Position numbers and translations under genes: made by a program | The notes under the pieces: model-generated | The model's input: only the letters and a program-made list of their open reading frames with translations | The model's database searches: none | Told to the model about the DNA's origin: nothing | In this document: in pieces, positions 1 through 61,572 of the stretch | Position numbering within the stretch: the first letter of the stretch is position 1 | Layout: each line of letters begins with the position of its first letter | NCBI GenBank assembly: GCA_026552855.1 | Contig: JAPMTX010000137.1 | Location: 1-61,572 of the forward strand | Direction: 5' to 3' | Length of the DNA stretch: 61,572 bases | Source: Candidatus Methanoperedens sp. | Lineage (GTDB): Archaea; Halobacteriota; Methanosarcinia; Methanosarcinales; Methanoperedenaceae

Positions 1-876
1 GGTGATAAAAATTGGATAATAAAGTCCATAAGACCAGAGATATTCTAAGTACCATTTCCACGTCACTATTCCAGAATCAGATGCCCACATTGCTACAAAA
101 TGATTAAGTAGATTGAGATGTTTGTAGAAACCTACCTCTTTTAAAGAGATAAGATAATATGGATTTACCACAAAAAACCCAAATAAAAATGAGAATACTA
201 TAAGAATAATTTTTAGGTTAATTTTAAGAAAAGAAACACTTTTGTTTCTATTTAGAACATTTATACTATGCACCATCAATAACGGAACGATGAAAAAGAT
301 GCCTTGGTAAAGTATTGCGGTCGATATCCCTGCAAAAAATGAGGAAATAAAATAGCTTTTAATACTCTTATCTTTTAATGCTGAGATGGCAAAATAAACA
401 GCTATTGAGCCAAAAAATGTGGTGGTAATATCGTTCTTAGCAAGTTGTGAATTTGTTACATGTAGAAACATGACCGCAAGTATTGCTGAAGCGATTAATC
501 CTGTTTTTTCATCGTACAACTTCCTGCCTATAAAATAAGTTACCAAAACCGTTGCAGTTCCAAAAAATACGGAGATCATACGTGAAATTAATCCCAGCTC
601 TCCACGAGGTATCGATTCTAATGGTAATCCAGAGAGAAACGAATATAGACTATAAACAGTAGAAGTAATAAGATAGAAAAAAGGCGGATAGGGGTAATAA
701 AGATTCAAGTAATCTATCTGATTATATCCATTAAGGGCAACAGATTTACCCATGTTTATTGTGAAAATTTCGTCGGTATTCTCAAAATAGGGAATATTAA
801 ATGTAATCCCCCATAACCTTACTGATAATGCAATGATTGTAATAAGTAAAAGATATTTAGCACTAAATTTTTTCAA
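1..876 (-). CDS. GT-C type membrane glycosyltransferase, C-terminus cut by window edge
   Basis: An open frame of 292 codons runs from a TTG at 876-874 to the window edge. It is easily missed because there is no ATG near the N-terminus; an AGGGA box lies just upstream of the TTG. The product starts with a membrane segment (LLLITIIALSVRLWGI), followed by an acidic loop (NTDEIF) and then alternating hydrophobic helices, the layout of ArnT/PMT-type glycosyltransferases that move a sugar from a polyprenyl-phosphate donor outside the membrane. The acidic residues of the first loop are where this superfamily keeps its catalytic Asp/Glu. It is divergent to the GT2 gene at 953, which could supply its polyprenyl-phospho-sugar donor. 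Family assignment at superfamily level is fairly safe; the substrate is unknown. Confidence 0.75.
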   Translation of the reverse strand, partial: MKKFSAKYLLLITIIALSVRLWGITFNIPYFENTDEIFTINMGKSVALNGYNQIDYLNLYYPYPPFFYLITSTVYSLYSFLSGLPLESIPRGELGLISRMISVFFGTATVLVTYFIGRKLYDEKTGLIASAILAVMFLHVTNSQLAKNDITTTFFGSIAVYFAISALKDKSIKSYFISSFFAGISTAILYQGIFFIVPLLMVHSINVLNRNKSVSFLKINLKIILIVFSFLFGFFVVNPYYLISLKEVGFYKHLNLLNHFVAMWASDSGIVTWKWYLEYLWSYGLYYPIFIT

Positions 877-952
877 AACATATCCCTGGCCTTTCCATAA
901 GTATACAAAGTAATAAATACTTTTGTATAATTAAAGCTAAGACGAGAGCACT
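877..952. promoter_or_regulatory. Divergent promoter region
   Basis: A 76-base AT-rich gap separates two divergent genes. It contains TATA-like stretches near 905-935 (for example TTTTGTATAAT on the plus strand) at a suitable distance from the ATG at 953. No further motif was recognised. Confidence 0.4.
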
Positions 953-1903
953 ATGGATTTATCTATTGTAATACCCGTATACAATGAAAAAGAGAATCTA
1001 CCTTTATTATACGACGAATTAAAATCTATACTTGCTTCAGCAGATATATCATATGAGGTCATTTTTGTAGATGATGGAAGCAACGACGGCAGCTTTGATA
1101 TACTTAAGGATATTTTCAATAACGATGGAAATATTAAAATAATAAAGTTCAGGAGAAACTTCGGCCAAACACCTGCGCTATTCATGGGTTTCAAATATTC
1201 CAAAGGTAAATTCATAATTTCTATGGACGGAGACCTGCAGAATGACCCGAAAGATATTCTCAACCTCTATAACGAGATACAGAAAGGGTACGATGTAGTT
1301 AGCGGGTGGAGACACAACAGGAAAGACAGCATTAGCAAGAAACTGTTCTCGAAAATCTCGAACTGGCTGGTAGATAAGTTTTTTAAAATGTACATACATG
1401 ACTCTGGCTGCACCCTTAAGGCATACCGCAAAGAAGCAGTCAACGATCTAGAGTTTTTATCAGGCGAGACACATAGATATATCCCTGCATTGCTATTCGC
1501 CAAAGGATACAATATTGGTGAGATTAAGGTAAATCATAGGGAAAGGAGATTTGGTTCAACAAAATACAAATATGGTAGATTAGTAAAGGGATTCTTGGAT
1601 TTAATATTTATAAAATTCTGGTCCAGTTTCTCTACACGACCTATACATTTTTTTGGATATATAGGAGTGTATTTTCTCATTGCAGGTATTTCTCTGGCAG
1701 CCTATAAGGTCTTTATTGAATTGATAATCTTTCATGTGCCGCTCATTGTTGGACCATTGCTTTTATTTTCAGTCTTACTCACCCTGACAGGACTGCAATT
1801 TTTTACTTTTGGGTTTCTCGCAGAGATCATGATGCGAAGCCTTTATACACTTCAAAAGCAAGAATTTCTTCCAAAAGTTGAGACTATCCTGGCGCGGGAA
1901 TAA
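953..1903 (+). CDS. Polyprenyl-phosphate glycosyltransferase, GT2 family (DPM1/GtrB-like)
   Basis: This 316-residue protein has an N-terminal GT-A catalytic domain (about 1-225) with the nucleotide-sugar motif VDDGSNDGS (Asp40, Asp41) and an SMDGDLQNDP acceptor/metal motif, followed by two hydrophobic segments (about 232-255 and 262-290). This is the arrangement of GtrB/ArnC/DPM1-type enzymes, which load a hexose from a nucleotide donor onto a polyprenyl phosphate at the cytoplasmic face. The product would serve the polytopic GT-C enzymes of the locus. It is followed after 12 bases by an asnB-like gene on the same strand, so the two are probably co-transcribed. The transferred sugar cannot be told from sequence. 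Confidence 0.88.
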   Translation: MDLSIVIPVYNEKENLPLLYDELKSILASADISYEVIFVDDGSNDGSFDILKDIFNNDGNIKIIKFRRNFGQTPALFMGFKYSKGKFIISMDGDLQNDPKDILNLYNEIQKGYDVVSGWRHNRKDSISKKLFSKISNWLVDKFFKMYIHDSGCTLKAYRKEAVNDLEFLSGETHRYIPALLFAKGYNIGEIKVNHRERRFGSTKYKYGRLVKGFLDLIFIKFWSSFSTRPIHFFGYIGVYFLIAGISLAAYKVFIELIIFHVPLIVGPLLLFSVLLTLTGLQFFTFGFLAEIMMRSLYTLQKQEFLPKVETILARE

Positions 1904-1915
1904 GGTTAGAATATC

Positions 1916-3847
1916 ATGTGTGGGATAGCTGGGATTGTTGGGGAAGAAAATAATAAATTAGCCCGTGCCATGTCAGATTTAATGGTCCACCGCGGTCCAG
2001 ATGGGAGTGGCATGTTCTCAGACAAGAATATAAGTATGGCTCATCGGCGTCTCTCTATAATAGACATAGAAGGCGGTCACCAGCCAATCCATAACGAAAA
2101 TGAATCAGTATGGATAATCTACAATGGTGAGATATACAATTACAGGGAATTAATGCAAGACCTGGAGAAAAAAGGGCACAGGTTCTATACTCAGAGTGAT
2201 ACAGAAGTAATCGTTCATGCATATGAGGAATATAAAGAAGATTTTGTTAGCTATCTGAGAGGGATGTTCGCTTTTGCTTTATGGGACGGGAACAGTAAGA
2301 AGCTTATACTGGGGAGGGACCCGCTAGGGGAAAAGCCATTGTACTATTCAGTCATAGATAACGCGCTGATTTTCTCATCAGAAATAAAATCTATACTTCT
2401 TCATAAGAAGCTGCTAAGAGATATAGATCATACAGCAGTTTATAACTTTTTGATGTTCAGATATGTACCTGCGCCAAGAACTTTTTTTTCTGCCATAAAA
2501 AAATTGCCTGCGGGTCATATGCTGATCTACAAGAATAATAGTATCGAGCTAAAGAAATACTGGGATTTTAAAATAAACCCGGGTTACAGGGAAGATATAA
2601 ATTACCATACAGCTAAGCTTTTCGAAGAACTTAAAAACAATGTTAAAATTAGACTGATGAGCGAGGTCCCTCTTGGCGCATATTTATCCGGAGGTATAGA
2701 TTCAAGCTCTATAGTGGCGCTGATGTCATCGCTTTCAGATGAGCCTGTCAAGACTTTTTCAATAGGCTTTCCAGATGAGAAATACAGTGAACTTAAATAT
2801 GCAAGGCTGGTATCTGAACGTTTTGGAACAGATCACAGAGAGTTCGTGCTGGAGCCCCAGCTTGACATACTCCCCACTCTTATCTGGCACATGGACGAAC
2901 CATTGGGGGACCCGACCACAATTCCAACGTACATACTTTCAAAAATGTCGAAGAAATACGTATCTGTAGTATTAACTGGCGAAGGAGCTGATGAAATATT
3001 CGGCGGCTATGAACATTACAAAATTATATCAGCAGCCGATAGATACGTAAGGAAGCTACCGCCTACATTAAGGGCTTTATTTCCGTTTATAGCTAAATCG
3101 ATACCATACAGATATCTTGATATGGTATTCAAATACGGATCCGATCTCGGGGAGGAGGGTATAAACAGGTTCTCTAAATTTATTCAGAGTGTAGATAGCG
3201 AGTCTGACAGGTACACATCGATCGTCTCGATTTTTGATAGCTCAGAGTTAAATGCGTTATTTGATGAAGAAACAAAAAAAGAATTTTGCACTGAGTTTGT
3301 AAGCTCACTTAGAGATGTATATTTTAAAGAGACAAACAGTGATTATTTGAGCCGGCTTATGTATTTTGAGACGAAGTACCAGGTACCTGATCAATTGCTA
3401 TCTAAGGTAGATAAGATGACGATGGCAAATTCAGTGGAAGCAAGAGTTCCATTTCTTGATCACAGGCTTGTCGAATACGCATTTAGTATACCCTCATCTT
3501 TTAAACTTAAGGGGCTGACGGAAAAATTCATTCTGAAAGAAACGATGAAAACCCTGCTGCCGCGAAGCATCATTAAAAGAAAGAAGACCAGATTTTTTGT
3601 ACCTATACACTCCTGGTTCAATGGAGAATTAATGGATATAGCACAGCAAGTTTTATCAGAAAAGAGCGTTAAAAATAGAGGCTGCTTTAAAAGCTCCAGC
3701 ATACAGAGTATACTCGGTAAATTTAACAGCTCTCGATTATATTATAGCAGGCAGTTGTGGCTTTTATTGATGCTTGAACTCTGGCACAGGATGTATATCG
3801 ATTCGGAGAGCACCGAGCCTCCTAAAAAACTATCCAAACTGGTTTAG
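1916..3847 (+). CDS. asnB: Asparagine synthetase-like glutamine amidotransferase (AsnB family), copy 1
   Basis: This 643-residue protein starts MCGIAGIVG, so Met removal exposes Cys2 as the class II glutaminase nucleophile. The N-terminal domain (to about 210) continues with RGPDG and the NGEIYNY substrate loop. The synthetase domain has the ATP pyrophosphatase loop SGGIDSSS near residue 260 and later LTGEGADEIFGGY. Length and motifs fit full AsnB enzymes: glutamine-dependent amidation of a carboxylate through an adenylated intermediate. Because it lies in a glycan locus and has a second copy at 18247, it may amidate a uronic acid or another glycan carboxylate rather than make free asparagine; that is inference. 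Its last bases overlap the 3' end of the convergent radical SAM gene. Confidence 0.9.
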   Translation: MCGIAGIVGEENNKLARAMSDLMVHRGPDGSGMFSDKNISMAHRRLSIIDIEGGHQPIHNENESVWIIYNGEIYNYRELMQDLEKKGHRFYTQSDTEVIVHAYEEYKEDFVSYLRGMFAFALWDGNSKKLILGRDPLGEKPLYYSVIDNALIFSSEIKSILLHKKLLRDIDHTAVYNFLMFRYVPAPRTFFSAIKKLPAGHMLIYKNNSIELKKYWDFKINPGYREDINYHTAKLFEELKNNVKIRLMSEVPLGAYLSGGIDSSSIVALMSSLSDEPVKTFSIGFPDEKYSELKYARLVSERFGTDHREFVLEPQLDILPTLIWHMDEPLGDPTTIPTYILSKMSKKYVSVVLTGEGADEIFGGYEHYKIISAADRYVRKLPPTLRALFPFIAKSIPYRYLDMVFKYGSDLGEEGINRFSKFIQSVDSESDRYTSIVSIFDSSELNALFDEETKKEFCTEFVSSLRDVYFKETNSDYLSRLMYFETKYQVPDQLLSKVDKMTMANSVEARVPFLDHRLVEYAFSIPSSFKLKGLTEKFILKETMKTLLPRSIIKRKKTRFFVPIHSWFNGELMDIAQQVLSEKSVKNRGCFKSSSIQSILGKFNSSRLYYSRQLWLLLMLELWHRMYIDSESTEPPKKLSKLV

Positions 3848-5194
3848 GTTTCTTGTAAAACTCTCCAGTACATGCCCGCCCATTGAGGCAAGCATTGTGA
3901 TATCGCCTTTCGTTGAAGCTACCTTTATATTGTGGTAATAATTATACCTTGAATTCAATCTTTGGGAGAGTTCCTTAAGATTATCTTTTGGTATACTGGA
4001 AAGCCCATGTACTTTACTGTAATCAAATACAGTCCAGCCAGTGGTTTTTTTTGGAAACTCTATTAAGGAATGCTCCAGACAGTAATTAAAAAGACTATTG
4101 CCTGGATAAGGCTGGAATGCTGAAAGCATAACGTATGTATCAAGATCATCTATCAATTCAAGAGTAGCCTTTAGATCTTTGTAGGTTTCAGTGGGGAAAT
4201 CATACATAAAACCAGCTGCATGCCTTATCTTCAACTCTTTAGTAATACCTATTATTCTCTTGACTTGTTCTAACGTAATATCTTTTTGGATAAGGCTCAG
4301 AATTCTTGGCGAGCCGCTCTCAATGCCGTAAAATATGTAGGTACACCCGTTTTTTTTGTATGTTTCAAGAATATTTCTATTTGTTTGATCAACCCTGAGG
4401 AGACAACTCCATAGAAGCCCTCTCTTATTAATACATTCAGAGATTTCAATTGATTTGTTGCGATTTAAGCCGATAAAATTGTCTGCCATAATCCTTACGC
4501 CATCTATAGGGTAATTAGAAATCAAGTAATCGAGCTCTCTGCAGATGTTTTCAGTTGAGTAATTGCGCCATTTCCTTTTATTGAATTCCGTGTTATAGCA
4601 AAAAGCACATCTGTATGGGCATCCTCTCGAAGTAATTAGCGGCAATGTCCTTTTAGCATCACCCCAGCTGGCAATGTATTTAGTCGCATCTATAAGGTGC
4701 CAGGGGGTTAACGGTAACTGGTCGATATCCTCGATCAATCCCCTATCTCCGGTATTATATATTTTCGAGTGCTCCTTGTAAATAATTCCTCTAACTTTTT
4801 CAAGATTGTTCTTATTCTCAATAATTTCGTTGAGAGTATAATCTCCCTCTCTTAAGACCACAATATCCACGCAGTCCTCATTTATTACTTGAAACGGAAG
4901 AAGCGATGCATGTACTCCTCCCCATATTACCTTTGCCTCAGTGTTCTCTTTTGCAAACCTGGATATTTCCAGAGCGCCTTTGAGGATCGGGCCCGTAAAG
5001 GTCGTTATCCCAATAAACTCAGGATTTCTTTTTAGAATCTCTTTTTTAATCTTAGTTTCGGCAATTAAATTTCCATCAAATATTTTTACTTCATGTCCGT
5101 TCTTATCCGGCAAAGCTGCAATTTTCAATAAGCCTAGCGGTGGAATTACTTCTCTACCCACCAGAGAACCACGTGGTTGAATTAATAGTATCAT
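3830..5194 (-). CDS. Radical SAM protein with N-terminal B12-binding-like domain, copy 1
   Basis: This 454-residue protein has an N-terminal Rossmann-like half (about 1-150) typical of cobalamin-binding-type radical SAM proteins (VIPPLGLLKIAALPDKNGHEVKIFD, then WGGVHASLLP). The radical SAM core follows, with the [4Fe-4S] motif CxxxCxxC at C192, C196 and C199, and later GIESGSPRIL. No DxHxxG cobalamin His motif is visible, so if cobalamin binds it is probably without a His ligand, as in many members. The usual chemistry ranges from methylation of unactivated carbons to cyclisation. The gene heads a leftward group after two methyltransferase genes and ends against asnB. It is the first of five such proteins in the locus. 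The substrate is unknown; a glycan or lipid carrier is the contextual guess. Confidence 0.88.
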   Translation of the reverse strand: MILLIQPRGSLVGREVIPPLGLLKIAALPDKNGHEVKIFDGNLIAETKIKKEILKRNPEFIGITTFTGPILKGALEISRFAKENTEAKVIWGGVHASLLPFQVINEDCVDIVVLREGDYTLNEIIENKNNLEKVRGIIYKEHSKIYNTGDRGLIEDIDQLPLTPWHLIDATKYIASWGDAKRTLPLITSRGCPYRCAFCYNTEFNKRKWRNYSTENICRELDYLISNYPIDGVRIMADNFIGLNRNKSIEISECINKRGLLWSCLLRVDQTNRNILETYKKNGCTYIFYGIESGSPRILSLIQKDITLEQVKRIIGITKELKIRHAAGFMYDFPTETYKDLKATLELIDDLDTYVMLSAFQPYPGNSLFNYCLEHSLIEFPKKTTGWTVFDYSKVHGLSSIPKDNLKELSQRLNSRYNYYHNIKVASTKGDITMLASMGGHVLESFTRNLNQFG

Positions 5195-5202
5195 AACATC
5201 AT

Positions 5203-5937
5203 CTAGCTTTTTTTTGCCCTCGCGATAGTTAACGCACTGACACCGATAGGAATTTCATAGCCACTCAGTATTATAAAATTTTCCAATAATAGTAACCGAT
5301 ACAAAATTTCGTTCAAAGCTGACGGGATTCCAATAAGATTATTTTTTACTTCTTTTCTGGTATTTCTATTTAACTTCTGCAAAGTCGCTATTATAAAATT
5401 TGGCAGAAACGAGAGTAAGTTCCAGTAACTACTGAGTACGATTTCAAATCCATGGGAATTTAATAAATCGTTCAACTCTTTTTTACTGTATCTCTTTTTA
5501 TGATGTGACCATACATCATTATCATTCCACAGGAATTTAAAAGCTGGAACAAAAACTATAATATATCCATTCTTACCAAGAATGCTATTTACCTCTTCAA
5601 GGAAATCCGAATCCTTCTCAAGGTGCTCCATTACATCTAGACTTAAAGCAATTGTGATACTTCCTTTCTTGAATGGTATTTTATGGGCATCAGCAATAAC
5701 GAGGTTTTTATTTTTGCTCTTTGCATACTTAATTGCTTCCTTAGATATATCAATACCGAGAACTGACCCGCACTTTTCCAGCGCTATAATATTACTGCCT
5801 GTACCACAGCCGATATCTAAGATTTGTCCTTTTTTATCTAATCTCTCTACAGTTCTTTTTATTAAATCCTTCTTAGCTTTATACCACCAGTTACTATCCT
5901 GTAGTTTTTCTATCTGTGAGTACATCTCTATTTCCAT
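5203..5937 (-). CDS. Class I SAM-dependent methyltransferase
   Basis: The product is 244 residues with motif I ILDIGCGTGSNI near residues 38-49, an acidic ribose-binding position (GIDISKEAI), and the post-motif SLDVMEHLEKD, all typical of class I (UbiE/Coq5-like) methyltransferases. The C-terminal third (FLPNFIIATLQKL and beyond) is amphipathic to hydrophobic and may contact the membrane. It starts at ATG 5937 and ends eight bases before the radical SAM start at 5194, so the two are likely translated together. A role in O-methylating a glycan or lipid intermediate fits the neighbours but is not shown by the sequence. Confidence 0.85.
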   Translation of the reverse strand: MEIEMYSQIEKLQDSNWWYKAKKDLIKRTVERLDKKGQILDIGCGTGSNIIALEKCGSVLGIDISKEAIKYAKSKNKNLVIADAHKIPFKKGSITIALSLDVMEHLEKDSDFLEEVNSILGKNGYIIVFVPAFKFLWNDNDVWSHHKKRYSKKELNDLLNSHGFEIVLSSYWNLLSFLPNFIIATLQKLNRNTRKEVKNNLIGIPSALNEILYRLLLLENFIILSGYEIPIGVSALTIARAKKS

Positions 5938-5985
5938 AATCTATCATCTGTGAAAAACCAGCAATGTGAGGTAATTTATATACAT

Positions 5986-7185
5986 TTATTTACCAATTTC
6001 TCCGAACATAATCCAGCTATTTTCATTTCTCCATGTCAACGCGATATTCTTCAGATTTGCCCTCTCTATCCAGCCTCTCAGATCCCGTTTTGTATAATAA
6101 TTTGCCAGGGGGGCTGAGAGTAGATCAAATACGATTAACTGAGTGTGATTGAAATCGAATTGGGATACCTGATAAAAATAAGAGTTATAGGGCAACAGGT
6201 TAACAAATTTACTATTGTATTTATTAAGCGGATGATATACCATCCTTAATAGACTGTACCAGATGCTTGTTGGAACATAGCAGAGTATATTTAACAGGCT
6301 ATGCGGGACCTTTGATAAGACGTGTCTGCGTGCCGGGTCTAATATATTTACCATAAGCGTATTATGTTCCCTGCCGTAAAGCCAGACCAGTATATGACCG
6401 TTCTTTTTTACATGCCGCAATAACACCCTAAAACCATTCTCGGGGTCGGGAAGATGATGAATGACACCTATGGAATATATAAAATCGAATTTTTGAGATA
6501 GCGGAAGGTTATAAAGATCGGCTTGAATAAGATGTACTCTGGGAAGAGATCTGGTATTAGAACGTGCGATATCGATAGCATCACTTAGATCGATGCCGAC
6601 AACCTCGGCTCCAAAGACAGATGAGTAATATGTATGTCTAGCAAGCCCACACCCAGCATCCAGCACCAATTTATCTTTGAAAAAATCGCTATTTAGAGGA
6701 GTTATCCATGTGAGAAATTGCTCTTTATAGGCATCATGCATCTTTGAGAATTTTTTCCACTCAAACCCGAAACTATCCAGGGTCTTTTTTTTCACGGCAG
6801 AGATATCATCAAGGTTATGACAAATCTCGCTGTGGAACTTATCTGCGTATTTTTTTAAAAAATCGTTATGCTTTTCTTTTAATATTCGCATCCTCAAAGG
6901 ATCGGGAAGAAGTCTGGGAATACTGTCTATGATCGGATATAGCCTGCCGCATTCACATGAAAGCATTCCCTCATCTATTTCAATCTCATAACATGAGGCG
7001 CAATCAAAAGCTTTGTTTTTGATTTGTACTCTATTCAGTCCGCAGAATTCTGAGCATGCATTTTTCCCTTTCAGATATTCCTTCATCTCTAATGCGTAAT
7101 TATTTTTACTACTTGAAAATTCGGTGCATGATAATGGTTTTTGGCAGTGTGGACAGCGTAGTAATTCTATAAGCCTGTATTTCAT
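5986..7185 (-). CDS. Methyltransferase with N-terminal Trm112-like zinc domain
   Basis: This 399-residue protein starts MKYRLIELLRCPHCQKPL, a Trm112-like zinc-ribbon opening (C11, C14). More Cys pairs follow, including CASC and CEC just before LYPIIDSIPRLLP, the usual Trm112 C-terminal phrase. The class I methyltransferase domain comes next, with LDAGCGLARHTYYS, VVGIDLSDAI and SIGVIHHLPDPENGF. The C-terminal region (about 280-399) has hydrophobic segments (ILCYVPTSIWYSLL). Trm112 normally activates separate methyltransferases; here the two are fused, with an enlarged Cys-rich insert between the ends of the zinc domain. It probably acts on a membrane-associated glycan or lipid intermediate (inference). 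Confidence 0.82.
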   Translation of the reverse strand: MKYRLIELLRCPHCQKPLSCTEFSSSKNNYALEMKEYLKGKNACSEFCGLNRVQIKNKAFDCASCYEIEIDEGMLSCECGRLYPIIDSIPRLLPDPLRMRILKEKHNDFLKKYADKFHSEICHNLDDISAVKKKTLDSFGFEWKKFSKMHDAYKEQFLTWITPLNSDFFKDKLVLDAGCGLARHTYYSSVFGAEVVGIDLSDAIDIARSNTRSLPRVHLIQADLYNLPLSQKFDFIYSIGVIHHLPDPENGFRVLLRHVKKNGHILVWLYGREHNTLMVNILDPARRHVLSKVPHSLLNILCYVPTSIWYSLLRMVYHPLNKYNSKFVNLLPYNSYFYQVSQFDFNHTQLIVFDLLSAPLANYYTKRDLRGWIERANLKNIALTWRNENSWIMFGEIGK

Positions 7186-7241
7186 GCTACCTCAGGTCTT
7201 ATTTTATTGAATAATTCTTTATCTACTCTTATCAAAATGTG

Positions 7242-7396
7242 CTCTTATAAGTATACTATATATAAATATGGATATGGTGAACTGAAGGCTGCACTACCAG
7301 TGAGCGGATTGAAGCGTGAACTCTGGAATTTAAATTTAGATCAATAATGGGTAGGCACTATAACTCTTATAAGTATAAGAAACTATTATATATAAG
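7242..7396. promoter_or_regulatory. Duplicated promoter-like element with direct repeats and TATA boxes
   Basis: The 239-base gap between divergent genes holds two copies of CTCTTATAAGTATA (7242-7255 and 7364-7377), each followed closely by a TATA-like run (CTATATATAAAT at 7256-7267; TTATATATAAG at about 7386-7396). The copies are 122 bases apart on the same strand. The right-hand copy sits about 30 bases before the ATG at 7425. A duplicated promoter/operator is the simplest reading. The rest of the gap shows no gene. Confidence 0.45.
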
Positions 7397-7424
7397 CAGC
7401 AAATTTATAAATTAGTAATCACCA

Positions 7425-9509
7425 ATGATTATCTCAAGGTCGAAGGATATATTTGGGCCAAAAGTAGGTAATTGCTGTTGTTCAAATAGATTTGTCATCA
7501 TATTTTACTACTTTTGGGTGGTGCAACTGTATATAAACCAATGGAGACCCAAATTGTTTAAAATAGATAATCACAAAATTCAAAGAAAATATATCAAGCC
7601 TGAAAATGTGACGTATGCAGTTGCTATTATAATTCTTTGTAGTATTCAATTCCTCTATTTATTCAGGTATTACTATACTGGAAGCGATGACGGAACCAGG
7701 TTTATCAGCGCGATGAGCTTATTAAATGGGGATTTACCATATTCAAAATTTTATACAATTTACCCACCCGGGTTGGAGGTCCTCCTCGCAGGAGTATATG
7801 TTATTTTAGGGAAATCTTTAGAGACTTCTGTAAGCATATTGTTTATATTCAATCTACTAACTGCCTTTATCATATTCATAATTGGAAGGAAAATAGCTAA
7901 TTTTGAAGCGGGGGTCCTATCTTCAATTCTCTTTCTGGCGGGCATATTACTTTATGATGGCACACAGGTGCTACTGGAAAATTTTGTTGTTTTTTTTGAT
8001 TCCGCAGGGCTATTATTAATACTTACTTATGAGGAAAAGAAGGATTTGAGGTATGCATTCTTATCAGGATTGTTAATTGGCATTGGGATATTATTCAAGC
8101 AAGTAGGAATCTTCATAATCGCCGCTTTGCTTAGTTATTACCTTATTGGCTTTTTAGCAAGTAAGCAAAATCTAAAGGCTTCGTTAAATGGATTAATTAA
8201 AAAAGCTTTTGTTATCTTAGCAGGATTTTCACTACCGATATTAGTAACTATAGTATTTTTCTGGAAAAACAATTTGTTGGATAAATTCTTATACTCAAAT
8301 ATTTTTGTAATCCTGAATGGAGATTATCCTTTCTTCCTGCAGGGATTCATTAACAATACCTATAATAATTTTTTAATATTCCCTGCTTTATGGGTTATAA
8401 CGTTAATCTCCATAATAAGGGTTATCAGCAAGCGTAGTTTCAGTAGACAATCGCCAATGGTACTTCTAATTATCTGGCTGTTTTTAATCCTGATATCTAC
8501 TCTGAAACGTCAGTACCCTCACTATTACTTACTTTTACTACCGTCTGCATCAATTCTAAGCTCAGTTACGATCTCCAATGTAATGCAGTTCCTTAGTAAA
8601 AAAAAGGCGCTCAGCTTTTTTTTGGTAATATTGATTCTAGGCTTAGCATTTATGCCAGTTTTTATCTCATTCGATAAAGTTACAAAACTAAAAGGGGATT
8701 ATTTGATTAAACAGGAGCTGGTGGCAGAATATATAAATGCTCATACTAAACCAGAAGATAAAATTTTAATATTCGGGTGTGCACCGGGTTTATACTTCCT
8801 ATCGGATCGTATGCCTGCTACAAGGGTCCTATGTAATATAGATCCAAAAATCTCAGATACACATTATTCAGCTACCGACCTAATAAACGATATGATAAAG
8901 AATAATGAGAGTTACGTAATAACAATCGATAATGTGGGCGATTATTACAAAGAGGCGTATATATACTTGGAGCAAAATTATGAAGTGGAAAGGCAATTCT
9001 TTGTAAGACAGGATTTTAACCTCATAAAAATATTCAGACCTAAAACTGCAATAGAGACGCCCCCACACAAGTCTCTATCAATTGCATCTTTTGAATATCC
9101 AGAGGTATGGAGTTCTGGGGTTAAAGATTGCCAGAATAAAAAAGAGGGAAATTGTAGTCTTAGCATATCATCATACGGGAGCTGGAGTACCACAACTAGA
9201 AACGTAAATCTCGATTTATCGAATAACAGCATCGACTCGGACTCTATAGATATATGGATATATATCCGCAATAGTTCTGCAGTTGATCAGATAGGATTTA
9301 GCTTTAAAAATAATGAATTGAACCGTAAGTTCTTCTATTTCACATCGGATTTTGAAGAAGGGTGGGCAAAGTATCGGCTTACTAAAATTAGTTTTTACAC
9401 CGAGGGTAGTGGAAGCTGGAAAGATATCAAAACTCTGGAAGTCTCGTTTAAGGCAAAAGATGGAAGTTACGCAGCCATTGCGTTAGATGACTGGCGTTTG
9501 ATTAAATAA
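7425..9509 (+). CDS. GT-C type membrane glycosyltransferase with C-terminal beta-sandwich-like domain
   Basis: The frame from ATG 7425 encodes 694 residues. A TTG at 7554 preceded by GGAGA at good spacing is an attractive alternative start, because the first family-like membrane helix begins just after it. About ten hydrophobic helices fill residues 60-440; the first outer loop has YYTGSDDGTRF, whose Asp pair sits where PMT/ArnT enzymes keep the catalytic acid. A soluble part follows (residues about 450-694). Its last 150 residues (SFEYPEVWSSG to ALDDWRLIK) read as a beta-rich, carbohydrate-binding-like module. This suggests an enzyme using a polyprenyl-phospho-sugar outside the membrane and holding its glycan with the tail. 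It stands alone between two leftward groups and has its own promoter region. Confidence 0.78.
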   Translation: MIISRSKDIFGPKVGNCCCSNRFVIIFYYFWVVQLYINQWRPKLFKIDNHKIQRKYIKPENVTYAVAIIILCSIQFLYLFRYYYTGSDDGTRFISAMSLLNGDLPYSKFYTIYPPGLEVLLAGVYVILGKSLETSVSILFIFNLLTAFIIFIIGRKIANFEAGVLSSILFLAGILLYDGTQVLLENFVVFFDSAGLLLILTYEEKKDLRYAFLSGLLIGIGILFKQVGIFIIAALLSYYLIGFLASKQNLKASLNGLIKKAFVILAGFSLPILVTIVFFWKNNLLDKFLYSNIFVILNGDYPFFLQGFINNTYNNFLIFPALWVITLISIIRVISKRSFSRQSPMVLLIIWLFLILISTLKRQYPHYYLLLLPSASILSSVTISNVMQFLSKKKALSFFLVILILGLAFMPVFISFDKVTKLKGDYLIKQELVAEYINAHTKPEDKILIFGCAPGLYFLSDRMPATRVLCNIDPKISDTHYSATDLINDMIKNNESYVITIDNVGDYYKEAYIYLEQNYEVERQFFVRQDFNLIKIFRPKTAIETPPHKSLSIASFEYPEVWSSGVKDCQNKKEGNCSLSISSYGSWSTTTRNVNLDLSNNSIDSDSIDIWIYIRNSSAVDQIGFSFKNNELNRKFFYFTSDFEEGWAKYRLTKISFYTEGSGSWKDIKTLEVSFKAKDGSYAAIALDDWRLIK

Positions 9510-9604
9510 TTGTCTTCTAAGACCATCAGCAAAAGATGTTGCACTATCTATAGCATTTGAGGAGGATATCCTACGATCCAATTTATGATTATTTAAGGAC
9601 CTGA

Positions 9605-11041
9605 TTATAGATTTTTAAGCCTTGAGTCAATTGCAGACTTTGTTGCCCCGAATAATAAAACATTTGCAGCGACTCTAAGATGCTTCAGATCAGAAATTAT
9701 CCTGATAGGTTTTGAATAATATCTTTGCAGCATCCATCCAAACCTAAAATAAAACCTGCGATATGCACTTTTCTTTGCATCAATTAAGTCATTTATTGTC
9801 AAACCTTCAGGGATATATGTAGGCCATGCAGATGTCCAGTCGGTCCCGATTTCACCGCGTATGAATTTATCTGTAATATCCTTATCGATTTTCCCCTCGT
9901 TTACCGCGATATCAAAAAGTTTTGAACCAGGGAGTATTTTTGTCAGATGGATCCCTATGATATCTGCTTTAGTTCTTATTCCAATGTCCCCGGTTGCTTT
10001 AAGATCCTCTTTTGTTTCTGTTGGAAAACCCATCATAAGATAAAAATTTGATTCTATCCCATACTTTCTGCACAGGTTCGTAGCATTAATAATATCTTTG
10101 TCTCGCACCCCTTTCCTGATTATTCTATTTCTGATTCTTTCACTTCCGGATTCGATTCCAAAGAAGATTGCACGGCACCCGGCTTCAGATATTTTCTTAA
10201 AAACCTCGTCCTTTGCATCAGTTGCTCTCATTTGAGCACTCCACTCCATGGTAAGTCCTCTGGTCAGGATTTCATCACCAAGTCCGATCAGCCACTCCGA
10301 TTCAAGACCTATATTATCATCTATGAAGTCGACGTGTTTTATTCCATATTTTTTGGCTAATTCTTCCATCTCGTCGACTATGTTCTTTGCAGACCGGTTT
10401 CTAACTTTTTTTCGCTGAGGAGGTTTACTGCAAAAAACACATTCAAATGGACATCCTCTTGTAGCTAACATGGATGCGGTTTCTCTTTTATTTGCTTCTG
10501 AGGCATCGTGTGGCCCGACATAACGTATCCCTCCAAGTAATTCCCTATCCACAAAAGGTAAATCATCAATATCAGGATATTGTTTACCATAGTATAGTTT
10601 TTCTAATTTCTCACCTGACAGGACACATTGAACTATTTCATGAAAAGTAATTTCTCCTTCTCCTATTACCTGGAAATCGAAAACTGAATATCTTTCGATA
10701 AAACTAATATCGCAGCTGGCATGTATACCTCCGATCCCTATATAGGGCATATTGCCAAATTTCTCTTTTATAGCTGATGCTATTATTACAGCATTTCGTA
10801 TTCCCGGTGTCATCGAAGATATTCCAACTATAACAGGCTGTTCATTTTCAACTTCAATCAGGATATCCTCGAGTGAGAGACGCTGCGGATATGGATCAAG
10901 GATTTTGACAGAAACACCCTGTTGCTGAAGATATGCTGCAAGATACAAAATACCCAAGGGGGGAGCCGAAGTAGCATCCACAATAAACTCTTTTCCATCT
11001 GGGAAATTCGTAGGGCTATTAATTAAAATAACTTGGACCAT
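9605..11041 (-). CDS. Radical SAM protein with N-terminal B12-binding-like domain, copy 2
   Basis: The product has 478 residues. The N-terminal domain (APPLGILYLAAYLQQQGVSVKILDP, then IGIGGIHASCD) is of the cobalamin-binding type but without a DxHxxG motif. The radical SAM motif is at C197, C201 and C204 in TRGCPFECVFC, followed by GIESGSERIRNRIIRKG. A C-terminal part (about 400-478) is rich in aromatic and basic residues (YRRFYFRFGWMLQRYY). It is the second of five related proteins in the locus and is convergent with the GT-C gene at 7425. Order of domains and length match the generic B12-type radical SAM family; the reaction cannot be assigned. Confidence 0.87.
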   Translation of the reverse strand: MVQVILINSPTNFPDGKEFIVDATSAPPLGILYLAAYLQQQGVSVKILDPYPQRLSLEDILIEVENEQPVIVGISSMTPGIRNAVIIASAIKEKFGNMPYIGIGGIHASCDISFIERYSVFDFQVIGEGEITFHEIVQCVLSGEKLEKLYYGKQYPDIDDLPFVDRELLGGIRYVGPHDASEANKRETASMLATRGCPFECVFCSKPPQRKKVRNRSAKNIVDEMEELAKKYGIKHVDFIDDNIGLESEWLIGLGDEILTRGLTMEWSAQMRATDAKDEVFKKISEAGCRAIFFGIESGSERIRNRIIRKGVRDKDIINATNLCRKYGIESNFYLMMGFPTETKEDLKATGDIGIRTKADIIGIHLTKILPGSKLFDIAVNEGKIDKDITDKFIRGEIGTDWTSAWPTYIPEGLTINDLIDAKKSAYRRFYFRFGWMLQRYYSKPIRIISDLKHLRVAANVLLFGATKSAIDSRLKNL

Positions 11042-11151
11042 TGATTACCCTCGTTTAGTAGTATTATCACATATACATGAAATCTCCATAATAAATATAT
11101 GCATTCGTGCCTAAAAACAACGGGGCAGAGGCCCAAGAGATGGTCACTATT

Positions 11152-13836
11152 TTAAACTCTTCGTATATTCCACGCTAAATATCCTGTACCTATAATGAAT
11201 ATTAATATAGAAATGATACTGCCAATATAATAAATATTCTGGTACCAGAAAAATATCGTAATATCATATTCCCCTGCTTTATCGATATACCAGGCATTGG
11301 CATATCCGTTAACGGGAAAATGGTAGTTTGGAATTTCTTTTTCAAAGAGGGAAGCGAGCCAGCTTATATCCCCATCGTATAATTTCCATTTTGAATTGTA
11401 TGATTCTCCGAATACAAGCACATAGGGGCCGGATGCATTTATATGAACATTATATTTTATTGGGTTAACTTTATTATAGTGGATCTCCACTGGTGGTTTG
11501 GTTTTTTCTGTGCCCTGCAAAAGAAGATAACTTGTTCCATCGATATTTTTGACATTAAATGTGTGGTTTCCGGCTGATAATATATGCTCATTCAACTCTA
11601 TTACTTCATAATTTTCTAAATACTTCGAAGCGTTATTTGCTTGTGTCATAGGTTCTTTATCGAAGCCATAAAATACTGGACCTGTACCTCTCCTGTTAAG
11701 GACGAGCCGTACATCATATGCTCCTGATTTTGGTATTTGAATTATGTTGGGCTCTTCAGACTTTACAATCCCGCTAACTAAAGCATTGTTTGAGATTTCC
11801 CTTATTCTTTCATCCTGTGATTTTTCGACAGGATTAATATCTTGGGAAAAAAAAGTATATTTGCTAAAGTTGGGTATATCAACAAATCCAAGAGGTTTAA
11901 TGTCGCCTTCCAGATATGTCAGATCATTGGTAGCGTAAATGAAATCGTGAAAATATCTGTCATCGACACTATAGAAGTCCAGTTTACCAATAGTTTTTAT
12001 ATATTTTATCCCCTCCTGGTCGCTCAAAAACGTCTTAAGGCTCTCTAAATCTTGTTTATACCACCACGGATGGTCTTTTACTGCATAATAGTTAAAATCC
12101 TCATGAAGAAGAATGTATTTAACTCCTAATATACCCATTATTTTTTTAAAGATGTCGCCGCTGTAATTCTGGCTTTCAATCTCTTTACCAGCAGCAGTAT
12201 ACAATGTGCCAAAATTTGCAAAAATAACAGGCTTAGATGAGAACCACCTGATAATGTCACCACCTCCATAACCCTTCGTTTCACCTGTGTCTTCCCATGA
12301 GTATATGACATTATAATTTTTAGAGGTGGGCAGGGAAAATATCCGGAAATCGCCGTTCTGCTGACTAATCCAGTATTTCATCTGATAATAGTATTCTGGG
12401 ACCTTCATCCTTTCACCCGGCATGTATTTCCCACGGGGCTGGATGACATCACCTGTCCAGAACGGATAGGCAAGAACGCCAAATAGTAGTATGAAAATAA
12501 CCGCGAGCGTCCAAACAGCAATTCGTTTTCCAGTTTTATTTTCTATGAATTCATAGAAAACGAGTATACCAAGACCAACCAATACGCTATATGCTACAGC
12601 CAGTATAAATGAAAACGCGATGAAACTCATTCTGAATACAAGTGCAACCCACGGAATGTTTTTATAGACTGCTATATTCAAAATTTCAAGAGGGGGGGAC
12701 GGTCCTTTCCCCAGAAATAAAACTGTTAAAGCAAGGGCTGCAAAAAATGCAGCGATTTGTTTTGTTTTTCTATCATTTCCAAAAAGCGATGAGAATGCAA
12801 AGATAGGTATTAAAAATGTTATTAAAATAAATGGAGCGGTAAAATAGGTATCACCCCATGCATAATAGGGATCGCCGAGATAGCTACCCCCGATTGACCA
12901 CAATCCTGTTAATTTCAGTCCGCCTAAGAGTGTCACACTATTTAATTTGAATGTCTCGTAATCAGAGATGTACCCGAGGTCTGCCCGATGAGTAGCTGAG
13001 GAAAACTGATCCGCTATAGTGTAGCCAATCGGTGCTATCCAGTAAAGATTCAGAAGCAGCCAGATACCAAGAAAGAGTGAAGTGTATTTTATTGCAAATT
13101 TTCTTTTCTCAGGTTCTTTATTGATTAGAAGGTAATAAAGGAAAAAAAGAGCTATAGGAGCCCAGTGCAGCCCTACAACTACTGGCCACAGGTAGGAGTA
13201 TGCAGCTATTATAGTATAAAATAAAAGTGCGCTGAATATAAATTTAATTCCTTTTTGTTTCTCCAGACCATGGATATACATGCCCAGAATAAGAGGAGCG
13301 TAAGCATACGGAGGCGGAAAGAAACCAATTGCAACGTTCCACATGATAGCCAGCGAAATTGGGTTCATCATGTAAAACAGCGAAGCAGTGATTCTGCCCA
13401 GTCTTTTGATACCCAGGACGTATGTTAAATAATACATCGAAATTCCCGATGATGCGAACCATATATAGAAAAAAGACTTTTCAAAAAACTCTACCGAGAG
13501 CCCTAAGATTTCTGTAATTGCCCCGTAAAGACCGTAAATAAATAAACCAGCATGCTGGACTGGTGCGGTGTATCCTATCGAGACTGTATCGTCCCAGGTG
13601 TACTGAGTTAAATAAAAATATTTTATGCGGTCAATTATCAGCCCAAGGTCTCCGGAATTGATAAGATAATTGCCACGAAACCACGTAATAGACAAAAAGC
13701 TGATAGCCAATATTATGCATAAATCGATTACTATGTATTTACCTGGCAAGAAACTATAATTAATTTTATCTTTAATGCCAGTGAATGCTAGGTGAATGCT
13801 TCCGTGATCGTTTTTTCCGGTGTTCTCAGCTTTCAT
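11152..13836 (-). CDS. Large polytopic membrane protein with extracytoplasmic C-terminal domain, probably GT-C superfamily
   Basis: The product has 894 residues. About a dozen hydrophobic helices occupy residues 30-460; the first outer loop carries acidic residues (NSGDLGLIIDRIKY). A mostly soluble, beta-rich region of about 370 residues follows (from EYYYQMKYWISQQNG), and a single helix near the C-terminus (IGSIISILIFIIGTGYLAW) returns it to the membrane. This is the plan of large archaeal and actinobacterial GT-C-like proteins (AftD/YfhO-like). I could not assign it to one family with certainty. A polymerising or side-chain glycosyltransferase is plausible from context. It begins at ATG 13836 and lies in a long leftward array. 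Confidence 0.7.
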   Translation of the reverse strand: MKAENTGKNDHGSIHLAFTGIKDKINYSFLPGKYIVIDLCIILAISFLSITWFRGNYLINSGDLGLIIDRIKYFYLTQYTWDDTVSIGYTAPVQHAGLFIYGLYGAITEILGLSVEFFEKSFFYIWFASSGISMYYLTYVLGIKRLGRITASLFYMMNPISLAIMWNVAIGFFPPPYAYAPLILGMYIHGLEKQKGIKFIFSALLFYTIIAAYSYLWPVVVGLHWAPIALFFLYYLLINKEPEKRKFAIKYTSLFLGIWLLLNLYWIAPIGYTIADQFSSATHRADLGYISDYETFKLNSVTLLGGLKLTGLWSIGGSYLGDPYYAWGDTYFTAPFILITFLIPIFAFSSLFGNDRKTKQIAAFFAALALTVLFLGKGPSPPLEILNIAVYKNIPWVALVFRMSFIAFSFILAVAYSVLVGLGILVFYEFIENKTGKRIAVWTLAVIFILLFGVLAYPFWTGDVIQPRGKYMPGERMKVPEYYYQMKYWISQQNGDFRIFSLPTSKNYNVIYSWEDTGETKGYGGGDIIRWFSSKPVIFANFGTLYTAAGKEIESQNYSGDIFKKIMGILGVKYILLHEDFNYYAVKDHPWWYKQDLESLKTFLSDQEGIKYIKTIGKLDFYSVDDRYFHDFIYATNDLTYLEGDIKPLGFVDIPNFSKYTFFSQDINPVEKSQDERIREISNNALVSGIVKSEEPNIIQIPKSGAYDVRLVLNRRGTGPVFYGFDKEPMTQANNASKYLENYEVIELNEHILSAGNHTFNVKNIDGTSYLLLQGTEKTKPPVEIHYNKVNPIKYNVHINASGPYVLVFGESYNSKWKLYDGDISWLASLFEKEIPNYHFPVNGYANAWYIDKAGEYDITIFFWYQNIYYIGSIISILIFIIGTGYLAWNIRRV

Positions 13837-13893
13837 TCATAATCATCTGCCCTACAAGTAAAAAATGTTCTTTGTGATAATATAATAAAACCT

Positions 13894-14766
13894 CTATTGT
13901 TTGGTTATCCAATATACTACTGCTCCACCGAATCTTTTTAAGAATGTTTTCTCCAATAAAAAACTTTCCAGACTAAATAAAAAGATCAGCCTGCGCTCAG
14001 AGAAAAGGATTTTTATGAGCGGAATTACCTGGAAGAGCATATAGATGTAACCACTAAAAAGAGAGTGCTTCTCCTGTCTAAGTATTGTTAAGTTGTTTTG
14101 TAAAATGTTTCTCTTTAGAGTTTCTGCTCTAAAAGAAGTAATCATTGGAATATCGCAATCATCCAGTAAATAATCGTTATCTATGCAGCCCTTAATGCCT
14201 TTAGGTAAAAACTTAAATACCTTTATTAAAAATTTTCTTGCCGGATTATCTGAAGTGAGTTCAACAATCACGCCCATCCCATCGTCTTTCATGGCTTTAT
14301 TTACTTGGTCAAGAGCCCTGTGTATATTCGGGACATGATGCAGTATCATGATCGCCATTACGCCATCAAATGTTTTATTATGAAATGGTAAATTTTCTGC
14401 ATCGCACAAAACAAAGCTAACTTTGTCTTCGATATTTTGATTTTTAAGTATTTTTTTGCTTGTTTTTATGCTTTCAAGCGATGTATCTATACTAACTATT
14501 TTTATATCCTGTGCTATAGATGCTGCGAATAATGTATGTTCTCCTCTCCCGCATCCCAGCTCAAGTATCAAGCCTCTTGAGGGGATTTTACCTATGATCT
14601 CAACTATCGAATCCTCAGCGTACCTTACCTTTTTCTCATCCATTGATACAAAAAACCGGTAAAACAGATCCTTGTCTTTGGAAGCATCGGTCTTTTTAGA
14701 GAAGTTATTAAAAAACCCCATCTGGGCTTTCTTATAATAAATTTCCTTCTCATTTTTCAGGCTCAT
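13894..14766 (-). CDS. Class I SAM-dependent methyltransferase
   Basis: This 290-residue protein has motif I LILELGCGRGEHTLF near residues 65-79, the acidic position in VSIDTSLESI, motif FVLCDAENLPF and MILHHVPNIHRAL, a complete UbiE-type methyltransferase core. The last 80 residues contain two hydrophobic stretches (YIYMLFQVIPLIKIL and LIFLFSLESFLL), suggesting membrane attachment and therefore a lipid-linked substrate. It lies 30 bases upstream of the stop-side of the next leftward radical SAM gene's neighbour group and is the third methyltransferase of the glycan locus. The acceptor is unknown. Confidence 0.83.
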   Translation of the reverse strand: MSLKNEKEIYYKKAQMGFFNNFSKKTDASKDKDLFYRFFVSMDEKKVRYAEDSIVEIIGKIPSRGLILELGCGRGEHTLFAASIAQDIKIVSIDTSLESIKTSKKILKNQNIEDKVSFVLCDAENLPFHNKTFDGVMAIMILHHVPNIHRALDQVNKAMKDDGMGVIVELTSDNPARKFLIKVFKFLPKGIKGCIDNDYLLDDCDIPMITSFRAETLKRNILQNNLTILRQEKHSLFSGYIYMLFQVIPLIKILFSERRLIFLFSLESFLLEKTFLKRFGGAVVYWITKQ

Positions 14767-14796
14767 TATATCCTCTTATCCTCATACAACCAATGA

Positions 14797-16401
14797 TTAA
14801 TTACCTCTCTTCTCCCTCAGCTCAAAATGAGTAACAAACCTGTCCATTGCCATCTCGTAAACCGATTTTCGCATGGCAGATGCAAGCCGCAGGGCGTATC
14901 TTAAATCTTCAAAAGATCTTATTTTTCTTGCCACTCTTAACGGGTTAAGAAAGCTCTTCAGCCTCTGTCTCATGAACGCGGCATATGCCGATGAGAGATA
15001 ACCCTGTAATTCAGACCGTGTAAAATGCTTCGTGTCCGTACCCCTACTTGCCAGCGCCTGCCCAAGTTGAGCGTATTGCTCTTCAGTGGCTGCTGTTGCG
15101 GCTTCTCCAAATATCCAGTCAAAATCCAGCAGTCCTTCTTTTTTAAATATTTCGTAAACCTTTGTTCCTGGGAAAGGTCCAAGAAGGAAAAAAATTACAA
15201 AATCGCTATCCGATTCGACTGCAAAATTGATGGTATCTTTAATAGAGTTCTCCTCTTCGTACGGGAAGCCTATTATGAACGTGCAAAGAGTCCAGAGACC
15301 TATACGGTTCGCGTGCTTTATTATCTGCTTCGCCTGGTCAAGCGGGAACGTTTTCCCTATAAATTCCCTTGTCTTGATATTGCCGGATTCAATCCCGAAT
15401 GTCAGCCTGTAGCAACCCGCTCTTTTCATTTTATTAAGCAGTTCTTCGTTCAGCCTCCAGTGAGCTATCCCGTTCGGAGTTGCCCATTTTACATCTATTT
15501 TTCGCTCAATGATCTCATCGCATATTTCGTTAAGTCTTTTGGCTGATGCTCCTATATTATCGTCTAGAAAATGGATTTCCCTGATGCCATAATTATTTAC
15601 CAAGAACTCTATTTCATCCACGACTTTTCTTGCGCTGCTGCCCCTCCATTTATTCCCCCAGACAGAGTGTATCGAGCAATAAACGCAATTATAAGGACAC
15701 CCTCTGCTGCTTATAAGAGTAGTTAAAGGATGCCGCATTATGTATTTAGACTCTTTTGAATTTTCCAGATAGATCTTCATTGGAAGAAGATGCCTGGCAG
15801 GGAAGGGTATCTCATCGAGGTTATCAATATACGGTCTTGAATCATTTCTAATGATTTTATCTCCAACTCTTACTGCCGTACCCTTAATACTGGTCATATC
15901 CTCTTTTTTCTCAAACCTTTCCACAAGCTCTAAGAAAGTTAATTCGCCCTCCCCAATGACAGCAATATCGATATTTTTATCTTTCAGCACCCACTCAGGC
16001 TTTATTGAGCAGTGTGCTCCGCCCACCACCACACATATATTCGGGTTATGTTTTTTAATTATTTTTGCTGTATTATGAACGTCGGTAGCATAAGGCGTAA
16101 ACATTGAACTTATACCAACTATATCCGGCTTCCTGCTGGATATGTGCCCGATAATAGCCTCATCAGATAAACCATATCTTGTTTTACCGCTATCTCTTAC
16201 GATGTCCCTGGCACCCTCTGCTATACAATCAAGGATCTCAACGTTATAGCCTTTGGACTCAAGGTAACCTGCAATGTATGCCAGACCAAGAGGCGGGATC
16301 GGGCTTACTTTAGTCGGGTCGGGATCAAACACAGTTATGGGAGGGAATACCAAAAGAACCTTTATTTTAACACCTTCGCTCAAATTATATTTTTCATCCA
16401 T
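14797..16401 (-). CDS. Radical SAM protein with N-terminal B12-binding-like domain, copy 3
   Basis: The product has 534 residues, the longest of the five in this locus. The cobalamin-type domain (PPLGLAYIAGYLESKGYNVEILD, then VVVGGAHCSIKPEW) lacks DxHxxG. The radical SAM motif is C235, C239, C242 in SRGCPYNCVYC, followed by HFLDDNIGAS and FGIESGNIKTREFIG. A C-terminal segment of about 100 residues carries many Arg and Ala residues. Its start overlaps the epimerase stop by 22 bases, so the two are probably coupled in translation. Together with its neighbours this hints at a modification of a sugar nucleotide or a lipid-linked sugar, but the substrate is not shown. Confidence 0.87.
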   Translation of the reverse strand: MDEKYNLSEGVKIKVLLVFPPITVFDPDPTKVSPIPPLGLAYIAGYLESKGYNVEILDCIAEGARDIVRDSGKTRYGLSDEAIIGHISSRKPDIVGISSMFTPYATDVHNTAKIIKKHNPNICVVVGGAHCSIKPEWVLKDKNIDIAVIGEGELTFLELVERFEKKEDMTSIKGTAVRVGDKIIRNDSRPYIDNLDEIPFPARHLLPMKIYLENSKESKYIMRHPLTTLISSRGCPYNCVYCSIHSVWGNKWRGSSARKVVDEIEFLVNNYGIREIHFLDDNIGASAKRLNEICDEIIERKIDVKWATPNGIAHWRLNEELLNKMKRAGCYRLTFGIESGNIKTREFIGKTFPLDQAKQIIKHANRIGLWTLCTFIIGFPYEEENSIKDTINFAVESDSDFVIFFLLGPFPGTKVYEIFKKEGLLDFDWIFGEAATAATEEQYAQLGQALASRGTDTKHFTRSELQGYLSSAYAAFMRQRLKSFLNPLRVARKIRSFEDLRYALRLASAMRKSVYEMAMDRFVTHFELREKRGN

Positions 16402-17318
16402 TCAACCTCTTCAGTCAGCCCTTCGTATATCCCGTTTTTAGGAGAATAACCAAGTATCTTTCGGGCTTTTGTTATATCAGCCGAAGTATGGGTCACGTCG
16501 CCCTTCTGGGCTTCCTGATAACTCACATTCGCTTCCAATCCTGTTATTTGCTCTATCATTTTAATCACCTGGTTGATGCTTACCTGTGAGCCCCCTCCGA
16601 TATTGAAAATATCTCCTGCACTTTCGCTCAACATCGCCAGCAGGTTTGCCTCCACCACGTCCTGGATAAAAGTAAAATCCCTTGTCTGGTTTCCACTGCC
16701 ATAAACAGGGCATGGATTACCCTTAAGGACCGCCCTGGTGAATATGTTAAAAGCCATATCAGGACGCTGCCCTGGTCCGTAAACAGTGAAATACCTGAGG
16801 GAGATGGTTGGGATATTGAAATTTTTCCAGTACAGGTAGCACAGGTGCTCGGCAGCGAGCTTGGACACGCCATACGGTGAAATAGGCATGGGCGCGGTTT
16901 CTTCATTTGTAGGATAAGCCTCCGCATCTCCATATACCGATGAAGATGACGCATAGACAAATTTTTTTAACTTGATTTTTTTAGAAGCCTCAAGAAGCCT
17001 CTGGGTACAGATGATATTGTTCTGGACATAAATACCGAAATCTCTCCCCCAGCTCTTTCTAACTCCCGCCTGTGCAGCCTGGTGTAAAATATAATCTGAC
17101 CCTTTTATGCACTTCTCAAGGTCCAGGTCAAGTAGATCATTTTCTATAAATGTAAAATTGTCACCTTCCAGGATTTTTTCAATATTTGCTTCTTTGAGTG
17201 CTCTTGGATAATAATCGGTAAAGCAATCTATGCCTGTGACTTTATAGCCTTCTTTGAGCAGCCGTTCCGCTATATGCGACCCAACGAACCCTGCAACACC
17301 GGTGACCAGACATTTCAT
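16380..17318 (-). CDS. NAD-dependent nucleotide-sugar epimerase (extended SDR family)
   Basis: This 312-residue protein has the NAD(P) Rossmann motif GxxGxxG at G7, G10, G13 (GVAGFVGSH), the ASSSSVYG serine loop at 125-131 and the catalytic Tyr150/Lys154 pair (YGVSK). The sequence IDCFTDYYPRALKEANI and the substrate-loop RYFTVYGPGQRPDMA resemble UDP-glucose/UDP-glucuronate 4-epimerases (WbpP, GalE-like). It should convert a UDP-hexose or UDP-hexuronate at C4 in the cytoplasm. The start is ATG 17318, nine bases after the stop-side of the GT2 gene. Position-specific substrate choice is uncertain. Confidence 0.88.
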   Translation of the reverse strand: MKCLVTGVAGFVGSHIAERLLKEGYKVTGIDCFTDYYPRALKEANIEKILEGDNFTFIENDLLDLDLEKCIKGSDYILHQAAQAGVRKSWGRDFGIYVQNNIICTQRLLEASKKIKLKKFVYASSSSVYGDAEAYPTNEETAPMPISPYGVSKLAAEHLCYLYWKNFNIPTISLRYFTVYGPGQRPDMAFNIFTRAVLKGNPCPVYGSGNQTRDFTFIQDVVEANLLAMLSESAGDIFNIGGGSQVSINQVIKMIEQITGLEANVSYQEAQKGDVTHTSADITKARKILGYSPKNGIYEGLTEEVEWMKNII

Positions 17319-17327
17319 ATTATTTAC

Positions 17328-18263
17328 CTAAGGTATAATGTTCTCAACTTTCATGCCGAATGTGTACTTAATACCATCCCAGGTACCGCGCAGGTAAAGC
17401 TTAAGGAATTTCAGCCCTCCCCTGTACTGCAGTATCTTAAAGGAATACCATATTGTATATATCGGAGTGAAAATAATGAAAAAAATGATGAAATTTAAGA
17501 TGGACGCGTTTTTTTTCATGAAAATGAACCGGTTTCTGGCATAGTAGTACGCCCTGAGCGGGAACTCAAACCCCAGACTGCGTAAAGTTCCGGTTTCAAA
17601 AGTGTTTTTATGCCAGAGTTCAGCAGTCGGCACGTACATTACTTTATATCCTGCTTTTTTAACCTTGCAGCCGAAATCAGCGTCTCCGTAGGACATGAAG
17701 TAAGTCTCATCATGTCCTCCTATCTGCTCTGAAACATCCCGCCTTGCAAGGAATGCCGTAGGTGCATGGCTAGCTTCCCTGACCTGGTCATACTGTTTTT
17801 TATCAACCTCCCATGCGCCTATATTGAGCGTACGGCTGGTCAGCATGTTTATGGTCGCACCTGCGTACCATATCAGCTCTCTCTGGAAGTACGGGTACAT
17901 TTTAGGCGCTGCAATACCAACTTTTGGGTCTTTTTCTGTAAAATCCGCTAACTCGCCAAGCATGCTCCTTCCAACAGCGGTATCAGAATCAAGAAATAAT
18001 ATGTATTTACCTTGCGCTATCTTTTGTCCATCGTTCCGTCCTCCGACGATACCGCGATTGGTTTTGTTTTTGATTAGCTTAACCTGCGGGAATTTTTCAG
18101 TAATAGTTCTAACCGTCCCATCCCCGGAGTCATTATCTACTACGATAACCTCGAAATTTGGATAGTCTGATTGAAAAATCGATTGCAGGCACTCTATTAC
18201 ATCATCATTGCGGTTTCTGGTCGTTATAACCACCGAAATTAAAGGTTTAACCAATCCCGGCAC
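17328..18263 (-). CDS. Glycosyltransferase, GT2 family (WbbL/rhamnosyltransferase-like)
   Basis: The protein is 311 residues from a GTG at 18263; a TTG nine bases further in is an alternative. The GT-A domain has VITTRNRNDDVIECLQSI, VVDNDSGDGT, NRGIVGGRNDG and the metal motif FLDSDTAVG, then YGDADFGCK, typical of the WbbL/rhamnosyltransferase branch of GT2. A hydrophobic helix near the C-terminus (ILNFIIFFIIFTPIYTIWY) would attach it to the inner face of the membrane, where it adds a sugar to a lipid-linked chain. It overlaps the stop of the AsnB gene by 17 bases, so the two genes are tightly linked. Confidence 0.87.
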   Translation of the reverse strand: MPGLVKPLISVVITTRNRNDDVIECLQSIFQSDYPNFEVIVVDNDSGDGTVRTITEKFPQVKLIKNKTNRGIVGGRNDGQKIAQGKYILFLDSDTAVGRSMLGELADFTEKDPKVGIAAPKMYPYFQRELIWYAGATINMLTSRTLNIGAWEVDKKQYDQVREASHAPTAFLARRDVSEQIGGHDETYFMSYGDADFGCKVKKAGYKVMYVPTAELWHKNTFETGTLRSLGFEFPLRAYYYARNRFIFMKKNASILNFIIFFIIFTPIYTIWYSFKILQYRGGLKFLKLYLRGTWDGIKYTFGMKVENIIP

Positions 18264-20145
18264 CCCATCTATTCAGCCAGATCTGGAAAACAAGCAGGTT
18301 CCATATCCGGAAAGAGTTATCCTTTTTCCCTTCAAAGTGCTCATTTAGTAGCCCCTCGATCACCGGGTAATTAAAGAACCCTTCATTTTTTATACGGTCT
18401 TCGCTTAAGTTCTCGTGAATAAGAGGCGTCAGTTCTCTCCTTAACCAATTTGATAACGGCATACCGAAACCCATTTTTTTGCGGTATATGATGCGTTCTG
18501 GTAAATATCTTTCTGCAACGCGCTTCAGTATATACTTGGTCGTAGCCCCTTTTACTTTTAATTTAGAGGGTATAGAGGCTGCAAGCTCTACCATCTGCCT
18601 GTCAAGGAATGGCGAACGCACCTCAAGAGAACATGCCATGCTTGCGCGGTCCACTTTCACAAGATACAGGTCAGCCAGCGTCAGTTTCGTATCGAGATAT
18701 ATCATTTTGTCTAACGGTTCCTCGCCAATGAACGTAGCCGCGTGCTCTTCGACTTCCCCGAAATAGCCGTTCGATAAACTATTTTTTGCTTCTTCAGTGA
18801 GCAACGATTCGATTTCACGCGGAAAAAAAGGGCTGATCCATGCATGGTTCCTTATATCAGGAGAATAAGAGAGACCGATTAGAAATCTTTTAATTTTGTC
18901 ATTAAGTATTTTCTCCGTGATGTCTCTGCTTCTGTACAGGACTTTATCAACATTCCTCCTGATTAAAGCAGGGAACAACGAATCATAAAAGTTAGAGAAC
19001 TTATGTGCATAGTATTTGGGATAGCCCCCGAAAAGCTCATCGCCCCCGTCCCCGGAGAGAGCTACAGTTACATATTTCCTTGTAAAATCCGACAGCATGT
19101 ACGTAGGTACGATTGATGGGTCCGCAATCGGCTCGTCAAGCATCTGTATGATTCGCGGCAGGTTTTTCAATACTTTTCCCAGAGGAAGCATCTCCAGACG
19201 ATGGTTTACTCCCAGGCGGTCAGCTACGGCTTTCGCATACCCTGATTCGTCATACTCCGCCTCCTCAAAACCAATGCTGAACGCGCTTATATCCTCAGGC
19301 GGCAAAAGCTCGCACATCATTGCCAGGACTAAACTTGAATCCACGCCCCCGCTTAAGAACACGCCCAGCGGAACATCACTGACAAGCCTTTTTCTTACCG
19401 ATTCTTTCAGGCAAAAAGTTATCATATCTATGATTTTCTCTTCATCGTGCTCTGCGATTTTTGAACGAAAATCCATGTTCCAGTAGTTTCGGATTTTTAT
19501 ATCAGCACTTCCGGTTATGGTGAGGGTATGTGCAGGCGGAAGTTTCTTTATGCCTTTAAATATCGAGTCCGGAGCAGGTATATACCCGTATAATAAGTAG
19601 CTCTTGACCTGCTCATCCTCTATCTCTTTCCTGAAATCAGGGTGCCGCAGGATGGACTTAATCTCCGAGGAGAACATGAACTGGTCATTCAAAACCATGT
19701 AATGCAGGGGTTTTTTACCCATCCTGTCCCTGCCCAGAAAAAGCTGCTCTTTATCAGCGTCCCATATCGCGAAAGCAAACATGCCCTCGAACCTTTCCAC
19801 GCACCTCTCGCCATATTCCTCGTAAGCATGCAGTATCACCTCGGTATCGCTTTTCGTGTAGAACTCATGACCCTTCTGCTTTAGAGTATCCCTGAGTTCC
19901 CGGAAATTATAAATCTCGCCGTTCTGGACGACCCATTTGCTTGAATCCTCACTATGTACCGGCTGGTGACCGCCTTCCAGATCGATTATGCTTAAACGCC
20001 GCGCACCGAGACCTATGTTCTGGTCAGCATATACCCCCTGGTCGTCAGGACCGCGGTGGACGATAGCCTCGCACATTCCGGCAATGGTACCGGCGTCCAC
20101 GCGCTCAGAGGGATTAAAGTAAAAATTACCGCAGATTCCGCACAT
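18247..20145 (-). CDS. asnB: Asparagine synthetase-like glutamine amidotransferase (AsnB family), copy 2
   Basis: The 632-residue product begins MCGICGNFYF with nucleophile Cys2, followed by RGPDDQG and NGEIYNFREL in the glutaminase domain. The synthetase domain has LSGGVDSSL and LSGDGGDELFGGYPKY. It is therefore a full AsnB-type enzyme. The two copies in the window differ throughout, so they are not a recent duplication. Being placed between a GT2 and an acyltransferase gene argues for amidation of a glycan precursor, as proposed for AsnB-like enzymes of some O-antigen loci. An ordinary asparagine synthetase cannot be excluded. Confidence 0.9.
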   Translation of the reverse strand: MCGICGNFYFNPSERVDAGTIAGMCEAIVHRGPDDQGVYADQNIGLGARRLSIIDLEGGHQPVHSEDSSKWVVQNGEIYNFRELRDTLKQKGHEFYTKSDTEVILHAYEEYGERCVERFEGMFAFAIWDADKEQLFLGRDRMGKKPLHYMVLNDQFMFSSEIKSILRHPDFRKEIEDEQVKSYLLYGYIPAPDSIFKGIKKLPPAHTLTITGSADIKIRNYWNMDFRSKIAEHDEEKIIDMITFCLKESVRKRLVSDVPLGVFLSGGVDSSLVLAMMCELLPPEDISAFSIGFEEAEYDESGYAKAVADRLGVNHRLEMLPLGKVLKNLPRIIQMLDEPIADPSIVPTYMLSDFTRKYVTVALSGDGGDELFGGYPKYYAHKFSNFYDSLFPALIRRNVDKVLYRSRDITEKILNDKIKRFLIGLSYSPDIRNHAWISPFFPREIESLLTEEAKNSLSNGYFGEVEEHAATFIGEEPLDKMIYLDTKLTLADLYLVKVDRASMACSLEVRSPFLDRQMVELAASIPSKLKVKGATTKYILKRVAERYLPERIIYRKKMGFGMPLSNWLRRELTPLIHENLSEDRIKNEGFFNYPVIEGLLNEHFEGKKDNSFRIWNLLVFQIWLNRWGAGIG

Positions 20146-20156
20146 AAGTTTTTAGA

Positions 20157-20789
20157 TCATCCTTTAGAGTCTCTTGTTTTTTCTAAATAAACTGTCGGAT
20201 CACTGGTTTTCAAGTAATCGTTCTGGTAATATTTGTACAAGGGCGACTTCTCTTTATCAAGAAGTAATCGTATCTTATCATCATCAACTCTTTTCTTTAT
20301 CAGTTTTGCAGGTACTCCCCCGACAATGCTATAAGGTTCGATATCTTCTACAACAACAGCATTAGCAGCAACAATTGCGCCCTGCCCTATTGTTACACCG
20401 GGCTGTATTACCGCATTTGCACCAATCCATACATCGTCCATTATCTTCACAGGGGCAATCTTCAGGGATTGCCTCAACATTGGAATGTTTAGGTCTGTAT
20501 AACCGTGGTTGGAGGATAAAATCGTAGCATTATTTCCCACCATTACAAAGTTACCTATCTCAAGCCCTCCCTCCCCTCCTATAACGCAATTATTAGCAAA
20601 AACGACTTCATTTCCAATTGTTATTCCCTCAGGTCCTGTAAATCTGAAGGGTGGGAATATGAATACATTTTTCCCGACTTTTCTCATGAACAGTGTGTAA
20701 AACTTACTTCTAACATATCCTAATTTAAAGAAATAAAGGTACCCTGCGTATTTAATAATTTTCCACCAGATATTTTTAGGATTGAGCAT
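20157..20789 (-). CDS. Hexapeptide-repeat (left-handed beta-helix) acyltransferase
   Basis: This 210-residue protein has imperfect hexapeptide repeats from about residue 48 to 160 ([76 protein letters not shown]). The final VGGVPAK phrase and the short N-terminal helix are typical of WbbJ/maltose-acetyltransferase-like enzymes that O-acetylate sugars with acetyl-CoA and work as trimers. It lies 11 bases downstream of nothing but the AsnB stop side and overlaps the end of the upstream GT4 gene, so it is part of the same transcription unit. O-acetylation of a surface sugar is the likely role. Confidence 0.87.
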
Positions 20790-21915
20790 AATTTAATGTA
20801 GACTCCAACGCGGCAGTAAAAATTTTATCCCATGAATACTTACCTGCAAATTTTATTGCGTTCTCTCTGTACTCTTTCAGTAACTTTTCGTCGTTAAGGA
20901 GCCTGACAACCGCATCAACAAGCTCTTTTTTATCATAATTTATCGCAATGCCGCATCTTTCTTTTTCTATTTCCCATGCCACCTGCGGGACTTTTGTAAT
21001 CACTACAGGAAGACCTGATGCCAGGTATGCCTTTGGTTTACCGGGATCTGTATAACGGGTAAATGTTTTTTCATCATCTGTATAAGGGGCTATTCCGACA
21101 GCACATCTTGCTATTATTTTCTGGATTTCTTCCTGGGTCTCTACAAATCCGGTAAACATTATGTGACCCTCCAAGCCGTACGCCTTTGCTTTTTTCTTTA
21201 TTTCATCTTCAAGAGGTCCGGTACCAATTAAAACCATCTCAGCATCAGGTACCTGTTCAACAATTTCAGGCAAGGAATCAATAAAAAATTCAATACCGCT
21301 CCCGGCTCTTAAATGCCCCAGGAAAGCTATGCTATGTTTATTAATTTTTTCTAAGGGGAGCGTATTCACATTTGTCTCTGTTCCTATAGGCACCGTAATC
21401 TGATTTTTCTCCACCGCGATACCGATTTTTTTTCTCTCTGCCGCCATCACAGGCGAGAGGTTCCAGGTTTTGGTGCAGTTATAAACGCAGTATTTATCCA
21501 TCCAGCGGTAGAGCTTATTTAACAGAGGATTTTCAAACCTGCGTGGTATATAATCAATAGTGTAAAAAACGACTATTTTCACCCATCCGATTTTCTGCAT
21601 GAGCAATCCCACCAGAGCATTGAGAGGGTCTGCGCCAATGTATATATCAAATTTCCTTCCGCATTTAAGCATGAAGTAAGGAGTAAGAAGTGCATCTTTT
21701 ATATACAAAACCATTTGAGGAAATTTAAATCTCGGTGCTCTCATCATTTTAACCCGCTTACCGTTCTCATGCAGAACAGCCGCAGACCTGATATCTTTTG
21801 CATAAGCAAAAGGATGGGTAATGAAGAGGCACTTCCCTATCACAGGACTGAGAAATTCATCAAGGGCATGTAAAGGTCCAGTTCCATAGGAGTGTGTTAT
21901 TAAGACTGCTTTCAT
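20776..21915 (-). CDS. Glycosyltransferase, GT4 family
   Basis: The family-like start is ATG 21915 ([14 protein letters not shown]), giving 379 residues; an in-frame ATG at 21960 would add 15 polar residues and overlap the upstream stop as ATGA, so either start is possible. The C-terminal half has the nucleotide-binding features of GT4 retaining enzymes: [32 protein letters not shown] and an [24 protein letters not shown] region, where the usual E(x7)E is loosely kept. Its N-terminal half has a hydrophobic patch ([18 protein letters not shown]) that could sit on the membrane. It transfers a sugar from a nucleotide donor in the cytoplasm; donor and acceptor are unknown. Confidence 0.83.
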
Positions 21916-21956
21916 ATATTTTAAGTTCTCTCTCTCCTGGTTATCTGAATCCTGCC

Positions 21957-23342
21957 TCATAGATAGCTACCTGAAACTCTGTTCCTGATCCATGTTGCAA
22001 GAGTTTTATAATTCTCAAATCTCATCCTGCGCAGAATACTTAATATCATTTTTGGTCTTAAATAGAATTCTCTAACAGCTTCTTTCTGGAAACTCTCCAG
22101 GTCCTCTTTGCTTAAATCCTTGCCCCCCACGATACCTGTATATGTATCGAGTAAATCCCAGTCGATTTCGCTCAAGTTTTTATCCTTAACCCATTCATCA
22201 AACAGCTCCGACCCGGGCAGCGGGGCAAATATAAAGAACCATGCCCTGTCCAGTGCAGCGTTTTTGCTAAAATCAATCGTCTCTCTTATGGTATCCCTGG
22301 TCTCACCAGGCAAGCCAAGCACAAAAAACCCAAAAGTAGTAATACCGTTCTCTTTTGCATTTTTGATTACAGAAGGTACTTTTGGAAGCGCCAGAGCCTT
22401 TTTGATGTTTTTCAGGATCTGCTGCGAACCGGATTCTATACCAAAGCTGAGCATATTGCATCCTGCCTTTTTCATAAGGAGCAGGAGTTCTTTATCCACC
22501 CTGTCAGCCCTTACTCCGTTGGGGCAGCCCCATGTTATATCAAGTTTTCTTTCGATAATCTCATTGCAAACCGCCGCAGCATGAGTTCTGTAAAATGTGA
22601 AGTTATCGTCTGCAAAATGTATGCTTTTTACACCAAAATCGTTCATCAGCATCTCAATCTCATCAACGACCTTCTCAGGACTTCTCAACCTGAGCTTTCT
22701 TCTCCAAGTAATGTGCGAGGCGCAGTATCTGCACATATACGGGCAGCCTCGCGTGCTCATGACCGGCGCCAGCGGGTACCTGTCAGATGACGCAAGCACA
22801 GGAGCTATGTGATATTTCTCAGGCGGCATGAGATGCCATGCCGGAAAAGGAAGCGAATCAATATCCTCGATAAGTTCGCGAGGCTCGTTAACTCTGATTG
22901 CCCCGTTGTCCATGTATGCCAGACCTTTTATATTGTTAAAATCGGTCGCACCGCTCTCCATACGTTCGGCGAGTTCTTTTACCGTAATCTCACCTTCACT
23001 GATCACGCAAAAATCAGCCCCGGTATCTTTTAGCGAAAACTCAGGAAGGGCGGTAATATGCGCTCCGCCGAGCACAACAGGCGTATCAGTAGCTGGTTTT
23101 ATTTCTTTTAACAATCTCTTGGCAGAGTTATAAGAGCCGGTCAGCACCGATATGCCGATCAAGTCGGGTTTTTCAACATCTATAATTTTCCCTACACCAT
23201 AACCAGGCAGTTTATCTGTATTACAGTCAAGCAATTTTACCTGATGACCTTCTCTCTCCAGTACTGCAGCTATGTAACCCAGACCCAGCGGTGGATGGAG
23301 AGTATGAAATCTGAATTTTGGAGCTATCAGGAGTATTTTCAT
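21957..23342 (-). CDS. Radical SAM protein with N-terminal B12-binding-like domain, copy 4
   Basis: The product has 461 residues. Residues 1-150 form the cobalamin-type domain (HPPLGLGYIAAVLEREGHQVKLLDC, VVLGGAHITALPEF), again without DxHxxG. The radical SAM motif is C200, C204, C207 (STRGCPYMCRYC), followed by HFADDNFTFYRT and SFGIESGSQQILKNIKKA. It resembles copy 3 in its motif surroundings. It ends in the basic stretch typical of the group (FYLRPKMILSILRRMR). It is placed five bases after the SDR gene at 23348 in the direction of transcription, so a nucleotide-sugar or sugar-lipid substrate is suspected but unproven. Confidence 0.87.
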   Translation of the reverse strand: MKILLIAPKFRFHTLHPPLGLGYIAAVLEREGHQVKLLDCNTDKLPGYGVGKIIDVEKPDLIGISVLTGSYNSAKRLLKEIKPATDTPVVLGGAHITALPEFSLKDTGADFCVISEGEITVKELAERMESGATDFNNIKGLAYMDNGAIRVNEPRELIEDIDSLPFPAWHLMPPEKYHIAPVLASSDRYPLAPVMSTRGCPYMCRYCASHITWRRKLRLRSPEKVVDEIEMLMNDFGVKSIHFADDNFTFYRTHAAAVCNEIIERKLDITWGCPNGVRADRVDKELLLLMKKAGCNMLSFGIESGSQQILKNIKKALALPKVPSVIKNAKENGITTFGFFVLGLPGETRDTIRETIDFSKNAALDRAWFFIFAPLPGSELFDEWVKDKNLSEIDWDLLDTYTGIVGGKDLSKEDLESFQKEAVREFYLRPKMILSILRRMRFENYKTLATWIRNRVSGSYL

Positions 23343-23347
23343 AAATT

Positions 23348-24325
23348 TTATTTTTCAGCGTGTTCACCTTTGTACCATCGAATTGTCTCTTTAAGCCCGT
23401 CCTTTAATTTAACTTTTGCCTCAAAGCCGATTTTCTCCTTAGCTTTAGCAGTATCGCAATTTCTTCTTGGCTGCCCTGCAGGCATAGAAGTATCAAAAAA
23501 TATGTCTGTCTTTTTCCCGGATAATTTGATTATCATCTCAACCAGATCCCTGATTTTAACCTCTTCATCCGTTCCGAGATTCACCGGGTCGGCAGCAGGG
23601 TATTTTTCAGCAGCCTCGATCAGACCTCTTGCAAAGTCGGTTACGTACAGGAAAGCCCGTGTCTGCTCTCCATTACCCCAGACGACCAGCGGATCTTCGC
23701 CGTCAAAAATGCGTTTTATTATAGCAGGTATGACATGGGATTTCTCAGGGTCAAAATGATCCCTCGGACCGTACGCATTATACGGTCTCACTATGGCGAT
23801 CTTCATACCGTACTCTTCTGCGTAGCATTGCGCCTGGACCTCAGCCATTCGTTTTGCCCATCCGTAGCCCAGGTTAGTTTCTTCAGGAACATCTTTAAAA
23901 CCCTCTAACTCAGGGGTAGGTATTGTACAGTATCTCGGATAGACGCAGGCTGAACTCACACATAGATATCTATCCACGCTGTTCTTCCTGGCAGCCTCCA
24001 GCATCTGCGTGTTAATTAGTATGTTGGCTGTGAACATTGTCCCCGGATGTTTTCTGTTATATTCAATGCCGCCTACCCTGGCAGCTATATTTAGAACAAC
24101 ATCCCTGCTTTTTGAAGCCTGCATACAGATTCCGGGGTCGGTAAGATCGCCTTTGATCAGCTCTATGCTTTTTCTGCATGATTTTAAATTATTTAACGAG
24201 CCGTTTTCAAAGTTATCTACAACCGTTACATTTGCTCCCTTTCCAACCAGCATTTCGACAACATGCGAGCCTACAAAGCCAACTCCGCCTGTCACTAAAA
24301 CGTTTTTTTCTTCCCAGAAAGTCAT
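23348..24325 (-). CDS. NAD(P)-dependent sugar epimerase/reductase, GDP-L-fucose synthase-like SDR
   Basis: This 325-residue protein has the Rossmann motif GGVGFVGSH (G13-G19), the serine loop VSSACVYP (about 123-130) and the Tyr154/Lys158 pair in YGWAKRM. The phrases ARVGGIEYN and SSACVYPRY followed by TPE, and the later RPYNAYGPRDHFDPEKSHVIPAIIKR, are close to GDP-4-keto-6-deoxymannose epimerase-reductase (fucose synthase) and GDP-mannose 3,5-epimerase. It lies directly downstream of the 3-dehydrase-like DegT gene, so both may act on the same 4-keto-6-deoxyhexose nucleotide (inference). No 4,6-dehydratase was identified in the window, so that step would be elsewhere. Confidence 0.85.
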   Translation of the reverse strand: MTFWEEKNVLVTGGVGFVGSHVVEMLVGKGANVTVVDNFENGSLNNLKSCRKSIELIKGDLTDPGICMQASKSRDVVLNIAARVGGIEYNRKHPGTMFTANILINTQMLEAARKNSVDRYLCVSSACVYPRYCTIPTPELEGFKDVPEETNLGYGWAKRMAEVQAQCYAEEYGMKIAIVRPYNAYGPRDHFDPEKSHVIPAIIKRIFDGEDPLVVWGNGEQTRAFLYVTDFARGLIEAAEKYPAADPVNLGTDEEVKIRDLVEMIIKLSGKKTDIFFDTSMPAGQPRRNCDTAKAKEKIGFEAKVKLKDGLKETIRWYKGEHAEK

Positions 24326-24353
24326 ATTTCCTTCCTCCGATAGCGTTTTTCCA

Positions 24354-25577
24354 TTATCTCAGGTCCTTCATGATTGTATTAAATGCCTGGATCATATAGT
24401 CAAGGTCGCCCTGATCCAGGTATTGATGGCAGCCGATATAAAATGCATTCAAGCCGATGTATTCGGCATTGGGAAGCCTGCCTTCATACTCGTTCTTTAA
24501 GTAACCGTAGGCAGGCTGCTGCGTGGGTATGCAACCGAAGAGGGGACGGGTCTCAACGCCCATTTTTTCAAGCGAAGTACGCAGCTTTTTCCGGGGTATT
24601 TTTTCCGGTTTGTTTATGACAATCGGGTATGCCAGATAACTTACTGTATCGAGATACTCCGGTAGCTGCAACATATCCGAGTATTTTTCCAGGTTTTCAT
24701 TTAAATATCTGACGTTTTCCTGCCTTCGTCTGGTTATCCAGTCGGCTTTTTTTAACTGGGAAAGTCCTAACGCAGCCTGAAATTCCATTGTCTTAAAGTT
24801 ATAGCCTATCATATCGTGCGTAAATCTCGGATCAAAATCGTCATCGCCCTCATAACTTTTTATTTTCGGGCAGCCAGTCTCAGCCCGTGTGCAGATAGGA
24901 CAATCGCACATCCTGCCGTTCGCTTTTATTTTTTTTACCAACCGTATAATATCGTAACTGTCGGTCGTTATGGCGCCAAGCTCTCCGGCCTGGATATTAT
25001 GAGCAATATAAAAAGAAAAATCGGCTAATAAAGACAATGACCCTGTTTTTCTGCCCTTATAGATAGTTCCATGCGCCTGCGCAGAGTCTTCAAACGTTTG
25101 CATGCCATATTTTTTAGCTATCTTGTTGATCCCGTCCATATCGCACGGGTAGCCCATTAAATGTACTGGCAGTATGAGAGAATACCGCTCAACATCATCT
25201 ACAGTCTCTAAATGTTCCTTAATACTCTCAGGCGTAATTCCAAAATATCTCCTGTCGATATCAACGAATACAGGATTTAAGCCTGTTTTTACTATTGCGC
25301 TGCTGGTAGATATGTATGTGACAGGAGCCGTGATCACATTTGTACCTGGCTTAACAGGCGAATTCTGACTATATAACAGTGCGGTCAATCCGGCTATTAA
25401 AGCCGAGGTCCCGGAGCTGACCGCGATGGCGTATTTTGTTCCAATGAATTCCGCAAGAGCCAGCTCAAATTCTCTTACTTTTTTTCCCTCAGATAATCTC
25501 CCCGAATCAAGAACTTCATTTACCGCGGATTTTTCGTCCTTCTCTAATATGAAGTCCCCTACGTGGATTATTCTCAT
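24354..25577 (-). CDS. DegT/DnrJ/EryC1-family sugar 3-dehydrase-like enzyme with His in place of the PLP lysine and a Cys cluster
   Basis: This 407-residue protein has the fold signature of PLP sugar aminotransferases (AVSSGTSAL near 52-60; FEDSAQAHG with PLP-binding Asp164). In the catalytic loop FSFYIAHNIQAGELGAI, His193 stands where aminotransferases have the Schiff-base lysine. This exchange is known in the dehydrases ColD and E1/RfbH, which use PMP to remove the C3 hydroxyl. Shortly after, C224, C226, C229 and C236 cluster in NGRMCDCPICTRAETGC, the region where E1/RfbH enzymes bind [2Fe-2S]; the E1 cysteine next to the PLP Asp is Ala166 here, so the ligand set would be different. GYNFKTMEFQAALGLSQL also fits this branch. 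A 3-deoxysugar step is likely; the exact nucleotide sugar is unknown. Confidence 0.85.
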   Translation of the reverse strand: MRIIHVGDFILEKDEKSAVNEVLDSGRLSEGKKVREFELALAEFIGTKYAIAVSSGTSALIAGLTALLYSQNSPVKPGTNVITAPVTYISTSSAIVKTGLNPVFVDIDRRYFGITPESIKEHLETVDDVERYSLILPVHLMGYPCDMDGINKIAKKYGMQTFEDSAQAHGTIYKGRKTGSLSLLADFSFYIAHNIQAGELGAITTDSYDIIRLVKKIKANGRMCDCPICTRAETGCPKIKSYEGDDDFDPRFTHDMIGYNFKTMEFQAALGLSQLKKADWITRRRQENVRYLNENLEKYSDMLQLPEYLDTVSYLAYPIVINKPEKIPRKKLRTSLEKMGVETRPLFGCIPTQQPAYGYLKNEYEGRLPNAEYIGLNAFYIGCHQYLDQGDLDYMIQAFNTIMKDLR

Positions 25578-25614
25578 TTTTTATTCTCCGCAGCATCGCT
25601 GTTGGCACATAACA

Positions 25615-26601
25615 TCAGGAACATCCCCTCTGATAACGCAGCTTATTACTAACAGTAAGAGCTGCGTACATCATAGAAACCCAGATGCAGAGAAAAGGAT
25701 GCAGGAACCACGCAATGTCGCGCTTTTTTAAAAAACCTCTTATCGAATCTGATAAGGGTACTATTACTGTACACATCACTAATCCCAGTTTTAACATTGT
25801 GGGGAAATCAACATTATATTTGAATCGTCTTGTTGCAGCCTGTTCTTGAAAAAGTCTCATGTTCCTGTTTAATTTCTTTATAATAGATTTGATGGTATTA
25901 GAGTGCAGATGTATCACGGGGTTCTTTAAAAAAATAAATCTGTTGTAGCCCTGATTTACTAACTCAAGGTTAGAATCGATATGGAACAAATATGGCTTAT
26001 AGTTAGTTTTCATCAATAAACTCCTTTTTGTCAAAAACCCCTGTGAGCCAACCGTCACCAGATCTTTCGGGTTGTACTGCACCAGAAAATAACTCTCCGT
26101 CTCCTTTATCAAAGTACCTCTCAGAACCCATTTCTCATCTGTCCACCCCAATTTATCCTGCTTCTTTAAATAATATACGGTAGGGTCATTAATCCCGAAC
26201 AGTTCACAATACCTATCGCTGATCGAGTGATTCAAATCATACTTGAATTTGGATGCCTGTACTCCGGCGACTTTTTCGTTCTCAAGCAGCGCAATCATGG
26301 CACTCTTTAACCAGTCCTTATCAGGTAAAATATTATCAGAATCAATCAAAAAAACAAAATCATACTTTGCATGCTGCAGACCTATTGATTTCCCCCTCTC
26401 AATGTTATGGGAGCCATTCCTTAAAATTATACTTCCAAGCTCTTTTACGATCTTTACCGTATTATCGGTAGAATCATCATCAACAACCAGGATCTCAATA
26501 TCACCGTCGTAATCCTGTTGCTTGATACTCCCGATGCACGAAGCTATTCTCTTCTCCTCATTGTAGGCAGGAATGATTACAGATATACCTGGAAATGTCA
26601 A
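25615..26601 (-). CDS. Glycosyltransferase, GT2 family
   Basis: The 328-residue product starts at a TTG (26601) and opens with the GT-A motifs ISVIIPAYNEEKRI, LVVDDDSTDNTV and the metal motif FLIDSDNILPD, as in processive and non-processive GT2 enzymes. The residue SQGFLTKRSLL loop and a C-terminal pair of hydrophobic segments (MLKLGLVMCTVIVPL and FLHPFLCIWVSMMYAAL) suggest membrane attachment. It lies immediately downstream of a broken epimerase stump. It would extend the lipid-linked glycan in the cytoplasm. Donor and linkage cannot be inferred. Confidence 0.84.
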   Translation of the reverse strand: MTFPGISVIIPAYNEEKRIASCIGSIKQQDYDGDIEILVVDDDSTDNTVKIVKELGSIILRNGSHNIERGKSIGLQHAKYDFVFLIDSDNILPDKDWLKSAMIALLENEKVAGVQASKFKYDLNHSISDRYCELFGINDPTVYYLKKQDKLGWTDEKWVLRGTLIKETESYFLVQYNPKDLVTVGSQGFLTKRSLLMKTNYKPYLFHIDSNLELVNQGYNRFIFLKNPVIHLHSNTIKSIIKKLNRNMRLFQEQAATRRFKYNVDFPTMLKLGLVMCTVIVPLSDSIRGFLKKRDIAWFLHPFLCIWVSMMYAALTVSNKLRYQRGCS

Positions 26602-26610
26602 AGTATCATC

Positions 26611-26730
26611 TCATTTAACCCCTGTAGAAATTATCCAGTACAGTAATCTCGTAATCCAGGGAGAGCAGTCTTTTTGCCGGATAGCTTCCAAGAAGCCTAA
26701 TCCGCCTGTTATTAATATTTTTTCGCTCAT
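26611..26730 (-). pseudogene. Frameshifted, truncated stump of an NAD-dependent sugar epimerase
   Basis: From ATG 26730 the frame reads MSEKILITGGLGFLE, the Rossmann start of an SDR epimerase. At the point where GGLGFLGS is expected the frame jumps: in another frame the same DNA continues SYPAKRLLSLDYEITVLDNFYRG, a good second beta-alpha-beta unit ending at the NAD-ribose Asp. Loss of one G in the TTGG(G)AAGC run restores both halves. After FYRG a stop follows at 26615-26617, and the GT2 gene begins ten bases later, so about 270 residues of the original enzyme are gone. This is a decayed gene that marks a past recombination in the locus. Confidence 0.8.
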
Positions 26731-26782
26731 GGAATTTGGAACTGTTTAAACTTCAGTTATACGGGCACAGCGTATACTCTCG

Positions 26783-28246
26783 TTAAGAATCACACCTCTC
26801 CTTGTTCGAGAAATCCGTCAGGTGTCCTGTTACCGATTTTACGCCTCTTTTTATAAATCTCAGGTCGTCCATGTTTCTGATAGACAGCAACCTTCTCAAT
26901 ATGTAGCCTGGAGTAAGGAATACTTTGTACAGCTCTTGCGTCAGCTCTTTGATTTCCTGTCCGGTCATGGGGCATTTCATGACAGGCTCACGCATATCAT
27001 ATCTATCCCAGTCCTCGGTCACAAGCCAGCCGTTTTCTTTACATTCTCGAAAGAGAGGTGTCCCGGGGTATGGAATAACTATTGTCGCCTGTAGCGTATC
27101 AGCCCACCCTTTTTTGAATATCTCCTGGGCAAGCTTTACTGTTCTGAGGGCATCAGTTTTCGTCTCCCACGGGTACCCCAGCATCACGGTCAAATGCGGG
27201 TCAAGCCCGGCGTTTTTAGCCATCCTGCATGCTTCGGGTATGTCCTTCACTTTTGTTCCTTTGTTGATCCGGTCAAGCGTACTCTGGTTTGCCGACTCAA
27301 CGCCATAGAGTATGAACCTGAATCCTGCCTTTGCCATCAGGTTGTAGTCATCCTGCCCCAGGGCGTTCACACGCATATTACAGTGTATATTGATTTTTGT
27401 ATTATATCCTCTCTCGATCATGCCTGTGCAGAACTTATGCAGCCACTTACCTGCAGGAAAAGAACCCGAATCATCCATTATCTCCTTCACTTTATATTTC
27501 TCAATAAGTATACCTATCTCATCAAGTAATTTCTCCGGGGTTCTTGTCCTGAAAGACGGATATGTGGTAGTCCAGGAGCAGAACGTGCATTTTCCCCACC
27601 AGCAGTCCCTCCCCACCATAGTGTAGGTGCCGGGCAGTTTTTTATAGTTGCCATTTTTTTCACTGTAGAGTATCCAGTTTGTCAGCTCCCTGTCTATGAA
27701 GGGAAGCATATTTAAATCATGATTAAGGGCGAATTTCCCTGTATTTTTTATCTCATCATTTTCCCTGTACCAGATCCCGGATTCCAGTTCTTTTCCGCCG
27801 ATCAGGTGATCAGCCAGGCTCAACAGGAGGAAATCGTAATCTCCTCCCGTAAGGATGTAGTCGGTTTTACAGTTTTCCATAGATTCCTGCGGATGAGCTG
27901 TCACATGGTCTCCCATTAACGCTATTTTTGTATCTGGCATCAGGCTCTTCAGGTCATCTATAATGTTCCAGTGTCTCTGTATCACTGGCGTTTTTGTCTC
28001 TATGGCGATTATATCCGGCGCACGCCGTTGAATATCTCTGCGCCATTCCGTGTATGTTTTATTTTCTGCAATTCCGTCATCCCATACGACCTCATATCCC
28101 CCTGCTTTCAGCAGCGTAGCTGCATAAGCAGGAACCATCGGGTATATGTATGTCGGGCTGTTGAACCACTGGAACTGTCTGTTTTGACCCAGCAGCGGAG
28201 TTCCCTTCGGGCTCTCAAGAGGCGGGTAGGAGATCGCGATCTTCAT
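26783..28246 (-). CDS. Radical SAM protein with N-terminal B12-binding-like domain, copy 5 (CX4CX2C motif)
   Basis: The product has 487 residues from ATG 28246, preceded by GAGAGGTG; a GTG two codons upstream would overlap the previous stop. The N-terminal cobalamin-type domain has SPTYIYPMVPAYAATLLKAGGYEVVWDDG and IALMGDHVTAHPQ. The cluster motif is C215, C220, C223 (GRDCWWGKCTFCSW), so the first spacing is four rather than three residues, as in a known sub-branch of B12-type radical SAM proteins. GVESANQSTLDRINKG follows. This copy is clearly divergent from the other four and may do a different reaction. It follows the GT2 gene at 28249 without a gap. Confidence 0.87.
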   Translation of the reverse strand: MKIAISYPPLESPKGTPLLGQNRQFQWFNSPTYIYPMVPAYAATLLKAGGYEVVWDDGIAENKTYTEWRRDIQRRAPDIIAIETKTPVIQRHWNIIDDLKSLMPDTKIALMGDHVTAHPQESMENCKTDYILTGGDYDFLLLSLADHLIGGKELESGIWYRENDEIKNTGKFALNHDLNMLPFIDRELTNWILYSEKNGNYKKLPGTYTMVGRDCWWGKCTFCSWTTTYPSFRTRTPEKLLDEIGILIEKYKVKEIMDDSGSFPAGKWLHKFCTGMIERGYNTKINIHCNMRVNALGQDDYNLMAKAGFRFILYGVESANQSTLDRINKGTKVKDIPEACRMAKNAGLDPHLTVMLGYPWETKTDALRTVKLAQEIFKKGWADTLQATIVIPYPGTPLFRECKENGWLVTEDWDRYDMREPVMKCPMTGQEIKELTQELYKVFLTPGYILRRLLSIRNMDDLRFIKRGVKSVTGHLTDFSNKERCDS

Positions 28247-28248
28247 TT

Positions 28249-29223
28249 TCACCTCTCCAGTTCCCTTGCTGCCAGTCCGCGAAGAAAGTATATGCCGTAT
28301 ATGATATGTGTTGCTATAGTTCCTGTAAAAACCAGTGGCAAAAGCAGTAAGTTCTTTCCATAGGCGGTAGCCATCAAAGAAACAATCAGAGCTGCAAACA
28401 GGTAGATAAAGAGCAGGAAAATATATAGAACCCGGACAGAGTTATCAATAAATAGGAAGATAATCCCTGATATTACGAAAAGTACGAACATCGAAGGGAT
28501 GAAATAGCTCAGGCGCAGAGAAGTTTCGGGAAACCGTTTTGCGAAAAAACCGCGGTGTAAGCCGAACCTGGATACTTGCTGTAAGTGCTTCGCGAACAGC
28601 GATCTTCTGTGGTGAAAGACCACTACGTCCGGCGCTTCTATCATCCTTTTTCCGGTTTTTTTTATCCCAAGGCATATCAGTGTATCCTCACCAGGCCAGT
28701 ATTTCTCATCCCAGCCGCCGGTCTCTTCCAGGACCGACCTGCGGGCAATGAAATTACACGAATGGATATCATCTGAAGCACGGCACCTGCCTGTATCGTA
28801 CCTGTTCGCAAGACCACCGACCATGAAGGAAGAAAGAATATACCCGCCAGCCTTTTGCATAACTGAGTCTTTCTCAGGCGTTAAGCCTGGACCTCCGACT
28901 GCCCCGATACCGGGGTCGCTGAAATATCTCACGGCATTTTTAAGCCAGTCCCTCTTCGGGTAGGCATCTGAATCTATGAATGCCAGCAGTTCACTGTCCG
29001 AGTTTTCAAGCCCGATATTCCTTTTCCTGCCTGGAGAGACTTCACCTGTCGGGATTATCCTTATACCTGGTATTAAAGTAGAACCATGATCATGCAGCAC
29101 TATTATCTCGAAGTTCCCGTATTCAAGCTCTGAGCACTTATCGATACATTCCAGCGTGAGTATATCGATATCCTTGCATGCAATAATGATAGATACCTTT
29201 GGATTCATTTGATTATACTCCAT
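28249..29223 (-). CDS. Glycosyltransferase, GT2 family with C-terminal membrane helices
   Basis: The 324-residue product begins MEYNQMNPKVSIIIACKD; the second Met (29208) is also a possible start. GT2 features are the nucleotide region FEIIVLHDHGS, ISPGRKRNIGLENSDSELLAFIDSDAYPKRDWL with the metal-binding DSD, and AVGGPGLTP followed by WDEKYWPGEDTLICL. The C-terminus has three hydrophobic segments (FIPSMFVLFVISGIIFLF, LYIFLLFIYLFAALIVSLMA, LLPLVFTGTIATHIIYGIYFL). It is a membrane-bound transferase that probably acts on a polyprenyl-linked acceptor. The stop is directly followed by the start of the radical SAM copy 5. Confidence 0.85.
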   Translation of the reverse strand: MEYNQMNPKVSIIIACKDIDILTLECIDKCSELEYGNFEIIVLHDHGSTLIPGIRIIPTGEVSPGRKRNIGLENSDSELLAFIDSDAYPKRDWLKNAVRYFSDPGIGAVGGPGLTPEKDSVMQKAGGYILSSFMVGGLANRYDTGRCRASDDIHSCNFIARRSVLEETGGWDEKYWPGEDTLICLGIKKTGKRMIEAPDVVVFHHRRSLFAKHLQQVSRFGLHRGFFAKRFPETSLRLSYFIPSMFVLFVISGIIFLFIDNSVRVLYIFLLFIYLFAALIVSLMATAYGKNLLLLPLVFTGTIATHIIYGIYFLRGLAARELER

Positions 29224-29261
29224 TACTGAAGAGCCTTTTCTGAGCCTGGAGCGGGACAGGA

Positions 29262-30074
29262 TTATTTTACTTTAGGCTTGCTGACTGCTTTAATGTAATC
29301 AGATAATAGCTCATTATTACGCTTCAATAAAGGCGTATTCGTGTCATAATATTTTAGTATTTTCATTCGGTAAAATACAGCACTTGTATCCAGCAGCATG
29401 TTCCATATGGCTTTCATGTTCACATGGCTGCTGAAGCTCATATTTACTTCGATTGGTGATTCTATTATTTTGTAACCCAGCCTGTGTGCATTTGCCAGAA
29501 TCTCGATATCAAAGGCATATCGTTTAACCAGCACTTTGGGCAATACATCTACCAGTACCTCTCTTTTATAAAGCTTAAGACCAACCTGAGTATCTTTTAC
29601 AGGTAAACCAAAGAGCGTCCTTACAAGGAGATAGTACATTTCACTGAGTATTTTTCTCAGAAGGGGATAGCTGACCTTTGATTCCGGGTGCCTCTTTGAA
29701 CCTACAACAACATCAACATCATATTTTTCCATATACTCCATCATCTTGGGTATCTGTCTTGGATGCAGGTTAAGATCTGCATCAATAAATGCAATTACAT
29801 CACCTGTTGCATACCGGAACCCACTTTTCACGGCATATCCCTTGCCCTGGTTGCCTCCATAGGTTACTATCCGCACATCCGGATTCTTTTTTGCAAAATC
29901 CTGTACTTTTTCAAGGGTACCGTCAAGGCTGCCATCATCTACCACTATTACCTCGGGCTTTATATCGCCCAAGGACGAGATGCACTCCTTAAGGGTATCC
30001 AGGATTATCCTGTTTTCATTATAAGCAGGTATTACCACCGAAAGTCTCTCTATCAATTTTTTTTCACCCATCAT
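29262..30074 (-). CDS. Polyprenyl-phosphate glycosyltransferase, GT2 family (DPM1-like, soluble)
   Basis: The product is 270 residues with LSVVIPAYNENRIIL, VIVVDDGSLDGTL, GNQGKGYAVKSGFRYATGDVIAFIDADLNLHP (metal-binding DAD) and the late GLKLYKREVL and RYAFDIEILANAHRLGY motifs that define the dolichyl-phosphate mannose/glucose synthase branch. There are no membrane helices, as in the shortest DPM1 enzymes. It would load a hexose onto the archaeal polyprenyl phosphate for the extracytoplasmic GT-C enzymes. It is one of three DPM-like genes in the window (with 953 and 39042), so several lipid-linked donors may be made. Confidence 0.87.
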   Translation of the reverse strand: MMGEKKLIERLSVVIPAYNENRIILDTLKECISSLGDIKPEVIVVDDGSLDGTLEKVQDFAKKNPDVRIVTYGGNQGKGYAVKSGFRYATGDVIAFIDADLNLHPRQIPKMMEYMEKYDVDVVVGSKRHPESKVSYPLLRKILSEMYYLLVRTLFGLPVKDTQVGLKLYKREVLVDVLPKVLVKRYAFDIEILANAHRLGYKIIESPIEVNMSFSSHVNMKAIWNMLLDTSAVFYRMKILKYYDTNTPLLKRNNELLSDYIKAVSKPKVK

Positions 30075-30169
30075 GTTCAGTAGATATTTTATAGGATATA
30101 TAAACTTTTTTCTCAGAATATTTTCTCAATATTATGGTAAGAGGATACTGTGGCTTTAAGTTAAGCATC

Positions 30170-31396
30170 TTATTTCCTCGGTACTACTAAAGCCATACCT
30201 GTAAAAAGCATAATAAAGAGAATTGCCAGTATTTTGACCACGGTAAACAGGGTATCATGGAATGAACTTAAGACTAAGACCTCAAGGAGGAGTACGCCTG
30301 TGATTATATAGAGGAACCTGAAGTTTTTAACAGCCATACTGTACATTATGATTATATAGGCAAGGGAAAAGAACATGAGCGCTACCCCGAACAATCCTAT
30401 GATCTCGGTTGTCCCTGCGTACTCCCTGCCGAACAGCATACCCACTACAAAGGCTGGAGAAAACCAGTATATGAATATTGCAGGTGCTGTTATCATGAAG
30501 GTGTAAAACAGGCTATTCCTCAGTACTTCGATTGTTTTTTCTTTCCTGATATGTAGCTCCGAAACCTTCGGGAACATTACCGTGGCAATCGCGCCCGTGA
30601 CAAAGAAGATGATTTTTGAGAGCAGCGATGCTGCCGAATAGTATCCGGTATCTGCCGCACTGAAATAATGTTTTACCAGGACTACGTCGATATTCGAGAT
30701 TAACGTTATAACCAGTAATGTGATCAATACCGGCAGAGAATACTTCAGAATTTCCCTGTTCTTTGTTCTGATCGATATTGTTTTTGAAATAAACCGTAAT
30801 GGTATCAGCGCGAAAAGGAATGCAAGAAGAGGCGATACGAACAGTGCCAGCAGTGCACCATTAACACCCAATCCGAAATAGACGAACAGAACGCCGAATA
30901 CCAGCTTGAATGCAGCAGCAAGTATGCCGTTCAACCCTGCCTGGGTAAAGTTCTGAAGCCCCTGTAGCGTCCCCACTGCTATCTGGTAAACGGCTGAAAT
31001 AAGGAATATCAGACCGATGATAAGAACCGGGATATTTGAACCTATATTGAGAAATGAGGATATTGCACTGCTGGCAATACCGATAAGGATGAAACCCAGG
31101 AGCCCAAAGATGAAAAGTTTTTTAATAGAATCGATGAGAAGAAATTTTAGTTTTCCGTACTCGGATTTTGCTTTATACTCGGAGGCAAATAGTGCGATTG
31201 TTGTTACTATGGTGCCTGCAGGGACAGAGGTGATATAAAGCAATGAGACTAAAGCACTGAACTCCCCATAGCCTTCCGGGCTTAGCGCCCTTCCCATATA
31301 AAGCTGGAAAAGGTAGTTGAATAATCCACCAATCACTGTGGCTGTTAATATAATGCTGCTATGCCTCAGCAGGCTCTTATCGATTTTAAAATGCAT
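30170..31396 (-). CDS. Wzx-type lipid-linked oligosaccharide flippase (MOP superfamily), copy 1
   Basis: The 408-residue protein has about twelve hydrophobic helices and begins with SSIILTATVIGGLFNYLFQLYMGRALSPEGYGEFSALVSLLY, the GRxLxPxxYGxF phrase of polysaccharide flippases. HYFSAADTGYYSAASLLSKIIFFVTGAIATVMFPKVSELH is the matching phrase in the second half. These proteins move polyprenyl-diphosphate oligosaccharides across the membrane. It is shorter at the C-terminus than many Wzx proteins. It lies 10 bases downstream of the large GT-C-like gene at 31406, suggesting a shared unit. A second flippase lies at 35386. Confidence 0.87.
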   Translation of the reverse strand: MHFKIDKSLLRHSSIILTATVIGGLFNYLFQLYMGRALSPEGYGEFSALVSLLYITSVPAGTIVTTIALFASEYKAKSEYGKLKFLLIDSIKKLFIFGLLGFILIGIASSAISSFLNIGSNIPVLIIGLIFLISAVYQIAVGTLQGLQNFTQAGLNGILAAAFKLVFGVLFVYFGLGVNGALLALFVSPLLAFLFALIPLRFISKTISIRTKNREILKYSLPVLITLLVITLISNIDVVLVKHYFSAADTGYYSAASLLSKIIFFVTGAIATVMFPKVSELHIRKEKTIEVLRNSLFYTFMITAPAIFIYWFSPAFVVGMLFGREYAGTTEIIGLFGVALMFFSLAYIIIMYSMAVKNFRFLYIITGVLLLEVLVLSSFHDTLFTVVKILAILFIMLFTGMALVVPRK

Positions 31397-31405
31397 TTTA
31401 CCCTC

Positions 31406-33136
31406 TTAACCAATCGGCTCCAGGATCAGTGTATTATTAAATTCTTTCACGAGATTGAACCCGGAAGTATTGATGTTTCTTCCTACCAGATCTGTATGCA
31501 CTATAGCATACCTGACATCCATTGCCTTTAATTTACCCGCCGGGCTTGTCTGATTAATCCCGGCAAAGCTTCTCATGACTCCTGCCATGCCGCCATTTAT
31601 CAATTTTTTCTTATGGACACGCTGGTAGAATAGATATCTGTAGTGTATGATCTCCTCCTTACCAGGCGGGATTATCAGGGGATACTCTATGACCGTAAAA
31701 TCTCCCTTCTGGCTTGCAAGCCAGAGATACTCATCCGGGATCTTGATTTCAGTTGTATGGTATTCGTATTCATGCTGGTCGAAAGGGAAAACCTGTTCCG
31801 GTCTTTTTACCTGGCTTATATTAGACGGGACCGGCGCAAATTCAAACAAAATAATCAGGATCGTTGATACAATAAATAATAACTTCCATTTTTGTACTTT
31901 CTCTTGCAGGAGGTACTTGATGCTTATCCCGGATAATATGGATGCAGATACCATTATTATGACATCGAATCTTGCCATTACGCGGAAGGACTGGGTGACC
32001 TGGTACAGAAGGTATGAGAGGGAGAACGGTACCTTTATGCCATCAATTGGTAAATATGCCGGAAGCATAAAACCCAGAGCCAGTAACCCAAGAAGGATAA
32101 AAATAACAACTACGGGATACTCATCTGTTTTTTTATTTTTTAGGTATTTAAATGCGGCGTAAACTGAAAGAACCAGGGGAATATAACCTGTATACAGGAC
32201 CTGCTCTATCGGATTACTGCCATACAGATGCGATAGAACGAATTTTTGGACATAGCCGCCGAATACCGGATGGTATATTGGCGGAAGAAAGAAATCCCAT
32301 GGCTTTGCCGAATAAACAAGAAGCTCGTATATATCACGTTTCGGTACTGCATCCTGTGATGAAACCAATGCAGCTCTGACTAAAAAGTAATAAACAAGCA
32401 GGAACGTACCAAAAAGTATAGAAGATATGATTCCTGCGATTTTCAGATTTTTCATGTTGAAGCATTGGAACAAATTCTTAATGATATATAACCTGGAGGT
32501 GTATATCCGATATAAAATATAAACCGATATCGAAAGCACAATAAATAACGCATAATATGCATTGGAGAATATTACTAACGTAAGGAAAATCCCAAAAATA
32601 GCTGCGTTTTTATAACTTCTCTCTCTATCTAATTTGAACATATACAAAAGACAGAACGGGATCCACTGTGTCTGGGCAAAATCCACATGGTCCATAGCCT
32701 GGGCCATATGGTAGGGGGAGAACGCGAATATTATACCGGATACAAGAGATGCATATTTGTTCTTAATCAGATAATAGGCTAAAGCATACATTCCTATACC
32801 TGACAATATGAAGGACAGGAGAATCAGAAAATTATACGAAAAAACTTCACCGAAGAACATTGTAAAAGGAAGCGACAGTAAACCTACCACTGGTGTGGGA
32901 ATCGACATATAAATCCCGGTCGGAGCTCCTACAAGGGGTGACATCAGAGGAGAGATGTTGAGTTCAAAAATCGAATACTTTAGCCACCAGATCCACCATA
33001 TACCGCCGAAAGGATCGCCAGGATATCCATAGAAACTAGTTGTCATATTAAAAGCGATCGGGTATGTAAATAAAACAGTAATGGCAGCCAGGATCACTGT
33101 GGCATAAAAATAATGGTTAATAAATCTCTTGACCAT
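31406..33136 (-). CDS. Polytopic membrane protein, GT-C/YfhO-like
   Basis: The product has 576 residues with about eleven hydrophobic helices in residues 10-420, and a C-terminal soluble part (from about 430, EFAPVPSNISQVKRPE) of 140 residues. The first outer loop is unusual in being aromatic (YGYPGDPFGGIWWIWWLKYS), with one acidic residue. FAFSPYHMAQAMDHVDFAQTQWIPF is a conserved-looking loop of this kind of GT-C protein. The family is not recognised beyond this level. It probably transfers a sugar outside the membrane; a polymerase-like role is another possibility. It is located between a flippase gene and the repeat protein gene. Confidence 0.68.
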   Translation of the reverse strand: MVKRFINHYFYATVILAAITVLFTYPIAFNMTTSFYGYPGDPFGGIWWIWWLKYSIFELNISPLMSPLVGAPTGIYMSIPTPVVGLLSLPFTMFFGEVFSYNFLILLSFILSGIGMYALAYYLIKNKYASLVSGIIFAFSPYHMAQAMDHVDFAQTQWIPFCLLYMFKLDRERSYKNAAIFGIFLTLVIFSNAYYALFIVLSISVYILYRIYTSRLYIIKNLFQCFNMKNLKIAGIISSILFGTFLLVYYFLVRAALVSSQDAVPKRDIYELLVYSAKPWDFFLPPIYHPVFGGYVQKFVLSHLYGSNPIEQVLYTGYIPLVLSVYAAFKYLKNKKTDEYPVVVIFILLGLLALGFMLPAYLPIDGIKVPFSLSYLLYQVTQSFRVMARFDVIIMVSASILSGISIKYLLQEKVQKWKLLFIVSTILIILFEFAPVPSNISQVKRPEQVFPFDQHEYEYHTTEIKIPDEYLWLASQKGDFTVIEYPLIIPPGKEEIIHYRYLFYQRVHKKKLINGGMAGVMRSFAGINQTSPAGKLKAMDVRYAIVHTDLVGRNINTSGFNLVKEFNNTLILEPIG

Positions 33137-33145
33137 ATTAGCCTT

Positions 33146-35389
33146 TTACCATTCTGTCGCGTAGCTTCCAGTCCCAAAGTGTTTTTTGAGATATCTCAGG
33201 ATTAAAAACACGAACAATAGCCCAAGTATAAAAGCTGCAATTGCGCCATAGAATCCGATCAGTTCGAAACCTGCGGCTACCAGCGATGAGAGCATCATTA
33301 TTATAGATGCTGTTTTTATTAGGAACATGATAACGGAAAAGTCCTGAAACTGGAAGATTCTCTTTACTCTTTCGCTCTGCCCAACCAGTCTCAGCGATAC
33401 GCCGAATACCAGCAGGAAGTATGCCAGTATCGCGCTGACCTCTGCAAAAGTCCGGTTCAGTAGAAGTATGAACGGGGTTATTACAAGTACAATGAGCGCT
33501 TCAAGAATAAATAGTGAGGAGGCTGGCGTTTTTTCAAAAAGTTCTATTGCTAAGCCGCCCATCGTCCGGATAGTGATTTTATCCTTCCCCAACAGCCTCG
33601 GGATGAAATTAAAGAACCCTTCCTTCGACAGTGTGTACATTCCAAGGATGAAGAGTATAAGTTGGGATAAAGCCACAGCACTGAGCAATCCTACAGCCTC
33701 GGATTCCCTCAGGTTCATGTTTATTTTGTTCATCCCGGGGAACATATTTGCATCTATCAGGTAGGTGCTTCGCATCTCCTGCGTATCTATTAGTTCCATA
33801 TTCTGCTCAGATAACTCTTTAAATAAAGGTATGGTGTATGCTACTGGATTATAAGATATGTCTCCCTGATTCTTGTTGTCGACCAGTATCGTATCTAACG
33901 GTATCTCATATATCTTAGTGTTGCTGGGGTCGTTCTTCGCTTTCTCCGCATTTACCAGTCTTAGCATCTTGCTGGTCTGAACTGTAGTGGAGCCTATGTC
34001 TCCTCTGGATACTGTAATTGTCATTGTGCTTTCGTGCAGGTCATTGAAGTTTTTACTTAAATGTACATGCAGTAGGAGATCCACAGAAGAAAAACTTTTA
34101 TCGTATGTTACTAGTTTTTTTATAAGTATCGTGTTGCCTCCAATTGTCGGTTTCTCTATGTTGCCGGATATACTTTTTATCTCAGCACTGGTTATGGTCA
34201 TATCTTTTAACGTTATATCAGTCCAGTCTGATGTGGTTTCGATATGAAGAGGAATTGTTTTTTCTTCGTATTTCTTCTCTTTAGTCCGGTCAAAAGAGAC
34301 CATATCTCCTTCAATAGCAGACGAGAGATGTTTAGTGTCCAAAGGGTAAGAGACTGACCCGTTCGTGCTTTTTCCGATGCTGGCGAAATCATATGTAGCA
34401 AGACCTACAACAGCATACCCCGGATCGTTCTTGGTAATTATAATATTAGACGGAGCATCAGTTACCCCAAGATCAACCAGATATCTGGCTTTTCTGTAGC
34501 TGTCACCCGAATGAGAGTAGTTAAGCAGTATAGAATTTTCCTCGATCATTGAGTCTGTTAGGTTCTGCCCATTCACTTCTACAGGGTTTACTTTTCTCAG
34601 GTAAAGTCCCTGGAACTCTATTTGTGTCTTGTTCGAGGTTGTTTCGATTATTAATGGAATATTCCTCAATAATACGCTGGCTGCTGTCTGGTTATTTTCC
34701 AGGGTTAACTCACCGATTATCACTCTGGTCATGCCATTATCAGCTTTCTCCAGGGTGATGCCGGGCATGGGAGTATCAAGGGACATATCTATTAGGAACC
34801 TGGCACTTCCATAGCTTGTATCGTTCACCCCTACTTTTGCAAGAGTTATGCTCTTTGTCCCTATGATTGGCTCTCTCATCGCAATACCTTTTATATCAAG
34901 TATCGCAGCATTCCTGATTGTTGCACCATCTAAATCGATTTTAGTCCAGTCTGAGGTCGTCTCTATAGTTACAGGTACTTGCAATGGTTTTTTATTATTC
35001 CTGTACTCTCCTGTTTTATCGATGGTAACACTAGCCTCTCCTGTGTAGTCCTTTGTAATCCCAAGCTCAACGTTCTCATAAAATATTCTAAGTTCCAGCT
35101 TAAGTCGGATTGTTTCCGGAATGCCGTCGTTTTTGTATTTGCTTATCATTATCTCGGATGAGTCCATTATAGGAACCATCAAGCCATCTGCCTTGTCAAG
35201 TATTTCGTACTTCTGGACAGACGCCCCGTTAAAAGAGACCACAGCCCAGTCCGAAGTAGTAGATATTGTCACGATTATTGACGAAGTCTTTATTTCGTGT
35301 TTTCCGTCTACGGTCAGATTATTCGCAGCAATATTCAAAGGAATTAAAAGAACAAACATCAGAGCTAGAATTAAGATTTTTGTATTCAT
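33146..35389 (-). CDS. Secreted, membrane-anchored protein with four unrecognised ectodomain repeats
   Basis: The 747-residue product has a signal peptide or first membrane anchor (residues 5-22), then a long outer region and five C-terminal hydrophobic helices (about 566-586, 624-644, 648-668, 684-705, 708-732). The outer region has four copies of a roughly 95-residue unit at about 30-125, 136-232, 244-333 and 378-472. Each starts with an IETTSDWTxIxLxG-like strand and ends in a beta-rich, Asp/Ser-containing stretch. Spacing is about 106, 108 and 134. Several N-x-S/T sequons are present. I do not recognise the family. Its place between two flippases and GT-C genes suggests a role in glycan assembly or attachment at the cell surface, but this is inference. 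Confidence 0.75.
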   Translation of the reverse strand: MNTKILILALMFVLLIPLNIAANNLTVDGKHEIKTSSIIVTISTTSDWAVVSFNGASVQKYEILDKADGLMVPIMDSSEIMISKYKNDGIPETIRLKLELRIFYENVELGITKDYTGEASVTIDKTGEYRNNKKPLQVPVTIETTSDWTKIDLDGATIRNAAILDIKGIAMREPIIGTKSITLAKVGVNDTSYGSARFLIDMSLDTPMPGITLEKADNGMTRVIIGELTLENNQTAASVLLRNIPLIIETTSNKTQIEFQGLYLRKVNPVEVNGQNLTDSMIEENSILLNYSHSGDSYRKARYLVDLGVTDAPSNIIITKNDPGYAVVGLATYDFASIGKSTNGSVSYPLDTKHLSSAIEGDMVSFDRTKEKKYEEKTIPLHIETTSDWTDITLKDMTITSAEIKSISGNIEKPTIGGNTILIKKLVTYDKSFSSVDLLLHVHLSKNFNDLHESTMTITVSRGDIGSTTVQTSKMLRLVNAEKAKNDPSNTKIYEIPLDTILVDNKNQGDISYNPVAYTIPLFKELSEQNMELIDTQEMRSTYLIDANMFPGMNKINMNLRESEAVGLLSAVALSQLILFILGMYTLSKEGFFNFIPRLLGKDKITIRTMGGLAIELFEKTPASSLFILEALIVLVITPFILLLNRTFAEVSAILAYFLLVFGVSLRLVGQSERVKRIFQFQDFSVIMFLIKTASIIMMLSSLVAAGFELIGFYGAIAAFILGLLFVFLILRYLKKHFGTGSYATEW

Positions 35390-36828
35390 GTATCTGCAGC
35401 TCCTTGACCAGTACGCACTACTTCTTTAAGTATTAATAAACATTTGGACTGAATACGTTTGCTCATAAATAGTAACACGATGAAATATGCAGTTCCCCCA
35501 GTCAGAACTGTGATTATTAAGTTCGGGAATGTGGTGACAGGCAAGAATTTGGAAATTCCAAATATTATCACTCCCATTACGGCAGCTGAGAAAATTTCAA
35601 GAACTATATCCCTGAAAGGAATACTGACTTTTAACAGCCTGCAAACGATAATCGTATTCCAGAAAAAAGAGGCAAAAATCGTCAGCATAGTGCCGATAGC
35701 AGCGCCAACGAAGCCAAACAGGTATACAAGCGTCACAACTCCAAATATGTTCAGGATTGTTGTCGCAATATTAACTTTAAAAACAAGATTGGGTAGATCC
35801 ATTCCTTCAAGCGTTCTCACCGAAACCATCTGTGCGGACTGGAAAACTCGGGTAAGCATAAGTATAATTAGAACAAGATAACCTTTCTTGAACTCTTCTC
35901 CGAACACTGTTCCTAATAAGCTTTCCGAGATGACGAGTGTGCCAAAAAGCGCAGGTATTACCAGCATAGGTGAGTATATCAAGCTCTCTGAGAACAGTTC
36001 CCCTATCTTCTGCTTCTCGCCTTTTGTTGAGAGTTCACTTATCATCGGATAGATCGAGCTTGTTACAGCATTGCTGAGGATAAGGAATGCGGCTGAAAGT
36101 CCCCAGGCTATGCCGTAAATCCCTACAAACTGCTGAGTTAAAAAGAATCCTATGATCGCTATGTCAGCCCATTCATACAGGTAGCCGCCAATAGCGTTGC
36201 CGAAAGAGAATTTTGAATATGTTAGCAGGCTCTTAAAATGGCTTTTTTCTGGTACTTTGATACCAACGCTCACAAGCTTTGAGCCTATGATCACTGAAAT
36301 AAAGATGCCAATGCCCATGCCGATTATTAAACCGAAAACCTCAAAGCCGAACAGAATTAAAAGAGACTGTGAGGCTGTTCTCAGGAACTGCTGAATTAGA
36401 TCATAGGCTCCGCCTGTGTCTACTTTTTGCTCGCCGTGGAGTATTTCTCTTATTATTTCCGAGAACTGTGTAAGCCCTAATATGAAAAGCAGGAAGTATG
36501 AGAGATCTGTGCCAATATATGAATTCAACTGGTTCTTGAATATTAGAACAATCACTGCACAGATGCCAAAAGCTCCCAGCCTGAGCATAAGGGATGCTGT
36601 TGCAATCTCAGATCTTTTACCCCCCTCGCTGAGCCGTTTGATTGTAGCGGCACTAAGTCCCATGTTAGTGAAGAGGTTAAATACAGTAAGAGTAGAAAGG
36701 AACAGAAAGTAGATTCCAAGAGCCCTGGCTCCAAGGACGCGGGAGAAATATACAATCCCGGCAAAATTCAGTATCGCGGTGATAATACTGAAAATAAACC
36801 ATCTCAAACCTATTTTAGTCAGATTCAT
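35386..36828 (-). CDS. Wzx-type lipid-linked oligosaccharide flippase (MOP superfamily), copy 2
   Basis: The start is taken as ATG 36828, preceded by GAGGGAGA at good spacing, giving 480 residues; a TTG at 36846 would overlap the previous stop. The protein has about fourteen hydrophobic helices. The motif ILNFAGIVYFSRVLGARALGIYFLFLS and the later QFVGIYGIAWGLSAAFLILSNAVTSSIYPMISELSTKGE are diagnostic of polysaccharide flippases, and the full 14-helix length is that of ordinary Wzx. Its stop overlaps the repeat protein start by four bases (ATGA-type), so the two are translationally coupled. Having two different flippases suggests two glycans or two steps. Confidence 0.87.
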   Translation of the reverse strand: MNLTKIGLRWFIFSIITAILNFAGIVYFSRVLGARALGIYFLFLSTLTVFNLFTNMGLSAATIKRLSEGGKRSEIATASLMLRLGAFGICAVIVLIFKNQLNSYIGTDLSYFLLFILGLTQFSEIIREILHGEQKVDTGGAYDLIQQFLRTASQSLLILFGFEVFGLIIGMGIGIFISVIIGSKLVSVGIKVPEKSHFKSLLTYSKFSFGNAIGGYLYEWADIAIIGFFLTQQFVGIYGIAWGLSAAFLILSNAVTSSIYPMISELSTKGEKQKIGELFSESLIYSPMLVIPALFGTLVISESLLGTVFGEEFKKGYLVLIILMLTRVFQSAQMVSVRTLEGMDLPNLVFKVNIATTILNIFGVVTLVYLFGFVGAAIGTMLTIFASFFWNTIIVCRLLKVSIPFRDIVLEIFSAAVMGVIIFGISKFLPVTTFPNLIITVLTGGTAYFIVLLFMSKRIQSKCLLILKEVVRTGQGAADT

Positions 36829-36829
36829 C

Positions 36830-37924
36830 TCATATCTCCCTCTCAACCTGAAGCGATAGTTTGGATCTTATTTTATCCAGGAAAATGCCGGTATCGAATC
36901 TCCCGGCTTGAGCTTCACAGGCGAGCCTGTATCTCTCAGGATCAGAAGCTACTGTTGCAATAGTTTTCACAATATCTTGAACAGTCGGTCTTATAAATAT
37001 CCCGGTCTTACCATCAATTATGCTCTCCAGATAACCTCCTTCTCTTACTGCAATTACAGGCTTCCCGGCAGCCATCGCTTCGATGGGCGTCATTCCAAAA
37101 TCCTCATCCATGGCAGTTGTTATGTATCCTTTGCATCTGCAATAAAGATTTATAAGCGCCTCCTCAGAAACCGAGCCTCGCAGTTCCACATTCTCCGGTA
37201 AATCCTGACCGATCTTTTCAGCATATCTGGATGCATGGTCACCTGCGGCATAGCTTCCTACTATTACCAGTTTCTCCTCAGGCAGCTGCCTGAACGCTTC
37301 TATTTGCAGCTCAACTCTCTTCTCAGGATACAGGCGGTTAACCGAGAGCCAGAAATCCCCGTATTCTTTACATTCGTACCTGGAGGTGTCTACAGGCGGA
37401 TATATAACTTCAGCATCCCTTTTTTGGTATTTTTTTATTCTCTGCTGTGTGTTTTTTGAATTAGCAACAATATGATCAACATGGTTCATATAATATTCAT
37501 AAAATGGTCTGTGAAGCCCGACCCATATCCTGAAAAGCATCCTGGTATAAACCGGCTGGCGGCTTAAAAAGACCCCGTATAGGTCGTAAAACGCCCTTAC
37601 CGGCGTGTGGCAGTATAACAGGTTCGGCTTATGCTTTTTCGCGGCAAAGTGAGCCCAGTTACCCGAGAATATAAAGAAATCGTAATCTTTTGAGAAATCG
37701 CACAGCGCAAATCTCAATGATGCGGCAATCTGCTTGAGCGGCGGAAGCTTGATGGTTCCTCCAAGGCTTATTATCCTCACATCCTCAAACCTCATCTTCT
37801 TAATGGAATCAGCATCCACGTCGGTGGTAATCACATCGGCTCCAAGCCCGCGCGCAAGAGTAAGGACAAGCTTCTCCCCGCCGCCTATTGCTCCTATGTA
37901 ATCGTGGAATATTGCGATTCTCAT
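36830..37924 (-). CDS. Glycosyltransferase, GT4 family (mannosyltransferase-like)
   Basis: The 364-residue product begins MRIAIFHDYIGAIGGGEKL, the GT4 N-terminal glycine loop. In the second half DFWLSVNRLYPEKRVELQIEAF, LVIVGSYAAGDHASRYAEKI and DEDFGMTPIEAMAAGKPVIAVREGGYLESI supply the E(x7)E nucleotide-sugar motif (EDFGMTPIE). This sub-branch (WbaZ-like) commonly transfers mannose from GDP-mannose. The donor is an inference from resemblance. The product probably acts at the cytoplasmic face. The start overlaps the end of the next upstream GT4 gene by four bases. Confidence 0.87.
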   Translation of the reverse strand: MRIAIFHDYIGAIGGGEKLVLTLARGLGADVITTDVDADSIKKMRFEDVRIISLGGTIKLPPLKQIAASLRFALCDFSKDYDFFIFSGNWAHFAAKKHKPNLLYCHTPVRAFYDLYGVFLSRQPVYTRMLFRIWVGLHRPFYEYYMNHVDHIVANSKNTQQRIKKYQKRDAEVIYPPVDTSRYECKEYGDFWLSVNRLYPEKRVELQIEAFRQLPEEKLVIVGSYAAGDHASRYAEKIGQDLPENVELRGSVSEEALINLYCRCKGYITTAMDEDFGMTPIEAMAAGKPVIAVREGGYLESIIDGKTGIFIRPTVQDIVKTIATVASDPERYRLACEAQAGRFDTGIFLDKIRSKLSLQVEREI

Positions 37925-39045
37925 ATCAATTCCTCATACAGTCTTGCTAACCCCGGCACTATCCTGTCCCAATCATACCCCTGCGCCGTTGCATACAGGG
38001 ATGTCTTTTTGAGGTGCACCCCATCCGTAATTATCGTGCGAATAGCACTGCCAAGTTCCCTTGCGTCGGGGTCAACCACAAAACCGGTTTTTTCGTTGAC
38101 CAGCAGGGATGCTGCATTTCGCCGGCTTTTTATGGTGACCACCGGCACTTTACATGCAAAAGCCTCTATTACCACCATTCCGAACCCTTCGCGGCTGGAC
38201 GGGAGAACCAGCACTTTTGAGGACTTAATTCTCGCAATCATTTCATCATATTCCATGAACCCAAAAAACGTCACGTTGTCCAGCAATCCGCGTTTATTTG
38301 CAAGTTCGGTAAGCCGTTCTTTCTCAGGTCCATCGCCTATGATATGACACTTTATACCCGGCATCGTATTTCTCAAATGATCAACAGTCTCAAGCAGCAT
38401 GTCAATATTTTTCTCTTTGATAAGTCTGCCTGCAAATAATACATCGCATTCAATGGCTGATGGAATTATATTCTCAATTCTTCTTAGATCAATACCATTT
38501 GGTATGATACGAATGCTTTCGCTTTTTGTTCCGAGCGATCTCAGGTTGTTCCCGGTCAGAGCCGATACTGCGATTGAATTAGACGTCAATTTTGAGACTG
38601 CATATTCGATCTTTTTCCCGAAAAAACCGCGCCATCCCATATATTCATACCAGTAATCGCCCCATACCTCATGCCAGGTGATCACTATTGGCGTTCTTTT
38701 GAGAACAGATGCGAGCTTTGCAGCAAAACATGAGAAATACGGGAACGCGCTCACATCTATTATATCGAATTTCCCCCTGAGCAGGGCGGGGATGAGCCTT
38801 ATCGAGAATACGATCGCCTCAGGGATAGACCGCCTGCCGTTAACGTAAAGCTCCATAGGCGCGCACACACCGTGCAGCACCATGCCATCCTTCTCTATTA
38901 TCCCGGCGCCGTCCCACCACCTGACCCCGAAGACATGTACCTCATTGCCCCGCTCTGCCAGTCTCCTGCCAAGCTCGTATATCCGCTTCTCTGCTCCTCC
39001 CTTTATCCAGGGATAGACAGCATCGTATACGAAAGCGATCTTCAT
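37921..39045 (-). CDS. Glycosyltransferase, GT4 family
   Basis: The product has 374 residues: MKIAFVYDAVYPWIKGGAEKRIYELGRRLAERG with the GGAE loop near the N-terminus, DVLFAGRLIKEKNIDMLLE at the start of the second Rossmann domain, CHIIGDGPEKERLTELA, and SSREGFGMVVIEAFACKVPVVT, a well-kept E(x7)E motif. This is a typical retaining glycosyltransferase that uses a nucleotide sugar. The paired GT4 genes 36830 and 37921 overlap by four bases (ATGA type) and clearly work together. It overlaps the DPM-like gene at 39042 in the same manner. Confidence 0.88.
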   Translation of the reverse strand: MKIAFVYDAVYPWIKGGAEKRIYELGRRLAERGNEVHVFGVRWWDGAGIIEKDGMVLHGVCAPMELYVNGRRSIPEAIVFSIRLIPALLRGKFDIIDVSAFPYFSCFAAKLASVLKRTPIVITWHEVWGDYWYEYMGWRGFFGKKIEYAVSKLTSNSIAVSALTGNNLRSLGTKSESIRIIPNGIDLRRIENIIPSAIECDVLFAGRLIKEKNIDMLLETVDHLRNTMPGIKCHIIGDGPEKERLTELANKRGLLDNVTFFGFMEYDEMIARIKSSKVLVLPSSREGFGMVVIEAFACKVPVVTIKSRRNAASLLVNEKTGFVVDPDARELGSAIRTIITDGVHLKKTSLYATAQGYDWDRIVPGLARLYEELI

Positions 39046-40181
39046 CTGTTGTCCTTTTTATCCAGTATGAATATGCTGATGATAAGCGTAAAAAGGATGA
39101 CCTGGATGCCAAGTGCTGTGAGCACCATGGATATCACAGCCCTCCCTACCTCGGAGAGCGAGCCGTACCCTGAAGATATCCATTTGATGATGACAGAAGA
39201 CCCCAGTGCCATGCCGCCCACAAACAATACGATGCCAACCAGCAGCCCGGATTCAAGGGAATGGTAATCCAGCAATTTAGCCGTTATCCCTGCTTTCTCT
39301 ATTTTTTTATGTATCATCCCGTAGATTTTCATGTAGCTGCCCGTAGCTACCATCTGGGTTCCTATTATAGCAAGCATGCTCCCCAGGATGAACGAGTGCA
39401 GCCTTGTCGTCTCAACATTGCCGCGCATAGCCAGAATAAGCGTCATGCCAGCGCCGAGGATGAGCAATAAAAAACCCGGGATGTAAAAAAAGGGCGTCGG
39501 GTTGTAGAGCATCATGAACCGCAGGTGCCTCCACCCGTCCCCCCATGAGTGGAGTTTGGATGGCGTCTGCCTGCGGTAGTAGGTTATAGGTACTTCAGCT
39601 ATGCGGAGCTTCTTCCTTGCTGTTTCGATTATCATTTCGCTTGCAAATTCCATTCCCTCGCTCCTCAGGTCAAGCCTCTCGTACGCTTTACTTGTGATCG
39701 CCCTCATGCCGCAGTGGGCATCGCTTATGTTCGTTCCGAAGAGCCGGTTAAGTGTTCCTGTCAGCACCGGATTCCCGAGGTACCTGTGCAGCCAGGGCAT
39801 CGAGCTCTCCTTTATATCTCCTTTTAATCTGCTGCCGATCACGAAATCCGCACTCTGGTCAAGCAGGGGCTTAAGGAGTCCTGGCATCTCATGCAGGTCA
39901 TAAGTATCATCGGCATCGGTAAAAACGAAATATTTTCCCCGCGCATGCCGTGTGCCCTCAAGATAGGCATTCCCGTACCCTTTCTTTTGCGGTATCACTA
40001 TTGTCGCCCCCAGGCTTCTGGCTATCTCTCTGGAGCTATCTGTTGAGTTATCCGCTACTATTATCTCCCCTTCCAGACCCTCCTCCTTTAACGTTGACCA
40101 GGCTTTACTGATGCAATTCCCGATCGTTTTCTCCTCGTTCATGCAGGGGATTATTATGGACACTGCAGGCGGACTCATCAC
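39042..40181 (-). CDS. Polyprenyl-phosphate glucosyltransferase-like GT2 enzyme with C-terminal membrane domain
   Basis: The 379-residue product has an N-terminal GT-A domain with VSIIIPCMNEEKTIGNCI, IIVADNSTDSS (one Asp kept from the usual DDGS), KKGYGNAYLEGTRHARGKYFVFTDADDTYDL (metal motif DAD) and ISDAHCGMRAITSKAYERLDLRSEGMEFASEM. Four to five membrane segments follow from residue 235 on, including FFYIPGFLLLILGAGMTLIL. This is the pattern of archaeal dolichyl-phosphate-glucose synthase-like proteins. It is the first gene of the glycan part of the leftward array, with FlpA lying 12 bases upstream of it. Confidence 0.87.
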   Translation of the reverse strand: MMSPPAVSIIIPCMNEEKTIGNCISKAWSTLKEEGLEGEIIVADNSTDSSREIARSLGATIVIPQKKGYGNAYLEGTRHARGKYFVFTDADDTYDLHEMPGLLKPLLDQSADFVIGSRLKGDIKESSMPWLHRYLGNPVLTGTLNRLFGTNISDAHCGMRAITSKAYERLDLRSEGMEFASEMIIETARKKLRIAEVPITYYRRQTPSKLHSWGDGWRHLRFMMLYNPTPFFYIPGFLLLILGAGMTLILAMRGNVETTRLHSFILGSMLAIIGTQMVATGSYMKIYGMIHKKIEKAGITAKLLDYHSLESGLLVGIVLFVGGMALGSSVIIKWISSGYGSLSEVGRAVISMVLTALGIQVILFTLIISIFILDKKDNR

Positions 40182-40193
40182 ATTAACATATCC

Positions 40194-40880
40194 TTAAATA
40201 TAAAAAACTTTTTGTAATATAACTGCTGTATGGTCCAAGTGGAAGGGTTCCAGGTCTATTAATTCTCTGATATCAAAGGAACTCTCCAGTTGTTTTATCT
40301 CTTTATCAACTATTTCACTTGTTTTTTTAACAGAATCTATGCTCCTGGATTTTATCATAAGTACCAGGAGACCATCCTGTTTAAGGAACAATCCTGCATT
40401 CCTCATGGCTATCTCTGCCTGTTCGCGCTGCGCCACGTCCTGGTAGATAATATCAACCTCTGTGACCATGTTTTTATAAGAGACAGGATGCCTGGCGTCT
40501 GCGAGTATGGGGACAAGGTTCATCCTCGGGGTACTGACGCGGATGAGGTCCTGCATCGCACGCGTTGAGAATTCTACGGCAAAAACCGTGCCTTCCGAGA
40601 CTATATCGGAAACAAAGCTGACAGTAGTACCGTTGGCTGCGCCGAGATAGAGCACAGAGGAGTCTTTTTTTATCCCGATGGACGAGCCTTTCAGTATAAT
40701 TGCTGCGAGCTTGCTCCTGTACGGGTCCCAGATGCGGTATTCCTCACCCTCGAAGGTAATGGTCTTTTCATCCCGCAGGGGAATGAGACTTTTTGTCGCT
40801 AATCTTTTTGAGCCGTCCTGCGCGATGAAAGTAAAGACATTATCCAGCCGGGTTTTTAGCCTGTCCATCGCATTGTTCAA
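40194..40880 (-). CDS. flpA: Fibrillarin-like rRNA/tRNA 2'-O-methyltransferase
   Basis: This 228-residue protein has the archaeal fibrillarin order: beta-rich N-terminal domain with the [20 protein letters not shown] phrase, the SAM motif [19 protein letters not shown], and [15 protein letters not shown], then [15 protein letters not shown] and [12 protein letters not shown]. With Nop5 and L7Ae it forms box C/D RNPs that 2'-O-methylate rRNA and tRNA under guide RNA control. The TTG at 40880 overlaps the previous stop as TTGA; ATG 40868 is an equally good start. In many archaea nop5 is next to flpA; here it is not, and the neighbour is a dehydrogenase gene. Confidence 0.93.
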
Positions 40881-42004
40881 ACTTCTTTGACCAGCCGCGC
40901 GATATCGTCTCCGACATCCGAGGTCTTGCTTTCGCCGCCCATATCGTATGTCTTCACTTCGCCGTTGATGATGTTCTGCTCTATTGCCCTGATTATCGCT
41001 GACGAGGCGTCTTTTTCGCCGAGCTGGTCAAGCAGCAGCGCCCCTGCCCATATGGTCGCGATCGGATTGACCTTGTTCTGACCCTTGTATTTCGGCGCGC
41101 TTCCGTGTATGGGCTCGAACATGCTTGTGCCTTCGGGATTTATGTTCCCGCCTGGAGCCAGACCGAGCCCGCCCTGTATCATTGCGCCCAGGTCAGTTAT
41201 GATATCGCCGAACATGTTCGGCGCGACAACTACATCGAACCACTCAGGGTTCTTGACGAACCACATGGTTATGGCGTCCACGAAATTAAAGTCGGTTTTC
41301 ACGTCAGGGTACCCGGCTGCAATGGATGCGAACTCCTCGCGCCAGAACCCGTAGATATCCGAGAGCACGTTGGCTTTATCCACTGAGGAGAGGTGCTTTT
41401 TCCTGTTATCTGCAAGCTCGAAGGCATATCTTATGACCCTGCGCGTTCCTTCCTTGCTTATGAGACCGAGCTGGTAGCCAATCTCATCGCTGTCCGAATT
41501 GATATCGAGCCCGAATTTCACGCTGTACAGGTTCCGCATGACCTCAAGGGTTTTCTTGCTCTTTCCCTTTTTAGCGCGCCCGCCTATGCCTATGTAAAAG
41601 TCCTCCGTGTTCTCGCGCACGACCACGAAATCGATATCTTTAGCTGTTTTGTCCTTGAGGGGAGTCCACACGCCTTCAAGCAGTTTCACGGGGCGCAGGT
41701 TGACGTACTCGTCAAAGTAGAAGCGGATTGTAAGCAGTATGCCCTTTTCAAGGACTCCGGGTTTTATCCTCTCATCGCCTATGGCACCGAAGTAGATGGC
41801 TTTGTACTGCGAAAGCTCTTTGAGCGTATCTTCGGAAATGAGTTCGCCCGTCTTGAGGTAGTGGTCTGCACCGTGGGGGTATTCCACCCATTCTATGTCA
41901 AAGCCGAACCGCTCGCCTGCTGTGTCAAGCACCTTGCGTCCTTCTCTTATTATTTCGGGGCCTATCCCGTCGCCGGGGATAACTGGGATTTTGTACTGGG
42001 TCAT
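40877..42004 (-). CDS. Isopropylmalate/tartrate-type dehydrogenase
   Basis: The 375-residue protein is a beta-decarboxylating dehydrogenase: [15 protein letters not shown] at the N-terminus, the substrate-binding [23 protein letters not shown], and the metal/NAD region [73 protein letters not shown] is more like tartrate/D-malate dehydrogenases than typical LeuB. It could act in leucine synthesis (LeuB), in the coenzyme B or 2-oxoacid elongation pathway (AksF), or on malate; sequence alone does not settle which. Its stop overlaps the flpA start. There is an ordinary gap of 31 bases to the toxin gene upstream. Confidence 0.85.
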
Positions 42005-42035
42005 ATGGTGTCCTCTTAGCTGTTAATGGTGCCTC

Positions 42036-42500
42036 TTAGAATTCCTGTGAGGATATTAAATTAACTAAAGGGTGTTCGGTCAATGAGGGGGTAAAGTAAT
42101 CCTGCTGATATCTATGAATCAACACTGCCAGTTCAAACCGGGCAGGAATGTCGGTTTGAAATCGATATAGTCCGAAAAACCGCCTCTTTATTTCCTCAAT
42201 TTTTTCATCCTTTAACCGTGCAACAACTTTTCTTATAATACTTTTTTCAACCGTGAATATGGAGTCCACTTTTACATAACTCGGCTCGATATCAAGAGTC
42301 CCTTCTGCCAGGTCCGTTCTTAGTATTTCCACCTCCCACTTCCCTTCTCTACATCTTGATGTTACCCTCAGCACCACAACATCCATGGAATTCCCATTGT
42401 ATTCATAATTGCTGAGTACCAGTGAAGGTCTGAATTTTGTTTCTTTTAAGTTGCTATAAGAAAAATCAACAAGTACAATGCTTCCCTGTTTTAGCGACAT
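42036..42500 (-). CDS. MazF/PemK-like toxin with a C-terminal extension
   Basis: The product is 154 residues. Residues 1-112 follow the MazF/PemK fold: KQGSIVLVDFSYSNLKETKFRPSLVLSNYEYNGNSMDVVVLRVTS, with RPSLVLS as the central motif, and EPSYVKVDSIFTVEKSIIRKVVARL. MazF toxins are sequence-specific RNases acting in the cytoplasm. About 40 extra residues (FQTDIPARFELAVLIHRYQQDYFTPSLTEHPL) follow the domain and do not look like MazF. The gene is six bases after the AbrB-type antitoxin gene and is thus in the usual antitoxin-first order. Confidence 0.82.
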   Translation of the reverse strand: MSLKQGSIVLVDFSYSNLKETKFRPSLVLSNYEYNGNSMDVVVLRVTSRCREGKWEVEILRTDLAEGTLDIEPSYVKVDSIFTVEKSIIRKVVARLKDEKIEEIKRRFFGLYRFQTDIPARFELAVLIHRYQQDYFTPSLTEHPLVNLISSQEF

Positions 42501-42506
42501 TTTGTA

Positions 42507-42725
42507 TTATTCCTTGGCCAATCTTTTAGCTGCGTATTCCTTCCAAACCTTATCCTCGTTCTCCCAGTCGATTTTTTTTGGGATTATCTCGACTTTTTGA
42601 AGTATAACTTTACCAGCTTCAATAGTCACATCAAGATAATCGCCTACATTAATGTTCAATTGCTCTCTAATAGATTTGGGAAGCGTTAATAGCCCTTTTG
42701 ATGATATCTTTACTAATTCGCTCAT
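42507..42725 (-). CDS. AbrB/MazE-type antitoxin
   Basis: The 72-residue protein begins with a swapped-hairpin AbrB domain, VKISSKGLLTLPKSIREQLNINVGDYLDVTIEAGKVILQ (residues 4-43), followed by a 30-residue acidic/aromatic tail (PKKIDWENEDKVWKEYAAKRL) of the kind that binds and blocks a MazF partner. The domain binds palindromic DNA and normally autoregulates the operon. It precedes the toxin gene by six bases. Confidence 0.85.
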   Translation of the reverse strand: MSELVKISSKGLLTLPKSIREQLNINVGDYLDVTIEAGKVILQKVEIIPKKIDWENEDKVWKEYAAKRLAKE

Positions 42726-42726
42726 C

Positions 42727-42749
42727 TCTTAGATGTTGGAATTCTAAGA
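42727..42749. promoter_or_regulatory. Inverted repeat next to antitoxin start (candidate operator)
   Basis: The 7-base arms TCTTAGA (42727-42733) and TCTAAGA (42743-42749) are exact reverse complements, separated by nine bases, and lie just in front of the antitoxin ATG at 42725-42723. AbrB-type antitoxins often bind such sites for autoregulation. The rest of the gap to 42861 shows no gene. Confidence 0.45.
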
Positions 42750-42861
42750 TATTAAGCTTTTCGTGCCCCCTCCTATTGATTAAAACCAAACTACGAATAG
42801 ACGATATTAAACCTTATGCACCCGCGCCAATGCCTCGTTTTTCGAAAATGGGGTCGGTAAC

Positions 42862-43590
42862 TTAATACACATACAGATTCCCATAAGGTCTATGCGACAG
42901 CGGCACTAATTTCGTGAACTTCCCGCTCATAACCTCATTGAGATCAAACCCGAAATGCTCGCAGTACTCCTTGAGATAAGACCCGATGAGCTTCATATCC
43001 TCCTCGTTCAACTCAAGGCAGTTCACTTCTTTTCCGAGGCTATAAGGATCAACCTTCCCGCGTATGTATATCACGCCGCCGTGCATGCCCGTGCCCACGT
43101 AGTCGCCCACGAGCGGGCTTTTCCCGTTCATGCCAAGCAGTATCATTATCCCGCCAGCCATGTACTCACCGAAGAAGTCCCCCGCCGTGCCGCCTGCTAT
43201 GATGACAGGCACCTGCTTCTTATACTCCTTCATGTGTATCCCAACACGGTATCCGGCATCTCCCTTTATGTACAATTTCCCGCCGCGCATGCCGTAGCCG
43301 ATGATGTCGCCCACACTGCCGTGGACGATTATCTCGCCTGCGTTCATGGTGTTCGCGATGCCGTCCTGCGCGTTCGCATTGATGATAATTTTAGGTCCGT
43401 TCATGAACGCGCCCAGGTCATTCCCAGGCGTGCCGTTTATCGTGATCTTTACGCTGTCATTCAACCCGTCGCCGATGTACCTCTGCCCGCCCACGTTATC
43501 AAGTTCGAATTCTTTCTCGCCCGCTGCTATCGCATCGCGTATGATCTTGTTCAACTGCCTGTAATGCATGCCTTTTGCGTCTATTCTCAT
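42862..43590 (-). CDS. Glutamate synthase GXGXG (alpha-3) domain protein
   Basis: The start is taken as ATG 43590 (MRIDAKGMHYRQLNKII); GTG 43599 would overlap the previous stop. The 242-residue product is the right-handed beta-helix (GXGXG) domain: DSVKITINGTPGNDLGAFMNG, NDGIANTMNAGEIIVHGSVGDIIGYGMRGGKLYIKGDAGYRVGIHMKEY, AGDFFGEYMAGGIMILLG, VGTGMHGGVIYIRG. In bacterial GltB this is the C-terminal domain that shapes the ammonia tunnel; in archaea it is a separate gene. It is followed in order by the FMN/ferredoxin piece and the amidotransferase piece. Glutamate synthase makes two glutamates from glutamine and 2-oxoglutarate. Confidence 0.88.
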   Translation of the reverse strand: MRIDAKGMHYRQLNKIIRDAIAAGEKEFELDNVGGQRYIGDGLNDSVKITINGTPGNDLGAFMNGPKIIINANAQDGIANTMNAGEIIVHGSVGDIIGYGMRGGKLYIKGDAGYRVGIHMKEYKKQVPVIIAGGTAGDFFGEYMAGGIMILLGMNGKSPLVGDYVGTGMHGGVIYIRGKVDPYSLGKEVNCLELNEEDMKLIGSYLKEYCEHFGFDLNEVMSGKFTKLVPLSHRPYGNLYVY

Positions 43591-43595
43591 AAGTA

Positions 43596-45101
43596 TCACT
43601 GTCCTATTCCCGCATGCTTGATCCCAAGAATATCAAGCGTCTCCTGGGGAAGCCCGACACCGCGCAGGCGCTCCCTGCTGCCGCGCAACGATTCGATGGC
43701 GTTTATGCCCAGTGAACCTAACACTTCCTGTATCTCATGACCCCATGCCGTAAGGAGATTGCACAGCCTGTCAGCCGCGATCTCAGGGTTCAGGCGGCGC
43801 ACAAGCTCAGGCTTCTGCGTAGCAATGCCCCAGGCGCAGTTACCTGTATAGCACTTCTGGCATACCCTGCATCCCATGGCAATGAGCGAGGCTGTGCCGA
43901 TGACGCAGGCATCCGCGCCTAACGCTATGGCTTTCACCACGTCAGCGCTCTGCCTGATGCTGCCTCCGACAAGGATGGATGCGCGGTTGCGTATGCCCTC
44001 CTGCCTGAGCCTTTCATCGACCGCTGCAAGAGCAAGCTCGATAGGGATGCCGACATGGTCTCTTATGATCATGGGCGCAGCGCCTGTTCCTCCGCGGAAG
44101 CCGTCTATCATCACTATATCCGCCCCGGCGCGCACAATGCCGCTTGCGATGGCAGCCACGTTGTGCACAGCCGCGATCTTGACAGATACGGGCTTCTTAT
44201 AATCAGTAGCCTCTTTTATCGCGTATATCAACTGGGAGAGGTCCTCGATGGAATATATATCGTGGTGCGGGGCCGGGGACAGCGCGTCCGTTCCTACCGG
44301 GATCATGCGCGTCTTTGAGATATCCTCACCTACCTTCTCGCCAGGCAGGTGCCCGCCGATGCCTGGTTTTGCGCCCTGCCCTATCTTTATCTCCACGAGC
44401 GCGCTGTTGTTCAGGTACTTGCTCGTCACGCCGAATCTCCCTGAAGCGACCTGCACGATAATGTTGCTGGCATAGGATGCGATGTCCTCATGAAGACCGC
44501 CCTCGCCCGTGTTCATCAGGGTCCCCATGCGCTTTGCAGCCATAGCAAGAGCCTTGTGGGCATTCAGGCTTATGGCGCCGTAGGACATAGCAGCGAACAC
44601 GACAGGTATGTCCAGCTTCACCTGAGGCGCAAGCTCGGTCTCCAGACACGCGCTGTCCCCGTCGAACTTCAAGCACTCAGGCTTGGCACCGAGGTACGTG
44701 CGCAGTTCCATAGGCTCGCGCAGGGGGTCGATTGAGGGATTCGTCACCTGGCATGCGTCTATCAACATGTGGTCCCAGTATATGGGATACGGTTTTGGAT
44801 TTCCCATGCCCGTGAGTATGATACCGCCGCTCTCTGCCTGTTTTAAGATGCTCTTCCGTATCTCAGGCGTCCAGTTATAGCCGTATTTGTAATCAAGCGG
44901 GTTCTCAGTAATCGTGATGGCGCTTTCGGGACAGAACGTAGCGCACCTGTGGCAAGCAACGCACAGCCTGTGGTTGGGCGCCACTTTATCCTTGAACTCT
45001 ATCGCACCGAAGCTGCAGTTTATCACGCAGCGCTTGCACCTTCTGCACCGCTCGTGGTCCACGTTCACTATGAATTCAGCAGGAAGCTGGGATTCCATCA
45101 T
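43596..45101 (-). CDS. Glutamate synthase central domain with N-terminal ferredoxin (alpha-2)
   Basis: The 501-residue product starts with two [4Fe-4S] motifs, ERCRRCKRCVINC and RLCVACHRCATFC (C19 to C58), and then carries the FMN-binding glutamate synthase barrel (SYGAISLNAHKALAMAAKRMGTLMNTGEGG, KIGQGAKPGIGGHLPGEKV, VSVKIAAVHNVAAIASGIVRAGADIVMIDGFRGGTGAAP). Near the C-terminus CRVCQKCYTGNCAWGIATQ is the cluster motif before the GIATQ turn. Electrons probably come from ferredoxin through the extra N-terminal clusters rather than from NADPH, since no GltD-like gene is present. It overlaps the amidotransferase gene by four bases. Confidence 0.9.
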   Translation of the reverse strand: MMESQLPAEFIVNVDHERCRRCKRCVINCSFGAIEFKDKVAPNHRLCVACHRCATFCPESAITITENPLDYKYGYNWTPEIRKSILKQAESGGIILTGMGNPKPYPIYWDHMLIDACQVTNPSIDPLREPMELRTYLGAKPECLKFDGDSACLETELAPQVKLDIPVVFAAMSYGAISLNAHKALAMAAKRMGTLMNTGEGGLHEDIASYASNIIVQVASGRFGVTSKYLNNSALVEIKIGQGAKPGIGGHLPGEKVGEDISKTRMIPVGTDALSPAPHHDIYSIEDLSQLIYAIKEATDYKKPVSVKIAAVHNVAAIASGIVRAGADIVMIDGFRGGTGAAPMIIRDHVGIPIELALAAVDERLRQEGIRNRASILVGGSIRQSADVVKAIALGADACVIGTASLIAMGCRVCQKCYTGNCAWGIATQKPELVRRLNPEIAADRLCNLLTAWGHEIQEVLGSLGINAIESLRGSRERLRGVGLPQETLDILGIKHAGIGQ

Positions 45102-46174
45102 TCCACCTCCGCTTTGAGCGTGCCTATTACAGCAGTTCCTGCCCTGGGACTCCAGACCTCGTCAACATCCGGGGCAATCTCCCTGATAGCAGATTCCTCC
45201 GATGCCATGTAGAGCATATCATCCTTGCGCGCTGCAGTCATGGGGCGAAGCTTTATCCTGTCGTTCAAGCCTATCATGCCGCGGCTATGTCCCAGGATTA
45301 TGCTGAAAGGACCGTTCAGGAGCGTGCTACCGTATATCTGCCGCATCGCAGTTGTGATTTTCTTTTGCTCCGGTTCCATGCGGTCGATGTCCTTCCAGAA
45401 AGGGGATGCAAGTGCCAGTATCGCTTTATCGACCGGAAGTTTATGTCTTCTCACGAGCAGGTCAAAGAGGTACGCTATGACCTCGGTATCAGTCCGAAGC
45501 TCAAGTTTGTACCCGAACATCTCAAGGTAGCGCTTGTTAATGCCGTAAGAGGATATCTCGCCGTTGTGCACCACAGACCAGTCAAGGAGCGTGAACGGAT
45601 GCGCACCTCCCCACCAGCCCGGAGTATTTGTGGGGAACCTGCCGTGCGCAGTCCATATGTACGCGCTGTAGTCCTCCAGTCTATAGAACCTGCCAATATC
45701 CTCAGGGTAGCCGACGCCCTTGAACGCGCCCATGTTCTTGCCGCTTGATGCCACGAAGGCGCCTTCTATCTCTGAGTTTATTTTCATCACGGTCTTCATA
45801 ACGTAATCCCGCTCAGAGATGAACTCAAGCTTGTTCTCAGGCACTTCAAGGAAATACCTCCAGAGTATGGGGGGGTTTGAGACCCCGTTCTCCCTGTACG
45901 TGGGGATGGGCTCGTCCACATCAACATTGAAAACGTCCTTGAAGAATTCCTCGGTGGCTTCTTTTGCTTCCATGCTGTCATACATCATGTGGAACGCATA
46001 CTGGTCTTTCCGTTCCGGGTAAATGCCGTAAGCTGCAAACCCTCCGCCAAGCCCGTTTGAGCGGTCATGCATGCAGGCGATGGATTTTATTATCACTCTG
46101 CCGTCGATGCGTCTTCCTTCCTCGCTCATCATTCCGGAGATCGCACACCCGGATGGTATGCCGTCACACTTCAT
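45098..46174 (-). CDS. Glutamate synthase glutamine amidotransferase domain (alpha-1)
   Basis: The start is taken as ATG 46174 (MKCDGIPSGCAISGMM); a GTG nine bases upstream is possible. The 358-residue protein has the class II glutaminase features GFAAYG, VGYPEDIGRFYRLEDYSAYIWTAHGRFPTNTPGWWGGAHPFTLLDWSVVHNGEISSYGINKRYLE, RTDTEVIAYLFDLL and SEESAIREI. The nucleophile must become N-terminal, and the candidate is Cys10 in PSGCAISG; this needs removal of a nine-residue leader, as in propeptide-bearing amidotransferases. Ammonia made here is used by the neighbouring FMN domain. It overlaps the HdrB-HdrC gene by 11 bases. Confidence 0.86.
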   Translation of the reverse strand: MKCDGIPSGCAISGMMSEEGRRIDGRVIIKSIACMHDRSNGLGGGFAAYGIYPERKDQYAFHMMYDSMEAKEATEEFFKDVFNVDVDEPIPTYRENGVSNPPILWRYFLEVPENKLEFISERDYVMKTVMKINSEIEGAFVASSGKNMGAFKGVGYPEDIGRFYRLEDYSAYIWTAHGRFPTNTPGWWGGAHPFTLLDWSVVHNGEISSYGINKRYLEMFGYKLELRTDTEVIAYLFDLLVRRHKLPVDKAILALASPFWKDIDRMEPEQKKITTAMRQIYGSTLLNGPFSIILGHSRGMIGLNDRIKLRPMTAARKDDMLYMASEESAIREIAPDVDEVWSPRAGTAVIGTLKAEVE

Positions 46175-47501
46175 TTTCTTCACCCTTTTCTATTAAAACC
46201 AATAATTTTTTTAACTCCTCTGTTCCGCTCTTTGGAGGCTCAGGTAGTTTCAGCTTCTTCCTCACAGACGTGGGTTCACCCAGCCTTCCCTCTTTCCTGA
46301 ACATCTCGATGCTTGCGCTCCACCCTTTCGGGCTCTTTCCTCTCTCAAGTGCCAGGTGTTTTAATTTATCGAACACCTTGTTCATGCCCATCTTCTGCGG
46401 GCAGAGCTCATAGCACGTATAGCAGTCAACGCACTGCCAGATGCTGTGTGAATCTATTACAGCTTCAAGTTCGCCTGAGAGCAGTCTCCCGATTATCTCG
46501 TTGGGATTGAACTCAGGGTTTACCTTTACAACAGGACAATCATTAACGCATGCACCGCATTCGTAGCATTTGCGGACCGCGTTCAGGTCGAAGGTATCTT
46601 TAAGCATCTTCAGATAGTTATACCGTGAGTCCCATTTTGACAGGAATTCAGCCGCATCTATCCTGTGCATATCCATGCCAAGTTCCTCCTGTGTGAAACC
46701 CATTGCAAGACCCAGCAGTTCAGGGTAATATATGACCGGGACGTTCAGTTTCTCCCCGCTTCTCTGCATGATGTACTGGCGTGAATCGTACTGCATGAAG
46801 CACGAAGGGCAGGTAAGCGAGATGGCATCTGCTTTTTTTGCTACCTCAAGCAATTTCATGCGTGCAAGGGCTGTGGCTCCGTCAGGCTCATCCGCCGTGT
46901 TCAGGTTGCCGCCGCAGCACAGCATCTTTGTTTCGTATTCGATGCTCTTTGCTCCAAGCGCTTCTATAAGGGCATCGAACTTTTTGGGCTTGTTAGGATC
47001 ATCAAAAAATATGGAAGAGCTGGGGCGGAGCATGTGGCAGCCCGGATGCGCAGCTATCTTCATGCCGTCAAATGGCTTTGTGATATGCTGCCTTATCTTT
47101 GCTATCCCTATCTCATCGTGCAGCACTTCGACCAGGTGCTTGACCTCGATATCTCCCCTGTACTCAAGCCCGGCGGATGCAAGAACATTATTTACCTCAG
47201 CCCGCAGATGCGGGTTTACCCGAAGCTCCACCTCCACGGTCTTTAACGTGCTGTAGCAGCCGTTGCAGGGCACGAGCAGGTCCAAGCCCTGCATCTGCGC
47301 CAGAGCCAGGTTCCTGGCTGCCGTGACGTACCATGCCATATCTCCAATGGGCTTGATGATACTTTTAGTGGGACAGCAGGTGGCGCCGTCAAGATCGTGC
47401 AGGATGCAGCCGAGCTTTGATAGAACGAGCCTTGTTGATTTCTCCATAAAAGGAAAACGCGCAGGGATGATGCATCCTAAGAACAGTGTGTATTCCGGCA
47501 T
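46164..47501 (-). CDS. HdrB-HdrC-like fusion protein (CCG domains plus two [4Fe-4S] motifs)
   Basis: The 445-residue protein has two complete CCG domains: C10, C42-C43, C79, C82 (spacing 31 and 35 as in HdrB) and C155, C195-C196, C231, C234. Each could hold a non-cubane iron-sulfur cluster as in heterodisulfide reductase. The first has CCP rather than CCG. Then follow two ferredoxin motifs, C312/C315/C318/C322 and C357/C360/C363/C367, as in HdrC. In HdrD the order is ferredoxin first; here the order is HdrB then HdrC. It overlaps the glutamate synthase amidotransferase gene, so it is likely part of that operon and may carry electrons for it. A role as a CoM-S-S-CoB reductase is also possible; the substrate is unknown. 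Confidence 0.85.
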   Translation of the reverse strand: MPEYTLFLGCIIPARFPFMEKSTRLVLSKLGCILHDLDGATCCPTKSIIKPIGDMAWYVTAARNLALAQMQGLDLLVPCNGCYSTLKTVEVELRVNPHLRAEVNNVLASAGLEYRGDIEVKHLVEVLHDEIGIAKIRQHITKPFDGMKIAAHPGCHMLRPSSSIFFDDPNKPKKFDALIEALGAKSIEYETKMLCCGGNLNTADEPDGATALARMKLLEVAKKADAISLTCPSCFMQYDSRQYIMQRSGEKLNVPVIYYPELLGLAMGFTQEELGMDMHRIDAAEFLSKWDSRYNYLKMLKDTFDLNAVRKCYECGACVNDCPVVKVNPEFNPNEIIGRLLSGELEAVIDSHSIWQCVDCYTCYELCPQKMGMNKVFDKLKHLALERGKSPKGWSASIEMFRKEGRLGEPTSVRKKLKLPEPPKSGTEELKKLLVLIEKGEENEV

Positions 47502-47646
47502 AATTTCCTCTCGTTGGGGAAGCTGACGATAGTTCTGATTGTATATAAAGTTAATCCAGCAATAGGCAAGGGACTGGTGATGGGGTATATAAATGTTGCT
47601 ATAAATAGATAGATATATCTAATCCTCCCACAATGAAAAAGTAAAA
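47502..47646. promoter_or_regulatory. Divergent promoter region of the Hdr-like and histidine kinase genes
   Basis: The 145-base gap has a minus-strand TATA box (47541-47549, read as TTTATATAC) about 40 bases before the Hdr-like ATG, and two plus-strand ones (TATATAAAT 47586-47594; CTATAAATA 47599-47607) before the kinase. A four-codon mini-ORF (47633-47644) ends two bases before the kinase ATG at 47647. No other motif was recognised. Confidence 0.5.
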
Positions 47647-50322
47647 ATGTCAGCATTGCAACTTAGAATGTCGGGAATCGATATTATAGGCAGCATCCCA
47701 TGGGGTACTCACTTTTGCCAGCTTTATCAGACAAGGGATGATTTAATCGAGACTCTTGTGCCTTACTTCAAAGCAGGACTAAAAAACAATGAGTTCTGCA
47801 TATGGATTACATCAGAACCTCTAAATGAAGAAGAAGCCAGAGAAGCGATGAGAGAAGCGATGCCCGATTTTGATGAATATGCAAGAAAAGAGCAGATAGA
47901 GATCATTCCATATACCGAATGGTATCTCAAAGATGGCGCTTTCGAATATGAAAGAGTCCGGGACGGCTGGCTTGAAAAACAGGATCAGGCTCTGGCTGGA
48001 GGTCATGATGGTTTGAGGTTAGCAGGGACTACTTTCTGGCTGGAAAATTATCTTTGGAAGGATTTTGCTGATTATGAGTTAGAAGTGAACAATATCATTG
48101 GCAGGTATAAGATGCTGGCTGTTTGCCCATATTCGCTTGATAAATGCGGGGCGAACGAAATCCTGGATGTAGTGAATACGCATCAATTTGCTCTCATCAA
48201 GCGTGAAGGTGCATGGAAAATCATAGAGAGTCACGACCTTAAGCAAGCAAATCAGGCATTACGGGCTGAGATCACAGAGCGCAAGCGGATGGAGGAGACG
48301 TTAAAGGAGAGCAACCAGCAGCTTGATTTACTCTCCTACACAGCAGGTAAGCTTCTGACAAGCGAGAAGGCGCATCAAGAATTAGAAAGACAGGTTAAGG
48401 AACGGACTGCAGAACTGGAAAAAGCCAACATGGAACTGGAGGCTGAAATCCGCGTGCGTAAACAGGCAGAAGAGAGCGTGAAGGCAGAACGGCAGCGGTT
48501 CAATGATATCCTGGAGATGCTGCCTGCCTACCTTGTGCTGTTGACGCCCGATTATCACGTGACCTTTGCCAACCGCTTCTTCCGGGAGCGCTTCGGCGAA
48601 TCACACGGCAGGCGCTGCTTTGAGTATCTGTTCGGGCGCAGCGAACCCTGCGAGATTTGCGAAACCTATACAGTTCTGAAAACCATGGCGCCCCATCATT
48701 GGGAATGGACAGGACCGGACGGTCATAATTACGATATCTTCGACTTCCCCTTCACAGATACGGATGGCTCTGCTCTCATTATGGAGGTGGGCATCGACAT
48801 TACCGAGCGCAAGCGGGCTGAGGAACGAATACGAGAACAGGCTGCACTTCTTGATAATGCACATGATGCTATTGCAGTAAGGAACATGGATCACTGCCTC
48901 ATCTACTGGAATAAAGGCGCACAGAGCCTATACGGCTGGACTGTGGATGAGGTCTTAGGCAGGAATGCCGATAAGCTCATTTATAAAGAAGAATCCCCTG
49001 CCCTCACCGAGGCTAAAAAGAATGTTATTGAGAGGGGTGAGTGGACAGGTGAACTGCACCAGGTGGCTAAAGGCGGCAAAGAAGTCACAGTCGAAAGTCG
49101 CTGGACACTGGTGCAGGATAACGAAGGAAAGCCTAAATCGATACTTATTATCAACACAGACATTACTGAGAAGAAAAACCTTGAGTCACAATTATTGCGA
49201 GCGCAGCGGATGGAGAGCATAGGCACTCTTGCAGGCGGTATAGCGCACGACCTCAACAATATTCTGACGCCGATAATGATGTCCGTGCAGATGCTAAAAG
49301 AAAAAACTGCAGACGAACAGAGCCAGAAATTGCTTAACATACTCGAGAAGAATTCCCAGCGTGGGGCTAATTTAATAAAGCAAGTTCTGTCATTTGCACG
49401 GGGCATGGAAGGTAAACGTACTCCACTTCAGGTAGCGTATCTGATATCTGAAATTGAGAGGGTTATAAAAGAGACATTCCCGAGAGACATTGAAATCCAA
49501 ACCGGCATACAGAAAGATCTCTTTATGACCTCAGGAGACTCCACACAACTGCATCAGGTCATAATGAATCTGTGCGTAAACGCCAGAGATGCCATGCAAG
49601 AAGGCGGCGTGTTGAGCATATCTGCAGAAAATTTTTTTATTGATGAGAACTACGCAAGAATGCATCTTGAGGCAAAGGTCGGTTCTTACGTCGTCGTTGC
49701 AGTCTCGGATACAGGCGTAGGTATTCCTCCTGAAATACTGGATAGAATCTTCGAACCGTTTTTCACGACAAAAGAGCAGGGTAAAGGCACAGGGCTTGGT
49801 CTTTCTACTGCTCTTGCGATCGTTAAAGGTCACGGCGGATTTATAAATGTGTATAGCGAGATGGGAAAAGGAACTACGTTTAAGGTTTATTTACCTGCGA
49901 TTAAAACCGAAATCCAAAAATCAGAAGAGCAGTTTGTTGAATTGCAAATCGGGAACGGGGAATTGATCCTGATTGCCGAGGATGAAGCCTCGGTTCTTGA
50001 GATTACCAAAGCAACACTGGAAGCACATGGTTACAGAGTGCTAACAGCCGGTGACGGGGCAGAAGCAATAGCCGTGTATGCGAAAAACGTAGAAGAGATC
50101 AAGGTCGTTCTTATGGATATGATGATGCCTATTATGGACGGCCCAAGTAGCATCCGGGCGCTTCGCAAGATTAACCCGGGTGTGAAGATTATTGCAGTGA
50201 GCGGATTAACCGAGAACAGCAAGCTTACTAAAATCACAGGCGACAATGTACATGGTTTTCTGCCAAAGCCTTATACCGCCGAGAGGATGTTGAAAGCCAT
50301 ACACGAAGTTTTAAGCTCCTGA
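47647..50322 (+). CDS. Hybrid sensor histidine kinase with MEDS, two PAS and receiver domains
   Basis: The 891-residue protein has, in order: a MEDS/DcmR sensory domain (about 8-195, IPWGTHFCQLYQTRDDL onward), a coiled coil (200-280), PAS1 (285-385), PAS2 (398-508), HisKA with the phosphorylated His534 in GGIAHDLNNIL, an ATPase domain (630-752) with NARDAM, DTGVGIP and GTGLGLS, and a receiver domain (772-890) with acceptor Asp824, acidic pocket E778/D779 and K874. There is no membrane segment, so it is cytoplasmic. PAS1 has C324, C335 and C338 (CxxC in EPCEIC), which could bind a redox or metal cofactor. M8 is an alternative start. Many such kinases occur in methanotrophic archaea. No output response regulator gene is next to it. 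Confidence 0.9.
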   Translation: MSALQLRMSGIDIIGSIPWGTHFCQLYQTRDDLIETLVPYFKAGLKNNEFCIWITSEPLNEEEAREAMREAMPDFDEYARKEQIEIIPYTEWYLKDGAFEYERVRDGWLEKQDQALAGGHDGLRLAGTTFWLENYLWKDFADYELEVNNIIGRYKMLAVCPYSLDKCGANEILDVVNTHQFALIKREGAWKIIESHDLKQANQALRAEITERKRMEETLKESNQQLDLLSYTAGKLLTSEKAHQELERQVKERTAELEKANMELEAEIRVRKQAEESVKAERQRFNDILEMLPAYLVLLTPDYHVTFANRFFRERFGESHGRRCFEYLFGRSEPCEICETYTVLKTMAPHHWEWTGPDGHNYDIFDFPFTDTDGSALIMEVGIDITERKRAEERIREQAALLDNAHDAIAVRNMDHCLIYWNKGAQSLYGWTVDEVLGRNADKLIYKEESPALTEAKKNVIERGEWTGELHQVAKGGKEVTVESRWTLVQDNEGKPKSILIINTDITEKKNLESQLLRAQRMESIGTLAGGIAHDLNNILTPIMMSVQMLKEKTADEQSQKLLNILEKNSQRGANLIKQVLSFARGMEGKRTPLQVAYLISEIERVIKETFPRDIEIQTGIQKDLFMTSGDSTQLHQVIMNLCVNARDAMQEGGVLSISAENFFIDENYARMHLEAKVGSYVVVAVSDTGVGIPPEILDRIFEPFFTTKEQGKGTGLGLSTALAIVKGHGGFINVYSEMGKGTTFKVYLPAIKTEIQKSEEQFVELQIGNGELILIAEDEASVLEITKATLEAHGYRVLTAGDGAEAIAVYAKNVEEIKVVLMDMMMPIMDGPSSIRALRKINPGVKIIAVSGLTENSKLTKITGDNVHGFLPKPYTAERMLKAIHEVLSS

Positions 50323-50361
50323 CAATGTTCGCATTGAGCCCTTCAATAATCCCATTGGTTT

Positions 50362-51021
50362 CTACGATCTCTCCGTCTCGCGCTTCTCCTCTGCGCGCAG
50401 GTATCTTCCCAGTTCCCTGTGGCTTTCCGCGATCACGTCCGCTTCCTTCAGTTTCTCCCTGTCAAGATATGCAGGTATGGCTATGCACCGCAAACCCGCT
50501 CTTTTTGCCGAGCGTATGCCAAGAGGGGCATTCTCAACGACGACGCAATGCCCTGCGGGTATGCCGAGTTTTTCGACAGCCTTGAGATACGGCGCCGGGG
50601 AAGGCTTGCTCTCCCCTGAATCATCTCCATCGATGATCACGTCGAAGGTATCGGGGAAAAACCTGTTTATCAGGTCCTGTACCGTCTTTCTGTTAGACCC
50701 AGAGACCACAGCGAGTTTGTATTTCGTTCTCAGAGAAGCAAGCAGTTCTTTTATGCCGTCAAAAGGTTTGGCGTGCTCTATCCGGTTGAAGATGTCTATT
50801 TTCCTTCTGTTCAGCTCCTGTATATCCTTCTCCGTCGGAACGCGGTTGAAGCGTCTGAATATTATATCCACTATCTGCCTGTGGTTTGAGCCTTCAAGCT
50901 CGTATATATCTCTTCTGTCGATATGAATGCCCACAGTAGAGAACGCCTGTTTCCACGCCTCGGCGTGATACGGCATGGAATCCACAAGCACACCGTCCAT
51001 ATCAAAAATAACAGCTTTCAT
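50362..51021 (-). CDS. HAD-superfamily phosphatase (beta-phosphoglucomutase-like)
   Basis: This 219-residue protein starts with the nucleophile loop FDMDGVLVDSM (Asp7, Asp9), has an alpha-helical cap (to about residue 90), LAVVSGSNRKTV (motif II Ser) and GESKPSPAPYLKA (motif III Lys). In the last motif VVVENAPLGIRSA an Asn stands where most members have a second acid (VEDA). It would dephosphorylate or isomerise a small sugar phosphate. It overlaps the CapA-like gene start by 20 bases. The Asn may reduce metal affinity or may be neutral. Confidence 0.83.
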   Translation of the reverse strand: MKAVIFDMDGVLVDSMPYHAEAWKQAFSTVGIHIDRRDIYELEGSNHRQIVDIIFRRFNRVPTEKDIQELNRRKIDIFNRIEHAKPFDGIKELLASLRTKYKLAVVSGSNRKTVQDLINRFFPDTFDVIIDGDDSGESKPSPAPYLKAVEKLGIPAGHCVVVENAPLGIRSAKRAGLRCIAIPAYLDREKLKEADVIAESHRELGRYLRAEEKRETERS

Positions 51022-51994
51022 GTTCGATCTTCTCTACTTTTGTTCCGAACTCCTCTGAGAGACTGGTAATCCTTTCGCTTATTTCCTTATACACGTCGCC
51101 CCTTGCTACGTTGACCTGGCACATAGATATTTCTACAGGTATCATCTCGACCTTTTTTATTTTTCCGTTCAATACGGTCACAAGGAACAGCAACTGCTGG
51201 TCGTTCTTTTCCCCTGGTCCCACGTAGTAATCGTCAATGTAATCCCCGGTATCGTACATGATGAGCTTTTCCCTGTATATCTCGATACCCTGGAAGATAT
51301 GCGCGCTGTGCCCGTGGAAGATATCCGCCCCCATCTCGATAACTGCATGGGCGAATTCCCTGAAGAGCTGCGTCGGTCTCTCCCGCATGTTGGGTCCCCA
51401 GTGGATAGAGAACACCACGATATCAGAAGTCGAGCGCGCCTCATCTACAGCCGCCTTTACCCTTCGCATTACACCATCAGCAAGCGTAATAGGGATATAG
51501 TTCGTTCCCGGAGAAGTCTCTGTGGCAGCAAAGGAAGGTTCGTTGTCAGTGAAAGAGATTACGCCCACCCTTATATCTCCTGCCTCAAGCACTGCAGGCT
51601 TTTCTGCCTCGCTCAGGTTCTTCCCGGCGCCGGCATGGTCTATGCCAGCCTCATCAAGTATTCTCAGCATCTCAAGCAGCGCCTCCTCCCCGAAATCCAG
51701 CGTATGGTTGTTGGCGAGTGATACATAATCTATTCCTGCTGTCTTCAGGACATCGACAGCATGAGGATCAGCCCTGAAGAAGAACACCTTCGGGCTCCTG
51801 TCCCACGGTTTTCCGTCCTCTGCGATCACGCATTCAAGGTTGATAAGCCGAAGATCTGCCTTTTTTAGAAGCGGCAGCGTATCTCCCCACACATAATATG
51901 GTCCCGTGTGCCCTGTCATTTCGTTCACGAGCCTGCCAAGCATCACGTCCCCGGTGAAAGCAAGAACTATACCCTTTTCCCCGCCAGTATTCAT
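51002..51994 (-). CDS. CapA/PgsA-like metallophosphoesterase
   Basis: The 330-residue product has the CapA layout: LAFTGDVMLGR (residues 11-21), LINLECVIAEDG, ISLANNHTLDFG-like LANNHTLDFGEEALLEML, VFSIHWGPNMRE and ADIFHGHSAHIFQG, all metal-site motifs of the calcineurin-like PGA_cap family. CapA supports poly-gamma-glutamate or capsule synthesis in bacteria, and in archaea homologues are common but poorly known. There is no signal peptide in the predicted N-terminus. It is coupled to the HAD gene. Substrate and role are uncertain. Confidence 0.83.
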   Translation of the reverse strand: MNTGGEKGIVLAFTGDVMLGRLVNEMTGHTGPYYVWGDTLPLLKKADLRLINLECVIAEDGKPWDRSPKVFFFRADPHAVDVLKTAGIDYVSLANNHTLDFGEEALLEMLRILDEAGIDHAGAGKNLSEAEKPAVLEAGDIRVGVISFTDNEPSFAATETSPGTNYIPITLADGVMRRVKAAVDEARSTSDIVVFSIHWGPNMRERPTQLFREFAHAVIEMGADIFHGHSAHIFQGIEIYREKLIMYDTGDYIDDYYVGPGEKNDQQLLFLVTVLNGKIKKVEMIPVEISMCQVNVARGDVYKEISERITSLSEEFGTKVEKIEHESCYF

Positions 51995-52123
51995 AGTAGT
52001 AAGATGGACGCGGTTCTTATATAAACCCCCGCTACCTGCTTAAATTCGTTCTCTTCCGGGGTGAACCTGATAATACAACAGAGCGTTCCCGCTCTCATTC
52101 ATGGGAAAAAGAATGGAAATGAT

Positions 52124-55100
52124 CTATCTGCGCCTGATGCCTGAAATAATGAAATACACAGCCACCAAAGATAACAGTACAAAGATCATATCCAAACCCG
52201 GGATCCTCTTAAGGAAATCCCTCGCCCTATCCATAGCATTATTCCCGCTGCCTTTCCCGGAGACTATCGAAAAGTTCACACTGTAAAACTCGCCCCATTT
52301 ACTATCAGTTCCCATTGCATGGATGTAAATTACATGCCCTCCGGCCGGGATATCGGCTGTATTGATCTCAGTCACCATCTGCTCGACCTGCGAATCGAAA
52401 GCTCCATCCACTGCTTTGAGGGGTTTACCATTCCCGGACGTACCTCTGGTATCTATGAAGTATTCAGCAGACCTGACTTTCAGCCCATACCCGGCATTCG
52501 CTTTAGCGGTCAGATTAACGGTTTCACCTTTCTTAACCGTGGATTGGGACAGCGTTACCTCACTTATTACAGAGAAGCCGGCAGGTTTTACCAGGTTGTG
52601 AGAGCCCCGGATGTGACAGACCTCACAGTCCGACTTGAACTTGTGGGTTCCATTGTTGATATCAGATGCACCGTAGAACGGCTCTTTCCGGTCGATGTGG
52701 CAGGATGTGCAGTACCTCGGTGCGATATGAGTCGGAGAATGCGTCTGCGGCTCTGCTGCTTCTGTGTGGCATGCCCAGCACGCTTTATCGATTGAGTCCG
52801 ACAGGGATGCTTTATTTGAAGCCGCTATGTTCAATATAGAATGCTTCCCAAGCCCTGTTGAGATATTCTCAATTCCCGAAATCCGAAGCCTCTTTGATGC
52901 ATTATGGCACATTGCACAGTCCGCCCAGTTCCTTGTATCGTCGCGCATGTTTGGAGAGTGAAGGTTTGGCGGGATTCTCCCGACCGTGAACGTATCGTTA
53001 ATCCTGAACCAGCTACTGTTGTACCCGAAAAGCGTTGTGTTCGATGTTACCTTCAGTATCTGAGGCGATAATGCCACCACATCCTTAAGCAGTATGAAAT
53101 TTGGTCTGCCCTGGAAGACTGCTGTGATATTTGCAGTGAAAATAGTCACATTGGTTCCGGTGGTATCCTTATACTTGATTCCAGGTGAGTATATAAACGC
53201 TGAGCCGATGCCAGCAACATCATCCTTAACAACACTGCCGTCGATGCTTAAAGTCAGCCACGAGAGATTGCTATCCGTACTTACCTCGTTGAGTTTCAAA
53301 GAATAGTTATCTGAAATATTCCATGTCTCTCCTTCTATCAGGTATTTTTGCCTGGAGAGAGTGTTTAAGAACTTCCCCGGCTGGTTTCCGAGCTGGTCGA
53401 ATATATAATCCTCGTCATTAAAGTATACCTTACTTTTATTTTCTGATTTAAAATCGGTCAATACTTTTGTATAATATATTATGTCGTCAGCATCTGTTTT
53501 ATATTCCTTATCAATAACCTGGTACCGCTCTTTTTCCTCCGAGCTCCGATACAGGTGACAGGCATAGCAGGCAGGGTTCTTACTCTCCCTATCAGTATGG
53601 TTCTTTTTTATCCTGGACCCTGAGAACTGAATTAACCCGCCTTTATCGCCCTTAAAAATCGAGGATATATTCAGCGTGATGAACGGAGTCTCAAATACTG
53701 AGCTATTGATGAGGACTTTCTTCTTATACTCATACTGGGTATTTGTGCCGAGCAGGATTTCATCCACAACGCTACCATTATATATGAGCTGAAGGTAGGC
53801 ATTCTCCCTTCCAATTGATATCTCCAGTACCTTTAAGTAATACCCTTCACCGAGATAGACAGTTTCACCTTCAGACGCCGTAAGTTTATTCCTGATCCTC
53901 TCAAACTCGATAAGAGATGTTCTGTTCTTACTGATCAAAGTTGCATTTCCCCACTTCTCACTGTTGTCTTCATCCAGATGGCAATAGGTACAATTAAAAG
54001 AATCAATTAATTTAGTTTTCGACGCGTAGTGAGATGCAAGAGCCAGATTCGGATTGGTGCCTTCTGTTACCAGACTGTTTACATGGCAGTTCTCACACGG
54101 CTCTATTGTGGTTATATTGTAGCTTGTAACGTTGCCTGGATTGTCGTTTCGGCTCGCGTTCTTGAAGTGCGAATAAACCATCGTCTCGTTGTATCCTGAT
54201 TGCGAAACCGAGTGGCAGTCGTTGTTGTTGCAGTTCTTTGGGGTATTGTAGTTGGAAGGATGGTCATTTGTAGGCTGTGCGCTCTCACTTCCGTCACCAT
54301 CCCCGTGGCATCCCCAGCAGCGTGAATTGCTGGTGCTCACAGCAGTAGAAATGTTGTAGTTCAGAGTGCTGTGAACCGAATTGCTATTGTTAAGCGCCGA
54401 GAAATTGACCTGTTTTGCGGATGATCCTCCTGTATCGTGGCAACTGATACAGCTCCGAATAGATGAAATGTTGCCTGCTATGAGCGTGTCCCGCCGTGTC
54501 GTGCCGTTCCACGGAGAGGATGCATTATGGCATTTAGTGCAGTTCACGCTCCTGCTTATGTTATGCAGCGGCCATGTTGCAGGCACACCGCTTGATATCT
54601 TATAAATAGTCCATTTATTGGTCGTTGTATTTTTATAGAGACCATTGTTGTAGCTGCCAGTACCATTATTAGTAACAGAGAAGTTTGTGGCATTTAAGAC
54701 GAATGTCTGGTCGTGGCAGGCTTCGCACGTCACGTTATCGAGATGAAGCGAGGTGAACGACCATGTATGGTCTGCTGTTTCATGGCACACTTCGCAGCCG
54801 GTCACGCCTGAAGTTGTGTTTTTGACTTCAAAAGTATGATTGTAATTACTATACGTTCCGTTCGCATGGCAACTAGCACAGGTGAAACTTAAATTAACCT
54901 TATGGTATCCTGCAAACTTGCTGTCATGGCTGCTACCTGTGTGGCATTTCTCGCACAGAACCGTGGCATTGGCAACAGCCTCATAGACAGGGTAACCCGC
55001 TTGAGAACTTGAGGTTGAGTTATAGTACGCCAGTGGTTCTCCACCAATGGATGTACTTACTTTTCTATTGTGGATGTTATGGCATACCCTGCACTGGATA

Positions 55101-55771
55101 CCCTTCCAATCAGCTTCTGAGATGGCTGTACCTGATGATGCGCTGGCATTATAATTGGGCGGAGATTTGCATTTTGCGCATGAGTTTTTACTGTCGTATG
55201 TTTCATTCCCGTGCCTTGACCTGGCATGAGCGCTCAGGTACCAGCCAGAGGTAGCGTTCTCAATTTTACGATTACTATGGCATGTTAGAGTGCATGCGTA
55301 GTATGGGAACATACCTATGCCCACACCACTATTGCTCGTGAGCGGTATTCCTGATATATTGTAGTCATAGAAGTTATGCTCAACTGTCAGATTGTGGTCA
55401 TGGGTGAAGAGGGAATTATTCAGGCTGAATCTCTGGGTAGTATTTGCAAAGTGACATTTAGTACAATCTGATGAACTTGAATGCCTTTCAGTGAGACGGG
55501 CAGTTCCGTTTATATGACAGGACACAGTGCATGTGTTACTTTCGTTCACTGTGAAGCCCTTAGTTCCTGTAGTATGATTATCTATAGCAACATACCCTGC
55601 GTGGCAGTCCGTACAGCTCGGCGCGCTTGCATTTCTTGTCTGGTTATGCGTTGAGTTAACTGAAGCGTTGTAGGAGCTGTGGCAGTCGGCGCATTCCGCT
55701 GCAAGTGAAGTGGGTATTATCGGTGTAAAAAAAGAGAGAGTTAATAGTGCCAGTATAATGTATCGTAACAT
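52124..55771 (-). CDS. Giant multihaem c-type cytochrome with two S-layer-like domains and a PGF-CTERM-like tail
   Basis: The 1215-residue protein has a signal peptide (1-25). Haem motifs: 18 CxxCH (C27, 53, 103, 227, 273, 298, 326, 349, 411, 441, 485, 559, 594, 735, 952, 998, 1021, 1049), two CxxxCH (C81, C160), one CxxxxCH (C514) and one CxxCK (C198). Two S-layer-like units, about 625-722 and 805-900 (for example EGETVYLGEGYYLKVLEIS, then an IFKGDKGGLIQ-type strand), flank one lone haem at 735. An Ig-like region (1065-1170) and a helix (1193-1211) preceded by PGLD end the protein, like a PGF-CTERM sorting tail. I count 58 N-x-S/T sequons. Such MHC/S-layer fusions are known from ANME archaea, where they are proposed to pass electrons through the S-layer. 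Confidence 0.93.
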   Translation of the reverse strand: MLRYIILALLTLSFFTPIIPTSLAAECADCHSSYNASVNSTHNQTRNASAPSCTDCHAGYVAIDNHTTGTKGFTVNESNTCTVSCHINGTARLTERHSSSSDCTKCHFANTTQRFSLNNSLFTHDHNLTVEHNFYDYNISGIPLTSNSGVGIGMFPYYACTLTCHSNRKIENATSGWYLSAHARSRHGNETYDSKNSCAKCKSPPNYNASASSGTAISEADWKGIQCRVCHNIHNRKVSTSIGGEPLAYYNSTSSSQAGYPVYEAVANATVLCEKCHTGSSHDSKFAGYHKVNLSFTCASCHANGTYSNYNHTFEVKNTTSGVTGCEVCHETADHTWSFTSLHLDNVTCEACHDQTFVLNATNFSVTNNGTGSYNNGLYKNTTTNKWTIYKISSGVPATWPLHNISRSVNCTKCHNASSPWNGTTRRDTLIAGNISSIRSCISCHDTGGSSAKQVNFSALNNSNSVHSTLNYNISTAVSTSNSRCWGCHGDGDGSESAQPTNDHPSNYNTPKNCNNNDCHSVSQSGYNETMVYSHFKNASRNDNPGNVTSYNITTIEPCENCHVNSLVTEGTNPNLALASHYASKTKLIDSFNCTYCHLDEDNSEKWGNATLISKNRTSLIEFERIRNKLTASEGETVYLGEGYYLKVLEISIGRENAYLQLIYNGSVVDEILLGTNTQYEYKKKVLINSSVFETPFITLNISSIFKGDKGGLIQFSGSRIKKNHTDRESKNPACYACHLYRSSEEKERYQVIDKEYKTDADDIIYYTKVLTDFKSENKSKVYFNDEDYIFDQLGNQPGKFLNTLSRQKYLIEGETWNISDNYSLKLNEVSTDSNLSWLTLSIDGSVVKDDVAGIGSAFIYSPGIKYKDTTGTNVTIFTANITAVFQGRPNFILLKDVVALSPQILKVTSNTTLFGYNSSWFRINDTFTVGRIPPNLHSPNMRDDTRNWADCAMCHNASKRLRISGIENISTGLGKHSILNIAASNKASLSDSIDKACWACHTEAAEPQTHSPTHIAPRYCTSCHIDRKEPFYGASDINNGTHKFKSDCEVCHIRGSHNLVKPAGFSVISEVTLSQSTVKKGETVNLTAKANAGYGLKVRSAEYFIDTRGTSGNGKPLKAVDGAFDSQVEQMVTEINTADIPAGGHVIYIHAMGTDSKWGEFYSVNFSIVSGKGSGNNAMDRARDFLKRIPGLDMIFVLLSLVAVYFIISGIRRR

Positions 55772-55804
55772 CTATGGGTCGTACCTCTTGCCCGTTTTTC
55801 CAAG

Positions 55805-55824
55805 ATTATAATTTAAATTATAAT
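55805..55824. promoter_or_regulatory. 20-base perfect palindrome upstream of the cytochrome gene
   Basis: ATTATAATTTAAATTATAAT is an exact palindrome centred about 43 bases before the cytochrome ATG at 55771. Its AT-rich core can act as a TATA element in either direction, and the symmetry fits a dimeric regulator binding over the promoter. The rest of the 248-base gap (55772-56019) shows no gene; GGGGGCGG precedes the peptidase ATG at 56020. Confidence 0.5.
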
Positions 55825-56019
55825 TATGGTAATGATGCTCATTAGCGTTAATAAATCTTTTGGTTAAAGCTGCAAAGAGTTATGACCCTGATGGACTTCG
55901 ACCAGCGAACAATAGGCTTTTATTATCCCGGACCAATATTTGATTAAGAGAGATGGGATTTGCAATTATATCGACTATGCATCCTGAAGAAGGATTAATT
56001 TATTTAGGGGGCGGAACTC

Positions 56020-56766
56020 ATGAACCAGACAGAACTGACAGATAGGGAGATGGAAGGATACCTTGAGGCGCGGGACTTTGCCAGAGGTCTTGGCAAAGAG
56101 ATTGTGAGCAGCATCAGAGCCGGCATGACCGAGAAGGAGATAGAGGATATTGCCTACGATGTTTTCCGCACGAACGGAGTGAAGCACCACTGGCATATGC
56201 CCATTATCGGTGCGGGTGAGGGGAGCACCAAGCTGAAAGACCTGTACTCCCTGGCATCAAGCTACCTGACGAAATATTCCCGCATCCTGCACGAGAACGA
56301 TATCGTGCTGATAGACATTGCCCCGGTATATAACGAGTACCCCTCTGATTACACCCTCTGCCATGTATCAGGCAGTAATCCTGATCTTGAAGCCCTGGCT
56401 GCCTACGCGCAGGATATCTCATGCAGGATTGCAAGGTCAGTTAAGCATGGGATGACCGTATCCGACGTATTCCGCCGCGCAAAAGAGCTTATAGCAGATT
56501 CAGAATACACACTGGCATACCCTCCGCTCATATCCATGGGGCACCGCATATGCAGGCTTCCCCCTTCCTGGCAGAGGTTACCGGAGCCGGGACTGACATA
56601 TCTACTCTTAAGAGCTAGGGCACCTTTTATCACACCGGGCAATAACACACCCATGAGCGGGCTCTGGGTTATCGAGCCTTACCTCATGTATAAAGAGCGT
56701 GCTGCCAAATTCGAGGCGCTTGTATTCGTGGGGAAAGAAACTGTCATTCTGGACAGGAAGATCTAA
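56020..56766 (+). CDS. M24-family (creatinase/Xaa-Pro peptidase-like) protein
   Basis: The 248-residue protein has the pita-bread fold of M24 proteins without an extra N-terminal domain. The five metal ligands are present: D99 (VLIDIAP), D110 (YPSDYT), H175 (MGHRIC), E219 (WVIEPY) and E232 (FEALVF), so it is likely an active metalloenzyme. Members include Xaa-Pro dipeptidases, methionine aminopeptidases and creatinases. The GxxSD region (NEYPSDY) and GH are kept but the surroundings are not those of MAP. A GGGGG-rich ribosome-binding site precedes the ATG. The substrate is unknown. Confidence 0.85.
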   Translation: MNQTELTDREMEGYLEARDFARGLGKEIVSSIRAGMTEKEIEDIAYDVFRTNGVKHHWHMPIIGAGEGSTKLKDLYSLASSYLTKYSRILHENDIVLIDIAPVYNEYPSDYTLCHVSGSNPDLEALAAYAQDISCRIARSVKHGMTVSDVFRRAKELIADSEYTLAYPPLISMGHRICRLPPSWQRLPEPGLTYLLLRARAPFITPGNNTPMSGLWVIEPYLMYKERAAKFEALVFVGKETVILDRKI

Positions 56767-56776
56767 TTGAACAGTT

Positions 56777-57508
56777 TCATATATCTCCCTGAGCTTTTGC
56801 ACGGAAATAGAGGCTTATAGGGTTTTTGCTTTTGTTCTTTGCAGTAAAATCAAGAGCCTCCGAGAATTCGATATCCGAAAATCCAGAAGAGCCAAGCAAT
56901 CCTTCTATTTCTTCTACCGTATATCCCCATACATCAAAATGCTGCGTAAAACCGTATTCCAGGAATGTGCCGTCCATGCTTATCTTTCCTGTTCCTCCAT
57001 CTATGTTCCTTCTCCATATTATCTGAAAACCGTTCTTTCCGGGATGAATTTCCTCCTGGAAAGGTTTTGCATTAATCAGGACATCGAACAGGATGATTCC
57101 ATCCTCATTAAGGCTTCCCCTTACTTTCCGCAGTATCTCGGGGAGAGAGTCCTTTCTTACATGGGATAGCACGTTCCCTATGCTGTAAATAAGATCGAAT
57201 CTTCCAAGGGCAGAGAGGTCACCCCTCCCAATATCCATAACCCTGAATTTCACCCCGTTATTTGCATTCCTGCTCCTTCTTCTTGCAAGCTCTACCGCAG
57301 ATGGCTCGATATCAAGTCCGATCACAGAATGACCCTTTTTCGCAAACTCGATGGCATGCAGCCCGCCGCTGCACCCGATATCCAGGATGTGAGCTCTCCT
57401 GCACCTGTACCATGAGAGTATCTGCTTTACCTCGATAATATGCTCTCTATGAGAGTAATGCGACTTCTCATAGATTTTAAGTCCCGGATCTCTATAGAGT
57501 TCAATCAT
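56777..57508 (-). CDS. Class I SAM-dependent methyltransferase
   Basis: This 243-residue protein has motif I ILDIGCSGGLHAIEFAKKG (residues 41-59), VIGLDIEPSAVELARRRS and the later YSIGNVLSHVRKDSLPEIL, typical of small-molecule methyltransferases of the UbiE/Methyltransf_25 group. A late segment FTQHFDVWGYTVEEIEGLLGSSGF is family-like. It is convergent with the M24 gene (stops ten bases apart) and does not lie in the glycan block. The substrate is unknown. Confidence 0.83.
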   Translation of the reverse strand: MIELYRDPGLKIYEKSHYSHREHIIEVKQILSWYRCRRAHILDIGCSGGLHAIEFAKKGHSVIGLDIEPSAVELARRRSRNANNGVKFRVMDIGRGDLSALGRFDLIYSIGNVLSHVRKDSLPEILRKVRGSLNEDGIILFDVLINAKPFQEEIHPGKNGFQIIWRRNIDGGTGKISMDGTFLEYGFTQHFDVWGYTVEEIEGLLGSSGFSDIEFSEALDFTAKNKSKNPISLYFRAKAQGDI

Positions 57509-57559
57509 TGTTAACCCTCACTGAGCATACAGGTACCCTGAAAATCCACCGATAGGCTA

Positions 57560-60458
<2,899 letters not shown>

Positions 60459-60488
60459 GCTCCTCCGGCATATATGAATCGTTGATCT

Positions 60489-60614
60489 TTATCCGCCCGT
60501 GACTGCATCTCTCCCCACGCAGCAATCGCACAGGTCTGTCTCGCCGCAATAGGGGCATACGCATTTGCAATCATCGATAGGATTACCGCAATTCTCGCAT
60601 TCTGGCTCGAACAA
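60489..60614 (-). CDS. 41-residue protein with nine cysteines (zinc-ribbon-like)
   Basis: The frame begins at TTG 60614, preceded by GGAGG at good spacing, and ends 30 bases before the korA ATG. In its 41 residues are nine Cys (6, 9, 16, 18, 20, 23, 29, 31, 32) in the pattern CxxC, CxCxCxxC, CxCC, with ECENCGNPIDDCKCVCPYCG and DLCDCC as the main phrases. The CxxC...CxCxCPYCG order is that of a small zinc ribbon; Fe-S binding is another choice. It is in the same orientation as korA-korB and probably co-transcribed. The family is not recognised. It is easily missed because of its length and TTG start. Confidence 0.65.
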   Translation of the reverse strand: MFEPECENCGNPIDDCKCVCPYCGETDLCDCCVGRDAVTGG

Positions 60615-60751
60615 GAAAATCCTCCTATAATTTTTCTATGGCTCAAGTGGTTAAGTAGTTTACGGTGCACTTAAAGGGTCGGTACCGGCTACTTTGCAGA
60701 AGCGAAGCGGTTGAGCATATACTACCCAATAATACTGAGGCGGGACGATAA

Positions 60752-61126
<375 letters not shown>

Positions 61127-61305
61127 TTTGTTTTATTTTATGAAGGGTATAGTTACTTATTTTGAATATTTATTGCAGTAAGAGTCCATTTCTACCTGCT
61201 CCCATTGATCCGCGCCGGGTATAGGGTGCAAGGCGGCGAGGTCAATAGATGGAACTACGATGGAAGTTTGGGGTTGTTTTAGGATATTTTTAGAAACTTT
61301 TATCT

Positions 61306-61329
61306 AATCATACGAAAATCATACGTATG
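61306..61329. promoter_or_regulatory. Direct repeats and palindrome before toxin-like gene (candidate operator)
   Basis: AATCATACG occurs twice (61306-61314 and 61317-61325), 11 bases apart or one DNA turn. The second copy overlaps the palindrome CATACGTATG (61320-61329), which ends seven bases before the ATG at 61337. This looks like a repressor site. The rest of 61127-61305 holds a T-rich tract just after the ferredoxin stop (61127-61140, possible terminator) and no gene. Confidence 0.45.
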
Positions 61330-61336
61330 GTTTTGA

Positions 61337-61572
61337 ATGCTGATACAAAAAATACTCATGTCGCCAGCAGTCGCCGAGAAAATAAAATGTAAGCATGGTC
61401 TGGACCCAATCGTAGCAAAGAACGTCCTGGAAGGTTACAGCACCTGCTATGTAGAAAAAGCAGGCGGAGATAACTACATGGCTATCGGGCTGTGCTCTGC
61501 CGGATATGTAACCGTATTTTTTGAATATGAGGCTGGAACCGTAGAGATTAAAACCGCATACCAATCATCAAA
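61337..61572 (+). CDS. Small BrnT/DUF4258-like protein, C-terminus cut by window edge
   Basis: The frame from ATG 61337 runs open to the window end (78 codons); a second ATG is at 61358. The residues SPAVAEKIKCKHGLDPIVAKNVLEGYSTCYVEKAGGDNYMAIGLC resemble the start of small RelE/BrnT-fold toxins (a helix with KHG, then strands), and TVFFEYEAGTVEIKTAY is like their last strands. An operator-like site precedes it. A matching antitoxin would lie beyond the window, so the assignment is tentative. Confidence 0.5.
   Translation, partial: MLIQKILMSPAVAEKIKCKHGLDPIVAKNVLEGYSTCYVEKAGGDNYMAIGLCSAGYVTVFFEYEAGTVEIKTAYQSS

What the first reader, a model, noticed from the sequence alone, without database searches (positions are those of the whole stretch)
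52124..55771. Cytochrome with 21 haem motifs and two embedded S-layer-like domains
Seen directly: 18 CxxCH, two CxxxCH, one CxxxxCH and one CxxCK motif in one 1215-residue chain, with two units of the GETVxLGEGYYLKV type at 625-722 and 805-900 that resemble the methanosarcinal S-layer (DUF1608-type) domain. MHC/S-layer fusions are established for ANME-type archaea. The layout here (17 haem-motif sites before the first S-layer unit, one haem between the units, and four after the second) suggests a wire that crosses the S-layer with a heavy outer and a lighter inner block.
Basis: partly seen in the sequence, partly recalled or inferred. Interest (0 to 1): 0.8.

Follow-up and report, generated by a model that had tools for sequence, protein, structure and literature searches.

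The report
S-layer electron conduit with exchangeable head
This methane-oxidising archaeon makes a known kind of protein wire thought to carry electrons out through its protein coat, but the outer end carries a swapped-in unit with an unusual haem site that may do chemistry rather than just conduct.

Summary
In detail: a 1215-aa protein with 21 CxnCH motifs plus one CxxCK and two S-layer stretches (PF07752 72 bits, cut-off 30; Foldseek best hit 3u2g). Relatives are mostly Methanoperedens. The architecture matches ANME MHC type A (PMC9012536 section 23), so the wire itself is not new.

Comparison adds three things. (1) In 39 of 39 conduits of the same genus and family, the part from the second haem before CxxxxCH to the C-terminus has exactly 10 haem motifs, while the N-terminal head has 3 to 97. 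(2) Here the head is a separate ~400-aa module; in two genomes the same chromosomal site holds a three-copy module protein and a short conduit as separate genes, so the window gene is a module-conduit fusion. (3) CxxCK is not decay: 15 of 15 module copies covering the site keep it. Haem-masked profiles tie the module to a 15-16-haem family (E 2.7e-7) that is NrfA-related. Direct module-NrfA similarity is not significant and NrfA's tyrosine is absent (0 of 14). Whether the head is catalytic is open.

The parts
52124..55771 (-). Whole gene: 1215-aa multihaem cytochrome / S-layer fusion
55697..55771 (-). Signal peptide-like stretch, residues about 1-25
   Evidence: hydropathy; sequence MLRYIILALLTLSFFTPIIPTSLAAEC; no signal-peptide program was run
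54476..55708 (-). Exchangeable head: CxxCK module, residues 22-432, 12 haem sites (11 CxnCH + CxxCK); its last haem lies close to the splice with the conduit
   Evidence: tandem copies in other genomes
55166..55180 (-). CxxCK (CAKCK, residues 198-202), followed by SP
52574..54463 (-). Constant 10-haem conduit core, residues 437-1066
54212..54232 (-). CxxxxCH (CNNNDCH), residues 514-520, a CxxxxCH in 23 of 23 aligned sequences (22 relatives and this protein)
53606..53899 (-). S-layer unit 1, residues 625-722
53555..53569 (-). Single haem motif between the S-layer units, residues 735-739
   Evidence: in 23 of 23 aligned sequences
53036..53359 (-). S-layer unit 2, residues 805-912
52613..52918 (-). 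Inner block of four haem motifs, residues 952-1053
52262..52570 (-). Haem-free beta domain (Ig-like by appearance), residues 1068-1170; absent from the relative L019
   Evidence: strands (low to middling confidence); alignment
52133..52195 (-). C-terminal hydrophobic helix, residues about 1193-1213, followed by RR
   Evidence: hydropathy; helix

Best explanation
The gene encodes an ANME MHC type-A S-layer electron conduit of a Candidatus Methanoperedens-like archaeon. It is exported, probably glycosylated and anchored by its C-terminal helix (inferred). [quoted passage not shown] Electrons from membrane oxidoreductases, probably through small cytochromes, would enter at the inner four and leave through the outer five into an exchangeable head (inferred). 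In this protein the head is a 12-site module joined in one chain with the conduit; other genomes encode three copies of it in a separate protein beside the conduit gene. Its CxxCK haem sits at the place that, through a 15-16-haem intermediate family, corresponds to the NrfA haem-1 site. The lysine site is therefore a selected functional feature of the head, whether as a tuned relay or as a reactive centre.
For: S-layer domain over cut-off, best fold match 3u2g, profile E 1.7e-9 to the same chain. Ten core haem motifs in 39 of 39 conduits whatever the head, and in 12 of 22 rows from three other families of the order (7 more have extra motifs counted to the end of a longer frame, 3 are cut short by the alignment start or the contig end). 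In-place fusion: 8 of 10 window neighbours collinear in L065 and 5 of 10 in L066, where separate three-module and conduit genes stand at that site. CxxCK in 15 of 15 module copies that cover the site. Module vs 15-16-haem family E 5.2e-24, and 2.7e-7 with haem motifs masked. That family matches PF02335 at E up to 0.01 in 9 of 9 members and NrfA chains in the PDB, 8bcx E 1.4e-8, 2j7a 1.3e-7. Surface location: 58 sequons in residues 26-1190 against a shuffle mean of 22, maximum 39. Literature: one S-layer MHC of 23 haem motifs was differentially expressed on electrodes against nitrate (PMC10874420, passages).
Against: No usable structure of the haem parts, so no haem chain was measured. Direct module-NrfA comparison is not significant (Prob 7.9; 0.1 masked). 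With haem motifs masked, the link between the intermediate family and NrfA is Prob 75, E 2.5e-5 and covers only the C-terminal part, not the CxxCK region. Unmasked E-values between multihaem proteins are inflated: pairs that vanish on masking reached 1.3e-8 and 9e-20. The haem-free domain of about 100 aa leaves a gap between the last haem and the membrane helix. Published expression of S-layer MHCs is mixed (PMC7327174, PMC10874420, passages). No expression data for this gene.
Confidence: 0.72

Rival explanations
1. The head is an enzyme: the lysine-ligated haem has an open distal face and reduces a small acceptor outside the S-layer, fed by the conduit, so the protein is a surface reductase rather than a wire to minerals or partners.
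For: CxxCK in 15 of 15 copies; haem 1-2 and 2-3 spacing 29-38 and 43-51 against 38-40 and 42 in four NrfA; best PDB profile hits of the module are 1sp3, E 0.01 (named there 'cytochrome c, putative'; recalled as octahaem tetrathionate reductase), and MccA, E 0.1, both weak; homology to an NrfA-related family; tandem triplication of the module in two genomes.
Against: The Glu-Tyr-Tyr after haem 3 is in 4 of 4 NrfA and 0 of 14 modules. The distal histidine count is inconclusive: 10 non-motif His conserved in at least 13 of 14 copies, two more in 10 and 11 of 14, for 12 sites. The related family mostly has CxxCH at this place (8 of 9).
Confidence: 0.25
2. The lysine is only a redox tuner: a Lys/His ligated relay haem in an otherwise ordinary wire segment.
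For: No recognisable NrfA tyrosine; the module matches general electron-transfer families such as Cytochrome_C7 and Cytochrom_c3_2 in 10 of 10 members.
Against: CxxCK among the haem-rich frames examined is confined to CKSP sites of the module and of one relative, L140 (28 of 116 frame strings, which include overlapping pieces of the same genes); if tuning were the need it might be expected elsewhere in the arrays too (inference).
Confidence: 0.5
3. The CxxCK is a decayed CxxCH without function.
For: Rare in the family as a whole: the column is CxxCH in many distant relatives in the raw alignment.
Against: 15 of 15 copies keep it with the following SP, at 54-64% identity to the window module for the nine compared; the raw column match is an artefact, since the heads of ten 1180-aa-type conduits show no similarity to the module once haem motifs are masked (E 0.65; unmasked 1.3e-8).
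Confidence: 0.03
4. The protein is anchored at the surface but does not cross the S-layer; the S-layer pieces serve only for docking.
For: Both units are truncated DUF1608 copies; the Foldseek match covers only 108 columns.
Against: A haem motif lies between the units in 23 of 23 aligned sequences, and four more lie on the anchored side.
Confidence: 0.12

Closest known systems
ANME MHC type A (Chadwick et al. 2022, PMC9012536; section 23 read, passages)
   Same: More than 20 haem motifs, S-layer pieces with a single haem motif between them, C-terminal transmembrane helix, no M6-peptidase or pectin-lyase part.
   Different: That paper reads the two pieces as the two subdomains of one S-layer domain; here both match the same subdomain, so two truncated repeats fit better. 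The parts read do not mention a CxxCK module in these proteins, an exchangeable head or a fixed core haem number; its figures were not seen.
MHC/S-layer fusions of Methanoperedens, 12 to 113 haem motifs (PMC7082337, PMC7327174, PMC10874420; passages)
   Same: Same lineage and architecture; the giants here, such as L080 with 107 motifs in the part held, are probably of that sort.
   Different: Those passages give counts and expression only, not the rule that a ten-haem core is constant and the head varies.
NrfA, cytochrome c nitrite reductase (PF02335)
   Same: CxxCK haem followed by two haems at similar spacing; relation through an intermediate 15-16-haem family.
   Different: No significant direct match, no Glu-Tyr-Tyr, shorter distance between haems 3 and 4: 21-31 against 73-74.
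Methanosarcina acetivorans S-layer protein MA0829 (3u2g, DUF1608 / PF07752)
   Same: Fold and sequence of the two beta units.
   Different: Units truncated and interrupted by a haem segment; embedded in a cytochrome.
MtrCAB / porin-cytochrome conduits (recalled; the analogy is stated in PMC9012536)
   Same: Works like: carries electrons through the outermost layer.
   Different: One chain through a protein lattice, no porin. Similarity to the Pfam MtrC/MtrF domain II/IV model, 55 bits, is a general multihaem match and was not tested further.

Membership tests
ANME MHC type A | S-layer domain in a large multihaem cytochrome | tested here: met
   PF07752 72.2 bits over cut-off 30; 21 CxnCH
ANME MHC type A | Single haem motif between the two S-layer pieces | tested here: met
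   Residue 735; 23 of 23 aligned sequences
ANME MHC type A | C-terminal transmembrane helix | tested here: met
   Hydropathy 2.3 over residues 1194-1212; helix 1193-1213
ANME MHC type A | No N-terminal M6-peptidase-like (type B) or pectin-lyase (type C) part | tested here: met
   No such Pfam match at E up to 1
ANME MHC type A | Sequence grouping with the published MHC-A proteins | not tested
PF07752 S-layer / DUF1608 | Curated score cut-off | tested here: met
PF07752 S-layer / DUF1608 | Complete ~260-position domain | tested here: not met
   Best stretch covers profile 109-216 of 259, the other 78-201; own-genome tiles cover e.g. 5-259
NrfA (cytochrome c nitrite reductase) | CxxCK haem-binding motif | tested here: met
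   15 of 15 module copies covering the site
NrfA (cytochrome c nitrite reductase) | Match to PF02335 | tested here: not met
   Not listed for any of 10 modules at E up to 10, though HMMER's filters drop most matches above 0.1; listed at E up to 0.01 for 9 of 9 of the intermediate family
NrfA (cytochrome c nitrite reductase) | Catalytic Tyr with calcium-site Glu after haem 3 | tested here: not met
   0 of 14 modules, 4 of 4 NrfA; residues named in PMC4683180 (passage)
NrfA (cytochrome c nitrite reductase) | Open distal face of the lysine haem | not testable with these tools
   Model unusable in the haem part; His count inconclusive
Cytochrome nanowire filaments (OmcS, OmcZ, archaeal filaments; recalled) | Polymerising subunits with inter-subunit haem ligation | not tested
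   No test run

The most novel reading that the evidence does not exclude
Methanoperedens S-layer conduits are plug-in devices: a fixed ten-haem unit crosses the coat, and recombination at haem units swaps outer heads. In this lineage the head is an NrfA-superfamily-derived enzyme with a lysine-ligated active haem, present once when fused or three times in a separate neighbouring protein. The archaeon would thus carry an external reductase fed by methane electrons through its own S-layer.
Probability: 0.22. Interest if true: 0.8.

Novelty: new variant of a known kind. Interest (0 to 1): 0.57.

Why it matters
How electrons leave ANME archaea through a protein coat is an open question, because these conduits are known mainly from genomes. 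A core with constant haem number that can be cut out (about 630 aa, residues 437-1066) is a defined and much smaller target for expression and cryo-EM than whole conduits, which reach thousands of residues. The conserved CxxCK head makes a specific, testable prediction, a lysine-ligated haem outside the S-layer, and a natural split/fused pair at one chromosomal site suggests which two proteins touch.

Tried and rejected
Aligning full-length relatives suggested that the CxxCK column is CxxCH in many other conduits. Rejected: with haem motifs masked, the N-terminal 640 residues of ten 1180-aa-type conduits show no similarity to the module (E 0.65; unmasked 1.3e-8 in another register); the columns before about residue 411 in that table are forced.

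Unmasked profile scores alone: rejected as proof. The module fits two places of the intermediate family almost equally well unmasked (E 5.2e-24 and 7.4e-23); only masking separates them (2.7e-7 and 1.4e-4). These E-values are for a single pair of profiles, not for a database.

Direct module-NrfA homology: not significant (Prob 7.9; 0.1 masked). Kept only as an indirect relation.

Counting distal histidines to show an open haem: inconclusive.

AlphaFold on residues 25-1215 with six sequences: mean pLDDT 36.8, useless for haem parts; the S-layer-only model was better (mean 55.5, with most ten-residue blocks of the two units between 57 and 89).

Dropped.

NrfA as partner: matches with E below 1e-130 only in G001, G003, G004 and G030 of 31 genomes of the genus. 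Of the nine Methanoperedens module genomes only G030 is among them; the tenth, G048, lies outside that search. The window's genome has only weak partial matches (best E 2.7e-5). Genomes with the intermediate family at E up to 1e-100: 17 of 31, the window's not among them; 5 of the 9 Methanoperedens module genomes have it, no clear pattern. Viral contigs: no module.

Archaeosortase PGF-type tail: the window has PGL before the helix, but relatives have PAL, PFL or TGL and no such NCBIfam model was listed at E up to 1; rejected.

Module tree: bootstrap not settled, few supported forks; whether fusion happened once or more is not decided. In the conduit tree the three fused rows (window, L063, L064) lie among rows without the module in one clade of 13.

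My note says 14 of 22 rows had ten core motifs; recounted from that output it is 12 of 22 (5 rows have 22, 2 have 25, 1 has 9, 2 have 8). That note also says 10 other clade-A loci; that call examined 15 other loci.
Full report
Observation. The ORF at 52124-55771 on the minus strand encodes 1215 aa with 18 CxxCH, two CxxxCH, one CxxxxCH and one CxxCK; the mean number of CxnCH motifs in 2000 shuffles is 0.18, the maximum 3. There are 44 cysteines and all lie in these 22 motifs. Pfam finds S-layer PF07752 over its cut-off, with Cytochrome_C7, MtrC/MtrF-like and cytochrome c3 models on the haem parts. The chain has an N-terminal signal-like stretch, 58 N-glycosylation sequons in residues 26-1190 (shuffle mean 22, maximum 39), and a C-terminal hydrophobic helix followed by RR.

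Organism. Five related loci came from named genomes: two titled Candidatus Methanoperedens, one Methanoperedenaceae archaeon, one 'uncultured archaeon', one ANME-2 cluster archaeon. That the window's own organism is a Methanoperedens is inferred from these. Its assembly has 3.4 Mb, completeness 99.86, contamination 6.49, and 18 PF07752 stretches, including near-complete S-layer repeats on contigs C193 and C28, and a second S-layer cytochrome on contig C15 (1326-aa frame, 39% identical over residues 348-1169).

S-layer parts. Foldseek with the full-length model and with a model of residues 590-938 gives 3u2g, the DUF1608 domain of the Methanosarcina acetivorans S-layer protein, as best PDB match; a six-sequence profile finds the same chain with E 1.7e-9. 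Each unit matches the same subdomain of both repeats in an own-genome S-layer protein (unit 1 to L107 residues 150-229 and 433-511, unit 2 to 151-250 and 433-526), and the segment between haem 735 and unit 2 aligns to residues 41-107 of the MA0829 chain. I read this as two truncated DUF1608 repeats with a haem segment between them. Chadwick et al. (PMC9012536, section 23 read) read the pieces as the two subdomains of one domain with a haem motif in the linker; the layout is otherwise the one they describe for ANME MHC type A.

A constant core and variable heads. I compared 39 conduits of the window's genus and family that cover more than 480 of 630 core residues (31 complete frames, 8 running off a contig or fetched stretch). 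In 39 of 39 the part from 80 residues before CxxxxCH (in the window, just before the second haem ahead of it) to the C-terminus has exactly ten haem motifs; the heads have from 3 to 97, or 6 to 47 in complete frames. In an alignment of 23 sequences, the window's included, every one of the 16 haem columns from residue 230 on holds a haem motif in 23 of 23, CxxxxCH included; columns before about 411 are not trustworthy, as said below. Of the conduits that one search found in other families of the order I examined 22 frames: 12 have ten motifs from the core start on; five have 22 and two have 25, counted to the end of a longer frame without checking where the first ten lie; three (9, 8, 8) are cut short by the start of the alignment or of the contig. 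The MHC-A paper mentions extended forms with more haem motifs in ANME-2a and 2b. So the S-layer-crossing part appears fixed at ten haems: five before the first unit, one between, four after.

The head here is a module. Residues 22-432 recur elsewhere: one copy each in L063, L075, L076, L077 and L078 (partial), three tandem copies each in L065 and L066, two in L130 and one in L131 from G048 of another family, and a partial copy without the CxxCK region at a contig end in L064. At E up to 1e-30 the module is in 10 of 185 genomes of the order: nine of the window's genus and G048. A sample of 392 genomes of the phylum added only two weaker partial matches, in G007 and G016, both to the family described below; viral contigs gave none.

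Fusion in place. L065 (G027) and L066 (G002) carry the window's own neighbourhood: 8 of 10 and 5 of 10 tested neighbours are found in order at 71-95% identity. Where the window has one 1215-aa gene, these two have three: a 1381/1387-aa protein of three modules with 33 CxnCH motifs, a 359-382-aa haem-free protein with at most a weak Ig-like match, and a 995/1013-aa conduit with 16 motifs and a short six-motif head. The window gene therefore joins in one chain what those genomes encode close together, with one module instead of three. None of 15 other conduit loci tested shares the neighbourhood (one has a single 35% match; several are short contigs). In the conduit tree the three rows with a module (window, L063, L064) sit among rows with other heads in a supported clade of 13, so heads change; the module tree is too weak to order the events.

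The CxxCK. All 15 module copies that cover the site keep it, as CA[KR]CKSP (14 aligned, L078; the three G048 copies were found by profile and the motif seen). Among 116 distinct haem-rich frame strings (these include overlapping pieces of the same genes), 28 hold a CxxCK: all are module sites except L140 and its fragment L128, which have CLQCKSPQN. A DNA pattern search over 185 genomes found a further such site, CLQCKSPIN, in G014, among background hits (the reversed-pattern control also gives hits). L140 and the G014 frame belong to a family of about 15-16-haem proteins of mostly 900-1200 aa, encoded near conduits in several fetched loci.

Relation to NrfA. Profile comparison of 14 modules with ten of these proteins gives Prob 99.6, E 5.2e-24, with CxxCKSP on CxxCHSP. 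Because any two multihaem proteins share CxxCH, I masked all haem-motif letters: Prob 93.3, E 2.7e-7 for the alignment that sets CKSP on CHSP, while the next alternative falls to 1.4e-4. The same control abolishes the module's match to the heads of ten 1180-aa-type conduits (1.3e-8 to 0.65) and the match of those heads to the intermediate family (9e-20 to 0.0034), which shows how far unmasked values are inflated. The intermediate family aligns to four Methanoperedens NrfA sequences (unmasked E 7.6e-13, haem 1 to haem 5 in order; masked Prob 75, E 2.5e-5, C-terminal part only), matches PF02335 at E up to 0.01 in 9 of 9 members and NrfA chains in the PDB (8bcx E 1.4e-8, 2j7a 1.3e-7, best stretches in the part after haem 3), while 6i5b ('Uncharacterized protein', E 4.2e-20) and 6qvm ('Multiheme cytochrome cf', E 2.3e-16) score higher through its N-terminal half. 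So the step from the module to the intermediate family at the CxxCK is supported with masking; the step from there to NrfA haem 1 rests on the unmasked alignment. The module against NrfA directly is not significant. NrfA's Glu-Tyr-Tyr after haem 3 is in 4 of 4 NrfA, two of them nearly identical, and 0 of 14 modules, so this is not an NrfA. The distal-histidine count does not settle whether the lysine haem is open.

Mechanism. Shown: composition, S-layer homology, constant core, module identity, in-place fusion, conservation of CxxCK. Inferred: export, S-layer crossing, outward electron flow, haem attachment and lysine ligation. Most likely the protein conducts from the pseudoperiplasm to an outer head whose lysine haem is a functional site. 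I give 0.5 to a tuned relay and 0.25 to a reactive centre.

Literature. MHC/S-layer fusions with 12 to 113 haem motifs are known in Methanoperedens (PMC7082337 and PMC7327174, passages), and a 23-motif one was differentially expressed on electrodes (PMC10874420, passages). The library search for CxxCK with Methanoperedens returned three papers; the passages I saw use CxxCK for NrfA or nitrite reductases. A search for at least four of CxxCK, multiheme, lysine, archaea and S-layer listed ten papers, of which I opened two of those three already named plus the third, and saw the rest only in the listing. A search for S-layer, fusion, nitrite reductase, ANME and multiheme cytochrome together returned one paper, seen only in the listing. 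In these searches I found no description of the CxxCK head or of the ten-haem rule; subscription papers, figures and supplements were not searched.

Noticed in passing
L065 653-18909; L066 821-15035: At the syntenic site the neighbours are 71-95% identical to the window's, while the conduits are 50-59% (depending on the stretch) and the modules 51-58%: the surface cytochromes diverge faster than their surroundings.
   Followed up: partly
L193, L194, L195: Three conduits from one genus of another family seem to end after the haem-free beta domain without a C-terminal hydrophobic helix (tails), so anchoring may differ there.
   Followed up: no
L140 3139-6486 and G014:C183 7085-7111: Two members of the 15-16-haem family carry CxxCK where the other eight listed have CxxCH, a natural His/Lys switch at the NrfA haem-1-like site.
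   Followed up: partly
L145 238-2040: A 601-aa cytochrome with eight CxxCH and a PF02335 match (E 5.8e-22) in G025, possibly an NrfA-superfamily enzyme.
   Followed up: no
L080 3-13589: A conduit of the third clade with 107 haem motifs in the 4529 aa held (open frame 5615 aa).
   Followed up: no
L075 5686-14421 and 14605-16494: A 2912-aa, 58-haem protein with one CxxCK module stands next to a 630-aa frame that coincides with a cytochrome c assembly (PF01578) match.
   Followed up: no
47647-50322 and 51002-51994: A histidine kinase with MEDS sensor, PAS and receiver domains (opposite strand) and a PGA_cap protein stand near the cytochrome gene; neither was found at E up to 1e-20 in the syntenic loci L065 and L066.
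   Followed up: no
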